A DNA stretch of 64,000 bases. It comes from Deltaproteobacteria bacterium. Lineage in GTDB: Bacteria; Bdellovibrionota_B; Oligoflexia; Oligoflexales; Bog-1112. Of the stretch, positions 1 to 64,000 are shown piece after piece. How positions within the stretch are numbered: the first letter of the stretch is position 1; every line of letters begins with the position of its first letter. Below the pieces are notes generated by a model that was given only the letters and a program-made list of their open reading frames with translations, searched no databases and was not told the DNA's origin. The DNA is taken from assembly GCA_016186945.1 (NCBI GenBank), contig JACPKR010000025.1, positions 19,108 to 83,107 of the forward strand. The letters run 5' to 3'. A program made the translations under genes and the position numbers.

Positions 1-1173
1 CTTGCCATACTTGGTTTGAGTCCATTAATTGCTTGGGTTCCCATCGGCGCACTGGCCGGAATTTTGTTGGTTGTTGCCTTTCGTATGTTCGATTGGGCCT
101 CATTCAAACTTTTAAAGCATGCAGATACCCGTTTCGACTTTGCTGTTATAGCGGCCGTTGTCATTGTTGCCGTAAGCGTCGGTTTGATTGCAGCATCGGC
201 CACCGGAGTCGCTTTAGCGATTCTTCTTTTCATCCGCGATCAGATCCGCAGCTCGGTTCTGCGCCGACGGGTTACGTTGAAGGAAGTTTCCTCCAAAGCA
301 CACCGCTTAGAGGCAGAGCGAGACATTCTAACGAAACATGGAGACCTGGCAGCGGTTTATGATTTGCAGGGCAATCTGTTTTTTGGAACCACCGACCAAC
401 TTTTCACAGAACTTGAAAAAGATCTCCTTAAGTATCGCTGGGTGCTTCTAGACATGCGCCGAGTGCAGTCGATGGATTATACGGCAGTCAATTTGTTCCG
501 TCAGATGAAATCTCGACTTGCTGAGCACAAGGGTAATCTTCTTCTCTGCGGGATGCCATCGGGTCTGTCAAAACGACAGAATATTCAGCAGTACCTTGAG
601 CAAGTTGGCCTTATTGGAAAAGGTTCCCAAGACATTCGTGTGTTTGAAACCCGAGATGAAGGTATCGAATGGATGGAGAACCGAATTCTCGAATCTGCGG
701 GATGGTCGGCCCCTGATGTAAAACAATTGCCCCTGGAAATGCACGAGATCGAACTGCTAGAGAGCATGGATGAAGCGGTCCTAGGGACTTTATGTAAATG
801 CGCGCACTCTTTGTCTGTGCCAGCAGGGAATCCCGTTTTTAAAAGAGGAGACGAAGGTGACGAAATCTATTTTATTCGCTCTGGGTCCGTTCGCATTCTT
901 CTGCCGCTCGAAAAGGGAAAAATCCACCATCTCGCAACTTTCAGCCGCGGAGATTTCTTCGGCGAAATGGCCTTCCTCGATCGTGGAGTACGATCGGCCG
1001 ATGCGATCGCTAAGACAGATTGCGAATTGTATAAGCTTTCTCGCGACGAATTCAATGTACATGCTCGTGCAAACGCCGTCTTAGGAGTGCGTGTATTCTC
1101 GCGCCTCGCACATGCTGTTTCGTTGCGGTTGCGACAAGCGGATGGAGAGCTGCGTGTATTAGAAGACCGTTAA
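1..1173 (+). CDS. SulP-type anion transporter/STAS protein with C-terminal cyclic-nucleotide-binding domain (5' truncated by window edge)
   Basis: Frame open from base 1; TM helices, STAS-like segment (WVLLDMRRVQSMDYTAVNLF), cNMP-binding motif (FKRGDEGDEIYFIRSGSVRILL...GDFFGEMAFLDRGVRSADA). Confidence 0.8.
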   Translation, partial: LAILGLSPLIAWVPIGALAGILLVVAFRMFDWASFKLLKHADTRFDFAVIAAVVIVAVSVGLIAASATGVALAILLFIRDQIRSSVLRRRVTLKEVSSKAHRLEAERDILTKHGDLAAVYDLQGNLFFGTTDQLFTELEKDLLKYRWVLLDMRRVQSMDYTAVNLFRQMKSRLAEHKGNLLLCGMPSGLSKRQNIQQYLEQVGLIGKGSQDIRVFETRDEGIEWMENRILESAGWSAPDVKQLPLEMHEIELLESMDEAVLGTLCKCAHSLSVPAGNPVFKRGDEGDEIYFIRSGSVRILLPLEKGKIHHLATFSRGDFFGEMAFLDRGVRSADAIAKTDCELYKLSRDEFNVHARANAVLGVRVFSRLAHAVSLRLRQADGELRVLEDR

Positions 1174-1187
1174 TATCCGAAACCATC

Positions 1188-1349
1188 TTGGAGGAAGCAG
1201 CTGGTAACGCATAAGCCGCTTGGGGCAAATAGGGAGAGGGGGGGGGTGGGGGGGCGAGGGAACCGTCGCTCCCCCAAGGGATTTCTTGGAGGAACCAGCT
1301 GCGCAGTTTCCTCCAAACCACCTCCTTGCCCCAAGTGGCTTACGGGCTG
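1188..1349 (+). repeat. Family B repeat, near full-length copy B1
   Basis: taacgcataagccgcttggggcaa ... ttgccccaagtggcttac termini; core cttggaggaaccagctgcgcagtttcctccaa; extra partial core at 1188. Confidence 0.8.
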
Positions 1350-1362
1350 CTACAGAGGACAC

Positions 1363-2844
1363 ATGGGTCTGCAAATTCTGGTACTGTTGCTTCTCTCTTT
1401 AGTTGTCCCCCAGGTATTCGCCGAAGATTCTCCATCCTTGAAAATCAATTTCCATCAATTCATTGATCGTGTCGAACAAAATCATCCGGAAAAACATATT
1501 GACGATCTTTCCCTGCAACGAGCGGGCACAGCAGAAAACAAAGCTGGCGTGCTTATGGATCCGGAAGTTTCAGTTGGTCGCGAGGCAGTGCCGCTGCCCT
1601 TTTTAAATCCCATGCAACCCGACGCGAATGAAGCACGGTGGAAAGTAGGGGTCACCCAAATATTTCCCTGGCCAGGTACCCTCGATGCTGAACGAAAGTC
1701 GGCACGCGCTTCGACGTTCACGATCGACTTAAGCACAAGACTTGCAGCAATTCAGAGAAAGTTAGAAGCTGAGGAGTTCTTCATCTCATTAGTGCTCACC
1801 GCAAAACTCATTGAAATCGAGCGAGGCAATCTTAACGAAACAATAAATATTCTAAAAAGCGCTGAAATACGCCTAAAAAATGGTATAGGGTCACATCTTG
1901 ACGTCATTCAATCCTATAACGAAAAAATGATTCTGTCGCTGAATCTAGCAGCCCAAGAAAACGATCTGCAAAACATCAAAGACCGCGCAGGTCAACTGAT
2001 CGGAAAAGAGGACGCACGTAACGTCAGTTTTGAATTGGACCTCCCTGCGGAATATCGTGATACATCCCTGCATGTTCCTACACTCGGAGAGCAAAGGCCG
2101 GACGATATTGTGCGCCAAAGACTTCAGGCAGCTCAAGATGCAATTTCTTCCGATCTGACTGTCGAACGAAAAAAAAGCCTTCCTAATATCATGACCTCTG
2201 CCATGCTTATGCAGGATGACTCCGGTATGAGGATGTATGAATTTATGCTGGGAATTCGTGTCCCCCTCTATTCAGGTGGTATCCGGCAAGCAGTTGAAAG
2301 AGAAACGCTCCTTGTGGCGTCGCGACTCTCCGACGAGCTTAGCTGGCATGATCGAAGGAAACGTCTTGCTCAATCGCAAAATGATCGCCGTAGGTCCATT
2401 GTCATCACGCAGTTGAAAGGCTTGGACGAGATGATCATTCCGAATGCCAGCCAACACCTCAAAACATCTTTAATCGAATATGCACAAGGAAAAGGAAGTT
2501 TTCTTGCGGTGAACACTGCAAGAAAACTGCTTCTGAGATATCAGCAAGCTTATGCTCTTGCTGAACGTAATCTTGCTTTCACCGCAGTTTCTCGGGAACG
2601 CATCGAAGCAGGACTTTTTGCAACTGAGCTTGATCAGGATACACCAAAGCTTCCCATAGCAACCGATATGTCTGGAGGAACGGAAATGGGAAGCCAGGCT
2701 ATGGGTGACATGGCTCCTACGCCAGGATCCTCCCGTTCCATGAAAAAAGATATAGAGACCGACAATAAGGCCATGAGAAAAGGACTGATGCCATCCGAGC
2801 AGGAAGACGAAGCGGCAAAAAAGAAAGGCTCCATGGGAATGTAA
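1363..2844 (+). CDS. TolC/CusC-family outer-membrane efflux protein with Met-rich C-terminal tail
   Basis: Signal peptide MGLQILVLLLLSLVVPQVFA; OEP-type sequence; first gene of a CBA efflux operon. The ORF extension 1246-1362 lies in repeat B1, so the start is placed at 1363. Confidence 0.82.
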   Translation: MGLQILVLLLLSLVVPQVFAEDSPSLKINFHQFIDRVEQNHPEKHIDDLSLQRAGTAENKAGVLMDPEVSVGREAVPLPFLNPMQPDANEARWKVGVTQIFPWPGTLDAERKSARASTFTIDLSTRLAAIQRKLEAEEFFISLVLTAKLIEIERGNLNETINILKSAEIRLKNGIGSHLDVIQSYNEKMILSLNLAAQENDLQNIKDRAGQLIGKEDARNVSFELDLPAEYRDTSLHVPTLGEQRPDDIVRQRLQAAQDAISSDLTVERKKSLPNIMTSAMLMQDDSGMRMYEFMLGIRVPLYSGGIRQAVERETLLVASRLSDELSWHDRRKRLAQSQNDRRRSIVITQLKGLDEMIIPNASQHLKTSLIEYAQGKGSFLAVNTARKLLLRYQQAYALAERNLAFTAVSRERIEAGLFATELDQDTPKLPIATDMSGGTEMGSQAMGDMAPTPGSSRSMKKDIETDNKAMRKGLMPSEQEDEAAKKKGSMGM

Positions 2845-2857
2845 GTCGCGATCCTCA

Positions 2858-3026
2858 CTATAGTATTTGGGAAAAAGAATTTGTGGAGAGGACCTTTTTT
2901 GAAAAAAAGTTCCCCTCCACACCTCCCCCCAAAAAACTTCAAATACTGAAGTTTTTGAAAAGGGGGTTGGGGAAATAACTTTTTTCAAAAAGTTTGTCCC
3001 CAAATTGATTATCTTGAACACTATAG
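2858..3026 (+). repeat. Family A repeat copy A1
   Basis: ctatagtatttgggaaaaagaatttgtggagagg ... aaattgattatcttgaacactatag. Confidence 0.9.
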
Positions 3027-3033
3027 AAACTGT

Positions 3034-4479
3034 ATGTGGAAAATGTTGTTTGTATTCTCTTTGACGGCGACTCACTTATTTGCTTCCTATAAACTGGACC
3101 TGACTTTAAAGCCCGACCCCCCGGAAACGGGCATCAATCGCTTGGAAATGAAGATTTCAGACGAAGCCAATCAACCCCTGGATGGCGCCGACGTCTCATT
3201 TATCATCTCAATGCCTGCGATGGGTACGATGCCTTACATGGAAGAAATTGGCAGCGTCACACAAAAAGAACCTGGCCTCTATATTGGTAGTTTTGATCTT
3301 GCCATGGGTGGAAGCTGGTCGCTTGCGATACGGATAAAGAAAAATGACAGCGAAGAGAAATTTGGCTTTAACCTTACAACCGGTATCCCCGGACTCACTA
3401 GAACGAGCGAGATCAATCATAAAAGTGCGCAGGGAGGAACAACACAGTTACTCCCCATAGGTCCTGAAAGGCTGCAAAAAATCGGTGTACGTTTCGTTGA
3501 AATCAAGTCTAGACAACTGCAAAAGACGGTACGAGCAGTCGGCTTGGTTGAACCTGATAACACGAAAAAGTCTGAGCTTGCCTTACGGTTTCCCGGCTAC
3601 GTTGAGAAGCAATTCCGGGGCCGTGTTGGTGATTACGTAAAAGCAGGAACCCCATTGTTGAGTGTCTATAGCCCTGAGCTTGTAAGCGCTCAGGAAGAAT
3701 TTCTTCTTGCACGAGGTCGTGTCGAGAGCGAAAGCCTCCAACATTCAACAGCGGAGCGCTTGAAAAACCTTGGCTTGTCCGAGAACGATATAGCACACGT
3801 CAAAAACACAGGAAAACCACTGCGTAACATCGTTATCACCGCCCCGCAGTCAGGAACCGTTCTTGAGATCAATGTACGAGAAGGATCAACGTTCCGTCTT
3901 GGGCAAGTTCTTTATTCGATCGGTGATCTTAGCAAAAACTTTGTTATCGCAAGAATCTTTCAGCGTGATCTCAATGATCTAATGGTTGGTCAAGCTGCTG
4001 ACATTATTATTCCCGAGGCTGATGAGCCAAGTTATCCCGGGAAAATTGATCTTATTTTCCCGAATATAGGGGAAGGAGAAGGGACAACGAATGTCCGCAT
4101 CGAATCTAATACGCCTAATTCGTTCTTGAAGCCAGGTATCTACGTAGACCTTCGTTTCTTCGTAGACCTGGGTAGCCATCTTTCCGTCTCACCTAACGCA
4201 ATATTGTATTCCGGCCTGAACAAATATGTGTTTGTGGACCAGGGGGAAGGCATTCTTGAGCCGCGCGCGATCAAAACGGGGAAGTCGACTGATGAATGGA
4301 TAGAAGTCCGTTCCGGCCTCAATGAAGGCGAAAGAGTTGCAGCTAGTGGAACATTCTTGATTAGCTCTGAGGCACAACTCAGTGCCGCTCTTCCCAAATG
4401 GGAGAAGGAGAAAGGTGCAAAAGCAGGCCAGCCGCCGCAGGTGCCTGAGGAGCAACCGATGAAAGGCCATCAACACTAA
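3034..4479 (+). CDS. CusB-like RND efflux periplasmic adaptor with N-terminal YtkA/FixH-like domain
   Basis: HlyD/MFP core; N-terminal segment with MPAMGTMPYM; His/Met C-terminus MKGHQH; upstream of CusA. Confidence 0.85.
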   Translation: MWKMLFVFSLTATHLFASYKLDLTLKPDPPETGINRLEMKISDEANQPLDGADVSFIISMPAMGTMPYMEEIGSVTQKEPGLYIGSFDLAMGGSWSLAIRIKKNDSEEKFGFNLTTGIPGLTRTSEINHKSAQGGTTQLLPIGPERLQKIGVRFVEIKSRQLQKTVRAVGLVEPDNTKKSELALRFPGYVEKQFRGRVGDYVKAGTPLLSVYSPELVSAQEEFLLARGRVESESLQHSTAERLKNLGLSENDIAHVKNTGKPLRNIVITAPQSGTVLEINVREGSTFRLGQVLYSIGDLSKNFVIARIFQRDLNDLMVGQAADIIIPEADEPSYPGKIDLIFPNIGEGEGTTNVRIESNTPNSFLKPGIYVDLRFFVDLGSHLSVSPNAILYSGLNKYVFVDQGEGILEPRAIKTGKSTDEWIEVRSGLNEGERVAASGTFLISSEAQLSAALPKWEKEKGAKAGQPPQVPEEQPMKGHQH

Positions 4480-4497
4480 ACACTAAGCGAGCAAGCC

Positions 4498-7400
4498 ATG
4501 ATAGCGAGAATCATACGACTTTGTGCATCACATCCAGGGCTGACGATATTTCTGGTATTGGCAATTTCCTTTCTTACAATCTTCTCGCTTAGGAAATTGC
4601 CGTTGGACGCCTTGCCTGATTTGTCCGACACACAGGTGATTGTGTTCTCAGAGTGGATAGGGCGTTCTCCTGATCTTGTCGAAGACCAAATCACTTACCC
4701 CCTTGTGACAAGTCTCCTGTCATCTCCAAAAGTGAAATACGTTCGTGGTCTTTCCATGGTGGGAGCCTCTCAGGTCCTTGTCATTTTCCAGGAAGGCACA
4801 GATCTTTATTGGGCACGCTCGCGAATTGCTGAAAAACTCGCTTCCGTCTCTTCGCTTCCGCAAGGGGTTGTTCCGACATTAGGTCCCGAAGCGACCGGTC
4901 TCGGTTGGGTTTATCAATACGCCTTGGTCGACAAATCGGGGAAACATGATCTTCAGGAGCTTCGGTCCTTACAGGACTGGAACTTACGTTTCGCTTTGCA
5001 GGCGGTTCAAGGTGTCGCGGAGGTGGCGAGTGTTGGTGGTTTTGAAAAACAATATCAGATCCTGCTGGATCCACTAAAACTACAAGCCTTTAATATCTCC
5101 CCTCTACAAGTAACTCGTGCGGTTCGAGGAGGGAATCAAGAAGTTGGCGCCAACGTCCTAGAAATGGCAGGAAGAGAATATGTCATTCGAGGACGTGGTT
5201 ACGTTAAGACGATCGCCGATATTCAAAAAATTCCTATCACTGTTTCCAAAAAAGGACGAGTCATCGCTGTAGGCGATATCGGAAGCGTGCAAATTGGCCC
5301 CGCTCCTCGAACGGGCGCAGGAGAATTTGACGGAGAAGGGGAGACGGTAAGCGGCATTGTCGTGATGCGCATGGGCGAAAATGCGCTCAACGTCATCGCT
5401 TCGGTCAAGGAAAGACTCGAAGCACTCAAAAGCTCTCTTCCCGAAGGAGTTGAAATCGTTCCCGTCTACGACCGATCGGATTTGATTCATCGAGCCATCG
5501 ACACACTCAAACGGGTTCTGGTCGAAGAGATCGTCGTTGTTTCCGCGATCGTTTCGATTTTTCTTTGGCACGCACGGGCAAGCTGGGTTGCTATTTTGCC
5601 TTTGCCGATCGCGGTACTGCTCTCGTTTTTACTCATGTTTTTTTTCGGTGGCCTGACTGTGAACGTGATGTCTCTCGGCGGAATCGCTCTCGCGATTGGA
5701 GCCATGGTGGACGCCGGGATTATTTTAGTGGAAAACGCCCACAAAAAACTTGAAGGCCGCAACACCAAAGATATGTCTGAAAAAGAACGGCGGCATCTTA
5801 TTGTAGAAGCTATGGTAGAGATGGGAAAGCCTCTCTTCTTTTCCCTTCTTGTGATCACCGTCTCTTTTTTACCAATATTCGCCTTGGAAGGAAGAGAAGG
5901 CCGCCTCTTTAAACCCCTTGCTTTTACGAAGACGTTTTCGATGGGATGGGCCGCTATCTTGGCGATTACTCTGACCCCCGCATTGGCAGTGTTGTTTCTA
6001 AGGGGAAAGTTTGTCCATGAGGATGAACATATTATCAGCCGTACGCTTCACCGATATTATACTCCCGTCATCGCTTATGTAGTTCGTTTTCGAAAAGCTG
6101 TTTTGGCGATTGCTGTGCTCCTCATGTTAGCAACCGTTCCTATTTTCAAAATGATTCAGACCGAATTCATGCCACCTCTCAATGAAGGCACGATCCTTTA
6201 TATGCCAACGGCAGTCCCTGGCATGAGCATTGACACGGCTATCGAAATCTTGCAGAAGCAAAATACTATTATTAAAGCTCATCCTGAAGTTGCACATGTG
6301 TACGGCAAAGCTGGACGTGCCAAATCGGCAACCGATCCAGCTCCCATCAATATGTTCGAAACGGTGATCACGCTCAAACCGAAAGAAGAATGGAGAAATG
6401 GCATGACTTTCGAGAAAGTCATTGCTGAACTTGACCAAAAACTGAAATTTCCAGGAATGCCCAATATCTGGTGGATGCCCATTCAGACACGAATCGAAAT
6501 GCTCTCGACTGGCGTCCGAACCGCTGTTGGAATCAAAGTCCTAGGGTCAAAATTAGAAGAGATCGAAAAAACAGCTGTCGATATCGAATCCGCCTTGAAA
6601 GGTGTGTCTGGTACAAAAGCTGTTTTCGCCGAACGGACCCAAGCGGGTTCTTATATTGATATTGACATAAAAAGAGAAGCTGCCGCGGTTTACGGTCTGA
6701 ATATTTCTGATGTTCATTCAGTTGTGGAAACTGTGATTGGTGGCAACATAGCGTCGACAAGTGTCGAAGGTCGGGAGCGTTACGGAATTCAGATTCGCTA
6801 TGCTCAGGATTTTCGCAAAAATCTTGAAGCCATCCGAGATGTCATTATTCCCACGCCTACGGGCAATGTAGTAACACTTTCCCAAATTGCCGACATTAGT
6901 GTCTCCTCTGGCGCACCGATGATCAACAGTGAAAACGGAAAAATTCTTGGTTTTGTCTTTGTCGACGTCGATAAAAATATTGGTCTGGAAGAATACGTTG
7001 ACGCTGCAAAAGAAGCGATAGCTAAAAATGTGAAATTTTCAGATGGGACACGAATCGAGTTTTCGGGACAATTCGAAGCCTTTTTAAGCGCCAAAAAAAC
7101 TCTTCAAGTGATTGTGCCCGTCACTCTTATCTTCATCATTTTTCTCCTGTTTCTTAACACGATGTCGGCATGGGAGACCCTCATCGTTCTTCTTGCCGTG
7201 CCCTTTTCACTCATTGGGGCCTTCTGGCTGATCTGGTTGCTGAACTATAAACTTTCCATTGCCGTCTGGGTTGGTCTATTGGCGCTGGCGGGCCTTGATG
7301 CAGAAACGGGGGTCGTCATGCTTCTCTACCTCACGCGGGCTTACGCCAAGAGAATTGAGGCAGGTGTGAAACCAAGCCATGCGATGTTAAATGACGCTAT

Positions 7401-7632
7401 ACACGAAGGAGCAGTCCAACGTATCCGTCCCAAACTTATGACCGTTGCGGCCGCTCTCATTGGCTTGCTTCCCGTCATGTGGAGCACAGGAACCGGTTCC
7501 GAAGTTATGAAACGCATTGCTGCTCCGATGGTGGGTGGGATCATCACGTCAGGAATACTCGAACTTCTTGTGTATCCTGCAATTTTTGCGATTTGGAAAG
7601 GGGCTGAAATCAACAATAAGAGGAAACTATAG
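4498..7632 (+). CDS. cusA: CusA/CzcA-family heavy-metal RND efflux transporter
   Basis: 1044 aa; RND motifs, FMPPLNEGTILYMPTA, LDAETGVVMLLYL. The TAG stop lies inside repeat A2. Confidence 0.92.
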   Translation: MIARIIRLCASHPGLTIFLVLAISFLTIFSLRKLPLDALPDLSDTQVIVFSEWIGRSPDLVEDQITYPLVTSLLSSPKVKYVRGLSMVGASQVLVIFQEGTDLYWARSRIAEKLASVSSLPQGVVPTLGPEATGLGWVYQYALVDKSGKHDLQELRSLQDWNLRFALQAVQGVAEVASVGGFEKQYQILLDPLKLQAFNISPLQVTRAVRGGNQEVGANVLEMAGREYVIRGRGYVKTIADIQKIPITVSKKGRVIAVGDIGSVQIGPAPRTGAGEFDGEGETVSGIVVMRMGENALNVIASVKERLEALKSSLPEGVEIVPVYDRSDLIHRAIDTLKRVLVEEIVVVSAIVSIFLWHARASWVAILPLPIAVLLSFLLMFFFGGLTVNVMSLGGIALAIGAMVDAGIILVENAHKKLEGRNTKDMSEKERRHLIVEAMVEMGKPLFFSLLVITVSFLPIFALEGREGRLFKPLAFTKTFSMGWAAILAITLTPALAVLFLRGKFVHEDEHIISRTLHRYYTPVIAYVVRFRKAVLAIAVLLMLATVPIFKMIQTEFMPPLNEGTILYMPTAVPGMSIDTAIEILQKQNTIIKAHPEVAHVYGKAGRAKSATDPAPINMFETVITLKPKEEWRNGMTFEKVIAELDQKLKFPGMPNIWWMPIQTRIEMLSTGVRTAVGIKVLGSKLEEIEKTAVDIESALKGVSGTKAVFAERTQAGSYIDIDIKREAAAVYGLNISDVHSVVETVIGGNIASTSVEGRERYGIQIRYAQDFRKNLEAIRDVIIPTPTGNVVTLSQIADISVSSGAPMINSENGKILGFVFVDVDKNIGLEEYVDAAKEAIAKNVKFSDGTRIEFSGQFEAFLSAKKTLQVIVPVTLIFIIFLLFLNTMSAWETLIVLLAVPFSLIGAFWLIWLLNYKLSIAVWVGLLALAGLDAETGVVMLLYLTRAYAKRIEAGVKPSHAMLNDAIHEGAVQRIRPKLMTVAAALIGLLPVMWSTGTGSEVMKRIAAPMVGGIITSGILELLVYPAIFAIWKGAEINNKRKL

Positions 7633-7780
7633 TATTTGGGAAAAAGAATTTGTGGAGAGGACCTTTTTTGAAAAAAAGTTCCCCTCCACGCCTCCCCCCA
7701 AAAAACTTTAGATATTGAAGTTTTTGAAAAGGGGCTTGGGGAAAAAACTTTTTTCAAAAAGTTTTTCCCAAAATTGATTA
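7627..7780 (+). repeat. Family A repeat copy A2, 3' end truncated
   Basis: ctatagtatttggg ... aaaattgatta; lacks the terminal tcttgaacactatag. Confidence 0.9.
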
Positions 7781-8833
7781 GCATGGGTAGGATTTGTTGC
7801 TTTCATTTTATTGATACTTGCCCTGGATTTGGGCGTCTTCCATCGCAAGGTTCATCGAATTTCATTGCGGGAAGCTTTAGTGTGGTCAGTCGTATGGACA
7901 CTTTTGGGTTTGTTATTCACAGTTTTCATTTACTTTGCCTACGATTACCACTGGTTTGAGCTTGGACTGACGATTGACAATATAGATGGGCAATTTTCCA
8001 ACGGATCTAGCGCAGCGGTAAAATACCTCACTGGATATATTCTTGAACGGTCGTTGAGTATTGATAATATTTTTGTCATTGCCATTGTTTTTAGGTCTCT
8101 GGCAACACCTGCCATTTACCAGCACCGTGTTTTATTTTGGGGCATTTTGGGAGCGCTGGTTTTAAGAGGTGTCATGATTGCAATCGGAGTCGAGTTGATT
8201 TCGCGATACCATTGGATACTGTATGTATTTGGTTTCTTTTTGATCATAACGGCAGTCAAGATGTTAGTCATTAAGGAGCACAATGATCCCACTCAGAATA
8301 AGTTAATCAAATGGCTTAAACACATTGCTCCCTTTACAGATCGGTATCATGGGCAATATTTTGTAGTTCGGGCGGGATCCAAGCGTTCACATTTGGCACA
8401 AACTCCCGGTGGATCTGTCGAAGTGGATTTAGCTGTCGAGAAAGCGAAAGCAGGGACTTGGATGCTGACGCCTCTGGCTCTGGTGTTAGCTCTCGTGGAA
8501 ATCATGGATGTGGTGTTTGCTGTCGATTCCATTCCTGCGATATTTGCGATTACAGCAGATCCGTTTTTGGTGTTTACAAGTAACGTACTTGCGATCTTTG
8601 GTCTTAGAGCCTTGTATTTTGCGCTGGCAGGCTTGATTGACAAGTTTCGGTACTTGAAAATTTCACTGGCCTTCATTTTGGCACTTGTTGGGTTGAAAAT
8701 GGTATTCTCAAAGCATCTGAAAGATGCGTTAGGATTTGACCTTAACCTTTATCTTCTTAGTATCATTATTTTAATTTTGGCCTTTGGAATTTTGGCTTCT
8801 CTTTCGACAGAGGACGACAAGAGCAAGAATTGA
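7778..8833 (+). CDS. TerC-family integral membrane protein; 5' end abuts repeat A2 and the start codon is unclear (first TTG at 7811)
   Basis: In-frame LAWVGFVAFILLILALDLGVFHRK from 7778, preceded by a TGA in the repeat; TerC helices and DxVFAxDSIPA motif. Confidence 0.85.
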   Translation, partial: LAWVGFVAFILLILALDLGVFHRKVHRISLREALVWSVVWTLLGLLFTVFIYFAYDYHWFELGLTIDNIDGQFSNGSSAAVKYLTGYILERSLSIDNIFVIAIVFRSLATPAIYQHRVLFWGILGALVLRGVMIAIGVELISRYHWILYVFGFFLIITAVKMLVIKEHNDPTQNKLIKWLKHIAPFTDRYHGQYFVVRAGSKRSHLAQTPGGSVEVDLAVEKAKAGTWMLTPLALVLALVEIMDVVFAVDSIPAIFAITADPFLVFTSNVLAIFGLRALYFALAGLIDKFRYLKISLAFILALVGLKMVFSKHLKDALGFDLNLYLLSIIILILAFGILASLSTEDDKSKN

Positions 8834-8854
8834 TTGCAGTGCCTCCGGTCGTGT

Positions 8855-9670
8855 TTACTTTTTGGGATGAATAATCGATCCGATGCCGGGGGAGCCGACG
8901 CTAAGCGGGATAGGAAAACCTCGACTATGTTCAAAGTCGTTACAGTAAACACTTTCATGAGATAGGAAGGCGCCTTCCCCTACAGCTTTAAGCACCACAT
9001 CACGGAGGAATTTTTCATCGTCTCCATAAGCGGACACATCTGGGCGATACTTCCGATACAAGCCTTCCATGCTAGAGTCAGGCCCAAAGGCTTCTTTTAA
9101 TTTCTCGCGTAATTCACGGGATCGTGCGCCCCACATACCTGCTAACATCGGGTTGGTGTGTCCCCGCAAATCTCGCATTCCGTGCAAAATGGCCCAATCC
9201 TCCCGCAACCAATCTGCCACAGCCGCCACTTCGCGAGGGTATATGCGTGAATCGGCATCCCGTGAGATAAACAAGTCGTACTCTTCCTTATCTGCTGCAA
9301 AAAAACGCGACGCTGCGAATCGGTACTCTCCCAGCTCCACTTTAGCCCCTTCCGCTATCATTTTATCCACTGCAACTTTTGGTACTCCTTTGTCGAGATA
9401 CACCAAAACATCCCAGCCGGGGTAGAACTCCCTCACCATCTTAATGTTTTCATATACACCTTTGATGTATAGATCGTTCGATCCGTATACAGAATAGACA
9501 ACGGCCTTTCTTTTCTTGTCATTGCGGAATGTAGCGTTAGCCTCGCTCAGAATTTCAGGCACCGACTTCCCCCTATACTTCTCAGGACGTGAGCAGCCTC
9601 TTTCCAGTCGGCTTGCACAAGCGAACTCAAGCAGTATGAACAATGCTAAAAAATATGGATGCCCATTCAT
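8855..9670 (-). CDS. Exported glycosyltransferase-like protein
   Basis: N-terminal hydrophobic signal; FISRDADSRIYPREVAAVADWL ... NPMLAGMWGARS, typical of a GT-A-like family. Confidence 0.55.
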   Translation of the reverse strand: MNGHPYFLALFILLEFACASRLERGCSRPEKYRGKSVPEILSEANATFRNDKKRKAVVYSVYGSNDLYIKGVYENIKMVREFYPGWDVLVYLDKGVPKVAVDKMIAEGAKVELGEYRFAASRFFAADKEEYDLFISRDADSRIYPREVAAVADWLREDWAILHGMRDLRGHTNPMLAGMWGARSRELREKLKEAFGPDSSMEGLYRKYRPDVSAYGDDEKFLRDVVLKAVGEGAFLSHESVYCNDFEHSRGFPIPLSVGSPGIGSIIHPKK

Positions 9671-9681
9671 TAGATCATCCC

Positions 9682-10284
9682 CTAAATTGAATAGGTGTAC
9701 ATTAGCTCAATTCGATAGTATGTGGACGACAGTCGAAATTCGCGAAACAAAAGTAGCGTGTTTAGTTGCAAAGCTCCCCAAACCTGATTCGGGAACACAA
9801 ACTCAAGTCCCATGCTCCCGTCGAAAAACAAGTCTTCATGGAGGAGTAATTCATCGTTAAATGTACGAAACTGTCGCCAGTAGCCTGCTGTCACGCTCAC
9901 GATACCGTGGAGAGTGGGACCATAGGCGGTCAAAGGTTCGTCGTGCAAAGCAGAAGACAAACTGGGGCTTAGTTCAAAGACATGATTTCCGAAGCCATCA
10001 TGCTTAGAAAAGTAATACGCCAAACGCAAACCAAGCAAGCTCTGACGTTCAGCACCAAGAGCATAGCGATAGGACAAGGAGGGGGAGAGGGTGTTTCCAA
10101 AAAGCTCCTTCAAGTCCTTCGTGAAAATCACCGACGACAGACCTAAGCCGAATTTGTGCTTAGCAGGCTCCTGTCTCGGCTCGCCATTTTCAGCTCGTAT
10201 TGACGTGTTGAAGAGACAAAGTAGCCCTAGGCTACAACTCATTTTTCTGAGGAAACTTGTTCCCATACGCTCCTGGGTCAGCAA
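9682..10284 (-). CDS. Putative outer-membrane beta-barrel protein
   Basis: Signal peptide; alternating hydrophobic/aromatic strands. Confidence 0.5.
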   Translation of the reverse strand: MLTQERMGTSFLRKMSCSLGLLCLFNTSIRAENGEPRQEPAKHKFGLGLSSVIFTKDLKELFGNTLSPSLSYRYALGAERQSLLGLRLAYYFSKHDGFGNHVFELSPSLSSALHDEPLTAYGPTLHGIVSVTAGYWRQFRTFNDELLLHEDLFFDGSMGLEFVFPNQVWGALQLNTLLLFREFRLSSTYYRIELMYTYSI

Positions 10285-11195
10285 TCGAACTCCCTATGAT
10301 AGGATCGTGTCAGCCACTTGTAGTGGTTGACAAAGCAAAGATTACACTCGCCATGCTCGGTTAAAACCACCAAGTCATAGGCCTCGATGAGCCTTGTTTT
10401 GTTGTTCTGTCTATTGTCGGTGATGTTCTCAGTCTTCTTCGCCGTACGGTAGTCTTCAAAGGCTAAGGTTTGACAAAAGCGATAACCAAGACCGGAAATT
10501 ACATCGCGCGCAACGGCTTGGGTGGCAAAATGATCGCTATGGGAAAAATGACTCTCAGGACCAGGATCTTGTATGTAGAATCGTATGGGTTTTGTCTTGT
10601 CTTGGAACGTACCCGCAACGATACCACCCAATGTCTCCTTCAATTCTCCGAGTGTAAACGTATTCACATGGTCAACACTCGTAATGCTCGGTATTTGGTC
10701 CTTGTAAAGTTTGTATATCGACTCGAAATTGCCAATCTCTGTGCCTCCGCCTTGCACCAATCCATCCGGCAAGCGGAGAAACACCATGCGGACGTTGCGC
10801 AACGTGTAGCGGGTCAGCTGCTTGGTTCCCATTTCAAGACTGTCAACCACTTCATCTGCACCCCCTGTAAAGATTGGCGTCTTTAACACCGACCTTACCG
10901 AGGCCAGGCTGCCCTTTTCTCGCGACTGCCAGTAGGAGTTAGAACGACCCGCATCACCTGCGTCTACAATGATCATCAGGACTTCGGTCTTCTCCGAGTC
11001 TATCAGATCAAAAGCATAGTCCCCCATGGACAATTGCCAGTCGTCCGGATGGGGTACAACAAAAACATGAGCAGCATCTAAATTTAAGTTTCTTTGCCCT
11101 TTAAGAGACCGACTCATTTGTAAGTCCGGATCTCCACAAGCTTGACTGAAGGCAAACAATAAAAGTAAACACAAAGTATTATATTTCCCTGCCAA
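10278..11195 (-). CDS. PIG-L/LmbE-like deacetylase, predicted lipoprotein
   Basis: Lipobox-like FSQAC; VFVVPHPDDW motif; SHFSHSDHFATQAV His motif. Confidence 0.75.
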   Translation of the reverse strand: MAGKYNTLCLLLLFAFSQACGDPDLQMSRSLKGQRNLNLDAAHVFVVPHPDDWQLSMGDYAFDLIDSEKTEVLMIIVDAGDAGRSNSYWQSREKGSLASVRSVLKTPIFTGGADEVVDSLEMGTKQLTRYTLRNVRMVFLRLPDGLVQGGGTEIGNFESIYKLYKDQIPSITSVDHVNTFTLGELKETLGGIVAGTFQDKTKPIRFYIQDPGPESHFSHSDHFATQAVARDVISGLGYRFCQTLAFEDYRTAKKTENITDNRQNNKTRLIEAYDLVVLTEHGECNLCFVNHYKWLTRSYHREFDC

Positions 11196-11802
11196 TACTG
11201 ATCCCTGTGTCGAAAAAAGTATTAAGAATCTTGAACTCAGGAACTCTTGTTGTTACAAAAATCCCAAGCTTCCATAATTCACCTAGATGGAAGGAAAAAC
11301 GGACCCCCAACTGCGCACCGACGTAGAAACCTTGGTCGGAGCTGGGGAAGTTCTCACTCAAAAAATTTCTAAGACGCCAAGCTACAAAATCGAGTGAAGT
11401 TTGTAGCCACAGTTCAAACCAGGAGATGCTTAAAAAGCGTTGTTCCAAGCCTGGATATAAAGTTAGAATCGTTAACCGTGACGACTCCCGCACATCATCA
11501 CTGACGATGGGCGCATACTGCAAACCAAAAGTATAACGCATGGGTCCAAGGTCGTTATCCAAAAACCCGTGTGAAGTGTGTACTGCATAGTTGAAATTGT
11601 TAGCAAAGTAGTCGCGCATTTCACCGAATAGAAAAACACTGTAGCCAAAATCGAAACTTACTTCGGTATCTGATCTACTCTCATTGGCTAAAGCCGACTG
11701 AATCCCTAGAACAAGGGAGCTTACGAGAAGCAAACACTTAACGAAATAATTCCCCCTTCGCACCATCTTTAGCCTTCCAGGCAGAGAGAAATACATTTTC
11801 AT
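11179..11802 (-). CDS. Putative outer-membrane beta-barrel protein
   Basis: Signal peptide LLLVSSLVLGIQSALA; beta-strand alternation; overlaps the next gene by 17 nt. Confidence 0.5.
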   Translation of the reverse strand: MKMYFSLPGRLKMVRRGNYFVKCLLLVSSLVLGIQSALANESRSDTEVSFDFGYSVFLFGEMRDYFANNFNYAVHTSHGFLDNDLGPMRYTFGLQYAPIVSDDVRESSRLTILTLYPGLEQRFLSISWFELWLQTSLDFVAWRLRNFLSENFPSSDQGFYVGAQLGVRFSFHLGELWKLGIFVTTRVPEFKILNTFFDTGISIGREI

Positions 11803-11845
11803 ATGAGGTTTAGGCTTCTATTTTAACACGGATCGGCAGACATGT

Positions 11846-11905
11846 AGGATTTCTTGGAGGAACCAGCTGCGCCCTCCCACCACCTCCTTGCCACAAGCGG
11901 GACAC
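11846..11905 (+). repeat. Family B repeat copy B2 (partial)
   Basis: ggatttcttggaggaaccagctgcgccctcccaccacctccttgccacaagcggg. Confidence 0.75.
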
Positions 11906-11966
11906 ATTTGGTACAAAGGAAAGAGATTCTAAAAAAGCAAGTTCTTCATATAGGAAAGGGTTTTAA

Positions 11967-13712
11967 ATGAGTCATACCGCCAGCGAGGATCTAAAGCAGT
12001 GGGTTGCCAATGTCGCCAGACTCGCCCTACCGGAACGTATCCACTGGTGCGATGGTTCGGAGGAAGAATACAACGCGCTCGTGTCCCAGATGCTCGCCTC
12101 CGGCCAACTGCATGAACTCAACCAGGAGCAGTTCCCCCGCTGCTACCTTCACCGATCCGACCCGAGTGACGTCGCACGGACTGAACACCTAACTTTTGTC
12201 TGCACAAAGAGCAAAGATGAGGCTGGCCCCAACAACAACTGGAAGGAGCCTGCCGAGGCCCACGCCGAAGCTGATCGTCTCTTTGCAGGGGTTATGAAAG
12301 GCCGCACCATGTACGTTGTGCCTTACTGCATGGGCCCCCTGGACTCACCCCATTCGCGATGCGGGGTCGAAATTACAGACAGTGCCTACGTTGCTGCCAG
12401 CATGAAAATCATGACCCGCATGGGGAAAAAAGCCTTACTACGCCTTGGCAACGACAAAACTTTCGTAAAAGGACTGCACAGTATCGGGGATTTGAAAGTA
12501 GAACACAGACGCATTTTCCACTTCCCCGAGGAAAAGATGATCAAATCCATAGGTTCTGGTTACGGTGGCAATGCTTTACTGGGGAAGAAATGCCACGCGC
12601 TACGTATTGCCAGCTATCAGGCAAGGCAAGAAGCTTGGCTGGCGGAACATATGCTGATCGCCGGGATCGAAAACCCGCAAGGTGAAATATTCTACATAGC
12701 TGCGGCTTTCCCCTCCGCCTGTGGGAAAACAAACCTCGCTATGCTCATTCCCCCTGAACAATATAAAGGATGGAAAGTCTGGACTGTAGGAGACGACATC
12801 GCCTGGATGCACCTGGGGGAAGACGGCTACCTTTATGCCATGAACCCGGAAGCTGGCTTTTTCGGCGTCGCTCCCGGGACGTCTTCCAAAACGAATGCAA
12901 ACGCTGTCGCCATGCTCAACCACGATACGATTTTCACCAATGTCGGCGTCACTGCCGACAACACACCCTGGTGGGAAGGACTCGACGAGGGTCAACCCGT
13001 TGTCGACTGGAAAGGGGATCCATTCGACGGCACCACGCCAGCAGCTCACCCCAATTCTCGCTTTACCGTGTCCTCAAGGCAATGTCCGTCCTATACAAAA
13101 GCAGCAGAAGACCCCAGGGGAGTACGAATCTCCGCCATAATCTTTGGAGGCAGACGCCCTTCTCTTATCCCGCTTGTTTATGAGGCCAAGAATTGGGCGC
13201 ACGGAGTTTTAGTGGGTGCCAGTATGGCCTCTCAAACAACTGCCGCTGCAACCGGAGTAGTCGGCATCGTCCGACGCGACCCTATGGCGATGAAACCATT
13301 CTGCGGTTATAACTTTGGAGATTATTGGGACCACTGGCTCAGCTTCGCCAAAAAATCAGACAAGCTCCCGAAAGTTTTTCATGTCAACTGGTTCCGCAGG
13401 GATGAAAAGGGAAACTTCATGTGGCCCGGCTACGGCGATAACATCAGAGTGCTGCGCTGGATCCTCGACCGTGCCAATCGACGATGCGATGCCGTGGAAA
13501 CCCCGCTTGGTTTTATTCCCCGACCAGGTTCCATAGACACGACTGGGCTAAACATTGCCGAGAAGGCTATGCACGACCTCTGCGATATCACCCCTAGTGG
13601 TTGGAAGGAAGAATGGGACGAAATCGGCAAATTCCTGAACAGCTTCGGGACCCACCTGCCTGCTCAGCTTAAGGCACAGTATGATTCCATCCTTAAACAA
13701 ATCAACCGTTGA
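11967..13712 (+). CDS. pckG: Phosphoenolpyruvate carboxykinase (GTP)
   Basis: 581 aa; IHWCDGSEEE, FPSACGKTNLAML, NWFRRDEKGNFMWPGYGDN. Confidence 0.96.
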   Translation: MSHTASEDLKQWVANVARLALPERIHWCDGSEEEYNALVSQMLASGQLHELNQEQFPRCYLHRSDPSDVARTEHLTFVCTKSKDEAGPNNNWKEPAEAHAEADRLFAGVMKGRTMYVVPYCMGPLDSPHSRCGVEITDSAYVAASMKIMTRMGKKALLRLGNDKTFVKGLHSIGDLKVEHRRIFHFPEEKMIKSIGSGYGGNALLGKKCHALRIASYQARQEAWLAEHMLIAGIENPQGEIFYIAAAFPSACGKTNLAMLIPPEQYKGWKVWTVGDDIAWMHLGEDGYLYAMNPEAGFFGVAPGTSSKTNANAVAMLNHDTIFTNVGVTADNTPWWEGLDEGQPVVDWKGDPFDGTTPAAHPNSRFTVSSRQCPSYTKAAEDPRGVRISAIIFGGRRPSLIPLVYEAKNWAHGVLVGASMASQTTAAATGVVGIVRRDPMAMKPFCGYNFGDYWDHWLSFAKKSDKLPKVFHVNWFRRDEKGNFMWPGYGDNIRVLRWILDRANRRCDAVETPLGFIPRPGSIDTTGLNIAEKAMHDLCDITPSGWKEEWDEIGKFLNSFGTHLPAQLKAQYDSILKQINR

Positions 13713-13724
13713 TGGTGCGCTCAC

Positions 13725-13836
13725 GTTTGGCAAAAAGGGAGAGGGGGGTTGGTGGGGCGAGTGAAGCGTCGCCTCCCCCAAGGGATTTCTTGGAGGAACC
13801 AGCTGCGCAGTTTCCTCCAAACCACCTCCTTGCACT
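13725..13836 (+). repeat. Family B repeat copy B3
   Basis: tttggcaaaaagggagaggggggttggtggggcgagtgaagcgtcgcctcccccaagggatttcttggaggaaccagctgcgcagtttcctccaaaccacctccttgc. Confidence 0.8.
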
Positions 13837-13842
13837 AATTCG

Positions 13843-15240
13843 CTATAGGTCAAAAATCTTGCCTGGATTCATAATCCCCTTGGGGTCAAAAAGCTGCTTG
13901 ATACCTTTCATGTAGGAAATTTCCAGTTCTTCACAGACTAACTTCAAATCATCTTTCTTGAGTAACCCTATTCCATGTTCAGCACTGATTGATCCTTTAA
14001 GCTCGTGGACTATAGAAAAGATACGTCGCTCCAAGAGCTGAGCTTCCTTTATAAAGGTATCATGATCAACTAACCTGTCAGCACTATAGTTAACGTGGAC
14101 ATTTCCGTCGCCTATATGCCCGAACATGACAACTTCAATCTTCGGATCCTTTTTCTCCAGAGTTTTGTTCACTTTCTCGAAGAAAACACATAAGTCCTTG
14201 ATGCTGAGGGAAATGTCGTTCTTCCTTACATAACCATGGCTAAGGCTCTCGGTTATGTTCTCACGCAAAGCCCACAAGTCTCGAAATTCCTGTGAGCTGC
14301 TAGCAAGTACAGCATCGCGTATCAGTTCTTTCTCAAAAGCTGTCTCAAGAAACTGTTCCATGGATAAAGAACTAAGATCTTCTTCTATTTCAATCAGCGC
14401 ATAGTAGGGAAAACGCTCTGCAAACGGCAATTTCAAACCTGAAAAAGAGATGAGAACCTTTCCTACAGCTAGATCCGAGAAGAATTCCAACGCCGTCACA
14501 GACATGTTCGATTGATGGCTCAGCGCGAGCAAGTCAACGACCTTGGGAAAGGTTTCGACACCGACACAGGCAAGAGTGAGTTCCCTCGGTTTCTTGGAAA
14601 GTTTAAGCGTGGCCCTGGTGATGACCCCCAAAGTTCCTTCGCTCCCCACAAAGAGGTACATCAGTGGATACCCTGCATTGTTTTTCCGGAGCGCACGGTT
14701 AAGGTTCAAAACTTGACCGCCAGCAAGGACCACCTCTAGTCCGAGAACCTGCTCCCGGGTTCCCCCGTACCGGATAAATTTCAGCCCCCCCGCGTTCGTA
14801 GCCAGGTTGCCCCCAATCTGGCTACTGCCCCTCGCTCCCAAATCGACAGCGTAGAATAGGCTTTCCTTTGCGACAGCTTCCTGCAAAGCCTGGGTTGTAA
14901 CACCCGCTTCCACTTCGACCGTCAAACCAACGGGGTCAACGTTTAGAACCTTGTTCAGCCTACCAAGGGAGAGGATGACTTCTCCCTGTTTGGCTACGGC
15001 ACCTGCCGCCAATCCAGTACGCCCTCCACTCGGGACGACTGGAATTTGATGTTTCTGACAGTAGGCAAGTATCTTGGAAATTTCTTCCGTATGATTAGGT
15101 AACAGCACACAAGAAGCAAAAGTTTCCTGAGGTTTTGACCAGTCTTTGGAATATTCCTGAACCTGCTTGGGGTCTTTCAAAACATGCGAGGGTCCGAGGA
15201 TGGCCTCCAAGTCATCAATGTTTTTCTTTGTCACTTTCAT
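13843..15240 (-). CDS. FAD-linked oxidase (GlcD/D-lactate dehydrogenase family)
   Basis: VVPSGGRTGLAAGAV, GSSQIGGNLATNAGGLKFIRYG, C-terminal HGIGLLKKD...FDPKGIMNPGKIF. Confidence 0.88.
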   Translation of the reverse strand: MKVTKKNIDDLEAILGPSHVLKDPKQVQEYSKDWSKPQETFASCVLLPNHTEEISKILAYCQKHQIPVVPSGGRTGLAAGAVAKQGEVILSLGRLNKVLNVDPVGLTVEVEAGVTTQALQEAVAKESLFYAVDLGARGSSQIGGNLATNAGGLKFIRYGGTREQVLGLEVVLAGGQVLNLNRALRKNNAGYPLMYLFVGSEGTLGVITRATLKLSKKPRELTLACVGVETFPKVVDLLALSHQSNMSVTALEFFSDLAVGKVLISFSGLKLPFAERFPYYALIEIEEDLSSLSMEQFLETAFEKELIRDAVLASSSQEFRDLWALRENITESLSHGYVRKNDISLSIKDLCVFFEKVNKTLEKKDPKIEVVMFGHIGDGNVHVNYSADRLVDHDTFIKEAQLLERRIFSIVHELKGSISAEHGIGLLKKDDLKLVCEELEISYMKGIKQLFDPKGIMNPGKIFDL

Positions 15241-17513
15241 TTTAGGAAACGCTCCGTCTTCACAGCTTTATGAGCGGTAATATTAATCAGGCTCGTGATT
15301 TCCTGGACCGAGGCTTCCCTCTGCAGGGAGTTTGCCGGCTTATTGAGTCCCACCAGAATGGGGCCTGTGACCTCGGCTCCTCCCACATGCTGGAGAAGTT
15401 TGTAACTTATGTTAGCAGCTCCCAAGTTGGGGAAAATGAGAATGTTGGCATTCCCTTTCAGATTTGTGAATGGAAATTCCTTTTCTCGTAAGTGCTGATT
15501 GAGAGCGACTTCCACCTGCATTTCCCCATCCATTTCAAGAGCTGGGTTCCGTTCCCTGACAAGACTAACTGCCTTCGCCACTTTTGTGGCCTCCGCATGT
15601 TTGCTTGTACCGAAACTTGCATAGCTTAGCATAGCCACCCGTTTAGGTTCCTGTGTGTATTCCTCTGCCAGTTTGGCACTTGCCAAGGCGATGTTAGCAA
15701 GTTCCTCGGCAGAAGGATCGACGTTGATGGTGCAGTCGGCAAGGAACAGAAGACTTTGCTCTTTCACCACTATGTAGACACCTGCCAGGGTCGCTCCTTT
15801 TTCCGCCCCGATAATTTCCAAGATGGGTCGGACGGCATCGACATAGGCGCTGGTCACACCGTTCACCATCGCATCCGCATCGCCCATCTGTAACATGACG
15901 GCAGCAAAGTAGTTATGATTGGTAATGAGAATATCGGACATGGTTCGAGAGACACCTTTTCTTTTCCTCAATTCGTAGAGAACTTCGGTGTAGCGCCCCC
16001 GCCTTTGATCTTTCATCGGGTCGACAATTTCAATACCGCTCAGGCTTTTGATCCCGAGTCGATCGGCGGATTTTTGAATCTCTTTCTCTCTTCCCAGCAG
16101 GCAAATTTGAATTTCCCCGTCGTCAGCCACTTGTTTTGCGGCGCTCAGAATTTTCGGGTAAGCTCCAAAGGGGATGACCACTCTAGGCTTTTGCTTCTCG
16201 ACAGTCTTGTATGTGATCTCCTTGCGCAGTCTTCGCATCAGTCGCCTGCTAGGTCCCAGGATTTTCTCGATTTGCTCCTTGTACTCCTCGATGTCGACCT
16301 GAAGACGTGCCATACCTGTTTCCATCGCTGCTTGTGCTACGGCAGGAGCGACCCGCAGAAGCACGCGTTGATCGACGGGTTTAGGGATGAGGTAGTCCTT
16401 TCCGAAAATATAACGGCTCGTCTGTTTGTACTGAGCCAGAACTTCCTCGGGAACGCTCTCCTTGGCCAATTCTGAAATTGCCTTAGCAGCAGCGATACTC
16501 ATTTCATCGCTTACCCCCTTCGCTCTTACGTCAAGGGCTCCGCGAAAAATGTAGGGAAAGCCCAGGACGTTGTTGACCTGGTTGGGATAATCTGAGCGCC
16601 CTGTAGCGAGAATGATATCCTTTCTTGTGTCTCTGGCCAGTTGAGGATCAATCTCCGGGTTAGGGTTGGAAAGAGCAAAGACGATGGGCTGATTTGCCAT
16701 CTTCTTTAACATCTTCGGGGTCAGAATGTTGGAGGTTGACACACCTATGAAGACGTCGGCCCCTTCCAGCGCATCTTCTAACGTTTTTAAGGAGCGCGAT
16801 TCTATGGCAAAGCGTTTCTTATATTCGTTCAAATCGCTCCGCCCCGTGTGAATCACCCCCTGACTGTCGCACATGATTATGTTTTTAATACCAATTTTTC
16901 GAAAGAGAGATGCACAACCTATCGCCGCAGCACCGGCTCCACTGAAAACGACACGAGCGTCTTCGATGGACCGGCCTGAAATTTCGCAAGCATTGATGAA
17001 AGCTGCAGCTGCAATAATTGCTGTACCATGCTGGTCATCATGAAAAACGGGGATCGACATTTTCTCTCGAAGTTTTTCTTCAATGTAGAAACACTCAGGC
17101 GCCTTGATATCTTCAAGATTGATTCCGCCAAAGGTTGGTTCCAGGGAACTTACGATCGTTATGAACTCATCTGGATCTTTCGATGCAATTTCCAGATCAA
17201 AAACGTCAATGTCCGCGAATTTCTTGAAAAGGACTGCCTTGCCCTCCATCACAGGCTTGGCAGCATAAGGCCCGATGTCGCCCAACCCCAACACAGCAGT
17301 ACCATTTGTAATCACACCTACGAGATTGCTTCGTATGGTGTAGCGGAACGAGTTGTCCTCGGATTTGTGAATTTTCCGACAAGGGCCGGCAACCCCGGGG
17401 GTGTAGGCAAGAGATAAGTCGTATTGCGAGTTCAACTGCTTTTTTGGTTGCACGCTTAACTTACCAGCACTTGGATACTCGTGGTATTCAAGCGCAAGTT
17501 TTTCGTAATCCAT
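15237..17513 (-). CDS. maeB: NADP-dependent malic enzyme with phosphotransacetylase-like C-terminal domain
   Basis: 758 aa; [26 protein letters not shown]-like second half. Confidence 0.94.
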
Positions 17514-17530
17514 ATAGACTTTCTCCTATT

Positions 17531-17693
17531 GTATTCAAGATAGTCAATTTGGGGAAAAACTTTTTGAAAAAAGTTCTATCCCCAAGCCCCTTTTCAAAAA
17601 CTTCAATATCTAAAGTTTTTTGGGGGGAGGCGTGGAGGGGAACTTTTTTTCAAAAAAGGTCCTCTCCACAAATTCTTTTTCCCAAATACTATC
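17531..17693 (-). repeat. Family A repeat copy A3
   Basis: Reverse orientation: gtattcaagatagtcaatttggggaaaaac ... ccacaaattctttttcccaaatactat. Confidence 0.9.
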
Positions 17694-19127
17694 GAGGGAC
17701 TTGAGAAATGACATGAGTGCCTTCTCCTGACTCTCTCTTAAGGCAAGCACTGAAGGCTGCTGACGTTTCTTGCCGTTTTGGATGACAGCAAAAGCGACAA
17801 GCCCGTGTTGGGCATGGTGCAAGTAACCGCTCAGGTTTGAAACAGAGACCGGTGACGAAAGAGTTCCTGTTTTTGCGCGAAGCAAGCCGTGCGTCTGAGT
17901 TCCCGAAGCTCCGAAACGATGTTCGAGCGTTCCACTTTCTCCAGCAACGGGTAAGCTTGCGAGAAATTCCGGAAAAATCCTATAGTCCCTCCCCACCTTC
18001 ACCAGAAGGGTTGTAAGCTGCCTGGCACTCAAAGCACTTCCCTCGTCCAGGCCCGACCCATTCGTGAGGGTGAAATCCCCCTCAACTCCCTTCCCTCGCA
18101 GGTACCCCTCCAAGAACTTCGCACCAGCCGCAAAAGACCCTTGTCCACAACAATGGACTGCCAGACGCTTCAACAAGACGTCCGCCATGTAGTTGCTGGA
18201 ATACAGATTCAAACTTTTCACCAAGTCCGACAACGGTTTGCTCTTATGCGTGTAAAAATGGTGAGCCGTCCTGGGAAGCCGACCTTCCTTTACCGTCCCC
18301 CTGACTGAAATACCAACCGTGTTTAAAAACGATCGCACATAGCCCCCTGAAACCTGTATCGGATCATTTACGGCTCGGTAAAATTTCTGCAAAGGAAAGC
18401 CTTGCGGGATCGTCCCCTCGACAATCAGTTGGGTCCTTCCGTTAGCCGTGACTCTCCTCACGTTTACGTCGATTTCTGCATAGGATGAAGTGAGGGCATG
18501 ATTTTCCAAGCTCAACTCTTGCAAGGGAACCGGATCGAAATTCACCAGAGCAGGGCTGCCTACTTTTTCACCAGGCGCTACGTTTACAGCAACCGTGTTG
18601 AAATTGACCCCAAATGCCGTCACGGGAGCATGGAAAGCATGTTCCGTCTGATCTCTGCCTTGAATCCGCTCCCTGTCCCAGGCTTGCCCGTCGAATAGAC
18701 TGTTGTCGATAACAAGATTTCCTCTGAACTCGCGAATTCCCTTCGCTTTCCAATCAGCCGCGATCAGGAAAAGTTCCTCTGAAACAAGAAACGGGTCGCC
18801 ATCCCCCACGATTATCAAATCCCCGCTGACGACCCCCTTCTCCCTGTCCCCCGTGTAAAAAAAACGCGTTTCCATCTGAAAGGAAGGGGACAACGTTTCA
18901 AGAAGGGCGGCGGATAATACCAACTTCGCAATCGACGCAGGGATGAGAGCTTTTGTTGCCTGATGAGAGAAAAGGACTTTGCCATCCGAAAGGCGAACAA
19001 ACTCCACCGAAGCTTCGGCTTGTTCGCCAACCGTAAACACCTGATGGACCGTCTCCGCTCCAGCGAGAGAAGAGATAAAAAAAAGCACACCAAGAAAGTT
19101 CTTGCACATGTTTAGCCTTTTCCTCAA
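17610..19127 (-). CDS. dacB: D-alanyl-D-alanine carboxypeptidase/endopeptidase (PBP4); last ~26 codons are repeat-encoded
   Basis: SxxK (PASIAKLVLS), SxN (LYSSNYMADVLLKRL), KTG (RAKTGTLSSPVS). C-terminus SIWEKEFVERTFFEKKFPSTPPPKKL falls in repeat A3. Confidence 0.88.
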   Translation of the reverse strand: MRKRLNMCKNFLGVLFFISSLAGAETVHQVFTVGEQAEASVEFVRLSDGKVLFSHQATKALIPASIAKLVLSAALLETLSPSFQMETRFFYTGDREKGVVSGDLIIVGDGDPFLVSEELFLIAADWKAKGIREFRGNLVIDNSLFDGQAWDRERIQGRDQTEHAFHAPVTAFGVNFNTVAVNVAPGEKVGSPALVNFDPVPLQELSLENHALTSSYAEIDVNVRRVTANGRTQLIVEGTIPQGFPLQKFYRAVNDPIQVSGGYVRSFLNTVGISVRGTVKEGRLPRTAHHFYTHKSKPLSDLVKSLNLYSSNYMADVLLKRLAVHCCGQGSFAAGAKFLEGYLRGKGVEGDFTLTNGSGLDEGSALSARQLTTLLVKVGRDYRIFPEFLASLPVAGESGTLEHRFGASGTQTHGLLRAKTGTLSSPVSVSNLSGYLHHAQHGLVAFAVIQNGKKRQQPSVLALRESQEKALMSFLKSLDSIWEKEFVERTFFEKKFPSTPPPKKL

Positions 19128-19149
19128 TTATATCGCTTTCCAACAAGGT

Positions 19150-19243
19150 CTCCAAACCTCCTGCCCGGCAAGGTCTCCAAAACTCCTGCCCGGCAAGGAG
19201 GTGGTTTGGAGGAAACTGCGCAGCTGGTTCCTCCAAGAATTGC
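19150..19243 (-). repeat. Family B repeat copy B4 with internal tandem duplication
   Basis: aaggtctccaaa(c/a)ctcctgcccggc twice, then aaggaggtggtttggaggaaactgcgcagctggttcctccaag. Confidence 0.8.
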
Positions 19244-19266
19244 CATGCAAACAACAGAGGTGCGCG

Positions 19267-20193
19267 ATGAATAACGTAACCATAATCGGCACGGGCCCCG
19301 CTGGCCTTACCGCAGCTATCTACACCGCTCGGGCAGGACTAGAGCCAGTCATTTATACGGGGATACAACACGGGGGCCAACTTACGACCACAACGGAAGT
19401 GGAAAATTACCCAGGTTTTGCAGACCCTATCATGGGGCCAAAGCTGATGGAAGACATGACTGAACAAGCAAAGCGCGTAGGGGCGAAGGTTCTCTACAGG
19501 GAAATTTCGAAAGTCGATTTCAGCTCTAACCCTTTGCGATTGTGGAATGATGACAACGAACTTATCGAAAGTAAAACTGTAATCATCGCCACCGGAGCAA
19601 CAGCCAAAACCCTCGGTTTGCCTGATGAGCATAAATTGATGGGCCGCGGTCTTTCGACATGCGCTACGTGTGATGGGTTTTTTTACAAAAACAAGAAAGT
19701 GCTCGTTGTAGGCGGTGGTGATTCGGCTATGGAAGAAGCTCTTTACCTTGCCAAGCTTTGCAAGGAACTTGTCCTGGTTCATAGACGGAAGGAGTTCCGA
19801 GCCTCACTCATCATGCTGGAACGAGCAAGGAAAAGTGGCAAAATCACGTTTATGTCACCGTTCACTGTCGCAACACTGTTACATGATCAGAGGGGGTTAA
19901 CAGGTGCGGTTTTGGAAAACACCCAGACTGGTGAAACACAAGAACTAGTCTGTGATGGCATTTTCTACGCCATTGGTCATAAGCCCAACTCTGAGATTTT
20001 TGCCCCATACGTGGACCGAGATAAAAACGGTTACATCCTTGTGACTGAGTTTGCAAAAACAAGGACCCCCGGGGTCTTTGCAGCAGGAGACATTGCGGAC
20101 CCCGTCTTCCGTCAAGCTATAACAGCAGCAGGGCTGGGCTGTCAGGCCGGTATTCAAGCAACGAAATATATCGAAGAACATCACGAGAGCTAA
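19267..20193 (+). CDS. trxB: Thioredoxin reductase
   Basis: GTGPAGLTAAIYTARAGL, CATCDGFFY, VFAAGDIADP. The ORF extension upstream of 19267 is repeat B4. Confidence 0.93.
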   Translation: MNNVTIIGTGPAGLTAAIYTARAGLEPVIYTGIQHGGQLTTTTEVENYPGFADPIMGPKLMEDMTEQAKRVGAKVLYREISKVDFSSNPLRLWNDDNELIESKTVIIATGATAKTLGLPDEHKLMGRGLSTCATCDGFFYKNKKVLVVGGGDSAMEEALYLAKLCKELVLVHRRKEFRASLIMLERARKSGKITFMSPFTVATLLHDQRGLTGAVLENTQTGETQELVCDGIFYAIGHKPNSEIFAPYVDRDKNGYILVTEFAKTRTPGVFAAGDIADPVFRQAITAAGLGCQAGIQATKYIEEHHES

Positions 20194-20196
20194 AAA

Positions 20197-21096
20197 ATGG
20201 CATTTTGGTCTAAGCGTCAAACCGAACACGTTATCTCACCACAACCCCAGACGCCGACAGAATCTGTCCCAGCAGAATCCGTTAACCCTCTTGCCAAAAT
20301 CGACAAGATTATCGCCATCGCATCTGGTAAAGGGGGCGTTGGCAAATCGACAGTCGCCGTGAATTTGGCAAAAGCCCTGGAGCAGAAAGGTGCCCGCGTA
20401 GGTCTTCTCGATGCAGATGTCATGGGACCGTCCGTGCCCATCATGCTGAAGCTTCCCACTCCGACAAGGATGAACGGTAAACTTGTTGTCCCTCCTCAAC
20501 ACGGAAACACAAAAGTGATGTCTTCGGCGATGTTCGCTCCTCAGGGGCGTGCGAACATCATGCGTGGGCCTATGGCTGGGAACTTTGTACGACAACTTCT
20601 CTTGCAAGTCGACTGGGGGGAATTGGACTACCTCATTATCGACTACCCACCGGGGACGGGTGATATTCAACTCTCTCTTTCGCAGACAAGCCCGATGACG
20701 GCAGCTATTTTAGTCTCTACGCCACAAGATATTGCTTTAGCGGATGTGGGAAAAGCTGCTCAGATGTTTGAAACGCTCAAGTTACCCGTCCTCGGAGTGG
20801 TCGAAACGATGAGCTGGTTTGTCTGTGATCAATGTGAGAAAAGGCACTTTATCTTCAAGCAAGGCGGGGCTGAAACGTTCGCTAAAAGGTTGGGAATTCC
20901 TCTCCTGGGGCAAATCCCCCTCGACCCTGCTCTTACAGAATGCAGTGACAGTGGAGAACCAATCGTCACAAGAATGGGAAACTCTCCCTCCGCACAAGCC
21001 TTTTACGAAGCCGCTGACAAAATCCTGGGGGAACTCTCGGTCCTTCAAGAACAGAAACATGATGGGCTTTTGTCCTTTAGTTTAACCTGGCAATGA
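20197..21096 (+). CDS. Mrp/ApbC-family Fe-S cluster carrier ATPase
   Basis: ASGKGGVGKSTVAVNLA, DYPPGTGDIQLSL, CDQC. Confidence 0.92.
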   Translation: MAFWSKRQTEHVISPQPQTPTESVPAESVNPLAKIDKIIAIASGKGGVGKSTVAVNLAKALEQKGARVGLLDADVMGPSVPIMLKLPTPTRMNGKLVVPPQHGNTKVMSSAMFAPQGRANIMRGPMAGNFVRQLLLQVDWGELDYLIIDYPPGTGDIQLSLSQTSPMTAAILVSTPQDIALADVGKAAQMFETLKLPVLGVVETMSWFVCDQCEKRHFIFKQGGAETFAKRLGIPLLGQIPLDPALTECSDSGEPIVTRMGNSPSAQAFYEAADKILGELSVLQEQKHDGLLSFSLTWQ

Positions 21097-21395
21097 GTAA
21101 AGAAATGAAAATCATGGGCGTCAAGGAACTTTGGCAGGTCGACGATAAAACCTTAGCCATCTTGTGGACCGACAAAGTAGAACAACACTACGATGTCGTC
21201 GAATTGCGGAGAAAATGCCCCTGCGCAGCTTGCGTGGATGAGCGTACGGGCAAACGCACCCTCGCTCCTGAAAATGTGGCAGACACGGTCCGTCCCAAGC
21301 TTTTAAAATCAGTGGGAAGATATGCGCTCACAATTCAGTTCAGTGACGGTCACGAGACAGGGATTTACACATTCGACTATTTACGGAACCTATAG
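21093..21395 (+). CDS. DUF971 domain protein
   Basis: WTDKVEQHYDVVELRRKCPCAACVDE...GHETGIYTFDYLRNL; overlaps the mrp end. Confidence 0.85.
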   Translation: MSKEMKIMGVKELWQVDDKTLAILWTDKVEQHYDVVELRRKCPCAACVDERTGKRTLAPENVADTVRPKLLKSVGRYALTIQFSDGHETGIYTFDYLRNL

Positions 21396-21488
21396 TGTTC
21401 ACTTCAATATCAAAAGTTTTTTGGGGGGAGGCATGGAGGGGAACTTTTTTTCAAAAAAGGTCCTCTCCACAAATTCTTTTTCTCAAAT
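21393..21488 (-). repeat. Family A repeat copy A4 (partial)
   Basis: cttcaatatcaaaagttttttggggggaggcatggaggggaactttttttcaaaaaaggtcctctccacaaattctttttctcaaat. Confidence 0.85.
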
Positions 21489-22361
21489 CTTCCGCAACAA
21501 CGCCTTGGCCATTGTTTTTCCTATCTCCGCAGGGGAGCGTGAAACGGTAACTCCAGCTGCTTGAAGAGCTTCTATTTTCTCCTGAGCGGTCCCTTTTCCC
21601 CCACTGATGATCGCTCCCGCATGACCCATGCGTTTTCCTTTGGGGGCCGTTACCCCTGCTATAAATCCGCAGACAGGCTTACGAACATTTGCCTTGATAA
21701 AGGCTGCTGCCTTGATCTCCGCGTCACCTCCGATTTCGCCTATCATGACGATGGCTTCAGTTTGCGGATCCTGTTCAAACATTTCCAGCAGGTCGACGAA
21801 GTTTGTTCCAATGATCGGATCTCCACCGATCCCCACGCATGTCGACTGTCCTAGCCCCACGAGTGAAGTCTGGTTGACAGCTTCGTAAGTCAGAGTTCCC
21901 GATCGAGAGATGATCCCGACCTTACCCGATCTGTGTACATGTCCCGGCATGATTCCAATCTTGCAGGAGCCCGGGGTAATAACCCCAGGGCAATTGGGGC
22001 CGATCAGACGCGAGCGGCTTCGGTCTAACGCTTTTTTCACGGGAATCATGTCCATCACGGGAATTCCTTCCGTAATGCAGACGATAAGTTCAATGCCGCA
22101 ATGGATAGCCTCAAGGATCGCGTCGGCAGCGACCGGTGGAGGGACAAAAATCATGCTAGCGTTGCACCCAGTTTTTTCCTTCGCCTCCCGGACGGTGTCG
22201 AACACGGGCAAGCCCGCAACTTCCTCCCCTCCCTTCCCTGGCGTCACACCCCCTACAAAACGAGGCGCATATTCATGAGAAAGTTTTGTATGAAACAACC
22301 CCGACTTCCCCGTAATGCCTTGTGTGATCACACGGGTGTCCTTACCTACTAAAATACCCAC
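21483..22361 (-). CDS. sucD: Succinyl-CoA synthetase alpha subunit
   Basis: [55 protein letters not shown]. The TGA stop lies in repeat A4. Confidence 0.95.
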
Positions 22362-22372
22362 CGCACGCCTCC

Positions 22373-23542
22373 TTATTTCGCTTGCTTTACTGCTTCAACA
22401 ACTTTCCTGGCACCGTCCGCCATATCTTCGGCAGAGATGATATCAAGATTGGACTTCGCAAGGATCGCCTTCCCTTCCTGGACGTTTGTCCCCTCGAGTC
22501 GGACCACAAGGGGAACCTTCACCCCCAACTCTTCTCCGGAATGAATGATGCCCTTTGCTATAACATCACATCGCATGATCCCACCAAAGATATTAACGAA
22601 GATCCCTTCGACTTTCTTATCCTGCAAAATGATCCGAAAGGCGTTCTTGACCTGATCTTCATTTGCCCCCCCGCCTACATCAAGGAAGTTTGCAGGCTCA
22701 CCGCCGTAAACCTTGATAATATCCATGGTCGACATCGCAAGACCTGCTCCGTTCACCATGCATCCGATACTCCCATCCAGGCCGATATAGCTTAAGCCAT
22801 GCTTGGAAGCTTCCACTTCCCGCATATCCTCCTCGTCGAAATCACGAAGAGCATCAATCTCCTTCTGTCGAAAGAGAGCATTGTCGTCGAAGTTCATCTT
22901 TCCGTCGAGCGCCAACATTTTCCCATCTTTGGTAACTACGAGAGGATTGATTTCCAAAAGGGAGAAGTCATGCTTCTGGAAGAGCGAGTATAGTTTCTGG
23001 ATGATGGCCTTGAGCTGCTTTTTTTCCTCTTGGGGAATATCAATGCGGAAAAGAAGTTCTCTCAGAAGGAAGTCGTGTAAACCGATCGTAGGGTCTACAC
23101 GGACTGTGATGATTTTTTCGGGAGTTTTCGAAGCAACTTCTTCGATATCCATACCCCCCGCCAAGGAAAACATAACAGCGATGTTTGCTGTCTCTCTATC
23201 CACAAGGAGAGCTAGATAATATTCTTTGGCAATATCGCTCCCCGCCTCGATATAAACTTTGCGCACAAGTTTTCCGTCTTCCCCTGTCTGGTGTGTGCGC
23301 AGGGTCATCCCCAACATTGTGTCTGCAATCGCCCTACAGGCTTCCGGGCTGTTTGCCAATTTCACGCCTCCTGCCTTTCCTCGACCACCGGCATGAACCT
23401 GTGCCTTTACAACAGCAACTGGTACATTAAGCCGACGAAAGGCAAATTCCGCTTCCACGGGAGACCGTGCAAGGTATCCTTCGGGAACAGGAACCTGGTG
23501 ACTGCGAAAAATTCGTTTCGCCTGATATTCATGAATGTTCAT
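22373..23542 (-). CDS. sucC: Succinyl-CoA synthetase beta subunit
   Basis: [43 protein letters not shown]. Confidence 0.95.
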
Positions 23543-23612
23543 TTTCTGCCCTTCAAAATTTAGGGGGAAGGTTATGACATCGAGACGAGCAAATCAACAG
23601 CCATTTGAAGCC

Positions 23613-23674
23613 CGCTTAGCAAGGAGGTGGTTTGGAGGAAACTGCGCAGCTGGTTCCTCCAAGAGTTAACCCGC
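23613..23674 (-). repeat. Family B repeat copy B5 (short)
   Basis: cccgcttagcaaggaggtggtttggaggaaactgcgcagctggttcctccaagagttaacccgc. Confidence 0.75.
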
Positions 23675-25252
23675 CTTTCGCTCTTTCTTTCCCAAGCCGT
23701 ATTTTTCCACCTTCATAATAAGATTCGCACGGCTCATTCCCAGCTCTTTTGCTAGCAGCGATTTATTCCAGTGCGTGCGATTAAGCCCCTCGCGTATCAT
23801 TTCAAACTCGACCTGTTCGAGGACGTCTTTCAACTTTCCCGTCTGAGTTTCCACAACTTTGACACCCCCTCCGTCCCCAACACGGGCGGAAAGGTCGTCG
23901 GCGCTCAATGTCGGCTCCTCCCCTGCTAGAACGTAAAGGCGCTCGATTTCATTTTCCAACTCTCGAACGTTCCCGGGCCAGTGGTAAGAGAGAAGCTTAT
24001 GCAGGCATTTCTTGTCAGGTTGTTTGATGTCAGTGTTCATGCTTTCCGCGAATTGCTTCAGAAAATGCTCAATCAGAAGGGGAATGTCCTCACTTCTTTC
24101 TCGCAGAGGTGGAACACGAAGGTTAATTACGTTGAGTCTATAATAAAGGTCTTCCCGAAACTTTCCATTCCTGACCATTTCTTCCAAAGCCTGGTTTGTA
24201 GCGGCTAATACCCGCGTGCTTGTATGCTTTGTCTCTGTATCCCCAACGGGACGGTAGCTTCCTTCCTGTAGCACCCGCAGAAGCTTGACTTGCATTGCCA
24301 GAGGCATATCTCCAATTTCATCCAGGAAAAGCGTACCGTCATTGGCAATTTCGAAAAGGCTCTTTTTATCTTTGAAAGCTCCGGTAAAGGCACCTTTGAC
24401 ATGGCCGAAAAGTTCCGATTCGAGAAGATTTTCGTTGAAAGCTCCGCAGTTGAGCGCAACAAACTTCCCCCGTCGCCGCTTCGAATTGTAGTGCAGAGCG
24501 CGCGCTATCAGCTCTTTTCCCGTTCCGTTCTCACCCTCTATGAGGACAATGGCTGTAGAGTCTTTTATCCTTTCTATCAGGGAGTAGAGCTTCTGCATTT
24601 CGTGAGACTTCCCCACCATCTTACTGAATTCGTATCGGCTCATGAGTTCAGTTTTCAGCTCATCCACTTCCTTTTTCACGTTCCACAGGTTGGAATACGC
24701 AAGCAGAATCTCAGCAACTACCATCTCGATCATCTCGGTTAGGTACTGAACTTCCTTGGCGCTTAAGACTGGCAGGTTCTCCACATAGTTTTGAAGTTGA
24801 GTATCGGACTTAAAAAGGTTCTGAAGGGTCTTTTTGATCTGAGTTTTTTGCTCTTTCTCCGTCTCCTGGGCTATGAATCCATCTCCAAAGACACTTCCCA
24901 GGTATTTTCCCTCTACTGTAATGGGCACCGTTATGGTCGAAAATCCTGCGTGACAGTACCCTTTTTCCGTCTTGTCGTGACCTTTTAGATCTTTTGTTTT
25001 TCGAACAGTCCCCAGACATCCTCGGAACCCTTTATCGTCGGCGGCAATCCCTCTGCACACCTGGTGAATGGGGTTGAAAAACTTACCCTTGGGGACCCCT
25101 CGCAAATATCCACGGTGGTCGGTGAAGTTGAGTTGAACCTTCCACCATTCCCCCACAATTTCTCGCAATCTCCTGATGACATGCAGTTTGTCAAAATCCT
25201 CCCACGGAAGGAAATCATCTTCGTCCATGGTCACAAACCTCCGAAAATCCAC
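23666..25252 (-). CDS. Sigma-54-dependent transcriptional activator with N-terminal PocR-like sensor domain
   Basis: IEGENGTGKELIARALH, FVALNCGAFNENLLESELFGHVKGAFTGA, C-terminal Fis HTH; N-terminal CRGIAADDKGFRGCLG...GYCHAGFSTITVPI. Confidence 0.9.
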   Translation of the reverse strand: MDFRRFVTMDEDDFLPWEDFDKLHVIRRLREIVGEWWKVQLNFTDHRGYLRGVPKGKFFNPIHQVCRGIAADDKGFRGCLGTVRKTKDLKGHDKTEKGYCHAGFSTITVPITVEGKYLGSVFGDGFIAQETEKEQKTQIKKTLQNLFKSDTQLQNYVENLPVLSAKEVQYLTEMIEMVVAEILLAYSNLWNVKKEVDELKTELMSRYEFSKMVGKSHEMQKLYSLIERIKDSTAIVLIEGENGTGKELIARALHYNSKRRRGKFVALNCGAFNENLLESELFGHVKGAFTGAFKDKKSLFEIANDGTLFLDEIGDMPLAMQVKLLRVLQEGSYRPVGDTETKHTSTRVLAATNQALEEMVRNGKFREDLYYRLNVINLRVPPLRERSEDIPLLIEHFLKQFAESMNTDIKQPDKKCLHKLLSYHWPGNVRELENEIERLYVLAGEEPTLSADDLSARVGDGGGVKVVETQTGKLKDVLEQVEFEMIREGLNRTHWNKSLLAKELGMSRANLIMKVEKYGLGKKERKAG

Positions 25253-25296
25253 GTCTCTGTTTGAATTTTCGGCAATTTGTCAAAAATCTTTACATT

Positions 25297-25460
25297 CATT
25301 TGAGAAAAAGGATTTGTGGAGAGGACTTTTTTTGAAAAAAAGTTCCCCTCCACGCCTCCCCCCAAAAAACCTTAGATATTGAAGTTTTTTGAAAAGGGGC
25401 TTGGGGAAAGAGCTTTTTTCAAAAAGTTTTTCCCCAAATTGATTATCTTGAATACTATAG
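25297..25460 (+). repeat. Family A repeat copy A5
   Basis: tttgagaaaaaggatttgtggagagg ... gattatcttgaatactatag. Confidence 0.9.
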
Positions 25461-25477
25461 ATACGCTGCACATGAGG
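25458..25477. repeat. 20-bp direct repeat, left copy (abiE region)
   Basis: tagatacgctgcacatgagg, identical to 27110-27129. Confidence 0.9.
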
Positions 25478-25487
25478 AGAGTTTTGA

Positions 25488-26360
25488 CTACATGTTTGAC
25501 AAGTTTTTACGTATTTCTTTGCCTGATTCGCCTATCAAAAAAACCACAAAAGACCATAGATCATCCTGTGCGGCAATTTTGTTAATCTCTTTTAATGGCA
25601 AAAAGCGAAGCATCTCTCTTTCAAATTCCGATTTAAGACTGCTATCTTCCGACAGCAACCTGAATCGTTGGGAGAAAAGATCCCAAAAATATTTTTGGGT
25701 TAATTTTCTGTCCTGAAGTTTGTTAGGGATCAGCCCAAATCTTGGTTTTAGTCCTTGTCCATGGAGCCAGATCATATCCCACAAATCTCGGTACTTTACT
25801 CTATTGGGACGTAGCGCAAAGGCCAACAGCTTATCAACATAAATTTCTTCACGACTTTGAGCCTGCAAAACCAAGCCGGATGTTCCCATATCAACACCAT
25901 AGGGATTGAGCAGCATCATAGGTTGTTTTTCATATGAGGGTACAGCACAAATATCTATATTAATTCGTTGTGCTGGGCGAGCTTTTTGTTTAGGTCTAGT
26001 ATCAATTTTAACTTTCCAAGTGTCCACATTTTTGCTCTCTTTTACAGGTTGGCTGACGCTTACTTTTAAGCCATATTTTTTATTCAAGTCATCTATTAGT
26101 AGATCTCCCATTGTAGATAAACTATTTCGAGAAAAATTTTCTCCGCCAGTAAAATCCAAATCTTCACTTAGCCTAATTCCCCCATAGCAGATTCTCAGAC
26201 AGGTACCGCCTATAAATGTTAAGTTGGTGAGCAGGCTGCTTTGGCTTAGTGTTCTTAAAATATCGTGATGCAGCAGTTCTTTTTCAACGACAGTCTTTAA
26301 CGGAGATAGATCATGTCGGTTTTTCAATGCTTCTGTTAGTAGCCGGTCAAATAAGTTCAT
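25488..26360 (-). CDS. AbiEii/AbiGii-type nucleotidyltransferase toxin
   Basis: FIGGTCLRICYGGIRLSEDLDFTG nucleotidyltransferase motif; paired with an AbiEi-like gene. Confidence 0.88.
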   Translation of the reverse strand: MNLFDRLLTEALKNRHDLSPLKTVVEKELLHHDILRTLSQSSLLTNLTFIGGTCLRICYGGIRLSEDLDFTGGENFSRNSLSTMGDLLIDDLNKKYGLKVSVSQPVKESKNVDTWKVKIDTRPKQKARPAQRINIDICAVPSYEKQPMMLLNPYGVDMGTSGLVLQAQSREEIYVDKLLAFALRPNRVKYRDLWDMIWLHGQGLKPRFGLIPNKLQDRKLTQKYFWDLFSQRFRLLSEDSSLKSEFEREMLRFLPLKEINKIAAQDDLWSFVVFLIGESGKEIRKNLSNM

Positions 26361-26913
26361 TTATAGTATCCTCATCGATTAAGTCACGATTTCGACCTGT
26401 CGCTTTCATATCTCTCAAGGCCAAGGTAACATTGGCACGCCATAACCCACAGTCATGGTCGTAAGTAAGCTGCTTTATAAGATCAGAGGGTTTTTGGTTG
26501 GTGTGAACAAACTCAATAATTCCAAAATCGTTGCAATTAATGATGTTGCTCCTGCCGGACGACATAATTGATATTCGGTTTATCGGGATTTGTGAAATAA
26601 CCCCCGCATCGCTTAACACTGTTTCTAAACTGATATAATTAAGTTCATCGGCTCTGATCAAAGCTGCCGCATGAAATAGCAGCAGACCATCTGGTGGAAG
26701 AGCTTTTTCAAAAAGATATAGTCCTCGACATACACGAACAAGCAACCCGGAGTGTACAGCTCTGCTGAACAAGGTCTTAAAAGCTGAGTCAGATAAATTA
26801 GGATAAAGAGGTCGTAAATCACGCAGCGTAAATAGATAATGTTTATCATTGGCGTTTTTAGAGAGCCATTGATCAAGCTGTTTTATCGGCTGCATCTCGC
26901 TGTAACTCCACAT
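26347..26913 (-). CDS. AbiEi-family antitoxin/transcriptional regulator (start 26913 or 26895)
   Basis: wHTH-like N-terminus (YLFTLRDLRPLYPNLSDSAFKTLFSRAVHSGLLVRVCRGLYLF); overlaps the toxin gene by 14 nt. Confidence 0.82.
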   Translation of the reverse strand: MWSYSEMQPIKQLDQWLSKNANDKHYLFTLRDLRPLYPNLSDSAFKTLFSRAVHSGLLVRVCRGLYLFEKALPPDGLLLFHAAALIRADELNYISLETVLSDAGVISQIPINRISIMSSGRSNIINCNDFGIIEFVHTNQKPSDLIKQLTYDHDCGLWRANVTLALRDMKATGRNRDLIDEDTINELI

Positions 26914-26914
26914 T

Positions 26915-26935
26915 AAGTTACACTTAGTGTAACTT
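26915..26935. promoter_or_regulatory. Probable AbiE autoregulatory operator
   Basis: Perfect inverted repeat aagttacac-tta-gtgtaactt directly upstream of the antitoxin ORF; extra half-site tgtaact at 26901-26907. Confidence 0.65.
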
Positions 26936-26969
26936 TTTGTATAGCATAAGTCAAAATCATTCTCAAGAG

Positions 26970-27046
26970 TAACCCGTAAGCTATTTGTGGCAAAGGGACA
27001 AAACCACCTCCTTGCCCCAACGGCTTGCCACAGGCGGGTTACGCAA
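26970..27046 (+). repeat. Family B-derived repeat copy B6 (degenerate)
   Basis: taacccgtaagc ... ggacaaaaccacctccttgccccaacggcttgccacaggcgggttacgc. Confidence 0.6.
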
Positions 27047-27064
27047 TCATTCGGACGAGATATG

Positions 27065-28933
27065 CTACGGGGTGCAAAGCTGCATTTCGAATTCCGGGTA
27101 GTCAGCTTCTAGATACGCTGCACATGAGGGGGTTAAGCGCTGTTTTTTGGTGAAGTCAATATGCAAGGCTCTAAAAAAGTCGCTAGAATGGACATCGGTC
27201 TCGTCGATGTTGACCAAAGAACCGTCATCAATTTCGCCAGAGATGTCTAATAGTCCCCAACACCCGACATTTGCGGCATCGTTATGGCCTGCTTTAGCAG
27301 CAAACAAGTCCGCGAAATCTTCGCTTGAGTAAAATCCTTCAGAATAATGAGGTGTTTTTTCTGATCTTATTGCTTGGGGCCTTTCGGGGTGCAATTGGGC
27401 CAGGCAGTTAATAGTCCTCTGAAGGATACCAAAATCCATGCTATTCCCCTTGCTAAGAATCGCTCTCTCCACTTGATGCCCTAATTCATGCTTGGCAATT
27501 TGGGGACCAAAACGAGAATTTGCTAGCCAGCTTAACTTTATTAGAGGCAAGATGGAAAAAGAAGCATCATACGGTTTAATTATCCCCTCGATTTTTTTGA
27601 TGAGTTCATTGGAATCCTCATATACCTTCTCCAGTGGTTTCTCGGGATCGTACACGTCAAAATCAAACGCAGAAATGATTATTCCTACTCTCCGATAGAC
27701 AGACGTATGTGGCAATTCGTCAAGGTAGTCATCAAAAGAAGAGTCGAGATCCTTCAGTAAGGCTTCTTCAGAGTCTGGAAATTCTATTTTTACTGCTTCG
27801 ACTTCTTTTTTAATCCCACCAGCGGTGTCTAGAAATGTCTCCAGATACTGGCGCGTATCCCTTTTCGCATCATCTACATATCTACTCTTGTCTAATTCAT
27901 TTGCCTTAGCGTTCATATACAAAACAAGTTTCAAATAAATTCCAAACCTTTCTAACAACTTTTTTTCTGCTTCTGTGAACTCTTTTCCCAAGCTTTCTTT
28001 TGTCTGCGCAACTGCTTCTTTCAGCTTTTTTTCCTCTGCCATTATTCTTGCAGCTTCTGCAACTTCAAGCTTCCCTTCTGTCTTTTTGCTTATATAAAGC
28101 AACAAATCGAGACCTCGTGATGCCATAAAAAATTTTTCCATAATAAATTTCGTTATACCTTCCCCCGATCTAAATTTCTTAACGATCGGATCTCTTAAGA
28201 TGAGTGCTGTGGCATCCTTTAGGCTTGGGGTGCGGGACACTTCCGCAAGACTTTCTTCAAAATGCTCCGTTTCATGTTTTATAGCTGCCCCTAGGTCTCC
28301 ATATTTGAAAGTGAAGTAAACCTGAATATCACCGTTCGCCGCAGCAAATTGCACAATGTCTAAGAAAAATTTGGAATTCAAACTTTTGTAAAAAACAAGA
28401 GCAATATCGGAAAAAGGGTCATTTTTATTTCCAGCCGTCCTTTGGATCTCCTCTTCAAACTCCTGCTTCAGTTGCGGGAAACCGTCTTCGCTTAAAAGGA
28501 ATGCATTATCTTTGTAAAAAGGTTTGAAATACTTTTCCATAGAAAGACTCGTGGCTAAGAGGATGGATGCGCCTGGTGGGATATCTCTCCTTATATTCCG
28601 GTCGAAGTCATTAACAAATTTCGCAAGCTCAAGAAAATTTTCCCTTTCCCTCTCGAGAAGTTTTGCAAATTTATCCACTAGTGGTGCAATCGTCTTGTCA
28701 GGAATGACGATTGCACTTAACACCGTCATGCGTCCATAGAGATCTAGTAAGTTGTGCCCGTCCTCATTTGAGCATATAGAACGCACGCATTCCCTATAGA
28801 GATCTCTATATTCTTGGGATGGTCGGGAATCAGTATGCAGCATTTTAGGGATGATCGAATCTATGGGTGTGCCTTTCTTAGTTGAAGTACATGAAATTAG
28901 TGAAATGAAGGTGAACAAAAATGCTGTTTTCAC
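27065..28933 (-). CDS. Putative lipoprotein with two HExxH motifs (possible zinc metallopeptidase)
   Basis: Lipobox FISLISC; KHETEHFEE and KHELGHQVE; downstream SSEDFADLFAAKAGH. Confidence 0.55.
   Translation of the reverse strand: MKTAFLFTFISLISCTSTKKGTPIDSIIPKMLHTDSRPSQEYRDLYRECVRSICSNEDGHNLLDLYGRMTVLSAIVIPDKTIAPLVDKFAKLLERERENFLELAKFVNDFDRNIRRDIPPGASILLATSLSMEKYFKPFYKDNAFLLSEDGFPQLKQEFEEEIQRTAGNKNDPFSDIALVFYKSLNSKFFLDIVQFAAANGDIQVYFTFKYGDLGAAIKHETEHFEESLAEVSRTPSLKDATALILRDPIVKKFRSGEGITKFIMEKFFMASRGLDLLLYISKKTEGKLEVAEAARIMAEEKKLKEAVAQTKESLGKEFTEAEKKLLERFGIYLKLVLYMNAKANELDKSRYVDDAKRDTRQYLETFLDTAGGIKKEVEAVKIEFPDSEEALLKDLDSSFDDYLDELPHTSVYRRVGIIISAFDFDVYDPEKPLEKVYEDSNELIKKIEGIIKPYDASFSILPLIKLSWLANSRFGPQIAKHELGHQVERAILSKGNSMDFGILQRTINCLAQLHPERPQAIRSEKTPHYSEGFYSSEDFADLFAAKAGHNDAANVGCWGLLDISGEIDDGSLVNIDETDVHSSDFFRALHIDFTKKQRLTPSCAAYLEADYPEFEMQLCTP
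27110..27129. repeat. 20-bp direct repeat, right copy (within lipoprotein gene 3' end)
   Basis: tagatacgctgcacatgagg, identical to 25458-25477. Confidence 0.9.
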
Positions 28934-28952
28934 GGTTTCTCCTCATGGGCCG

Positions 28953-29040
28953 CCCCTTTTCAAAAACTTCAGTATTTAAAGTTTTTTTGGGGGATGAGTG
29001 GAGGGGAACTTTTTTCCAAAAAAGGTCCTCTCCACAAATT
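28953..29040 (-). repeat. Family A repeat copy A6 (partial)
   Basis: ccccttttcaaaaacttcagtatttaaagtttttttgggggatgagtggaggggaacttttttccaaaaaaggtcctctccacaaatt. Confidence 0.85.
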
Positions 29041-29079
29041 AAAGAAATCCTTCACTACGCACAGGATGACGATGTCTGC

Positions 29080-29445
29080 CTAGACGAGGCTCATCTCTGT
29101 TTTCTTGTAGCTCAGCATACTACGCCTTGCCTCAAAGAGGTTCCTATACGACTCATAGCGAATACGTAGCTTTTCTGTCTCCGCCTTAGCGTCCGCCATC
29201 TGGTGCAGGAAGTTTATGTAGTCGGTGTCTGTCTCAGCTAGCCTCCTGATCTTCGCTTCCGTTCGATGACCGTCGTCATATTTTTCCATGGCACGCGCTC
29301 GATAGGTCGGCTTGAGAAGTTCCAAGCGGTCCGACAGTTTCTTAGCCGCTGCATAGCCCAGCCCGACTTTGTTGGCCAGATGGACAATTTCCTCCAAGTT
29401 ACCTGGGACGATAGGTTTTTTTCCTACTTCGTTGTTAATACTCAA
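29080..29445 (-). CDS. Hypothetical protein, helical
   Basis: 121-aa ORF in an otherwise unassigned interval; no recognised motif. Confidence 0.5.
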   Translation of the reverse strand: MSINNEVGKKPIVPGNLEEIVHLANKVGLGYAAAKKLSDRLELLKPTYRARAMEKYDDGHRTEAKIRRLAETDTDYINFLHQMADAKAETEKLRIRYESYRNLFEARRSMLSYKKTEMSLV

Positions 29446-29478
29446 TATTTTTGACCTCCAGAGGATGTTTCCAGTAAA

Positions 29479-30159
29479 ATGCCATTCTTACTTAATGTTT
29501 TCGCGCTTTCTTCCGAAATACTTTTAGAGGGAAGAACAACTCAGGAACCTTTTATGGCGCCTCTTCATCTAGCTACCCCGAGCGAGTTTTTTCGAGAACA
29601 AGTAGTTTCCGCGCTCAGCGAACATAATTTATCCGTTAGTCAGCATGTTGAATATTACATTGTCAATCTTTTATGCGGATTTATAAACCCGGAAAAGCTG
29701 ACCGGGGATGAGCAGCTTAATATCCTGGACACCCCCCTGGCTCTTTTGCTCAAACGAGCCATCGAAGCCCCCGTCGAGGAGAGGGTCAAGATTTTGAAAA
29801 TTCTTGGTGACTTCAGTTTGTATATTTCAGGATTTTTTCAGGACTATTTTAACCGGAAAACTTATAACGTCGATTACTTCATCACGATTGGGACAAACGC
29901 CTACTCTCATGTTTCTGTCATCACACGCACACGCTTTCGAGATTACGACTTTGCGTCGCTATATGGAGACCTGGCGACTTACTTCCCCAATATTGTGGAG
30001 GTCGTATCCCATATCAGCGATAAGCTTGAGACCCCCAAGCATCAGAACATACTTTCCATGTACGAACGTTGGGTCTCAAGCAAGTCGGAGCGCCTCTTCA
30101 ATAAGCTGAAAGAGCACGGAATTATCCCTATAGAAAACAATCCTAAAACCAAGCAGTGA
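29479..30159 (+). CDS. Hypothetical protein (start may be 29554)
   Basis: 226-aa ORF; ends immediately before the convergent rhomboid gene. Confidence 0.6.
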   Translation: MPFLLNVFALSSEILLEGRTTQEPFMAPLHLATPSEFFREQVVSALSEHNLSVSQHVEYYIVNLLCGFINPEKLTGDEQLNILDTPLALLLKRAIEAPVEERVKILKILGDFSLYISGFFQDYFNRKTYNVDYFITIGTNAYSHVSVITRTRFRDYDFASLYGDLATYFPNIVEVVSHISDKLETPKHQNILSMYERWVSSKSERLFNKLKEHGIIPIENNPKTKQ

Positions 30160-31215
30160 TCAAATTTTCTTCACCCTTTCTTCCATCCTCTTGATCAGCA
30201 AATCGAGGATGGCAGCTTCTTCATGCCTCGTCTCGTTGAGAAGCTTCTCACGAAAAGCTTGGAACTGTCCCAGCATGAAGGAATGGTGCGAGGCGTAGAG
30301 AAAGTCTGAGAAAGCACGCTTGATCTCTCCCAGTCTGAAAAGCACCTTGCCCCGTTCAAACCGTAGCTGCGGGTCTGAAGTATCAAGAGCAATCGCTTGC
30401 GTATAGAAATAGTAAGCGCGATAGTCGTTTTCGCTCGCTGCCGCTTCTGCCCTCAAATGCTCGAAAATAAAAGGCGTACGCAACACAAGGTAAGATCCCA
30501 GCCCCACAATCGCCATAAAAGAAGCTATTAAGGCAGCACCAAAAAATACCTTGCGCTGAAAAAAGCGGTTTTTGCGAAGGTAAAACATGGAAAGCCCGAG
30601 TCCCAAACCTGCGCCAAGACCGCCCAGATGAGCCGCGTTGTCGATACCAATTCCGGAATTACCGGAAAGCGAGACAACAAAGTTGAACACAACCGCTATG
30701 ACAATATTGAGCAAGGCCATGGAGGTAAAAGGTCCCACACGAAAACGCTGTCCGAATTCCTCGCGGGCGATCACCTGCTCGATTAGCATCCCCACGCCGA
30801 TCAGGCCAAAAATGGCACCCGACGCTCCCGCTCCTAGGGAAACATTGCCCAGGGAACTCATCACGTTTCCCATAACACCACTTCCCAAAAAGATGAGAAG
30901 GAACCACCCCGTGCCCAGTAAAGGTTCCAGGTAAGCTCCTATAATTTTCAACGCGATACTGTTCAAGAGAAAATGGATGATCCCGAAATGCAGAAAAATG
31001 GGAGTAAGAAGTCGCCACCACTCCCCCTGCGCAATGCTAACAGGATCTTTCGCACCCCACAAAATGAGGATTTCCCCTTCGGGAGCGAAAAGGTCCCCAC
31101 TCATCACCGTGATCAGTGCAAAGAGAATGAAATTGCAGACGAGGATGCGCCCCGTCCATGTTCCCAGATAGAATTGAAGCCGGTCGATGAAATTTTGCCT
31201 GCTAAACTTGGCCAA
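30160..31215 (-). CDS. Rhomboid-family intramembrane serine protease
   Basis: GASGAIFGLIGVG (GxSG) and AAHLGGLGAGLGLG; C-terminal TPR-like tail. Confidence 0.88.
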   Translation of the reverse strand: MAKFSRQNFIDRLQFYLGTWTGRILVCNFILFALITVMSGDLFAPEGEILILWGAKDPVSIAQGEWWRLLTPIFLHFGIIHFLLNSIALKIIGAYLEPLLGTGWFLLIFLGSGVMGNVMSSLGNVSLGAGASGAIFGLIGVGMLIEQVIAREEFGQRFRVGPFTSMALLNIVIAVVFNFVVSLSGNSGIGIDNAAHLGGLGAGLGLGLSMFYLRKNRFFQRKVFFGAALIASFMAIVGLGSYLVLRTPFIFEHLRAEAAASENDYRAYYFYTQAIALDTSDPQLRFERGKVLFRLGEIKRAFSDFLYASHHSFMLGQFQAFREKLLNETRHEEAAILDLLIKRMEERVKKI

Positions 31216-31224
31216 ACAAGCCCC

Positions 31225-31656
31225 TTAATAGACCTTGGGGTCATCTTGTTCGTTGTGCATGTGAAGAAAGGAAATACCTTCAAGGTTTAAATCCTTTCCT
31301 TTTCGCGAAAGCAACCAAACTTTGGTCTTGCTCTGGCCGCGGGGCAAAATAAGGAAAACTTGCAGAGCCTCCACCTTCTTGTCATCTATGTCTAAAACCT
31401 TCGCGGAAAGAAATACTTGGTCCCCCTGCTTCAACAGACCTTCTGACAGTTCCTGAACCTCCAAGAGAACGATAGGACTACTGCCTTCTCTGGGAAATTT
31501 TCCAAATTCCACCTTATAAATCTCGTTCTGTCGCTGGATCGATTGGACTTCGTAAGCTCCCTCGACATTACGAACTTTTGCCTGCTGTTCCAAGTCGGAC
31601 GCCGGAAGAGATACCGTGCAAAAAAGAAAAGAGAGGACTGCTAACGTCTTTCTCAT
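31225..31656 (-). CDS. Hypothetical secreted protein
   Basis: Signal peptide MRKTLAVLSFLFCTVSLPASD. Confidence 0.5.
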   Translation of the reverse strand: MRKTLAVLSFLFCTVSLPASDLEQQAKVRNVEGAYEVQSIQRQNEIYKVEFGKFPREGSSPIVLLEVQELSEGLLKQGDQVFLSAKVLDIDDKKVEALQVFLILPRGQSKTKVWLLSRKGKDLNLEGISFLHMHNEQDDPKVY

Positions 31657-31673
31657 GTGATTCCTCCTAATTT

Positions 31674-31835
31674 AATTCAAGATAATCAATTTTGGGAAAA
31701 ACTTTTTGAAAAAAGTTCTTTCCCCAAGCCCCTTTTCAAAACTTCAATATCTAAAGTTTTTTGGGGGGAGGTGTGGAGGGGAACTTTTTTTCAAAAAAGG
31801 TCCTCTCCACAAATTCTTTTTCTCAAATACTATAG
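31674..31835 (-). repeat. Family A repeat copy A7
   Basis: attcaagataatcaattttgggaaaaac ... ccacaaattctttttctcaaatactatag. Confidence 0.9.
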
Positions 31836-31837
31836 CG

Positions 31838-33346
31838 TCAGCAAGATTCAAAATCCCCACGCAAAATTTTGTCCGCTAACTGTTCGATCTCACTGCCAAG
31901 GGAGCGGTCGTTTTCAAGAAAGGGAGAGATTCCTCTGATTGTATCATGGAGCCTCTTTAATTTTGCTGACAAACTCCGGGGCTGACGCAAGTCAATGGCC
32001 TGACTGGCAGCCAAGAATTCAATCGCAAGTATCTTGGCAAGATTTTTACAGACGGTTCTCAATTTCTGAGCTGCGAACGGCCCCATGCTGACGTGATCTT
32101 CTTTTTCCGCAGAGGTTGGGATACTATCCACACTTGCCGGGTGTGAGAGCGTCTTATTTTCTGACACAAGAGACGCTGCCACCACCTGCGGGATCATAAA
32201 ACCAGACTGCAGGCCCTCATTCTTCACTAGAAAAGCTGGAAGTCCACTCATACCTGGGTTGCTAAGCTTCTCTATCCGTCGCTCAGAGATATTACCCAGC
32301 TCGGCAATGGCGATGGTCAGGAAATCAAAAGCACAAGCCAAGGGTTCACCGTGGAAGTTTCCCCCGCTGATGACTTCATCTTCAAAGACAAGGGGATTGT
32401 CCGTTACACCGTTCAATTCCGTATCGACTACACCTTTAGTAAAGGCCCAGGTGTCCCTCGCCACCCCGTGGACCTGCGGAGCGCAACGGAAACTGTAGGG
32501 GTCCTGTACCCTGCTGTAATCTTGATGCCGATAATAGAGTTCATCCGAAGCCTCGAAAAGAGAACGAATGTGGGCTGCCACCTCGATCTGCCCTTTGTGA
32601 GGACGCGCCGCATGAATCCTCGCATCAAATGCCGCTAAGGTTCCCCCAAACCCCGCTAGACTCATTGCTAAAGCTAGATCTGCAACATGAATGAGCTGAA
32701 ACGCTTCTTCCACGGCAAAACACCCCTCCACTGCCATATACTGGGTGCCATTGATAAGAGAAAGGCCCTCTTTCGCTTGCGGTTTGTATGGGGTTACACC
32801 TAGACGTTTTAGTAAATCTGCTGTGGCCAGCTCCCTGCCGTCATACACAGACTTACCTTCCCCAATCAAAGCAAGTGCCAAATGGGCGAGGGGAGCGAGA
32901 TCACCAGACGCCCCGACACTCCCCTGCCTAGGAACACGAGGAAGGATGCCTTTCCGAAGGAAGCTCACCAAATGTTCCACACAGGCGCTACTCACTCCGC
33001 TAAGTCCCGACAGCAAATTGTGCGCCTTGAGGATCAACATACCGCGGACGACATCGTCGTCTACGTTTCCCCCAACACCACTGGCATGCGACCGGATGAG
33101 ATTGACTTGCAACTCGCAGGCTTTTTCTCGGGGAATTTTCACTTTCGAGAGGAAACCGAACCCTGTATTGACGCCATAAATGGTCTTTCCTCCATTAAGA
33201 GCATTTTCGATGAAGGTGCGACGCTCGATTACGCGCTTCAGACTTTCCCGATCGACTTGCACCGGAGGATTCGCCTGTCGGGAAAGGCTAACAAGGGTGC
33301 GTGCGTCCAGATGATCCTTGCCTAAGTTAAACTGCCCCGTCTTCAC
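31838..33346 (-). CDS. hutH: Histidine/aromatic amino acid ammonia-lyase
   Basis: YGVNTGFGFLS; GSVGASGDLAPLAHLALALIGEG (MIO-forming ASG). Confidence 0.88.
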   Translation of the reverse strand: MKTGQFNLGKDHLDARTLVSLSRQANPPVQVDRESLKRVIERRTFIENALNGGKTIYGVNTGFGFLSKVKIPREKACELQVNLIRSHASGVGGNVDDDVVRGMLILKAHNLLSGLSGVSSACVEHLVSFLRKGILPRVPRQGSVGASGDLAPLAHLALALIGEGKSVYDGRELATADLLKRLGVTPYKPQAKEGLSLINGTQYMAVEGCFAVEEAFQLIHVADLALAMSLAGFGGTLAAFDARIHAARPHKGQIEVAAHIRSLFEASDELYYRHQDYSRVQDPYSFRCAPQVHGVARDTWAFTKGVVDTELNGVTDNPLVFEDEVISGGNFHGEPLACAFDFLTIAIAELGNISERRIEKLSNPGMSGLPAFLVKNEGLQSGFMIPQVVAASLVSENKTLSHPASVDSIPTSAEKEDHVSMGPFAAQKLRTVCKNLAKILAIEFLAASQAIDLRQPRSLSAKLKRLHDTIRGISPFLENDRSLGSEIEQLADKILRGDFESC

Positions 33347-34017
33347 TCGGACTCCTCAACTGCTGCCAACCTCAATTCATCAACTATTTTCCGTTTGTCC
33401 CTTGCTTTGAAAAAGAAAGATCCCGACACAAAACTGTTAGCCCCTCTCCCTGTCAATTTGCCAATATTCTTTACGGACACGCCTCCATCAACGGCAACGA
33501 AAAGGTGATCCAATTCCTTACCGTGACTCCATGCCTTGAACTCTTCCAGCTTCTCGAAAACTACAGGCATAAATTCCTGACCTGAATAGCCAGGGTTCAC
33601 AGACATGAACAAGAGCAAGTCGACAGACTCACAGTAGGGAGCTATCGTCTGAAAATGTGTAGCTGGATTGAGGGCCAGCCCGGCCCGACGTCCTTTTTCT
33701 CTGATAAGTTTGATAATGTTTCGAGGGTCCTTCGCAGCTTCGACGTGGAAGGTCAGGTAATCCGCTCCCGCTTCAAGATAAGCAGCAGCCCTCTCGTCGG
33801 GATTAGAAATCATGATGTGAACATCCAATGGCAGGGAGGTCCTTCCCTTAAGAGCTTTAATGAAAGGAAGGCCGAAACTAAGATTGGGGACAAAGTGCCC
33901 GTCCATCACATCGACGTGAATCCAGTCTGCTCCAGAGTTTTCGATCATATCGACGGCAGAACCAAAGTCTAAGGGATCGGCCGAAAGGATGGAAGGTGCA
34001 ATGGTGATCTTGTTCAC
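33343..34017 (-). CDS. rpe: Ribulose-phosphate 3-epimerase
   Basis: IAPSILSADPLDFG, WIHVDVMDGHFVPNLSFG, MSVNPGYSGQEF. Confidence 0.94.
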   Translation of the reverse strand: MNKITIAPSILSADPLDFGSAVDMIENSGADWIHVDVMDGHFVPNLSFGLPFIKALKGRTSLPLDVHIMISNPDERAAAYLEAGADYLTFHVEAAKDPRNIIKLIREKGRRAGLALNPATHFQTIAPYCESVDLLLFMSVNPGYSGQEFMPVVFEKLEEFKAWSHGKELDHLFVAVDGGVSVKNIGKLTGRGANSFVSGSFFFKARDKRKIVDELRLAAVEESE

Positions 34018-34568
34018 GATTTCCCCTCTTTCTCGGCCAAAATCTTTTTCTTTATGGCACCGGCCTTAAGGCGGCTCATCCTCTTAATAAAGACAATTCC
34101 GTTGATATGGTCAATTTCGTGCTGGAGACAAATCGCAAACAGCCCATCAGCTTCAACATGAAATTCCTTCCCGAATTCGTCGTAAGCCATTACGCTTAGC
34201 TCCGAAGAGCGCTCAACGAAATCGAAAACTTCTGGAAAGCTTAGACAGCCTTCCATGAAACTCACTCGCCCTTTTTTCTTCGTTATGACGGGATTAATGA
34301 ATGTGAATCGCTTGTTGTGCCACCACTGCTCTTCCACCTTTTCGTCTTCCTCTTCCTCATAACGATTAACTCCGAAAGGAATGTAAACAGTGAACATGCG
34401 TTTGAGGATATTGACTTGGTTGGCGGCAAGGCCAATACCACCCTCCTTGTCCATAGTGGCATGCATCAATCGCGCCAGGTCTTGGATCTCCACGTTGAAG
34501 TCGACAACGTCCTCTGCTGGTGTTTCCAATACCTTGGCAGGCCAAGTGACTATATCAAGTGTTTTCAA
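34014..34568 (-). CDS. def: Peptide deformylase
   Basis: GGIGLAANQV, EGCLSFPEVF, QHEIDHINGIVF. Confidence 0.92.
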   Translation of the reverse strand: MKTLDIVTWPAKVLETPAEDVVDFNVEIQDLARLMHATMDKEGGIGLAANQVNILKRMFTVYIPFGVNRYEEEEDEKVEEQWWHNKRFTFINPVITKKKGRVSFMEGCLSFPEVFDFVERSSELSVMAYDEFGKEFHVEADGLFAICLQHEIDHINGIVFIKRMSRLKAGAIKKKILAEKEGKS

Positions 34569-34670
34569 AACGCAATTCTCCTGAGGCTTGCTCTTTCGCT
34601 AAAACCCTTCCTTAGTACCATGAATGTGCCATATTTTGCAGCCGCAAAATGGGAGGGGAGGACAAGCTTC

Positions 34671-34913
34671 CTATTGGACGGATTGATCGTCGTCCGAATT
34701 GAGACCTTGGATGGCAATTTTGGCCCTGCCACTTATTTTGTCGGTGAAATCAACGGCATACTCTTCGATCAAGTCCACAACGCGATTGTCGACCAAGACA
34801 CTCCTTGCATGTTCATAGAGAGGCAAGCCATTGAAAGGAAGGGATAAAACGTAAACCCAGGTTATCATTTGGATAATTGTCCTAAACACCCATTTGACAA
34901 GTTCTTTTAGCAT
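34671..34913 (-). CDS. Small hypothetical membrane-associated protein
   Basis: 80-aa ORF with N-terminal hydrophobic helix. Confidence 0.4.
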   Translation of the reverse strand: MLKELVKWVFRTIIQMITWVYVLSLPFNGLPLYEHARSVLVDNRVVDLIEEYAVDFTDKISGRAKIAIQGLNSDDDQSVQ

Positions 34914-34978
34914 TGCTGTATCACCTTGATAGTCTTAAGAAAAGTTTAACATGGGTGGAAGGCTAGGGCAAGATTTCG

Positions 34979-37438
34979 CTAGCTTGCCAAGTCTGTAGGG
35001 GAAGGGCGCGAGACTCTCTCTTCGGGAGTTTGGACGAAGGCACTCTGTTTTACGGGAAAAAGCAACGAGAAAGCCTCCCAATAATTTTCGATATAGTGGA
35101 GTTTTAGTTTCTTCTTTACGCTTGCGGGCAAGTCATCCACGATAAGTTTGTTGCGAAGGGGAAGGATTACATTTTTCATTCCTTCTCTTTGGGCTGCGAG
35201 AAGTTTCTCTTTCACTCCTCCGATGGGGAGGACCTTCCCGTGGATGGTGATCTCTCCTGTCATACAGGTTTTGGATGCAATCTTTTGACAGAGCAGGGCT
35301 GAAAGGATCGAGCTAGCGATGGCCACGCCAGCGCTTGGTCCATCTTTGGAGACGGCTCCTTGAGGGACGTGCACATGGATCTCGTGTGTTTTTAGCAGGG
35401 ACCAGTCCACGCCTAAGACTTCTGCCCTGGATTTAACGAAGCTAAGTGCTGCTTGTGCGGATTCCTTCATCACGTCACCCAACTGGCCCGTAAGGACTAG
35501 ACCTTCCTTTCCTGGCAGGAGGTTGGTTTCGATCGTAAGGATTTCCCCACCGAAGCGAGTATAGGCCATACCGAAGGAAATCCCTGCGGCGGTATCTGCG
35601 TGAGGAAAGAAGTCCTCCCCAAAGATTCTTGCCCCCAGGTATTTCTGCACCTTTGCTGGGGTGACACGGAATACGTCCTCCTTCTTCTCACCTTCCGCAA
35701 CATCACGTGCAATTTTTCTACAAATGGACGCGATTTGCTTTTCAAGATTACGGAGTCCACTTTCCCGAGTATAGCCACGAATCAAGCTTACAACCGCGGA
35801 CTTGCTAAGGTCGATCGTTTTGCCTGCAAGCCCTGTTTCTCTCGCTTGTTTAGGGATGAGAAAGCGGTCAGCGATTTCTGATTTTTCATCTTCCGAATAT
35901 CCAGACAACTCAATGACCTCCAGCCGATCACGCAAAGCTGGGTGAATGGTGTCGAGCGTGTTTGCATTGGCAATGAACATCACCTTTGACAAATCGAAGG
36001 GAATTCCCAGATAATGGTCGACGAATTGATGATTCTGTTCCGGGTCCAGAACTTCAAGAAGAGCAGATGCCGGGTCGCCTCGATAGTCCTGCCCGAGCTT
36101 GTCGATTTCATCCAACATGATGATGGGGTTGGCGCTCTTTGCGTTCTTAATGGCACACACGACACGGCCTGGGAAAGCCCCTACGTAGGTCTTACGATGC
36201 CCACGAATGTCTGCTTCGTCTCGCACCCCTCCGACCGATATACGTTCAAATTTGCGTCCTATGGAGCGAGCGATAGATTTACCCAGACTCGTCTTACCCA
36301 CTCCCGGCGGACCGACAAAGCACAGAATGGGGCTTTTGGCCTGAGGGTTAAGCTTCTTTACGGCAAGATACTCGATAATGCGATCCTTCACTTTATGCAG
36401 CCCATAGTGGTCGGCATCCAGGTCGCGGCTAACGTTTTTAAGGTCAAGGGTATCTTCTGTAAATTCTTGCCACGGCAGGTCAAGGATGGTCTCAACGTGG
36501 GTCCGCACAAGCGAAGCTTCACTGGTATCCTGGTGCATCTTTTCCAGGCGTCTCAATTGACGTGCAAGCTCGTCTTTTGCTGTTGGTGAAAGCTTGGCTT
36601 CGTTAACCCTTTTCCAAAGATCCTCCATCTCGTCCCGAGGGTCGGCATCACCCAACTCACTTTTAAGCGCCCTTATCTGTTCACGCAGGTAGTGTTCCCT
36701 CTGCAGCTTGCCAATTTCTTCTTTAGCCTGGTTTTGTATTTTTACCTGCATCTGGCAGACTTCTATTTCACGAGAGAGGAAGGTATGAACGCGTGCTAGA
36801 CGCTCGATCGGATCAAAGACTGACAGAATTTTCTGTGCATCTTCGACCTTCAAACCTAGGTTCGCCGCAACCAGATCGGCGAGCCGGCCCGGTTCTCTCA
36901 CATCTTCCAAAATCATGAGAATATCGGGGGAAAGGACCCGCCCCAGGCTTACAACCTTCTCCAGATTTTCTCGCACCGCGCGAACGGTAGCCTCGATCGA
37001 AGACGACTGATTGACGATCGTCGGTTCTCGGATGGTCCTGACTTCAATGTTGGGAAAGTCTTTCTGTTCGACTAGCCTAACTGCCACAGCTTTCTGCAGG
37101 CCCTGAACCAGTACCTTCATACGTCCGTCGGGAAGTTTTCTCGTTCGCATAATGGAGCAGATGGTTCCCATATCGTAGACATCGAAAGGGGGTTCGAGAG
37201 AGGATTCCAAACCTCTTCCCTCATGGCCTTCAACTTTGAAGGCAGAAAGAAAAATCTTCCTTGTTTTTGACAAACTGAATTCCACTGCCTTGATACACAA
37301 GTCTTCGTTAATGAATACTGGCACAATCATGTGGGGGAAGACGACTATGTCCTTTAAAGGAAGAAGGGGTAGGGTCAAAACATCTTGTTCCCTTGGAAAT
37401 GGATTTCCTTGCATCCAGCACTCCCCAGCTGACTTCAC
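34979..37438 (-). CDS. lon: ATP-dependent protease Lon
   Basis: GPPGVGKTSLGKSIARSIGRKF; catalytic KDGPSAGVAIASSILSAL. Confidence 0.96.
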   Translation of the reverse strand: MKSAGECWMQGNPFPREQDVLTLPLLPLKDIVVFPHMIVPVFINEDLCIKAVEFSLSKTRKIFLSAFKVEGHEGRGLESSLEPPFDVYDMGTICSIMRTRKLPDGRMKVLVQGLQKAVAVRLVEQKDFPNIEVRTIREPTIVNQSSSIEATVRAVRENLEKVVSLGRVLSPDILMILEDVREPGRLADLVAANLGLKVEDAQKILSVFDPIERLARVHTFLSREIEVCQMQVKIQNQAKEEIGKLQREHYLREQIRALKSELGDADPRDEMEDLWKRVNEAKLSPTAKDELARQLRRLEKMHQDTSEASLVRTHVETILDLPWQEFTEDTLDLKNVSRDLDADHYGLHKVKDRIIEYLAVKKLNPQAKSPILCFVGPPGVGKTSLGKSIARSIGRKFERISVGGVRDEADIRGHRKTYVGAFPGRVVCAIKNAKSANPIIMLDEIDKLGQDYRGDPASALLEVLDPEQNHQFVDHYLGIPFDLSKVMFIANANTLDTIHPALRDRLEVIELSGYSEDEKSEIADRFLIPKQARETGLAGKTIDLSKSAVVSLIRGYTRESGLRNLEKQIASICRKIARDVAEGEKKEDVFRVTPAKVQKYLGARIFGEDFFPHADTAAGISFGMAYTRFGGEILTIETNLLPGKEGLVLTGQLGDVMKESAQAALSFVKSRAEVLGVDWSLLKTHEIHVHVPQGAVSKDGPSAGVAIASSILSALLCQKIASKTCMTGEITIHGKVLPIGGVKEKLLAAQREGMKNVILPLRNKLIVDDLPASVKKKLKLHYIENYWEAFSLLFPVKQSAFVQTPEERVSRPSPTDLAS

Positions 37439-37546
37439 CTTGCTTTCAATTGTTCGGTTTCTTGGGGCAATGCTTTAGTATGAAGGGGTTAGGAAGGGTA
37501 AAATTTTGTTGGAATATGACTCCTTTTCGTAATGATCAAGGGGGCC

Positions 37547-38152
37547 TTACTCATCGATTTTCTTCGTCGGGGGGACCAGCACGCTGACGATGGCGGGCCG
37601 TATCAGTTTTTCATGGAGGAGGTAACCCTTGGCAAATTCAACTTGAACTAGCTCTTCCTGAACGCCCTCACTTTCCACACGCTTGATTGCTTGATGCAGA
37701 TGCGGGTCGAATTTTTCATTTTGCGCTTCTAACGGAGTCAGTCCGTTTTTCCGCAGAACCTCCGACAATTGCCTATGAACCAGACTGAGTCCTTCTCGAA
37801 GGCTTTCCTCTTCGTTGACATGATCTGTAGAAAAGGCTTTGTCAAAACTATCCAAGACGGGAAGGACGTCTTTAAAAAATTTCTCCAGGCTAAACAGTCT
37901 GACCTGCTCCATGTCTTTCATATTGCGCCGCCGCATATTCTCGGTTTCCGCGAGGGCTCTGAGATAGAGGTCGTAGTTTTTCCTCGTCTCTTCACGGCAG
38001 CTTTCCAACTCTTTTCTGATTTGCTCGACCGGGTCCTGAGGAGGCTCTTCTTTTTGCGGAGCTTCGTTATGCGGGGCTTCTTTTTTCCTGCCCATTGCCT
38101 CCAAGTCGGCGGAGGATTGCTTGTGATCTTCGAGTGTGTTTTCCATATCCAT
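37547..38152 (-). CDS. grpE: Nucleotide exchange factor GrpE
   Basis: RALAETENMRRRN...LDSFDKAF; HQAIKRVES; GYLLHEKLIRPAIVSV. Confidence 0.92.
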   Translation of the reverse strand: MDMENTLEDHKQSSADLEAMGRKKEAPHNEAPQKEEPPQDPVEQIRKELESCREETRKNYDLYLRALAETENMRRRNMKDMEQVRLFSLEKFFKDVLPVLDSFDKAFSTDHVNEEESLREGLSLVHRQLSEVLRKNGLTPLEAQNEKFDPHLHQAIKRVESEGVQEELVQVEFAKGYLLHEKLIRPAIVSVLVPPTKKIDE

Positions 38153-38372
38153 CGTAAATCCGTAAGTTTAAGGTCTATGTCTTTGAATTCCCGTAATTTA
38201 ACGCGATTCGAGAATCGAAGCAAGGCATCTCGTGGCCTGAAAGCAGTGTTTAGCCCACGTGGCGGGTTACGCATTACCTAAATCTTTCGATCGCGGTTGA
38301 CACACGATCAGCACTCTTGTTAATTACAGGTTCTTGGAGGATGATGAACAGTCAACTAATTAGGAAGCCATC

Positions 38373-38732
38373 GTGGAAAAAGAGTCAGCCGAATGCTACC
38401 CCGCAGAGTTTGAGAAGCCAGCAGCAGAAAGTCGATCTTCATCCAGTAGACCTGAAAGACTATCTACGAGCGCGATTACTGACGATGAATTGCTGGTCAA
38501 GCTTGACGGTCATTCACTTGAGTCGATTGTCGAATTAAAAATCTCTCGTTTCCTGGATCAATTGGGTACTTATTATCCCGACAACTTATACAATCTAATT
38601 ATGCGCAAAATGGAAAAGCCGCTTCTTCACCAAATCCTTCGCCGCACAGGTGGTAATCAGGTGCATGCCTCTCGGATTTTGGGGATCAACCGCAATACCT
38701 TGAGAAAGAAAATTAAGCTGTATTCCCTCTGA
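38373..38732 (+). CDS. Fis-family DNA-binding protein
   Basis: C-terminal LLHQILRRTGGNQVHASRILGINRNTLRKKIKLY. Confidence 0.82.
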   Translation: MEKESAECYPAEFEKPAAESRSSSSRPERLSTSAITDDELLVKLDGHSLESIVELKISRFLDQLGTYYPDNLYNLIMRKMEKPLLHQILRRTGGNQVHASRILGINRNTLRKKIKLYSL

Positions 38733-38740
38733 AGCACTTC

Positions 38741-38826
38741 TCCCAAGGAATTCTTGGAGGAACCAGCTACGCTGTTTCCTCCAAACCACCTCCTTGCCAC
38801 AAGCATGACCGCCTCCTTGCCACAGC
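38741..38826 (+). repeat. Family B repeat copy B7
   Basis: cccaaggaattcttggaggaaccagctacgctgtttcctccaaaccacctccttgcc...ccgcctccttgccac. Confidence 0.75.
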
Positions 38827-38829
38827 GTT

Positions 38830-40179
38830 TCATTCTTCGATAAGGTTGTAAAACGACACAAAGTGGGGGTGCCAGGCAAGGTAGACTTTCCCAGTTTCGC
38901 CGTGTCGGTTTTTGGCCAGGAGAATCTCCGACTTTCCTGCGTCCTCGGATTCAGGGTTATAATAGTCATCTCGATAGATGAACATAATGAGGTCGGCATC
39001 TTGTTCCATAGCTCCTGATTCCCGCAGGTCACTCATCTTGGGTCGCTTATCGGGACGTGCGTCAGGGCTACGATTCAGCTGGGCGCAAGCGATAACGGGG
39101 ATGGCAATTTCCTTGGCAAGAGCTTTCAAGCTAGTCGAAATTTCGCTTATCTCTCGTTCCCTTCCTTGCCTCTGGGCTGTCTGGCTCGCCGTCATAAGTT
39201 GCAGGTAGTCGATGATGATCAGATCGAGGCCATGCTCGCGTTTGAAGCGCCTGCTTCTAGCCCTAAGCTCACTGATGGAGAGGCCAGGGGTCTCGTCGAT
39301 CACCAGGCGATCTCCCAAGTCGTTGAGGATGCGGGCGGCATACATGAGTCGATCCTTATCGTCTTCACTCATGTCCCCTTGGCGGAGTTTATTCGAATCG
39401 ACCTTTCCCTCTGCTGACAGAAGTCTTTCGACCAGCTGTTCTTTTGACATTTCCAGGGTGAAGACACCGACCTTGCTGTCTGGCTTTGACTTCACCGCAC
39501 TCATGGCCCAGTTTAGGGCAAGAGCCGTCTTTCCCATCCCGGGTCTAGCCGCGAGGATGATTAAGTCACTTTTTTGCCATCCACCTGTAATTTTATCCAG
39601 CTCCGTGAATCCAGAGGCAACCCCGCTAAGAGTTCCAGCGGCCGCCATCCTTTTTTCAAGGGTTTCCAGAAGCGTCTCAAGGATTTTCTTCGCACTGATG
39701 AGTCCTGCCTCATTCCGGTCCTGTTCGTTAAGGATGTGAAGAAACTCTTTTTCAACTTCCGACAAAACATCCTTGGCTTCTCCTTGAGCTGCCCGGGCTG
39801 TGGAACTTGTGTCTTCACAGATCTTAATGATTTTGCGAAGATAATACTTTTCCTTAACGATATTAGAATAGTACTCAATGTTCTCCGAGATTGGGGAATT
39901 TTCCACCAATTCGATCAAAAACGGCAGATTGATGGGAACCTGAAGTTTGACCAGAGTTTCCGAGACGGTGAAATAGTCGATCGGTTTTCCCTGAGCGTCG
40001 AGGCTTAGCATGGCCTCAAAAATTTGCCTGTGGTAATCGAGGAAGAAATGCTCACCCTTGAGGTAAGTTTTTTCAATGACTTGATGGAACGATGCGGGAC
40101 TACGCAGTATGGCACCCAACACAGCTTTTTCTGACTCGGCTGAGTGAGGGAAAGCATAGTTTTCCCGTTTTTCGGCCAT
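38830..40179 (-). CDS. dnaB: Replicative DNA helicase DnaB
   Basis: ARPGMGKTALALNWA, IIDYLQLM, QLNRSPDAR. Confidence 0.95.
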   Translation of the reverse strand: MAEKRENYAFPHSAESEKAVLGAILRSPASFHQVIEKTYLKGEHFFLDYHRQIFEAMLSLDAQGKPIDYFTVSETLVKLQVPINLPFLIELVENSPISENIEYYSNIVKEKYYLRKIIKICEDTSSTARAAQGEAKDVLSEVEKEFLHILNEQDRNEAGLISAKKILETLLETLEKRMAAAGTLSGVASGFTELDKITGGWQKSDLIILAARPGMGKTALALNWAMSAVKSKPDSKVGVFTLEMSKEQLVERLLSAEGKVDSNKLRQGDMSEDDKDRLMYAARILNDLGDRLVIDETPGLSISELRARSRRFKREHGLDLIIIDYLQLMTASQTAQRQGREREISEISTSLKALAKEIAIPVIACAQLNRSPDARPDKRPKMSDLRESGAMEQDADLIMFIYRDDYYNPESEDAGKSEILLAKNRHGETGKVYLAWHPHFVSFYNLIEE

Positions 40180-40231
40180 GAGGGGCTACCTTGGGGGGTT
40201 GACTAGGATGAAAGGGAGACGCCCCCCACTC

Positions 40232-40690
40232 TTACTTTTCAGTTTTTTCAGCGGCTTCGATTTTAACTTTAACACTAGCGGTAACTTCGGGATGAAGTTT
40301 GACTTCCGCTGTGTAAGTTCCTAACTTTTTGATCTCTTCAGAAAAGTGAATGACTTTTTTGGAGACTTCGAAACCTTTTTGCGTAAGCATTTCTGCAATT
40401 TCCGCTGTCGTTACGGAACCAAAGATGCGTTCCTCTTCGCCAACTTGTTTGGAAACGACCAGCTTTATCTTCCCTATCTTTTGGGCGAGGGCTTTCATTT
40501 CCTTAAGAATTTTTTCTTTACGGATTTCGATCACTTTTTTGCGGTGTTCGAGTTCCTTACGATTGGCATCGTTTGCCACAATGGCAAAGGAACGGGGAAT
40601 GAGGTAGTTCCGGGCGTAACCGTCTTTCACATTCACGATGGATCCCATGCTCCCCAGGGACTCAACGTCTTTAGATAAAATAACTTTCAT
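40232..40690 (-). CDS. rplI: 50S ribosomal protein L9
   Basis: MKVILSKDVESLGSMGSIVNVKDGYARNYLIPR. Confidence 0.95.
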   Translation of the reverse strand: MKVILSKDVESLGSMGSIVNVKDGYARNYLIPRSFAIVANDANRKELEHRKKVIEIRKEKILKEMKALAQKIGKIKLVVSKQVGEEERIFGSVTTAEIAEMLTQKGFEVSKKVIHFSEEIKKLGTYTAEVKLHPEVTASVKVKIEAAEKTEK

Positions 40691-40719
40691 CGAAAGTCTC
40701 CTTTTCCTTTCCGAGGCAC

Positions 40720-41097
40720 TTAAACTGCTTCATTTTGTTCCGCAGCTGCAGCGGCTGCTTTAGCTTCCGCTCTTGCCAATTCCGCTTTTCGTTCGTTAAC
40801 ATCGACGTTTTCCCCGATGCGTACGTTAAGATAGCGTAGGACATTCTCGTCGATGCGCATGAGTCGTTCCGCTTCTTTCAGGTGTTCGGGACGGGCGCTA
40901 AGGTCGTAATGAATGTAGCGTCCTCTAAACTGCCCCTTGATGGGGAAGGCGAGTTTTTTAAATCCCCATTCTGCTTTCCTGACGATGGCTCCGCCATCCT
41001 GCAGAATGATTTCTTCATATTTCTCCAACGTTTTCTTGGAAGCGTCAGGAGACAATTGGGCATTCACGATGATGGTAACTTCATATTCCCTAAGCAC
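40720..41097 (-). CDS. rpsF: 30S ribosomal protein S6
   Basis: MLREYEVTIIVNAQL...GRYIHYDLSARPEHLKEAERLMRIDENVLRYL. Confidence 0.94.
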   Translation of the reverse strand: MLREYEVTIIVNAQLSPDASKKTLEKYEEIILQDGGAIVRKAEWGFKKLAFPIKGQFRGRYIHYDLSARPEHLKEAERLMRIDENVLRYLNVRIGENVDVNERKAELARAEAKAAAAAAEQNEAV

Positions 41098-41668
41098 AGG
41101 CTTCTCCCTTTGAATTCTTTGGTTTGTTTTTGATGAAAATATCTCTTAACCGAAGCATAACGTTATCAAACATTTCGCCTTTTAACGTTTCCATTTGTTC
41201 TGCTGTAAAGGGGCTGAGCACCCAGTCATGGATTTCCCGCTCCTTATCTTTTTCAATCGTCGGTTTCCCGACCCCGATCTTTATTCGGTAAAACTCACTT
41301 TGACCCAGCTCTTCTAGGAGGCTTCGCACCCCGTTATGCCCACCGTGTCCCCCGCCTAGCCTCGTCTTGACTTTGCCCTCGGGCATGTCAATGTCGTCAT
41401 AGATAACAATCAGGTCTTCGGGAGCTATTTTGTAGTAGCGCACCCATTGACCGACCGATGATCCTGACAGGTTCATGAACGTTGTCGGTTCTATCAATAA
41501 CACACGTTCATCGAACATGCTTCCTTCCCCATAATGGGAGTCGAAGCGCTTTTGGTTGAGCGAGATGTTGTGCTTGTTGGCGAGAAGCTCCAGGATCACA
41601 AAGCCAGCGTTGTGCCTTGTTCGAGTGTATCGAGTTCCTGGGTTGCCTAATCCAACAATTATCTTCAC
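41090..41668 (-). CDS. pth: Peptidyl-tRNA hydrolase
   Basis: IVGLGNPGTRYTRTRHNAGF, PTTFMNLSG, GGHGGHNGVRS. Confidence 0.94.
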   Translation of the reverse strand: MKIIVGLGNPGTRYTRTRHNAGFVILELLANKHNISLNQKRFDSHYGEGSMFDERVLLIEPTTFMNLSGSSVGQWVRYYKIAPEDLIVIYDDIDMPEGKVKTRLGGGHGGHNGVRSLLEELGQSEFYRIKIGVGKPTIEKDKEREIHDWVLSPFTAEQMETLKGEMFDNVMLRLRDIFIKNKPKNSKGEACA

Positions 41669-41961
41669 GCGTACATCAAGTCAACGTGCAAGGGGCTACG
41701 TTTGACGTGATCGATCTGCAGCTCCTTGATGGTTACCAATTTCACGGTTCCCTCGATATCAAGGTTAAACCTCTTTCCATCCTTCCATGCAACAGACAAA
41801 AATTTGGGGTCTAAGGCGATAGCCGTGGCCTTAGCTTCATTCATAAGATTTCCTGGCAATTCGCCTTGGGCACGCAAACGGTAGCATGGGTTTTTTCCTT
41901 GTTCCTCTGCCGTGCGTAACCGCCCCTTGATAGTTATGGGAGCACTCATTTTCTTCTCCAA
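41665..41961 (-). CDS. rplY: Ribosomal protein L25/Ctc, short form (start may be 41949)
   Basis: NPCYRLRAQGELPGNLMNE...VTIKELQIDHVKRSPLHVDLMYA. Confidence 0.75.
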   Translation of the reverse strand: MEKKMSAPITIKGRLRTAEEQGKNPCYRLRAQGELPGNLMNEAKATAIALDPKFLSVAWKDGKRFNLDIEGTVKLVTIKELQIDHVKRSPLHVDLMYA

Positions 41962-42040
41962 AATACCTACTTAACAATTGCGGATAGGGTAGGGGTGAAC
42001 TTATACCGGCAAGCGATTGGCCATGCAACAGACATTTCCT

Positions 42041-42985
42041 CTATAGAAACAACGAGCTGATGGAATCCTGGTTGTGTATACGGAGGATAGCTTCGCTCAA
42101 AAGGCCGGCAACCGTTATTTGTTTGATTTTATTACATTTCCTTGCCTCAAGGGAAAGGGGGATGGAGTCCGTTACGACAAGCTGCTGAAGTTTGGATCCC
42201 GCGATTCTCTGAACAGCTGTTCCGCTGAGTACTGGGTGCGTAATGGCGGCGTGGACTTCACTGGCTCCGTTTTCAATTAAGGCCTCGGTAGACTTGATCA
42301 GCGATCCGCCAGTATCAACTATATCGTCAATGATGAGGCAGAACTTCCCCTTCACATCTCCGATGATATTCATCACTTCGCATTCATTGGGGGTGTCCCG
42401 CCGTTTGTCAATAATGGCCAGGCTGCAACGAAGCTGTTTCGCCATGGCTCGGGCACGTTCGACGCCCCCGGCATCGGGAGAAACGACGATGACGTTGCCG
42501 TGGAGATTCTTGAAATATTCTGAAATGACCGGCTTTACGAATAAATGATCGACGGGAATATTGAAAAAACCCTGTATCGCTGAGTTGTGAAGTTCCAAGG
42601 TAAGGAGACGGGTAACTCCGGCCACTTCCATGATTTCCGCGACCAATTTGGCCGTTATGGGAGTACGGGATGCGCTTTTTCTCTCTTGCCTAGCATATCC
42701 GAAATAAGGGGCGACAAGTGTGATCGTCTTTGCTGAGGCCCTTCGGCAAGCATCGACAATGACCATCGCTTCCATCAGATGTTCGTTCACGGGGGCGCAG
42801 GTAGGCTGCACGATGAAAACGTCACGGCCGCGGATATTCACCTGCAACTCCACCCTTGTCTCGCCATCAGAAAAGCGTGAGACAGTGGCATCGCCGAGCG
42901 GAACTCCTAACTTTTGGCTGATTTTTTGCGCCAGTGCAGGGTTAGCATTGCCGCTGAAAAGAACAATTTCGGTCATTGATCTCAC
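42041..42985 (-). CDS. prs: Ribose-phosphate pyrophosphokinase
   Basis: FSDGETRVELQVNIRGRDVFIVQPTCAPVNEHLMEAM; PYFGYARQERK; VVSPDAGGVERARA. Confidence 0.95.
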   Translation of the reverse strand: MRSMTEIVLFSGNANPALAQKISQKLGVPLGDATVSRFSDGETRVELQVNIRGRDVFIVQPTCAPVNEHLMEAMVIVDACRRASAKTITLVAPYFGYARQERKSASRTPITAKLVAEIMEVAGVTRLLTLELHNSAIQGFFNIPVDHLFVKPVISEYFKNLHGNVIVVSPDAGGVERARAMAKQLRCSLAIIDKRRDTPNECEVMNIIGDVKGKFCLIIDDIVDTGGSLIKSTEALIENGASEVHAAITHPVLSGTAVQRIAGSKLQQLVVTDSIPLSLEARKCNKIKQITVAGLLSEAILRIHNQDSISSLFL

Positions 42986-42997
42986 GTTAGGATGAGG

Positions 42998-43073
42998 TGG
43001 CTGGGGCGGCAGGACTCGAACCTGCGTATACTAGAATCAAAATCTAGTGTCTTAGCCACTTGACGACGCCCCA
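42998..43073 (-). tRNA. tRNA-Gln (TTG)
   Basis: TGGGGCG...CTAGATTTTGATTCTAG...GGTTCGAGTCC...CGCCCCA-G-CCA. Confidence 0.93.
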
Positions 43074-43177
43074 ATTCGGATCGAAACTTCTACGATCTGC
43101 TGATGATTATTATGGAATCGACTCTCTGTCAAGTTGCTTACTGACGTTGTTGAAAAGGCCAGGAATGGTATAGCATC

Positions 43178-45808
43178 TTAGCTGGCCTCAGGCAGTTGTT
43201 TCTCGAGGAGTTCTTCCCTCCATGAGTATTTGCCGTCTTTCGTAAGTTCGAGTTCCCAGGTGCCTTTCGTCTGAAAGGACTCACCGAGGAGTTTATCGCT
43301 GACATGGTCTACGACCGTAGACTGGAAAGCTCGTCGCATTGCTCGACCTCCAAATTCTCCAGCGGAAGACTTTTCAAGAAGGGCTTCAATCAGGTCTTTC
43401 CCCAGCGAGAGGACCAGCTCATGTTTGGCGATTCTTTTGTTAAGTTCCGTCATCATACGCTGCAGGAGCATTTCCAGGTGCGGCCTACCTAATTTTGCAA
43501 AGATAATCACTTCGTCAATCCTTCCCACGAACTCGGGGCGCAATACTTGTGCGAGTTTGCTTCGAACTTCGTCATCAAAGCGATCCTCTTTTGGCTTTGA
43601 GTCCAGCTCCAGAGGAATGTTCGACGTCATGACCATCAAGGTATTTCGAAAATTCACCAAGCGTCCGTTGGCGTCCGTCAGGCGTCCATCATCAAAGGTT
43701 TGTAGAAGTAAATCCAGAACCCGAGGGTGTGCTTTCTCTATTTCATCGAAAAGGACGACGGTGTACGGTTGGCGACGAACCGGTTCTGACAACTCTCCAC
43801 CCTCTCCATAGCCTACATAGCCGGGTGGAGAGCCAATGAGACGGGAGACGCTGTGCTGTTCCATATATTCCGACATGTCGATACGCACCATGCGGTTTTC
43901 GTCATGGAAGAGTTCCTCTGCAAGGGCTTTCACCGTCTCCGTTTTCCCTACACCTGTCGGACCTAAAAACAGAAACACTCCCGCAGGTCTATTAGGGTCG
44001 GAAACCCCACTGCGTGCTCGCCGCACGGCTTTGCTGACTTTGGAAATTGCTTCCGCTTGTCCGAAGACCCGCTTCCCAAGCCGCTGCTCCATAGATATCA
44101 ACGCCTTGGTTTCTTCCTTCATCAAGCTTGCGACAGGAATTCTCGTCCATGTGGCGATCACTTCCGCAATTTCGGGACTTCCCACGATTTGCCGAAGCCA
44201 CGAGTGGTCATTCTGCATCGTCATGAGTTTAGAGCGAATAGCTTCGATGTCTTTCACAATTTTGGGTAATTCCGTGTATTGCAGTTTCGCGGCAAGTTCA
44301 AAGTCGCCTCGCTGCTTTGTGCTTTCAAAGAGACCTTCCAGCTCCTGCTTCCGACGCTCTTGTTTTCTAAGGTTTTCGAGCATAACCTTGTGATTTTCCC
44401 AAATCCCTTTTAGTTTCTGAAATTCCTTGCTCACCTCACCAAGTTTCGTATCTATATTTGCTAGAGCTGCCGTAGCGGTTTTATCTTTTTTGTCGATCGC
44501 TTTTTTCTCGATTTCAAGTTGATCGATTTCCGCTCTTAGGTTGTCCATAACAGCCGGCATACTGTCGATCTGAATCCTCAGCCGACTGCAAGCTTCATCG
44601 AGCAAGTCGATAGCCTTGTCGGGCAAGCGTCGTCCTGGAAGGTAGCGAATGGAGAGGTCAGTACAACTCACCAGGGCTTCGTCGTCTATCTGAACACCAT
44701 GGAAAATCTCGTAGCGGCCCTTGATCCCACGGAGTATCCCCAGGGTAGCTGCTCGGCTCGGTTCGTCCACCGTGACTGACTGAAAGCGTCGTTCAAGAGC
44801 AGGATCTTTCTCGATATGCTTGCGATACTCGTCGAGCGTGGTCGCTCCCAGGCAACGCAGCTCCCCTCTTGCCAGTGCCGGCTTGAGCAGATTGGCAGCG
44901 TCGGCCGAACCTTCGGCACTTCCCGCACCGACGATCATGTGGATTTCGTCGATGAAGAGAATGACGTTACCTGCACAAGCTTGGATTGCTTTGATAAGGC
45001 TTTTGATCCTTTCCTCGAACTCGCCGCGAAACCTGGCTCCTGCCACAAGACCACCGAGATCGAGGGCTAGGATGCGTTTCCCCTTCATCGGTTCGGGGAC
45101 AATTCCTTCAGAAATGCGCAGGGCTAAAGCTTCTGCAACTGCGGTTTTTCCGACACCAGCCTCGCCGATCAGGACAGGGTTATTTTTCTTCTTCCGTCCA
45201 AGAATCTCCAGGACCCTGCGTGTCTCCTGATCCCGTCCCAGGACTGGGTCCAGTTCCCCCCGTTCTGCCTGTGCGGTAAGATCGACCGTGTATTTGTCGA
45301 GAACTTCTGCCAGTTCATCGGGAATCTGAAACTGCCCAGCAGTCGTTTCCTTAGCCTCTTTTTTTTCTTTTTTAACGTCTTCCTTAGCTTTGCGAAGTTC
45401 CGGCTTGGCAGGTTCTTTCTTGGAAATTTCCCTACGGACCGCAAAGCTTTCGTCTTCCTTCAGGAAGTTTTTGATGACATCGGAGTGGTGGGTCATGCTT
45501 TCCCACAGAAGCTTTTCGTCGACCAACTCTTTGCCGGCTTTTGTTTCCGCTTCATCGAGGGCCTTATCGAGTCGGATGCCAAAATCGACCTTAACGTCTC
45601 CAAACACTCGACGAAACTTCGCAAGATGTTTCTGAAGGTGGTGTTGCAGGCGAGCACTCGCTCCCCTTGGCAGCTCGATGGTTTCCGAACGAAGCATGGC
45701 TAATGCAATATGCTCGACTTCCAGAAATCTATGACCAAAACTGCGAGCATACTGTAGGCCCTGATGAAACGCCTTCTGACATAAAAAACCGTAACGGGAA
45801 ACGTCCAT
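43178..45808 (-). CDS. Hsp100 AAA+ ATPase, ClpB/ClpC type
   Basis: Two AAA+ modules ([35 protein letters not shown]); Clp N-domain-like start; coiled-coil middle. Confidence 0.88.
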
Positions 45809-45889
45809 TATCTCAACTCCACAGAGTTCTCTACGTTACCGTAACGGTCTATCGGCTATTGGGTGGAAAACCTAAGCTACTTGTCCTAG

Positions 45890-45980
45890 GCCGCTCGGGG
45901 CAAGGAGGTGGTTGGGAGGAAACAGGGCAAGGAGGTGGTTGGGAGGAAACTGCGCAGCTGGTTCCTCCAAGAGTTCTTAG
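45890..45980 (-). repeat. Family B repeat copy B8 with tandem duplication
   Basis: gggcaaggaggtggttgggaggaaac repeated twice, then tgcgcagctggttcctccaag. Confidence 0.8.
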
Positions 45981-46264
45981 TGTGAGACGACGGCTGTGTT
46001 GTATTTGAAATGTAAATCTTTTAGGACCGAATCAACGAGATCTTGTTCATCTTTGGTCAGGTTCCCTTTGGTCTTATCTTTCAGCATTTCGACGATGCGT
46101 ATATTTTGCTTGGCGAGTGGGATGTTTTTTTCTCCAACTTTTTTCCCCTCTACATCAGATTCACCTATGTAATAGAGAGCGGCAGAGGAAAAGCCCAGTA
46201 TAAGACCACTGAAGTCTACGTCAGTCATGGGGTCATCTCTCTCGCTTTTGTCTTTTTGCTCCAT
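45977..46264 (-). CDS. Hypothetical protein
   Basis: 95-aa ORF; no recognised motif. Confidence 0.4.
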   Translation of the reverse strand: MEQKDKSERDDPMTDVDFSGLILGFSSAALYYIGESDVEGKKVGEKNIPLAKQNIRIVEMLKDKTKGNLTKDEQDLVDSVLKDLHFKYNTAVVSH

Positions 46265-46392
46265 TGTGTTCCCCTATTCGGTCGTATGATTATCGTTCGG
46301 ACGGATCATCGCAATATCTATTTACCAATTTTACACAGGGATGGATGCCGCACTACGAGTTTTCTTGATTTGGACACATCAGGTGGGTACAT

Positions 46393-46559
46393 ATAGTATT
46401 TGGGGAAAAGAATTTGTGGAGAGGACCTTTTTTGAAAAAAAGTTCCCCTCCACGCCTCCCCCCAAAAAACTTTAGATATTGAAGTTTTTAAAAAGGGGTT
46501 TGGGGAAATAACTTTTTTCAAAAAGTTTGTCCCCAAATTGATTATCTTGAACACCATAG
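46393..46559 (+). repeat. Family A repeat copy A8
   Basis: atagtatttggggaaaagaatttgtggagagg ... aaattgattatcttgaacaccatag. Confidence 0.9.
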
Positions 46560-46570
46560 AAGTTTCCCGC

Positions 46571-46655
46571 GGGGATGTGGTGAAATTGGTATACACGCTA
46601 GACTTAGAATCTAGTGCCGAAAGGTGTGGGAGTTCGAGTCTCCCCATCCCCACCA
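46571..46655 (+). tRNA. tRNA-Leu (TAG)
   Basis: GGGGATG...CTAGACTTAGAATCTAG...GTTCGAGTC...CATCCCC-A-CCA with long variable arm. Confidence 0.94.
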
Positions 46656-46686
46656 TCTTACGAATCCCGAATTCCTCTACAAAACA

Positions 46687-47046
46687 TTATTGAGAAAGTG
46701 CGCCCTTAGCTTGCGCGACGAGGGCAGCAAACGCTTTTTCGTCATGAACAGCAAGGTCTGCCAAGCTGCTTCTGTCGATTTCGATGTTTGCTTTTTTCAG
46801 CCCGTAGATGAATTGCGAGTATTTCATCCCGCAGGCGCGAGTGGCTGCGTTGATACGTTGGATCCATAGTGCGCGGAAATCTCGTTTCTTGTTGCGACGA
46901 TCCCTGTAGGCGAAGCACAACGCGCGTCGGACAACATGAATGGCCATTCTAAAATGGCTTTTGCGTGTTTGACGAAAGCCTTTTGCCAGTGCAAGAATTT
47001 TCTTCCGGCGAGCTCTCGCCTTTGTTCCTCTTTTTACCCGTGCCAT
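46687..47046 (-). CDS. rplT: 50S ribosomal protein L20
   Basis: [25 protein letters not shown]...[21 protein letters not shown]. Confidence 0.96.
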
Positions 47047-47064
47047 AAGTTTTTCCTACTCCCT

Positions 47065-47262
47065 TTACTTTGTCGGCAGTACGCGCATGACCCTCTCAAG
47101 GTCGGAATGTCCCACGTACTTCGCCTTTTTCAGCTTGTTTTTTCTTTTTCGCGACTTCTTAGTTGCTAAGTGCTCGTGGTTGGCTCGGTCAAATTTGATT
47201 TTTCCCGAGGGCTTTACACGGAATCGCTTAGCGGCCGCTTTTTTTGTCTTTAATTTCGGCAT
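47065..47262 (-). CDS. rpmI: 50S ribosomal protein L35
   Basis: MPKLKTKKAAAKRFRVKPSGKIKF. Confidence 0.95.
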   Translation of the reverse strand: MPKLKTKKAAAKRFRVKPSGKIKFDRANHEHLATKKSRKRKNKLKKAKYVGHSDLERVMRVLPTK

Positions 47263-47332
47263 ATTGAACCTTTGTCACAACAAGATTGCAATAAAATTAA
47301 TGAATGAGATCGTAAGGTTAGGACTTCTATCA

Positions 47333-48130
47333 CTAATTCCCATGAGGGGCAAGGGGTAAAACTATCGCCAGCTTGCCTTCCGTGAGAACGCTTGCGCTTT
47401 CCTCCAAGGCATCCCTCCAGGCTCCTCTGTTCACACTATATTGCGTAGGGGTCACCACCTTGGCTTCAAGGGCGACCGGTTTCACCCCGACGCTTCTTAA
47501 AAGCTCCTCACGACGAGGATTATAGAACCACTTCCCCATCAGGTTATTTTGAAAGGATTCCTTGCTGAGCTTCTCCACTCCGTAAAGTCTCGACCCAGCG
47601 GTATCGACGATCTCGAATTCCGCAACGGGTGAAACACTCTTATCGAGCCGCAAGATCAAGCCGCTGAATCGAGGAGGCGTGCTCACTTCAGGAGGCGGCG
47701 GGAAGAGGATGTCGCCGCGGTTGAGTGCTCGCGGTAGACTGCTTTCGAGAAAGACCCGGACTGTCCCATCCTTGAACACCTCAGAGCGATTCACATAGGT
47801 CGCGTGCGTAACAAGATCGCTTGCAAGGGATGCCCCCTGCTCGACTACCGCTTTATCCATCCCCAAAGCAAGGTAGTGTTTTTTATGAAAATCCCTGATG
47901 GCCCCTCTTGCATAAAGCAAACCGTCCGTGATCGCCTTTTGCTCGGCCTCGACAAAAGGTACTTCGCTCTGGTCAGTCGGCTTGAAGTCTCCGTGAAATC
48001 GAATCCTGAGGTTTCCCCAGTCGGTCTCGACCCGATCCCAGGTTTCCATCACTGGATCAGCTATAGCCCCCCCACTCCCTAAGGACAGGATCCCTACATA
48101 AATAAAAGCATGCAGTTTCATGAGATGCAT
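47333..48130 (-). CDS. Hypothetical secreted protein
   Basis: Signal peptide MKLHAFIYVGILSLGSGGAIA. The ORF extension 48131-48256 runs into repeat A9, so the start is placed at 48130. Confidence 0.6.
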   Translation of the reverse strand: MHLMKLHAFIYVGILSLGSGGAIADPVMETWDRVETDWGNLRIRFHGDFKPTDQSEVPFVEAEQKAITDGLLYARGAIRDFHKKHYLALGMDKAVVEQGASLASDLVTHATYVNRSEVFKDGTVRVFLESSLPRALNRGDILFPPPPEVSTPPRFSGLILRLDKSVSPVAEFEIVDTAGSRLYGVEKLSKESFQNNLMGKWFYNPRREELLRSVGVKPVALEAKVVTPTQYSVNRGAWRDALEESASVLTEGKLAIVLPLAPHGN

Positions 48131-48185
48131 ATTATCCTCGTCTTTTTCATGAGGGCGCTCTTCTCTCCCTCTCTTTTCTATATAC

Positions 48186-48272
48186 ACTATTTGAGAAAAA
48201 GAATTTGTGGAGAGGACCTTTTTTGAAAAAAAGTTCCCCTCCACGCCTCCCCCCAAAAAACTTTAGATATTG
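48186..48272 (+). repeat. Family A repeat copy A9 (partial)
   Basis: actatttgagaaaaagaatttgtggagaggaccttttttg...cccccaaaaaactttagatattg. Confidence 0.87.
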
Positions 48273-48286
48273 GAAAGGTTAATCAA

Positions 48287-49837
48287 ATGACAGCGCTTTT
48301 TTTGTTTTCCTTAATCTCCGGTTTCATATTGTTTCGCATCATCCTCTTGCTCTTACCACGACTGGAGGGAAAGGAAAGTCGTAAACAGAGAGACGAAGTT
48401 TTGAAAGAAGCCAAACGCCAAGCGCGGGCGATCACCGAGGATACAGACTCACAACTGAAGGAGCGTATGATTGCCAGCTCAGAAGAGTTAGACGCCTTCC
48501 TTCTACAGAAAAGAAACGATCTAGCTTCGGAAGAAACAGACCTGCAGGAACAGGAAAAGCTGCGCCAAAACGATGTGGCGCGAGTGGAAAGGAGAGAGCG
48601 GGAACTTGTTCGTTGGGAACAATCCGTTGAAGTAGCAAGAAATGAAGCCCTGCAAAAAAAGAAGGAATCCGAGAAACTTGCTCCTGCGATCATGGACGCA
48701 CTCGCCCAACATACAAGGGTGAACCTGAAAGCACTCCGCAGTTCTCTGCACGCCGATTTGATTAACGCTAAGCAGCTGGAAGCTCAGAAGGTATTGAAAT
48801 CCCTTCAGGAAGAGGTCTCTTCGTCAGCTGCAAAACTTGCGCATAGAGTCCTTGATAGGGTTCACGCTCGGTACGCACCCATCTTTGTTTGGCCAAAAAG
48901 CTCCAACATCATCGACGTGAGGACGAAGTTTCATAGCCTTTTTCTTGCGGAGGATAGCAAGCTAATTGAAGAAATTCAGGAACTTTCGGGAACCAAGGTC
49001 ATCCCCTTTCAAGCTAACGATCAATCATTGTCCCTCAAAGTGGCTGGTGGTTTTGGAATCTATCGAGAGGCAATGCGCCTAACGCTTGAGAAAATCTTCT
49101 CACTGGAAGAAGCCCCAGGAAATAAACTTTCGCTAACCTTCGATCAATGCAAGAAAAAGCTGGAAAGTGAAGCCGTCCAACTCGGAAAGACGGCTGTTAC
49201 AATTCTTCGACTGGAAAACGTTCACCCTGAGTTGCAGAAACTTGTGGGAGCCTTGAACTGGCGGACCAGTTACCGGCAAAACCAATGGTACCACACACTG
49301 GAAGTCGCACAATTGGCCAGTATCCTTGCGTTCGAACTCGACGTTAGCCCTAGCGACGCTAAGAGAGTGGGTCTCCTTCATGATATCGGAAAAGCGATCG
49401 ACTACAACATTGAGGGCAGCCATGCCGTGATTAGCGGAGATTACGCGGATCGCTTCGGAGAAAAACGCTACATTTGTGACACGGTCATGTCCCATCATGC
49501 CGACCTTGTTTTAGAAACCCCCCTTGCTTTTGTTTTGCAGGCGGCGGACACGCTTTCTGGCGCACGCCCAGGGGCACGTGTTAACCTTGAGGAAGGATAC
49601 CAGGTCAGACTTACAGCCATCCATGATGTTATCAGGAACTTTACCGGAGTCCTGGATCTGGCAGTCATGAACGGGGGGCGTGAGGTACACATTCAAATGG
49701 ATCACACGAAAGTGCGAGAATCGGATGTAGAGGCCATCACGAAACAGATTGCTCGTCAAATTGAGCGAGACGTCGCCTTCCCCGGACAGATTAAAATTCT
49801 TGTCACTCGAACTTACGAATCTACAGCAGTTGCCTAA
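48287..49837 (+). CDS. RNase Y-like HD-domain ribonuclease
   Basis: N-terminal TM, long coiled coil, HD domain HTLEVAQLASILAFEL...GLLHDIGKAID...SHHADL...AADTLSGARPGAR. Confidence 0.82.
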   Translation: MTALFLFSLISGFILFRIILLLLPRLEGKESRKQRDEVLKEAKRQARAITEDTDSQLKERMIASSEELDAFLLQKRNDLASEETDLQEQEKLRQNDVARVERRERELVRWEQSVEVARNEALQKKKESEKLAPAIMDALAQHTRVNLKALRSSLHADLINAKQLEAQKVLKSLQEEVSSSAAKLAHRVLDRVHARYAPIFVWPKSSNIIDVRTKFHSLFLAEDSKLIEEIQELSGTKVIPFQANDQSLSLKVAGGFGIYREAMRLTLEKIFSLEEAPGNKLSLTFDQCKKKLESEAVQLGKTAVTILRLENVHPELQKLVGALNWRTSYRQNQWYHTLEVAQLASILAFELDVSPSDAKRVGLLHDIGKAIDYNIEGSHAVISGDYADRFGEKRYICDTVMSHHADLVLETPLAFVLQAADTLSGARPGARVNLEEGYQVRLTAIHDVIRNFTGVLDLAVMNGGREVHIQMDHTKVRESDVEAITKQIARQIERDVAFPGQIKILVTRTYESTAVA

Positions 49838-50532
49838 TGGGAAAACGGTTCCAAGACGTATACGACAAAGTGCCGTTTCTATTTCACCTCAACGATTTTC
49901 GAGGGGCTGAAAAGCTTCTGCGCGCGCACCTTGAAACCCAGGAGCCTGCCCCCCTCCTCCACAATTGGCTGGGACTGGCTTGCTACAGGCTTCACCTCTG
50001 GGATGATGCTGTGGCAAACTTTCAAGCTGCCCTCAAGCTCGACCCTAACTTTGTCGAGGGAGCCTTGAACCTTGCGGCCTGCCTAGCCCACTTAGGGAAA
50101 TATAGTTCGGCGGCCAATGTTTATACCCATGCGGAAAAAACACTCACACGGCTGAAAAGCCCAGCTCTCCTTCCTGCACAAATGATTGCCTTTCATCAAA
50201 GTTTGGGCCAGTTGCATGAATCTGTAGACGACTACGGGGAAGCAATTGAGGACTATAAAAAAGCTTTGAACGTATCTTCTCATTCTCCCCATTTACGCTT
50301 AACCCTTGCCAAAGCTTACATCAAAAAAGGATATTACTCGAAAGCGGAGCATGAACTGACCCTGGCAATGGAACAAGTGCCCCACTCATCGTCCCCCCAC
50401 TTTTTGCTAGGGCTCTCTTATTATTCCCAAGGCAACTCCGAAGACGCGCGTAAAAGCTGGCGAAATGCTTTGAAAATTAACCCCAAATGCAGACAATCCC
50501 AAGTGCTTCTCAAGCTACTGGATGGTGACTGA
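49837..50532 (+). CDS. TPR-repeat protein
   Basis: WDDAVANFQAALKLDPNFVEGALNLA-type TPRs; start overlaps the previous stop. Confidence 0.8.
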   Translation: MGKRFQDVYDKVPFLFHLNDFRGAEKLLRAHLETQEPAPLLHNWLGLACYRLHLWDDAVANFQAALKLDPNFVEGALNLAACLAHLGKYSSAANVYTHAEKTLTRLKSPALLPAQMIAFHQSLGQLHESVDDYGEAIEDYKKALNVSSHSPHLRLTLAKAYIKKGYYSKAEHELTLAMEQVPHSSSPHFLLGLSYYSQGNSEDARKSWRNALKINPKCRQSQVLLKLLDGD

Positions 50533-50580
50533 CACTTCACTTGCTCTTTCTTCTTCCGATAAATTCACTCGGAGGAGCAG

Positions 50581-52095
50581 ATGAAAAACGAGAACCGATC
50601 CTACAATACGTCGCAAATTCACGTGATGATTGTGGACGATCATATCCCCATCCGAAAAGCTCTCCGCGCCATTTTGAGCAAGATGGGCATCAAAGAAGTC
50701 GTTGAGTTCTCCGACGTAGACGAGGCTCTGAAGGAACTACGCCAGTACATCAACCTTATCTTCCTCGATATTTATCTGCAGAAGGGTGACGGGTTCGAAG
50801 TTCTTTCTCATGTTCGTAATCGTGGAGCAGGTTCAGATATTCCCATCATTGTTGTATCAGGAGACACTAGCCGTGAGACAATTATCAAAGCAAGCGATTT
50901 GGGGGCTAATGATTACATCGTCAAACCATTCCAACCGGAGGCAATGGAAACGAAAATTCATCAGATTCTGAATTCCTTTTTCTCACCTTCCCCAGTTGTA
51001 CAAATCCTGCGTCAGGGAGACAAATATTTTATTTCGAAAGACCTGGATAATGCGCTCGATAATTACAAGAAAGCACTTTCTCTGGATCCTGACAGTATGC
51101 GAGCCAAACATTCCATCGCCCTAGTTTTGGATGAGAAGGGCAAAACGGAAGAAGCTGTCGAGCTACTTAAAAAGAATATTGCTGAAAGTCCCAAGTACTA
51201 CAAAAACCACGCAAGCTTGACCGACATCTACATGCGACAAGGCAACAAGGAAATAGCCACCGCCACTCTCAAGAAGGAACTTGAGGTTAACCCCAAGCAG
51301 TCCAACCGTCAGGCTTTACTTGGCAAACTCCTTGCGGGTTCCAACGATTTTCAAGGGGCATTCCAAGCCTTCCGCGCGGCAATCCGTGAAAATTCAAAAA
51401 ACGCAGAGGCCCTCCTGGGCGCGGCAGAAGCATGCCTCAGACTGGATGACCTGGAAAAGGCAATCTACTATCTCAAGAAATACAGACGCGCACTGCCCCA
51501 CGACTCGACACCCCTTCGAACAGCCATCCGGTGGTGCCTCGACAAGGAGGAACCCCGTCGCGCCGAGCTTATGCTGAAAGAAGAAATTCGGAACAATCCG
51601 TCTCGAATAGACTCTTACATTCTCCTCTCCAAGATGTTTATCAACATCAAAAAATACACGGACGCAGAAAAAACACTGAAGGACCTTAATCGCATTGACC
51701 GTGGCAACGCTGAAGGGCAACGCCTGATGGCAACCCTTGCCATCAAGGAGAACGACTTCGAACGCGCCCTATCCATCCTCGACCCTGTCGCAAAACGAGA
51801 GCCGAGTTTGGAAATTCTGGTCCTGATGGCCGAGTGCCTTCTTAAGCTCAATAAAATTGAGGACTGCGTCACCACCCTCCACAGGGCGATGTCGTTTGAT
51901 CAGAAAGACCCGAGCATATTTTTCCTTTTGGGCAAAGCCTACGAAACTTCACAAGAGTTTCTCAAATCAGCTCTCTGTTTTCTCAAGGCTGCAGATCATG
52001 GAGCGGACCGCAAAGAAGCAGAAAAGTACTCCAAGGAAAACCTGCAAAGCTTCTTGTCCCGCCGACGGAAAATTCCCTCCACACGCTCGGCCTAG
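50581..52095 (+). CDS. Response regulator receiver fused to TPR array
   Basis: VMIVDDHIPIRKALRAIL...LIFLDIYLQKGDGFEVL...VVSGD...VKPFQPEAM, then multiple TPRs. Confidence 0.88.
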   Translation: MKNENRSYNTSQIHVMIVDDHIPIRKALRAILSKMGIKEVVEFSDVDEALKELRQYINLIFLDIYLQKGDGFEVLSHVRNRGAGSDIPIIVVSGDTSRETIIKASDLGANDYIVKPFQPEAMETKIHQILNSFFSPSPVVQILRQGDKYFISKDLDNALDNYKKALSLDPDSMRAKHSIALVLDEKGKTEEAVELLKKNIAESPKYYKNHASLTDIYMRQGNKEIATATLKKELEVNPKQSNRQALLGKLLAGSNDFQGAFQAFRAAIRENSKNAEALLGAAEACLRLDDLEKAIYYLKKYRRALPHDSTPLRTAIRWCLDKEEPRRAELMLKEEIRNNPSRIDSYILLSKMFINIKKYTDAEKTLKDLNRIDRGNAEGQRLMATLAIKENDFERALSILDPVAKREPSLEILVLMAECLLKLNKIEDCVTTLHRAMSFDQKDPSIFFLLGKAYETSQEFLKSALCFLKAADHGADRKEAEKYSKENLQSFLSRRRKIPSTRSA

Positions 52096-53435
52096 AGGCT
52101 AACATTTGCCCATTTCTCTCTTTGCCACATGACGATCATGATCATTGCCAAGATGAGCCTATAGACAATGTGGCAAGTCCATATGCCGATCAAGCCAAAC
52201 CCCATTTGCGGACCAATCAAAAAAGCGAGGGGTAGAAAGAAAAACCATTGAAGTAAAGCTGTTGAAAATAGAATCCTTTTACTATCTCCCGCTCCCAATT
52301 GCGCGTTGATGAGGACAAGGGCCAACGCTTCTATGGCGATTGTGGCTCCGATAAGAATGAGAGGCCAGACGGCAAGGTCGAGCGTGATCGGCTCATGAAT
52401 AAACAAAGCCAAAATCGACTTAGGAAAGAGCACCATAGGCAAACCGAGCAAACTTAGGCCGACCATCCCCACTTTCACCACATCCCACCCCCAACGTTTG
52501 GCCTCAAGCGGGTTTCCTCGTCCTAACTCCTGCCCGACCAAAGAACCAGCCGCAATACCAAGGGCGATGCCCGGAAGGATGCAGATGAGCATGATGTTGA
52601 TGAGAACATTGGCAGCGGCAAGCTCCGAAGTACCAATTAACCCAATGATCCAAAACTCCACAGTGTAACCTGCCGAGAAGAACATGATCTGCAAACCACT
52701 TGGGATCGACACACTCAAGAGCTGCCTAAATTCCTTCACACTCGGAAAGGCAGACATGAATCCGTTCCCTTTCGCGTACTTGATCGACTGCCAGAAGTAG
52801 TAAGCAGAACCGGAGAAGAGGGCCAGTGTCGTACCCATTGCTGACCCCATCGCTCCCAGGGCCGGAAACCCGAATTTGCCGAAAATCAGCAGGTAGTTCA
52901 GAATGATGTTGATGATATGCATGAGCAGAATGGCGCGGAGGTAAAAGCTTGGCCGCCCCACACCGTTCCAATAACCGCGAAAGGAAAAATTAAGCCCTAT
53001 CGCTACAATTCCCGGCATTCGCCAAGTCACATACTCTCTCCCAATCTTCATGACTTCGGGATCGTGAATGAGAAAAGCAAACAGCTTGTCCCCATGAAAA
53101 AACAATATGCTTGCAAAGGGGACACCCACCATGAGGACAAAAAGGATGCCCCCATTGAGAGGCTTTGCCAATTCGTCGATCTTATTCTCGCCCCACCGTC
53201 GAGCGGCGATGGACTGAACGCCCGAAGATAGCCCCATAAAGAAGGACTGCGCCATGAAGGTGAAAAAACCACCGATCCCGACGGCGGCAAGAGAAGCGTC
53301 ACCTAGAGTCCCAACCATTGCCGTGTCAACAAGGTTTAGGATGTTTTGAGAAATCATTCCTGCAATAATGGGAAGTCCCAATACTAAAATGGTATTGAGT
53401 CGCTCTCTTGAAGGGAAAGACAGGGAAGCTTTCAT
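52092..53435 (-). CDS. MATE-family efflux transporter
   Basis: LGLPIIAGMISQNILNLVDTAMVGTLGDASLAAVGIGG; 12 TM helices. Confidence 0.92.
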   Translation of the reverse strand: MKASLSFPSRERLNTILVLGLPIIAGMISQNILNLVDTAMVGTLGDASLAAVGIGGFFTFMAQSFFMGLSSGVQSIAARRWGENKIDELAKPLNGGILFVLMVGVPFASILFFHGDKLFAFLIHDPEVMKIGREYVTWRMPGIVAIGLNFSFRGYWNGVGRPSFYLRAILLMHIINIILNYLLIFGKFGFPALGAMGSAMGTTLALFSGSAYYFWQSIKYAKGNGFMSAFPSVKEFRQLLSVSIPSGLQIMFFSAGYTVEFWIIGLIGTSELAAANVLINIMLICILPGIALGIAAGSLVGQELGRGNPLEAKRWGWDVVKVGMVGLSLLGLPMVLFPKSILALFIHEPITLDLAVWPLILIGATIAIEALALVLINAQLGAGDSKRILFSTALLQWFFFLPLAFLIGPQMGFGLIGIWTCHIVYRLILAMIMIVMWQREKWANVSL

Positions 53436-53475
53436 ATGTTCAGTTTGCCACAAAACGGGAGGTAGGAGGAGCGCC

Positions 53476-54186
53476 ATGAAGTGGATATGTGCAAATTCCT
53501 TGAAATCCGTACGACGCTTGTCACTTATAACGCTGTTGCTCGTGGCTGGGGGTTCCGTGGGCCTGGACCAGCTGACAAAAATAGTTGCAGAGAGAGAGCT
53601 GTTGCTTTGGTCCTCCCCTGACGACCTGCGTGAATACAGAGGTAAGCGAGTTCCCGTATTTGCGTGGGGAGAGTACAGTTACGACCGAGACAATCCCACG
53701 TCTTATTTGGAGTTCAACTTCACTTATGTCAGAAATCAAGGTGCAGCTTGGGGAATGTTCTCCGAGATGGAGGACTCATTTCGTGTCCCGTTCTTTTACG
53801 TAGTCACTTTGTTGGCGTTCGTCATTATCCTCCTTTACCTGCGTGCGACGCCCCTCTACCATCGCACCTCGCGTTTCGGGCTTGTCCTAGTCCTTTCTGG
53901 TGCCGTCGGAAATTTCCTCGACCGCTTCCGTTTAGGTTACGTTATAGATTTCCTGGACTTCCGATGGGTGCTTCCCTTTCCTTTTCCCGTGAACCTAAGC
54001 GTCGATTTTTTCCCTTCATTTCTCGATTTCTTGAACGTTTCTATAAATGCAAACTCATGGGCCTATGACTTTCCCAAATTTAATTGGGCTGATTCAATGA
54101 TTACAACCGGCGTAATTCTTTTGATTTTCGACACCTTGGTCCTTGACACTATAAGAAAAAGGCAGCGAGCGACCGATAAACCCTAG
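53476..54186 (+). CDS. lspA: Lipoprotein signal peptidase (signal peptidase II)
   Basis: VGLDQLTKIVAE, YVRNQGAAWGMF, GAVGNFLDRFRLGYVIDFLDF. Confidence 0.9.
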   Translation: MKWICANSLKSVRRLSLITLLLVAGGSVGLDQLTKIVAERELLLWSSPDDLREYRGKRVPVFAWGEYSYDRDNPTSYLEFNFTYVRNQGAAWGMFSEMEDSFRVPFFYVVTLLAFVIILLYLRATPLYHRTSRFGLVLVLSGAVGNFLDRFRLGYVIDFLDFRWVLPFPFPVNLSVDFFPSFLDFLNVSINANSWAYDFPKFNWADSMITTGVILLIFDTLVLDTIRKRQRATDKP

Positions 54187-54203
54187 GTAACAAGGGAGCC
54201 GCC

Positions 54204-56660
54204 ATGCCACAAAAATACCTCCGTAACTCGACTGTGAAAGTTGCGGAAATTCTGCAAAGAGCCATAACAGAGCTGGCCACGATGCGAAAAGGCGTCGTCA
54301 CTGCGGAATTCCTCCTAATGGCCCTCGTAGAACAGAAAGATTCCATTGCCCTCAAAGTTATTGACGAGCTTGGCTTGGATTCTCAGGAAATCCGACGCCG
54401 AATGGTCGACAAAGTGGTCGAGCACTCCAACACTATTCCCGATATCCAGTTAGGCAGCCAGGCAGCTATGAAAGTTTCGCAAGACGTGCAGAATCTTTTC
54501 GAAGCTGCCGACATAGAACGACAAAAATTAGAGGATGCCTACATTTCAACAGGGGCCGTATTTCTGGCCTTCTTCGATCCAGGAGTTCCTGGGACCAAGC
54601 AGATTCTCGAAGATGAGGGGTTGGAATATCAGAAATGCTTCCAGGCTCTGAAGACCGCACGGGGGACTTCCAAAATCTCTGAACGAGACTCGGAATCACG
54701 TATAAGCGCGCTCGATGAATACACAACCGATGTCACCGCACTGGCTCGGAAAGGAGAACTTGACCCCGTCATAGGACGTGAGAAGGAAATTCAGCGCGTT
54801 ATCGAAATTATCAGCCGAAGGAAAAAAAATAACCCCATCATTATTGGAGAACCAGGAGTCGGAAAAACGGTTATCGTCGAAGGCCTTGCGCAACAAATCG
54901 TGAACTATGACGTCCCTGATTACCTTATGAATCGTAGAATCCTCTCCCTTGAAATGGGAACCCTCATTGCGGGGGCCAAAATGCAAGGCGAATTCGAGGA
55001 GCGCCTGAAAGGAATCCGGGATGAAATTGTCGCTGCTTCAGGTGAAATCATCCTCTTTATAGACGAAATCCATACGGTCGTGGGAACAGGACGATCGGGT
55101 GGAGGACTGGACGCCTCCAACATGCTCAAACCAGCCCTCGCGCGCGGCCTTCTTCAATGTGTCGGTGCGACCACACTCAAAGACTACAAGCAATACATCG
55201 AACCTGACAAAGCCCTCGATCGACGTTTTCAAATCGTCCACATCGAAGAACCCTCCGTTGAGCAAACCATCGCTATTCTGAACGGACTGAAGGAGAAGTA
55301 CGAGTCCCACTACAGTGTCGAGTACTCACAGGAAGCCATCGAGAAGGCTGCCACCCTCTCGCAACGCTACCTCGAACAACGCTTTCTCCCTGACAAAGCT
55401 ATCGACCTTCTGGACGAAGCCGGAGCGGCAAAACGAATGAAGGTCGTCTATGTCCCGGCAGAAATCAGAAAACTGGAAAACCAACGTCAAGATCTTGAAA
55501 ACAGGAAAGGGAAAGCCTTCAACGAACGAAATTTCGAAAAAATGGCAGATATCCAGATGGGAATCGCCACCCTGGAAGTCGAACTCAACGAAAAAAGAAA
55601 AGCTCATTTCAAAAAACTTGCGGCGGAAGAAAGCAAAGTCATGGCGGAAGACGTTGCACAAATCGTGAGTAATATGACCGGTATCCCCGTGAAAAGGATG
55701 GTCGCAGAGGAAGCGGAAAAGCTGCGAGACCTCGAAAACGTACTGGCGAAACGAATTGTTGGTCAGAACGATGCTATCAGGGCAGTTGCGAACGCTATCC
55801 GCCGTAATCGCTCGGGACTAAGACGTGTGGATTCTCCCATTGCATCCTTCCTGTTCCTCGGCCCCACAGGAGTCGGCAAAACTGAACTGGCAAAAGCCCT
55901 GGCCGAACAGATACTCGATGATGAAAACAAAATCATACGCCTCGATATGTCAGAATATATGGAAAGGCACACCGTCTCCAAACTTATCGGCTCACCCCCG
56001 GGCTACATCGGTTATGGTGAAGGAGGGCAGCTGACTGAGAAAGTCAAACACAACCCCTACTCAGTCGTCCTTCTTGATGAGTTTGAAAAGGCACACCCCG
56101 ACGTCTTTAACATCCTCCTTCCCGTCCTGGATGAAGGATGGTTGACCGATGCAGAAGGCCAAAGGGTCAGCTTTCGTAACTGCATCATCATAGGAACTTC
56201 AAACATCGGGGGGGAACTTCTTACCGAGAGGAAAAAAACCGTCGGACTGGGGACTTCACCCGCAGACGAAGAATTGGGGGGGAAAGAACTACGTAACGAA
56301 ATGATGAAGGAGGTGAAAAAATTCCTCCGCCCAGAATTCATCAACCGCTTGGACGAAGTCGTCCTCTTCAACAAGCTTGGACAACAGCAACTCAAAGAGA
56401 TCCTAGAGATCCAAATCAATGACCTGCAAGACCGCTTGAAGCAGATCGGCCTCGCCTTAGAATTTCATGACAACGCGAAAGAATACATTATCAAAAACAT
56501 CGACCTTGTTAACTATGGCGCCCGCCCCCTGAAACGTAAACTGGAGAGTGTGGTCGAAAATGAAATTGCCAGCCTCATTATCAGCCCCGAACGAGAAAAA
56601 GGGAAAAAAGTGATCGTCTCCATGAAGGATAAAAAGGTAGACGTTAGGCTGATTTCCTGA
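54204..56660 (+). CDS. Hsp100 AAA+ ATPase, ClpB/ClpC type (second in window)
   Basis: [72 protein letters not shown]. Confidence 0.92.
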   Translation: MPQKYLRNSTVKVAEILQRAITELATMRKGVVTAEFLLMALVEQKDSIALKVIDELGLDSQEIRRRMVDKVVEHSNTIPDIQLGSQAAMKVSQDVQNLFEAADIERQKLEDAYISTGAVFLAFFDPGVPGTKQILEDEGLEYQKCFQALKTARGTSKISERDSESRISALDEYTTDVTALARKGELDPVIGREKEIQRVIEIISRRKKNNPIIIGEPGVGKTVIVEGLAQQIVNYDVPDYLMNRRILSLEMGTLIAGAKMQGEFEERLKGIRDEIVAASGEIILFIDEIHTVVGTGRSGGGLDASNMLKPALARGLLQCVGATTLKDYKQYIEPDKALDRRFQIVHIEEPSVEQTIAILNGLKEKYESHYSVEYSQEAIEKAATLSQRYLEQRFLPDKAIDLLDEAGAAKRMKVVYVPAEIRKLENQRQDLENRKGKAFNERNFEKMADIQMGIATLEVELNEKRKAHFKKLAAEESKVMAEDVAQIVSNMTGIPVKRMVAEEAEKLRDLENVLAKRIVGQNDAIRAVANAIRRNRSGLRRVDSPIASFLFLGPTGVGKTELAKALAEQILDDENKIIRLDMSEYMERHTVSKLIGSPPGYIGYGEGGQLTEKVKHNPYSVVLLDEFEKAHPDVFNILLPVLDEGWLTDAEGQRVSFRNCIIIGTSNIGGELLTERKKTVGLGTSPADEELGGKELRNEMMKEVKKFLRPEFINRLDEVVLFNKLGQQQLKEILEIQINDLQDRLKQIGLALEFHDNAKEYIIKNIDLVNYGARPLKRKLESVVENEIASLIISPEREKGKKVIVSMKDKKVDVRLIS

Positions 56661-56731
56661 TGAATTTCTTACCTAGTCACATGCCCAATCAAGCTTGTTA
56701 GACTGTTATTAAACAGTGGAAGAGGGAAATC

Positions 56732-57373
56732 ATGTCAGAGGGATGGATGTCCATTGTTGAATACGCACGACGATTCAACGTTTCAGACATGACTGTCAGA
56801 CGACGCATCAAGACCGGGAAACTTCCCGCTGAACTCAAGGACGGTAAATACTTCATCCGTGTCCAGCAGCCTGCCCTACCACCTCCCCAGGGAGAAAATC
56901 AAGTGCGACGAGAACCCCCGTCTCAGCCCCAAGAAAGATTCACCCCCTACCAGGCGAAGAACCCCGAGCGGGATCATGAGACGGCCCCCAGGCATTTCCC
57001 TCGTCCCGACTCTTCCTCCCCTCCCCCACGAGACCCCGTAAACAATGGCGCCTATCGACACAATCAACCCTTCTACCGACGTCCTCAGTATTCTTTTCCG
57101 AATCATGCGAACTCAGTCGTCGATGCCACCAAACTTGTAGAATTCTGTGAATCCATGCTCGATAAATTATTGGAGCGAGAGGAACTTCTCAAAGTCCGCT
57201 ACCAAGAAGAAACGAAACACCTACGTGAAAAACTCGAATTCATGGACTCCTCCATGAAACAAAAAGAGGGGGAGATTAACCGCCTGCAACAGGAAATCGA
57301 AGATCTGGAAATCCTCATTAAAATGCTCGACGAAAAAACAACTCATAACCAAAAGAGAGACGCGTCGCCATAG
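56732..57373 (+). CDS. HTH DNA-binding-like protein with proline-rich linker and C-terminal coiled coil
   Basis: WMSIVEYARRFNVSDMTVRRRIKTGKLPAELKDGKYFI; Pro/Arg-rich middle; helical C-terminus. Confidence 0.65.
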   Translation: MSEGWMSIVEYARRFNVSDMTVRRRIKTGKLPAELKDGKYFIRVQQPALPPPQGENQVRREPPSQPQERFTPYQAKNPERDHETAPRHFPRPDSSSPPPRDPVNNGAYRHNQPFYRRPQYSFPNHANSVVDATKLVEFCESMLDKLLEREELLKVRYQEETKHLREKLEFMDSSMKQKEGEINRLQQEIEDLEILIKMLDEKTTHNQKRDASP

Positions 57374-58428
57374 CTAAAGAACCTGTACCGTCGCTCCACT
57401 GCCTCGCGATAGACAACATGGGCTTCCTTAAAACCAACTAACGCACAGACAAGCATAAATAACGTGGACTTTGGCTGATGAAAATTAGTAAGTAACCCAT
57501 CAAACACCGAAGATGTGTATCGGTCTTCAAGGTGCCGCGGATGAATGTAAAGGTTGGTCTCCAACCACTGACCACACAAACCTTCCTTATTACGCTGGGC
57601 AAAATCTTCTACACTCCGAAAGCTTGTCGTACCAACCGCCAAAACAGGTCTCCCGTCTTCCTTCGCTTGCCTGATTTTTTGCCAACTTGAGGGGGGTATG
57701 CAGTAACGTTCACAGTGCATTTGATGTTGAGAGGGGTCTATTGTTTTTACCGGCTGGAAGGTCCCCGCACTTACGTGCAAGGTCACCGGGGCAATGAGGA
57801 CACCCTTTTTTTTCAACTGGTCAAGAAGATGCTCAGAAAAGTGCAGACCCGCAGTGGGAGCTGCGACAGACCCCTTTTTTTGAGCATAGACCGTCTGATA
57901 ACGATCCCTGTCTGGTGAAGATTCCCAAGGAATCGCCCTCTCCCTTTTTATATAGGGTGGCAAGGGGACGTAAGCATGTCGCGCAAGCCATCCCTCCAGG
58001 GAGTCTACGTCAAACCTTAGATAAGAACCTGAGTCCCCCCCCCCTGGACTCCCGCTAAAAACAACGCCCCGCACACATCCCGGAAACTGGATGAAGGGAG
58101 AACGTCGGATCTTCTTCATAGGCTTCGCTAGACAAGCCGCAATGTAGCCGCCTTCTTGAAGTCTCGGCTGCGCCAACAGGAAAACTTCTGCGGAGCTGCC
58201 GTCTGACAAAGTCCCCAACAACCGCGAAGCAAAGACCCGACTATCGTTAAGCACCAGCACTGAACCAGATGGCAATTCCTCGGGTAACTCAGCAATGGAC
58301 CGATGGAACATCGCTCCGGCCCCTGATCGAACGAGAAGGCGAGACTTGTCCCTCTCTGCAAGCGGCTCCTGCGCTATCAGGTCTTGGGGCAATTCATAGG
58401 TGAAATCGTTGAGCAAGAACGGACGCAT
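57343..58428 (-). CDS. queA: S-adenosylmethionine:tRNA ribosyltransferase-isomerase
   Basis: MRPFLLNDFTYELPQDLIAQEPLAERDKSRLL; VAAPTAGLHFSEHLL; NFHQPKSTLFMLVCA. The ORF extension upstream of 58428 is repeat B9. Confidence 0.93.
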   Translation of the reverse strand: MRPFLLNDFTYELPQDLIAQEPLAERDKSRLLVRSGAGAMFHRSIAELPEELPSGSVLVLNDSRVFASRLLGTLSDGSSAEVFLLAQPRLQEGGYIAACLAKPMKKIRRSPFIQFPGCVRGVVFSGSPGGGDSGSYLRFDVDSLEGWLARHAYVPLPPYIKRERAIPWESSPDRDRYQTVYAQKKGSVAAPTAGLHFSEHLLDQLKKKGVLIAPVTLHVSAGTFQPVKTIDPSQHQMHCERYCIPPSSWQKIRQAKEDGRPVLAVGTTSFRSVEDFAQRNKEGLCGQWLETNLYIHPRHLEDRYTSSVFDGLLTNFHQPKSTLFMLVCALVGFKEAHVVYREAVERRYRFFSYGDASLFWL

Positions 58429-58436
58429 GGCTTTTG

Positions 58437-58577
58437 TAATGCGTAAGCCAACCGGGGCAAGGAGGTGGTTTGGAGGAAACTGCGCAGCTGGTTCCTCCAA
58501 GAAATCCGGGGGAGGCGACGCTTCACTCGCCCCCCAAACCCCCCTCTCCCTATTTGCCCCAAGTGGCTTACGCATTA
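58437..58577 (-). repeat. Family B repeat copy B9 (full length)
   Basis: taatgcgtaagccaaccggggcaa ... ttgccccaagtggcttacgcatta; termini pair at 21 of 24 positions. Confidence 0.88.
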
Positions 58578-58598
58578 CTGCCTTTTCTAAGAACATTT

Positions 58599-59639
58599 CT
58601 ATGGATGAACTGAGAGCGGCTCGTCAAGGACCGTCTCACCCTGTAAATAGGGAAACTGAACCGAATGTATAAAGCCCGGCAGGAATTTTTGCCAGTAGTC
58701 TTCCACTCTGCTAGGGTTGGTCGTCTCAAGCTCCAAGGTAAGTGTGGGAACCTTCCGCTCATTCCCCGCAAAGTTCCCCAAAGAACCAGGGTAAAAAGAA
58801 TAGTCCACGATCCTGTAATTCCTACTTTTTTCAGCAACCTTACGGACGAGCTGTTTACCTTTTTCCGCCCCCGGGGTCAGTGGCTCGGTATGCTCGTCAC
58901 CCGGTCCGTCATAGTCGTAAAAACCAAGCGGTGCATGGATGGACAAGATTTTGCTGGGCTGGAAGTTTTGGATCAGCCAGACTTGAAAAAATGTTTCTAT
59001 TTCCGTATTAGGGAAGTACCCAGGAAAATAACGCCCACGAGCGTCGTTTTTGCCCACCCATGATCCCAGGGCTTTCTCATACCAGTCTCGGGTCAGGAAA
59101 TTGCGGTTGACGTCAATGCCGTGCGCATTGGTTCGGGTGGGGTGTTCCAATAGGAAGCCGTCGGGATTCACAAGCGGGGCAACGACAATGCGAATGCCGT
59201 TGCCTTCAAAAATTTCGGGGGTTCTTTTAAGATGTCGAGCGAAGCGGAACGCTAGGTGAATGGGCGTGATTTCATCGGGATGAACCCCGCTCAGAATGAG
59301 CGTGGTCTCCTTGCCTTCCCCGAAGCTCGCGTAGAGAAGGGGATGCTGCTGCCCCGTTTGAAAATGAGCATTCCAACTCACCCCTTCACAAGGCGGCTGT
59401 TGCCAAGAATACGTCCTGAAGCGTTCGTGAAGTTGTGAACACAGCGTCTCGATCATCCGCTGCTGATTTTCAGGGGGAATTTCGAAGCTAGCTAGCTTGT
59501 CTGCTGAAACAAACGGAATTTTTGCGAAACCCCGTTCCAAAGGAATCGGACTTAGGATAAAAGCCAAACTTGGGGACGCCGCGCAGAGGAAAACGTACAT
59601 TAAAAGTTCTAAAAGTAAGTCCGGACTTTGTTTCGTCAT
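58599..59639 (-). CDS. M14-type zinc carboxypeptidase
   Basis: LSGVHPDEITPIHLAFRFARHL; VNPDGFLLEHPTRTNAHGIDVNRNF. Confidence 0.82.
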   Translation of the reverse strand: MTKQSPDLLLELLMYVFLCAASPSLAFILSPIPLERGFAKIPFVSADKLASFEIPPENQQRMIETLCSQLHERFRTYSWQQPPCEGVSWNAHFQTGQQHPLLYASFGEGKETTLILSGVHPDEITPIHLAFRFARHLKRTPEIFEGNGIRIVVAPLVNPDGFLLEHPTRTNAHGIDVNRNFLTRDWYEKALGSWVGKNDARGRYFPGYFPNTEIETFFQVWLIQNFQPSKILSIHAPLGFYDYDGPGDEHTEPLTPGAEKGKQLVRKVAEKSRNYRIVDYSFYPGSLGNFAGNERKVPTLTLELETTNPSRVEDYWQKFLPGFIHSVQFPYLQGETVLDEPLSVHP

Positions 59640-59654
59640 AACTCTGCCAAAGTG

Positions 59655-59823
59655 CTATAGTATTCAAGATAATCAATTTGGGGACAAACTTTTTGAAAAA
59701 AGTTATTTCCCCAAACCCCTTTTCAAAAACTTCAATATCTAAAGTTTTTTGGGGGGAGGCGTGGAGGGGAACTTTTTTTCAAAAAAGGTCCTCTCCATAA
59801 ATTCTTTTTCCCAAATACTATAT
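59655..59823 (-). repeat. Family A repeat copy A10
   Basis: ctatagtattcaagataatcaatttgggg ... aaattctttttcccaaatactata. Confidence 0.9.
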
Positions 59824-59850
59824 TGGAAATATTACAATGGGATAAAGATT

Positions 59851-60639
59851 TTGTCGGCACGCTATTTTTTAAAACTTAACCATTTTGAAGGTCCACTCGA
59901 CCTCCTCCTTTATCTCATTAAGTTACACGAAGTCGATATCTTTGAAGTCAACTTGGTGGACCTAAGTTATCAGTATCTTGACTACCTGCGCCTCATTCAA
60001 TTCTCCGATCTGCGGGACGCGTCGACGTTTCTTGCCATAGCGGCGTCTCTCTGTGAAATCAAGACCCGCCGTTTACTCCCCGACACTGAGAAACAAGCGA
60101 GCGAAGGTGAAGAGGAAGAAGACCCAGAGGCTGCCCTTCGCGAACGCCTGATCGAGTATAAAAAGTTCAAAGAAGCTGGCAACTACTTCATGGCTCTGTT
60201 TAGCGAAAACCAAACGGCTTACCCACCCGTAGCTGAATGGCATCGACTGGAGGAGCTTTATAAGGATCACACCTTTCCCCTTCGTGGAGATCCCCCCGTT
60301 CTACTAGTCCTTTACGAACAACTTCTCAGCACCCTTAGCGAAAGAAGACCCGTCACAGTAAAAGCTAAACGGGAAATGATGACCATCGAGCAGATTATCG
60401 ACAGGTTAGTCGAGGGCCTTCGTAAGGTTGACTGCCTGCTGCTACATGAGCTTTACGATAAGATGACAAGCCGCTATGAACTGGTAGCCTATATCCTGGC
60501 AATGCTGGAACTCTTGCGGTCGGTGAAAGAACTTCGCTGCTACCAGGAAAACATGTTCGGCCCCCTGTGGATTTATTGGCAGGGGAGAGGCCCCCAACAG
60601 TATTTGGGAAAAAGAATTTGTGGAGAGGACCTTTTTTGA
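59851..60639 (+). CDS. scpA: Segregation and condensation protein A (TTG start inferred; C-terminus repeat-encoded)
   Basis: FEGPLDLLLYLIKLHEVDIFEVNLVDLSYQYLDYL. C-terminal YLGKRICGEDLF falls in repeat A11. Confidence 0.87.
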   Translation: MSARYFLKLNHFEGPLDLLLYLIKLHEVDIFEVNLVDLSYQYLDYLRLIQFSDLRDASTFLAIAASLCEIKTRRLLPDTEKQASEGEEEEDPEAALRERLIEYKKFKEAGNYFMALFSENQTAYPPVAEWHRLEELYKDHTFPLRGDPPVLLVLYEQLLSTLSERRPVTVKAKREMMTIEQIIDRLVEGLRKVDCLLLHELYDKMTSRYELVAYILAMLELLRSVKELRCYQENMFGPLWIYWQGRGPQQYLGKRICGEDLF

Positions 60640-60642
60640 AAA
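60599..60642 (+). repeat. Family A repeat copy A11 (5' fragment)
   Basis: agtatttgggaaaaagaatttgtggagaggaccttttttgaaaa. Confidence 0.85.
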
Positions 60643-60654
60643 GGAGCACAGACC

Positions 60655-61263
60655 TTGGAAGATTTAGACGCAAAGATTGAAGCCATACTCTTTGCTTCGC
60701 CCAAACCCCTCATGGTCAGCGATGTCCTTGAAATCCTGAACGACGAAGCCCTGTCTTTCAAAGACATCAAACAGTCCGTCCAATCCATTTACGAATTCCA
60801 CAAAACCCGTCCATCCAGCGGTTTTCAACTGGAATGCCTGGAGAGCGGCCAGTATCAATTCCGCACCAGGCCCGCACTGGCCCCGGTTGTGGAACGCATC
60901 TTCACTCGTCGCCCCCGCCCTTTATCACGAGCAGCGCAAGAAACTTTGGCTATCGTCGCTTATCGCCAGCCTGTCTCCCGGGCAGATATTGAATTCATCA
61001 GGGGCGTGGACTCTGGAAGTATTCTGAAACACCTTCTGGAAAGGGATCTTATAGCCTGTGTGGGAAAAAAAGACCTGCCAGGAAAACCGATGCTCTTCGG
61101 CACAACTACTGATTTTCTAAGGGTTTATGGGCTAGCCTCTCTGGAAGAATTGCCCCCTCTGGAATCCTTCCAACCAAGAAGGGAGTTGATGCAGCTGGCA
61201 AATGACAGTATAGAGGAAGCTCAAAATCAACAGGAACAAAACCCTTCCCTCGGACTTGATTAA
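60655..61263 (+). CDS. scpB: Segregation and condensation protein B (TTG start)
   Basis: DLDAKIEAILFASPKPLMVSDVLEIL; LSRAAQETLAIVAYRQPVSRADIEFIRGVDS. Confidence 0.92.
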   Translation: MEDLDAKIEAILFASPKPLMVSDVLEILNDEALSFKDIKQSVQSIYEFHKTRPSSGFQLECLESGQYQFRTRPALAPVVERIFTRRPRPLSRAAQETLAIVAYRQPVSRADIEFIRGVDSGSILKHLLERDLIACVGKKDLPGKPMLFGTTTDFLRVYGLASLEELPPLESFQPRRELMQLANDSIEEAQNQQEQNPSLGLD

Positions 61264-61276
61264 AGTGGAACACCAA

Positions 61277-62014
61277 ATGAGAGTACACAAATGGCTAGCC
61301 CAGCTCGGTCTGACGTCACGTCGTCAGGCAGAAAGATGGATCAAAGCAGGTCGCGTGACAGTGAACGGTTGCAAGGTGTCCATCGGTGACAGCTTGGACC
61401 CCGCAAAAGACTCACTTGTCCTAGATGGCAAGAAACTTAGCAGCCGCAAACCGTCCCATGTCTATTGGATGCTAAATAAACCTGACAAAGTTCTCACAAC
61501 CCGTAAAAAAGAAGATGATCGCACAACGATCTATGACCTTCCTGCATTGCAAAACTTAAGTTTTCTGGTCAATCCTGTGGGCAGACTGGATTTCCATACG
61601 GAGGGCTTGCTGCTTCTCACCAACGATGGAGACTTGGCCTATAGGCTGATGCATCCACGCTTTCAAATGGAACGGGTCTACCTGGTAACGGTCGCAAGAA
61701 GACTAAGCTCCGATCAGGAACAGCGGATCGCAGAGGGAGTCACACTCGAAGATGGCGTTTGCAAAGCATCGCTTCGATTTTTGAAATTTACGAGGCAAGG
61801 CTCTAATGGACGTGCAGTTTATCGGGTAGCGTTGCGCGAAGGTAGGAATCGAATCGTTCGACGTTTGTTCGAACATTTCGGCATACCCGTCCTTCGACTT
61901 GCCCGGCAAAGCTTCGGGACCATCCGTCTTTCCGAAGACCTTTCGGCAGGGGATTTGCGTCCCCTGTCTAGTGCAGAAATCAATACGTTAAAGAAGGCTG
62001 TCAATCTCGTGTAA
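61277..62014 (+). CDS. rluB: RsuA/RluB-family pseudouridine synthase
   Basis: S4 domain MRVHKWLAQLGLTSRRQAERWIKAGRVTVNG; PVGRLDFHTEGLLLLTNDGDLAYRLMHP. Confidence 0.9.
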   Translation: MRVHKWLAQLGLTSRRQAERWIKAGRVTVNGCKVSIGDSLDPAKDSLVLDGKKLSSRKPSHVYWMLNKPDKVLTTRKKEDDRTTIYDLPALQNLSFLVNPVGRLDFHTEGLLLLTNDGDLAYRLMHPRFQMERVYLVTVARRLSSDQEQRIAEGVTLEDGVCKASLRFLKFTRQGSNGRAVYRVALREGRNRIVRRLFEHFGIPVLRLARQSFGTIRLSEDLSAGDLRPLSSAEINTLKKAVNLV

Positions 62015-63062
62015 TCAAGACAGCCCTGTCTTCTTCACCCCCTACAGAATGAGAGTTGAAGCCGAGCGCACTGACTTTTTGGTGCTGAAGGCGTCGAATA
62101 AAACTGTTCTGAGGACGTAAGCGAAATTCCTTCATGGAAGAATGGTTTTTCAAAGTTAAAACTGCCTTATCCACTTCCAGAAGCGCCAATCGCTCGGTTT
62201 CCTTCCTTTGTTGATCATCTTTCCCAGAGTCTCGATGACGATCTCCCCCACGATCGCGATCTCGTCCCCCTCGGTCACCATCACGATCACCACGGGGGCG
62301 CTCCCTGTCTCTGTCATGGAAGCGACCTTCTCGTCCACCCTCACTTCTCCCCTCACGTGGGACTCTCGACGGGAACTTGTTTTCCCTAGCGGGGTGAGCT
62401 TGCCATTCCCTGTTTCCTCTTTCCCTATTATCCGGTCTTTCTCCCCTATCTCGATCGCGGCCTCTGTCTCTGTCACGCCCACGGTCTCGATCGGGCAGCT
62501 TACCTTTTAAGATGCCGAAGTAGCGGCCAACGGGAGGAAGGCTTACAAGGTCAAAGCTTCTCTCTTTTGGTTTCGAGTATGACCACGTCAGGTAGGCGAT
62601 GAGATAGGAACAATAACTGGGGAAAAACTGGCATAAAGAAGATTCAATACTTTCCCAAATTTCTGGTTTTTTGTCCGGCCCTAAAATAGGAAGGTTCGTG
62701 CTTGTCTTGGCGACTACAAGTTGCTTGAGGTCGTCAAGCATCAGCACAAATTTATCGAGGAGTTTGCTAGCTGTATCATAGTCCAATACCTGACTACCTG
62801 CTATCTCCGGGTATTGCTGCGCGTACCATTGGAAAACCTGATCGACCCACTCTGTCAATTCTCTTCCGGCAAAAGCAGAAGGAGTTTTGAGCTGAGGCCA
62901 TCTCTCCACCGGGCTGTATTCACTGCCTAGTGCCTGGAGTGTATGTTCTTCCGCCATACATGCGTAGATAAAGAAATCCACGGGAATTTTTTTACCTGAA
63001 GCTTTTTTGTATTCATCTTTTAGGTTGGTTTTTTCATCAGAAAACACGTCTATCACTTCCAT
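62001..63062 (-). CDS. Putative R3H-domain protein with Arg/Asp/Gly-rich low-complexity region
   Basis: DRDRGRDRDRGRDRDRGERPDNRERG...; C-terminal LRPQNSFIRRLQHQKVSALGFNSHSVGGEEDRAVLI resembles R3H. Confidence 0.65.
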   Translation of the reverse strand: MEVIDVFSDEKTNLKDEYKKASGKKIPVDFFIYACMAEEHTLQALGSEYSPVERWPQLKTPSAFAGRELTEWVDQVFQWYAQQYPEIAGSQVLDYDTASKLLDKFVLMLDDLKQLVVAKTSTNLPILGPDKKPEIWESIESSLCQFFPSYCSYLIAYLTWSYSKPKERSFDLVSLPPVGRYFGILKGKLPDRDRGRDRDRGRDRDRGERPDNRERGNREWQAHPARENKFPSRVPREGRSEGGREGRFHDRDRERPRGDRDGDRGGRDRDRGGDRHRDSGKDDQQRKETERLALLEVDKAVLTLKNHSSMKEFRLRPQNSFIRRLQHQKVSALGFNSHSVGGEEDRAVLITRD

Positions 63063-63181
63063 CAGCCTGATCTACTTAGTGGTTAATAATTTTGAAGAAA
63101 AGCCGGAATCCAGTATATAAATCAGGCAACTATAAAGGATCGCCATACTTTGGCAAGCAAATAGGCCGAAACGGCCAACTC

Positions 63182-63550
63182 CTAATTTTCGGTCTTCTCT
63201 TCTTTTTGACTCTCGTAGGCTAGGTACCCGCCCTGCAGTGAGAAAACGCCCTGTCCAGTCCAGCTTTCGGCAATTTCTGCTGCTTTGAGGCTTCTCAATC
63301 CTGTGCGGCAGTAAAAAATCGTGGGCAGCGTTTTGGAAATTTCGGTCCGCCGTAAGCCGAAAGAAGACAGCGGCCAGTGTTTGGTATTCTGTATCTTGCC
63401 CTCGTTCACTTCCTCCAGCTCGCGTACGTCGACAAGTTCAGCTCCGTTTTCTAACATGTCTATGAGCTGTTGGGGTGTTATTTCTTTAGCCATTCCGTTT
63501 GCTGTAGCCCTCCGTTGGGAAAACACCGCCATGATCTTTCGCATGTTCAA
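63182..63550 (-). CDS. Rhodanese-like domain protein
   Basis: ITPQQLIDMLENGAELVDVRELEEVNEG...IFYCRTGLRSLKAAEIAES. Confidence 0.85.
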   Translation of the reverse strand: MNMRKIMAVFSQRRATANGMAKEITPQQLIDMLENGAELVDVRELEEVNEGKIQNTKHWPLSSFGLRRTEISKTLPTIFYCRTGLRSLKAAEIAESWTGQGVFSLQGGYLAYESQKEEKTEN

Positions 63551-63632
63551 GCTTACTACTAGCTAAACACAGATCGGTAAAGTGGTCTAATGCTTTTTGA
63601 TTCGGCGCGGGATTTAAAGAGGAATGCAAAGC

Positions 63633-63710
63633 TGGCGTCCCCAGGGGGATTCGAACCCCCGTCGCCGCCGTGAAAGGGCGGTGTCCTGGGCCAGGCTAGA
63701 CGATGGGGAC
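63633..63710 (-). tRNA. tRNA-Glu (TTC)
   Basis: GTCCCCA...CCGCCCTTTCACGGCGG...GGTTCGAATCC...TGGGGAC-G-CCA. Confidence 0.93.
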
Positions 63711-63725
63711 GTGGCTTGCAAAGAA

Positions 63726-63801
63726 TGGTGAGCCCATCTGGATTCGAACCAGAGACCCGCACATTAAAAGTGTGCTGCTCTACCACCTGAGCTATGGGCC
63801 C
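63726..63801 (-). tRNA. tRNA-Lys (TTT)
   Basis: GGGCCCA...CACACTTTTAATGTG...GGTTCGAATCC...TGGGCTC-A-CCA. Confidence 0.94.
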
Positions 63802-64000
63802 TATTCTTGAATGAGAGAGCTTTTTACTTTAGGCCCACTCAGACTGTCAATAGTTTTCCAACTGGAAATACCCCAGTAGGAAAAATTGTAGAGCTCCGCC
63901 GAACCTGTAAAAAGCGCCAAGATACAGGTTTTGTGGCTGGGAAAGCTGACATATTGAGGGCTCTGCCCTTATCAGCCGACCTGAGTCATGGTTGCCAGTA

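Follow-up and report, generated by a model that had tools for sequence, protein, structure and literature searches.

Direct repeats, mostly shorter than 30 bp, bound 10-18% of the small variable segments in the genomes of E. coli, S. aureus and S. pyogenes, and such repeat-bounded segments have been ascribed largely to illegitimate recombination or slippage (PMC2884548). Homology-facilitated illegitimate recombination, in turn, has been described in transformable bacteria and called upon to explain effector arrays (PMC5361080). The window analysed here (a stretch of 64,000 nucleotides from contig JACPKR010000025.1 of a Deltaproteobacteria bacterium, assembly GCA_016186945.1) harbours a segment of the former kind, since it carries an accessory abiE toxin-antitoxin operon, is bounded by a direct repeat of less than 30 bp and contains no recombinase. 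It differs from the described segments in that the gene containing one repeat copy retains its own end while a MITE cuts the other copy; furthermore, its presence or absence is known among species only. The locus is best read as the scar of an untidy DNA insertion and not as a new mobile element. As both AbiE and segments bounded by short repeats are already known, it is a further example of these, in which the MITE twist is the instructive part. The features concerned are as follows.

25253-25297, minus strand: native upstream region of a sigma-54 activator gene, conserved up to the truncated end of A5 (same-genus comparison)
25298-25459, plus strand: family A copy A5, a TA-targeting MITE with a canonical right end and a missing left terminus (~8 nt) (family alignment)
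25458-25477, plus strand: left 20-mer, stray copy of the lipoprotein 3' end (repeat search and MITE border analysis)
25488-26360, minus strand: abiEii, predicted nucleotidyltransferase-like toxin, 290 aa (Pfam AbiEii, 2.6e-26; PADLOC, 1.6e-94)
26347-26913, minus strand: abiEi, predicted antitoxin/repressor, 188 aa, 14-nt overlap with abiEii (Pfam AbiEi_4, 2.6e-7; PADLOC, 1.1e-61)
26915-26935, no strand: 21-bp palindrome AAGTTACACTTAGTGTAACTT upstream of abiEi (sequence; viral-contig relatives)
26955-27052, no strand: degenerate family B copy (26963-27044) with an 8-bp duplication on each side (repeat-family analysis)
27065-28933, minus strand: lipoprotein gene, 622 aa, complete, with a HELGH metallopeptidase-like motif and an ancestral C-terminus (ORF and homologues)
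27068-27109, minus strand: codons of the tail EADYPEFEMQLCTP, including the invariant Cys620 (homologue alignments)
27110-27129, plus strand: right 20-mer, native copy, in the 3' coding end of the lipoprotein gene (SCAAYL codons) (repeat search and homologue comparison)

The 20-mer TAGATACGCTGCACATGAGG was found at 25458-25477 and 27110-27129 with no mismatch between the copies, and the bases bordering them are unlike on either side (a/c before, a/g after), so that the repeat indeed stops exactly at both ends, as an earlier note on this DNA had claimed. With up to three mismatches allowed, a search of the window returned these two matches only (none in 100 shuffles), and the same two were the only ones in the entire 2.66 Mb assembly; the further pairs of this 20-mer that the earlier note proposed to seek genome-wide are thus absent. 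It is also the sole unique exact pair outside the repeat families in the window at spacings above 40 and below 8000 bases. By our own arithmetic, about 1e-4 20-mer pairs no more than 2 kb apart are expected by chance per window, and the pair is not due to chance. Several other readings of the earlier note were correct as well: the right copy codes for SCAAYL, the left copy is fused to the CTATAG of A5 (25455-25460, the overlap being TAG), abiEii, abiEi and the degenerate family B copy all lie between the 20-mers, and the segment contains no ORF for an integrase or transposase.

The same note proposed that the insertion had replaced the end of the lipoprotein gene with a new 14-residue tail, and named homologues conserved through that tail as what would speak against it. 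This is largely what the comparison revealed: all six distinct homologues checked extend beyond SCAAYL to a conserved C-terminal Cys. The homologues from the same genus, family and order reach a second Cys near the end (...SCHTLLEKYADTHIRNCF..., ...QCKEYLQNFEKNETARRIENCWK, ...QCSDYLEKYENNDTAKALQNCWK and ...ECQQGLSATYKSQSITNCFID), and two from Halobacteriovorax end in ...SCQTDRVKLCPKTK and ...SCKNDVIKTCPSAN. Both homologue alignments show C604 (at the repeat) and C620 (in the tail) as invariant, and random read-through tails of similar length rarely match the homologues equally well (P=0.004). Tail residues other than Cys are poorly conserved among the homologues. The tail EADYPEFEMQLCTP therefore looks ancestral, on evidence that is good, not overwhelming. 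The best homologue of the lipoprotein, from the same genus, shares 25-27% identity with it and comes with hardly any downstream context, and a Pfam profile search matched the protein to no family. Its predicted structure (mean pLDDT 43.9) is too poor for conclusions on the fold; pLDDT by block exceeds 70 only at residues ~581-620, and in this low-confidence model a helix at 602-611 spans the border between repeat and tail.

The left edge of the repeat has a different origin. Family A elements are ~167 bp long, present in very many copies and too short to encode a transposase, with terminal inverted repeats TATAGTATT (start) and AATACTATA (end) and a TA at both borders in 36 of the 43 complete copies, which places them among TA-target MITEs. 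They share inverted repeats and TA duplication with the Tc1/mariner-IS630 group, an assignment made on the TA duplication alone. Copies of the family end in CTATA, often followed by G. The TA at 25458-25459 is the start of the left 20-mer and, at the same time, the end or target duplication of A5; in the lipoprotein gene, the 20-mer stretch likewise starts at a TA. Read simply, the TA of a copy of the lipoprotein 3' end would have served as the insertion site of A5. Since the left edge of the 20-mer coincides with the end of a TA-targeting MITE, the length of 20 bp is not a signature of the insertion step; the repeat represents a remnant, one edge of which was defined by a transposon, rather than an att core or a fixed-length target duplication. 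Joining the outer flanks does yield SCAAYL followed by TAG, as the earlier note had read, but this TAG is the terminus of A5, and neither the "empty site" nor the precise insertion footprint that had been deduced there is supported. Of the earlier note's view that the segment was inserted, there remain an abiE operon that looks acquired and a repeat that is a scar.

A5 lacks its left terminus, which most other family A copies retain, and directly to its left lies AAATG..GTAAAGATTTTTGAC, DNA upstream of the sigma-54 activator that is conserved with a same-genus genome. The missing end together with the conserved DNA beyond it indicates that the rest of the outer copy was probably deleted, and 25477/25478, 10 nt past the abiEii stop, is the only original junction. 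To the left of A5, similarity to the lipoprotein tail is not significant (P=0.57) and no tail remains there; nor was a displaced tail found near family A termini or by blastn across 1.93 Mb. Transduction of flanks as a general habit of these MITEs was considered and rejected, A5 being the only one among 107 family A right ends to have an 18-bp duplicated flank. A literature search on MITEs in Bdellovibrio-like bacteria yielded nothing relevant.

The operon itself is an ordinary member of the AbiE type IV toxin-antitoxin systems: an AbiEii toxin gene is present and an overlapping AbiEi gene lies upstream of it, so that the antitoxin comes first, with the AbiEi_4 and AbiEii domains and a palindromic operator upstream, and no difference from such systems was found (best PADLOC matches PDLC02232 and PDLC02296). 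The palindrome AAGTTACACTTAGTGTAACTT is the probable AbiEi operator. At E<=1e-20, AbiEii had no match in any other of the 65 genomes of the phylum, and at E<=1e-10 weak, distant matches appeared in two other genomes only among the 48 genomes of the order. The closest relatives found reside on three viral contigs, with 57-59% identity in both proteins and an operator, GTTACACTTAGTGCAACTT, that resembles the palindrome of the window; AbiEii relatives on plasmids are distant only (about 36% identical). Given the absence of a strong homologue from the rest of the 65 genomes and the viral location of the closest relatives, the operon was very probably acquired from elsewhere. The GC content of abiE is 0.39-0.41 vs 0.48 for the window, but that of the lipoprotein gene is low as well (0.415), so that composition alone proves little in this respect. 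No genome or strain with the unoccupied site at the DNA level was found.

These observations are brought together by the following course of events, to which we give about an even chance of being correct. An abiE operon with its own promoter and operator would have been gained horizontally and would have entered, by illegitimate, non-site-specific recombination, just downstream of the complete lipoprotein gene. The event would have left a second copy of part of the lipoprotein 3' end across abiE, beginning 10 nt past the abiEii stop. This outer copy, being free to decay, may then have received A5 at its TA dinucleotide, after which a deletion would have taken the remainder of the fragment along with the left end of A5, stopping at the conserved DNA upstream of the sigma-54 activator. 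The 20-bp repeat would be what the insertion of A5 and the deletion left of the duplication. The conjectural elements of this account are that the recombination was illegitimate, how large the duplication originally was, in which order the events took place and that a deletion occurred. Against it, the longer original duplication was not seen directly, and outer copies of ~20 bp at two abiE loci could reflect a process of defined length. On this account, the locus demonstrates how a pair of defence/toxin genes may enter beside a gene without harming it, and how a transposon that lands on the scar can mimic a precise insertion footprint.

Similar duplications of 19-30 bp around other cargo were encountered when ~1.9 Mb of the 2.66 Mb genome was scanned for unique repeat pairs, which turned out to be few.

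Locus (a), L091, 17356 and 18168: 19-bp duplication around a 185-aa ORF, between pstC and pstA
Locus (b), L080, 6091 and 7480: 24-bp duplication around an AAA_14/DUF4143 gene, at the start of aroQ (cargo upstream)
Locus (c), L084, 11395 and 15861: 23-bp copy beyond a second, frameshifted abiE pair
Locus (d): 19 bp common to the region upstream of a lexA-imuA-imuB-dnaE2-like cluster and the dnaE2-like coding sequence (gene names read from the translations)

For comparison, 400 kb of one class-level relative contained one clear unique pair of at least 19 bp outside evident paralogues. At loci (a) and (b), a gene border falls inside the duplicated stretch, both flanking genes are whole and the cargo lies between the copies; in a same-genus genome, pstC and pstA are 4 nt apart, and relatives retain the neighbour upstream of aroQ. 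The repeat of locus (b) can be extended to 30 bp with one mismatch, which falls in the duplicated flank of a later family B insertion. At locus (c), the near gene retains its native end (RAIGASLSLNF vs RALGVTLSMHF in a relative), none of 20,000 random tails having scored as high, and the far copy abuts a family B fragment. The window and locus (c) fit the same process as (a) and (b) if the duplication was longer and the outer copy later decayed. The repeats of these loci share no motif. Their variable lengths and unrelated sequences favour illegitimate recombination over a recombinase, and since no match to Ku was found in this genome, which is only 91% complete, classical end joining seems unlikely. 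In four of the five pairs of at least 19 bp, including that of the window, one copy lies within 8 bp of a family A or B element, compared with 4% of random positions, a closeness that is only suggestive because the intergenic location common to MITEs and stray copies inflates proximity. Such recurrent duplications provide several junctions at which illegitimate gene gain can be tested in a lineage without detected Ku.

The strongest rival of the proposed course reverses the order of events and places the MITE first. A5 would have truncated the resident gene at the TA, whereupon DNA of a sibling, carrying the full gene and abiE, would have recombined homologously inside the gene and been fused by an illegitimate event 20 bp from A5, so that the tail was regained and 20 bp of the old allele stayed behind. 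Such a history accounts in one step for the TA edge, the ancestral tail and the SCAAYL-TAG reading, and the second abiE locus is laid out alike, except that a family B fragment stands where A5 would be. Naturally transformable bacteria are known to undergo this process, which has also been proposed for effector-immunity arrays (PMC5361080, PMC2884548). What the window shares with the process is an incoming module beside a conserved gene and leftovers of an old allele; the homologous anchor, however, is hypothetical here. Moreover, a donor allele with abiE already beside the gene is required, which only moves the original insertion elsewhere, and nothing is known of transformation in the host organism. 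We consider this history rather unlikely.

It is improbable that the stray copy arose as templated filler, that is, as a short lipoprotein stretch that break repair or a template switch in replication copied into the abiE-A5 junction. The frequent closeness of one repeat copy to a family A or B element and a third partial copy near the pst junction of locus (a) would agree with copying, but the former is inflated as described above, the exact TA edge better fits insertion of the MITE into a pre-existing copy, and the duplicated flank of A5 is the only one among the family A right ends (1 of 107).

Insertion of abiE as a site-specific or transposase-type element, with the 20 bp as core or target duplication and the new lipoprotein tail of the earlier note, seems quite improbable. 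The repeat is perfect at both ends of the segment, and nine tyrosine-recombinase matches (eight of them over the cut-off) elsewhere in the genome could act in trans; the segment also resembles integrative elements at gene 3' ends in the position of the repeat and in the reading frame that stays complete. Unlike these, it carries no integrase, the repeats are unrelated from locus to locus and the target gene is poorly conserved. The conservation of the tail in homologues, the MITE end at one edge of the repeat and the uniqueness of the 20-mer in the genome argue against this mechanism too. Nor is the segment a transposon or insertion sequence, given that it has no transposase ORF and its inverted repeats do not pair the segment ends; in a target duplication, furthermore, the interrupted sequence should continue beyond the outer copy, whereas here the tail lies beside the inner one.

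Equally doubtful is an undescribed process, without a dedicated recombinase, that would place single toxin-antitoxin or ATPase genes beside native genes with a target duplication of about 19-30 bp, its junctions serving as landing sites for two MITE families and abiE being one of at least four products. The possibility of such a dedicated process behind the recurrent duplications is the only part of higher interest. An assembly artefact is very improbable: the assembly is a draft of 76 contigs, probably metagenome-assembled, and a contig could be misjoined through A5, one of very many near-identical copies, its two ends deriving from different copies, but the 20-mer is found on that side of A5 which faces abiE, making the repeat independent of a join inside A5, and parallel duplications exist at other loci without family A.

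The degenerate family B copy within the segment is bounded by AATCATTC at 26955-26962 and 27045-27052. Duplications of 8-9 bp accompany 18 of the 57 full family B copies vs 0.3 expected, and since the degenerate copy likewise carries its own 8-bp duplication, it represents a separate insertion.

The genome contains two multi-copy repeats: family A, a MITE of about 167 bp with TA duplications, which occurs in very many copies across the 2.66 Mb assembly, and family B, a MITE-like element of about 145 bp (GTAATGCGTAAGCC..GGCTTACGCATTAC) with duplications of 8-9 bp, whose copies are likewise very many. In some members of family A, a hairpin repeat of the CCGCGG type is inserted.

Copies of families A and B (window positions; L-numbers denote other stretches of the assembly)
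Family A: 2859-3028, 7628-7797, 17526-17692, 46392-46561, 59655-59821, and others
Family B: near 1224-1345, 13729-13844 and 38737-38809; also in L039, L046 and L054

A second abiE pair, in which abiEii is frameshifted, accompanies a 744-aa lipoprotein-like gene (L084 11395-15883; contig C6 of this genome, G000). On its far side lies a 23-bp piece of the 3′ end of the adjoining gene, abutting a family B fragment, the same arrangement as at the abiE locus in the window. A third AbiEi/AbiEii pair (L165 3394-6312, C16) adjoins a partial duplicate of its own AbiEi gene.

Repeated sequences also bound other genes. Between pstC and pstA, which are spaced by 4 nt in the same-genus genome, lies a 185-aa ORF with the 19-bp duplication AAGATGGTTATGGTAAGCG on both sides (L091 17356-18186, C66); a partial third copy, GGTTATGGTAAGC, is located near the second. 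At the start of aroQ, an AAA_14/DUF4143 gene is bounded by a 24-30 bp duplication (L080 6091-7503, C52), and the edge of one of its copies is straddled by a family B element with the 8-bp duplication CCGAATGT/C. The 48-bp repeat flanking an NTase_sub_bind/HepT-like and nucleotidyltransferase pair on either side (L123 855-1905, C17) resembles, as judged by eye, the 3′ half of a tRNA with the CAT anticodon region; ARAGORN called no tRNA at this site. Finally, imperfect 46-bp direct repeats enclose a 7-kb cluster whose members include glycosyltransferase-like genes (L175 8995-16110, C31).
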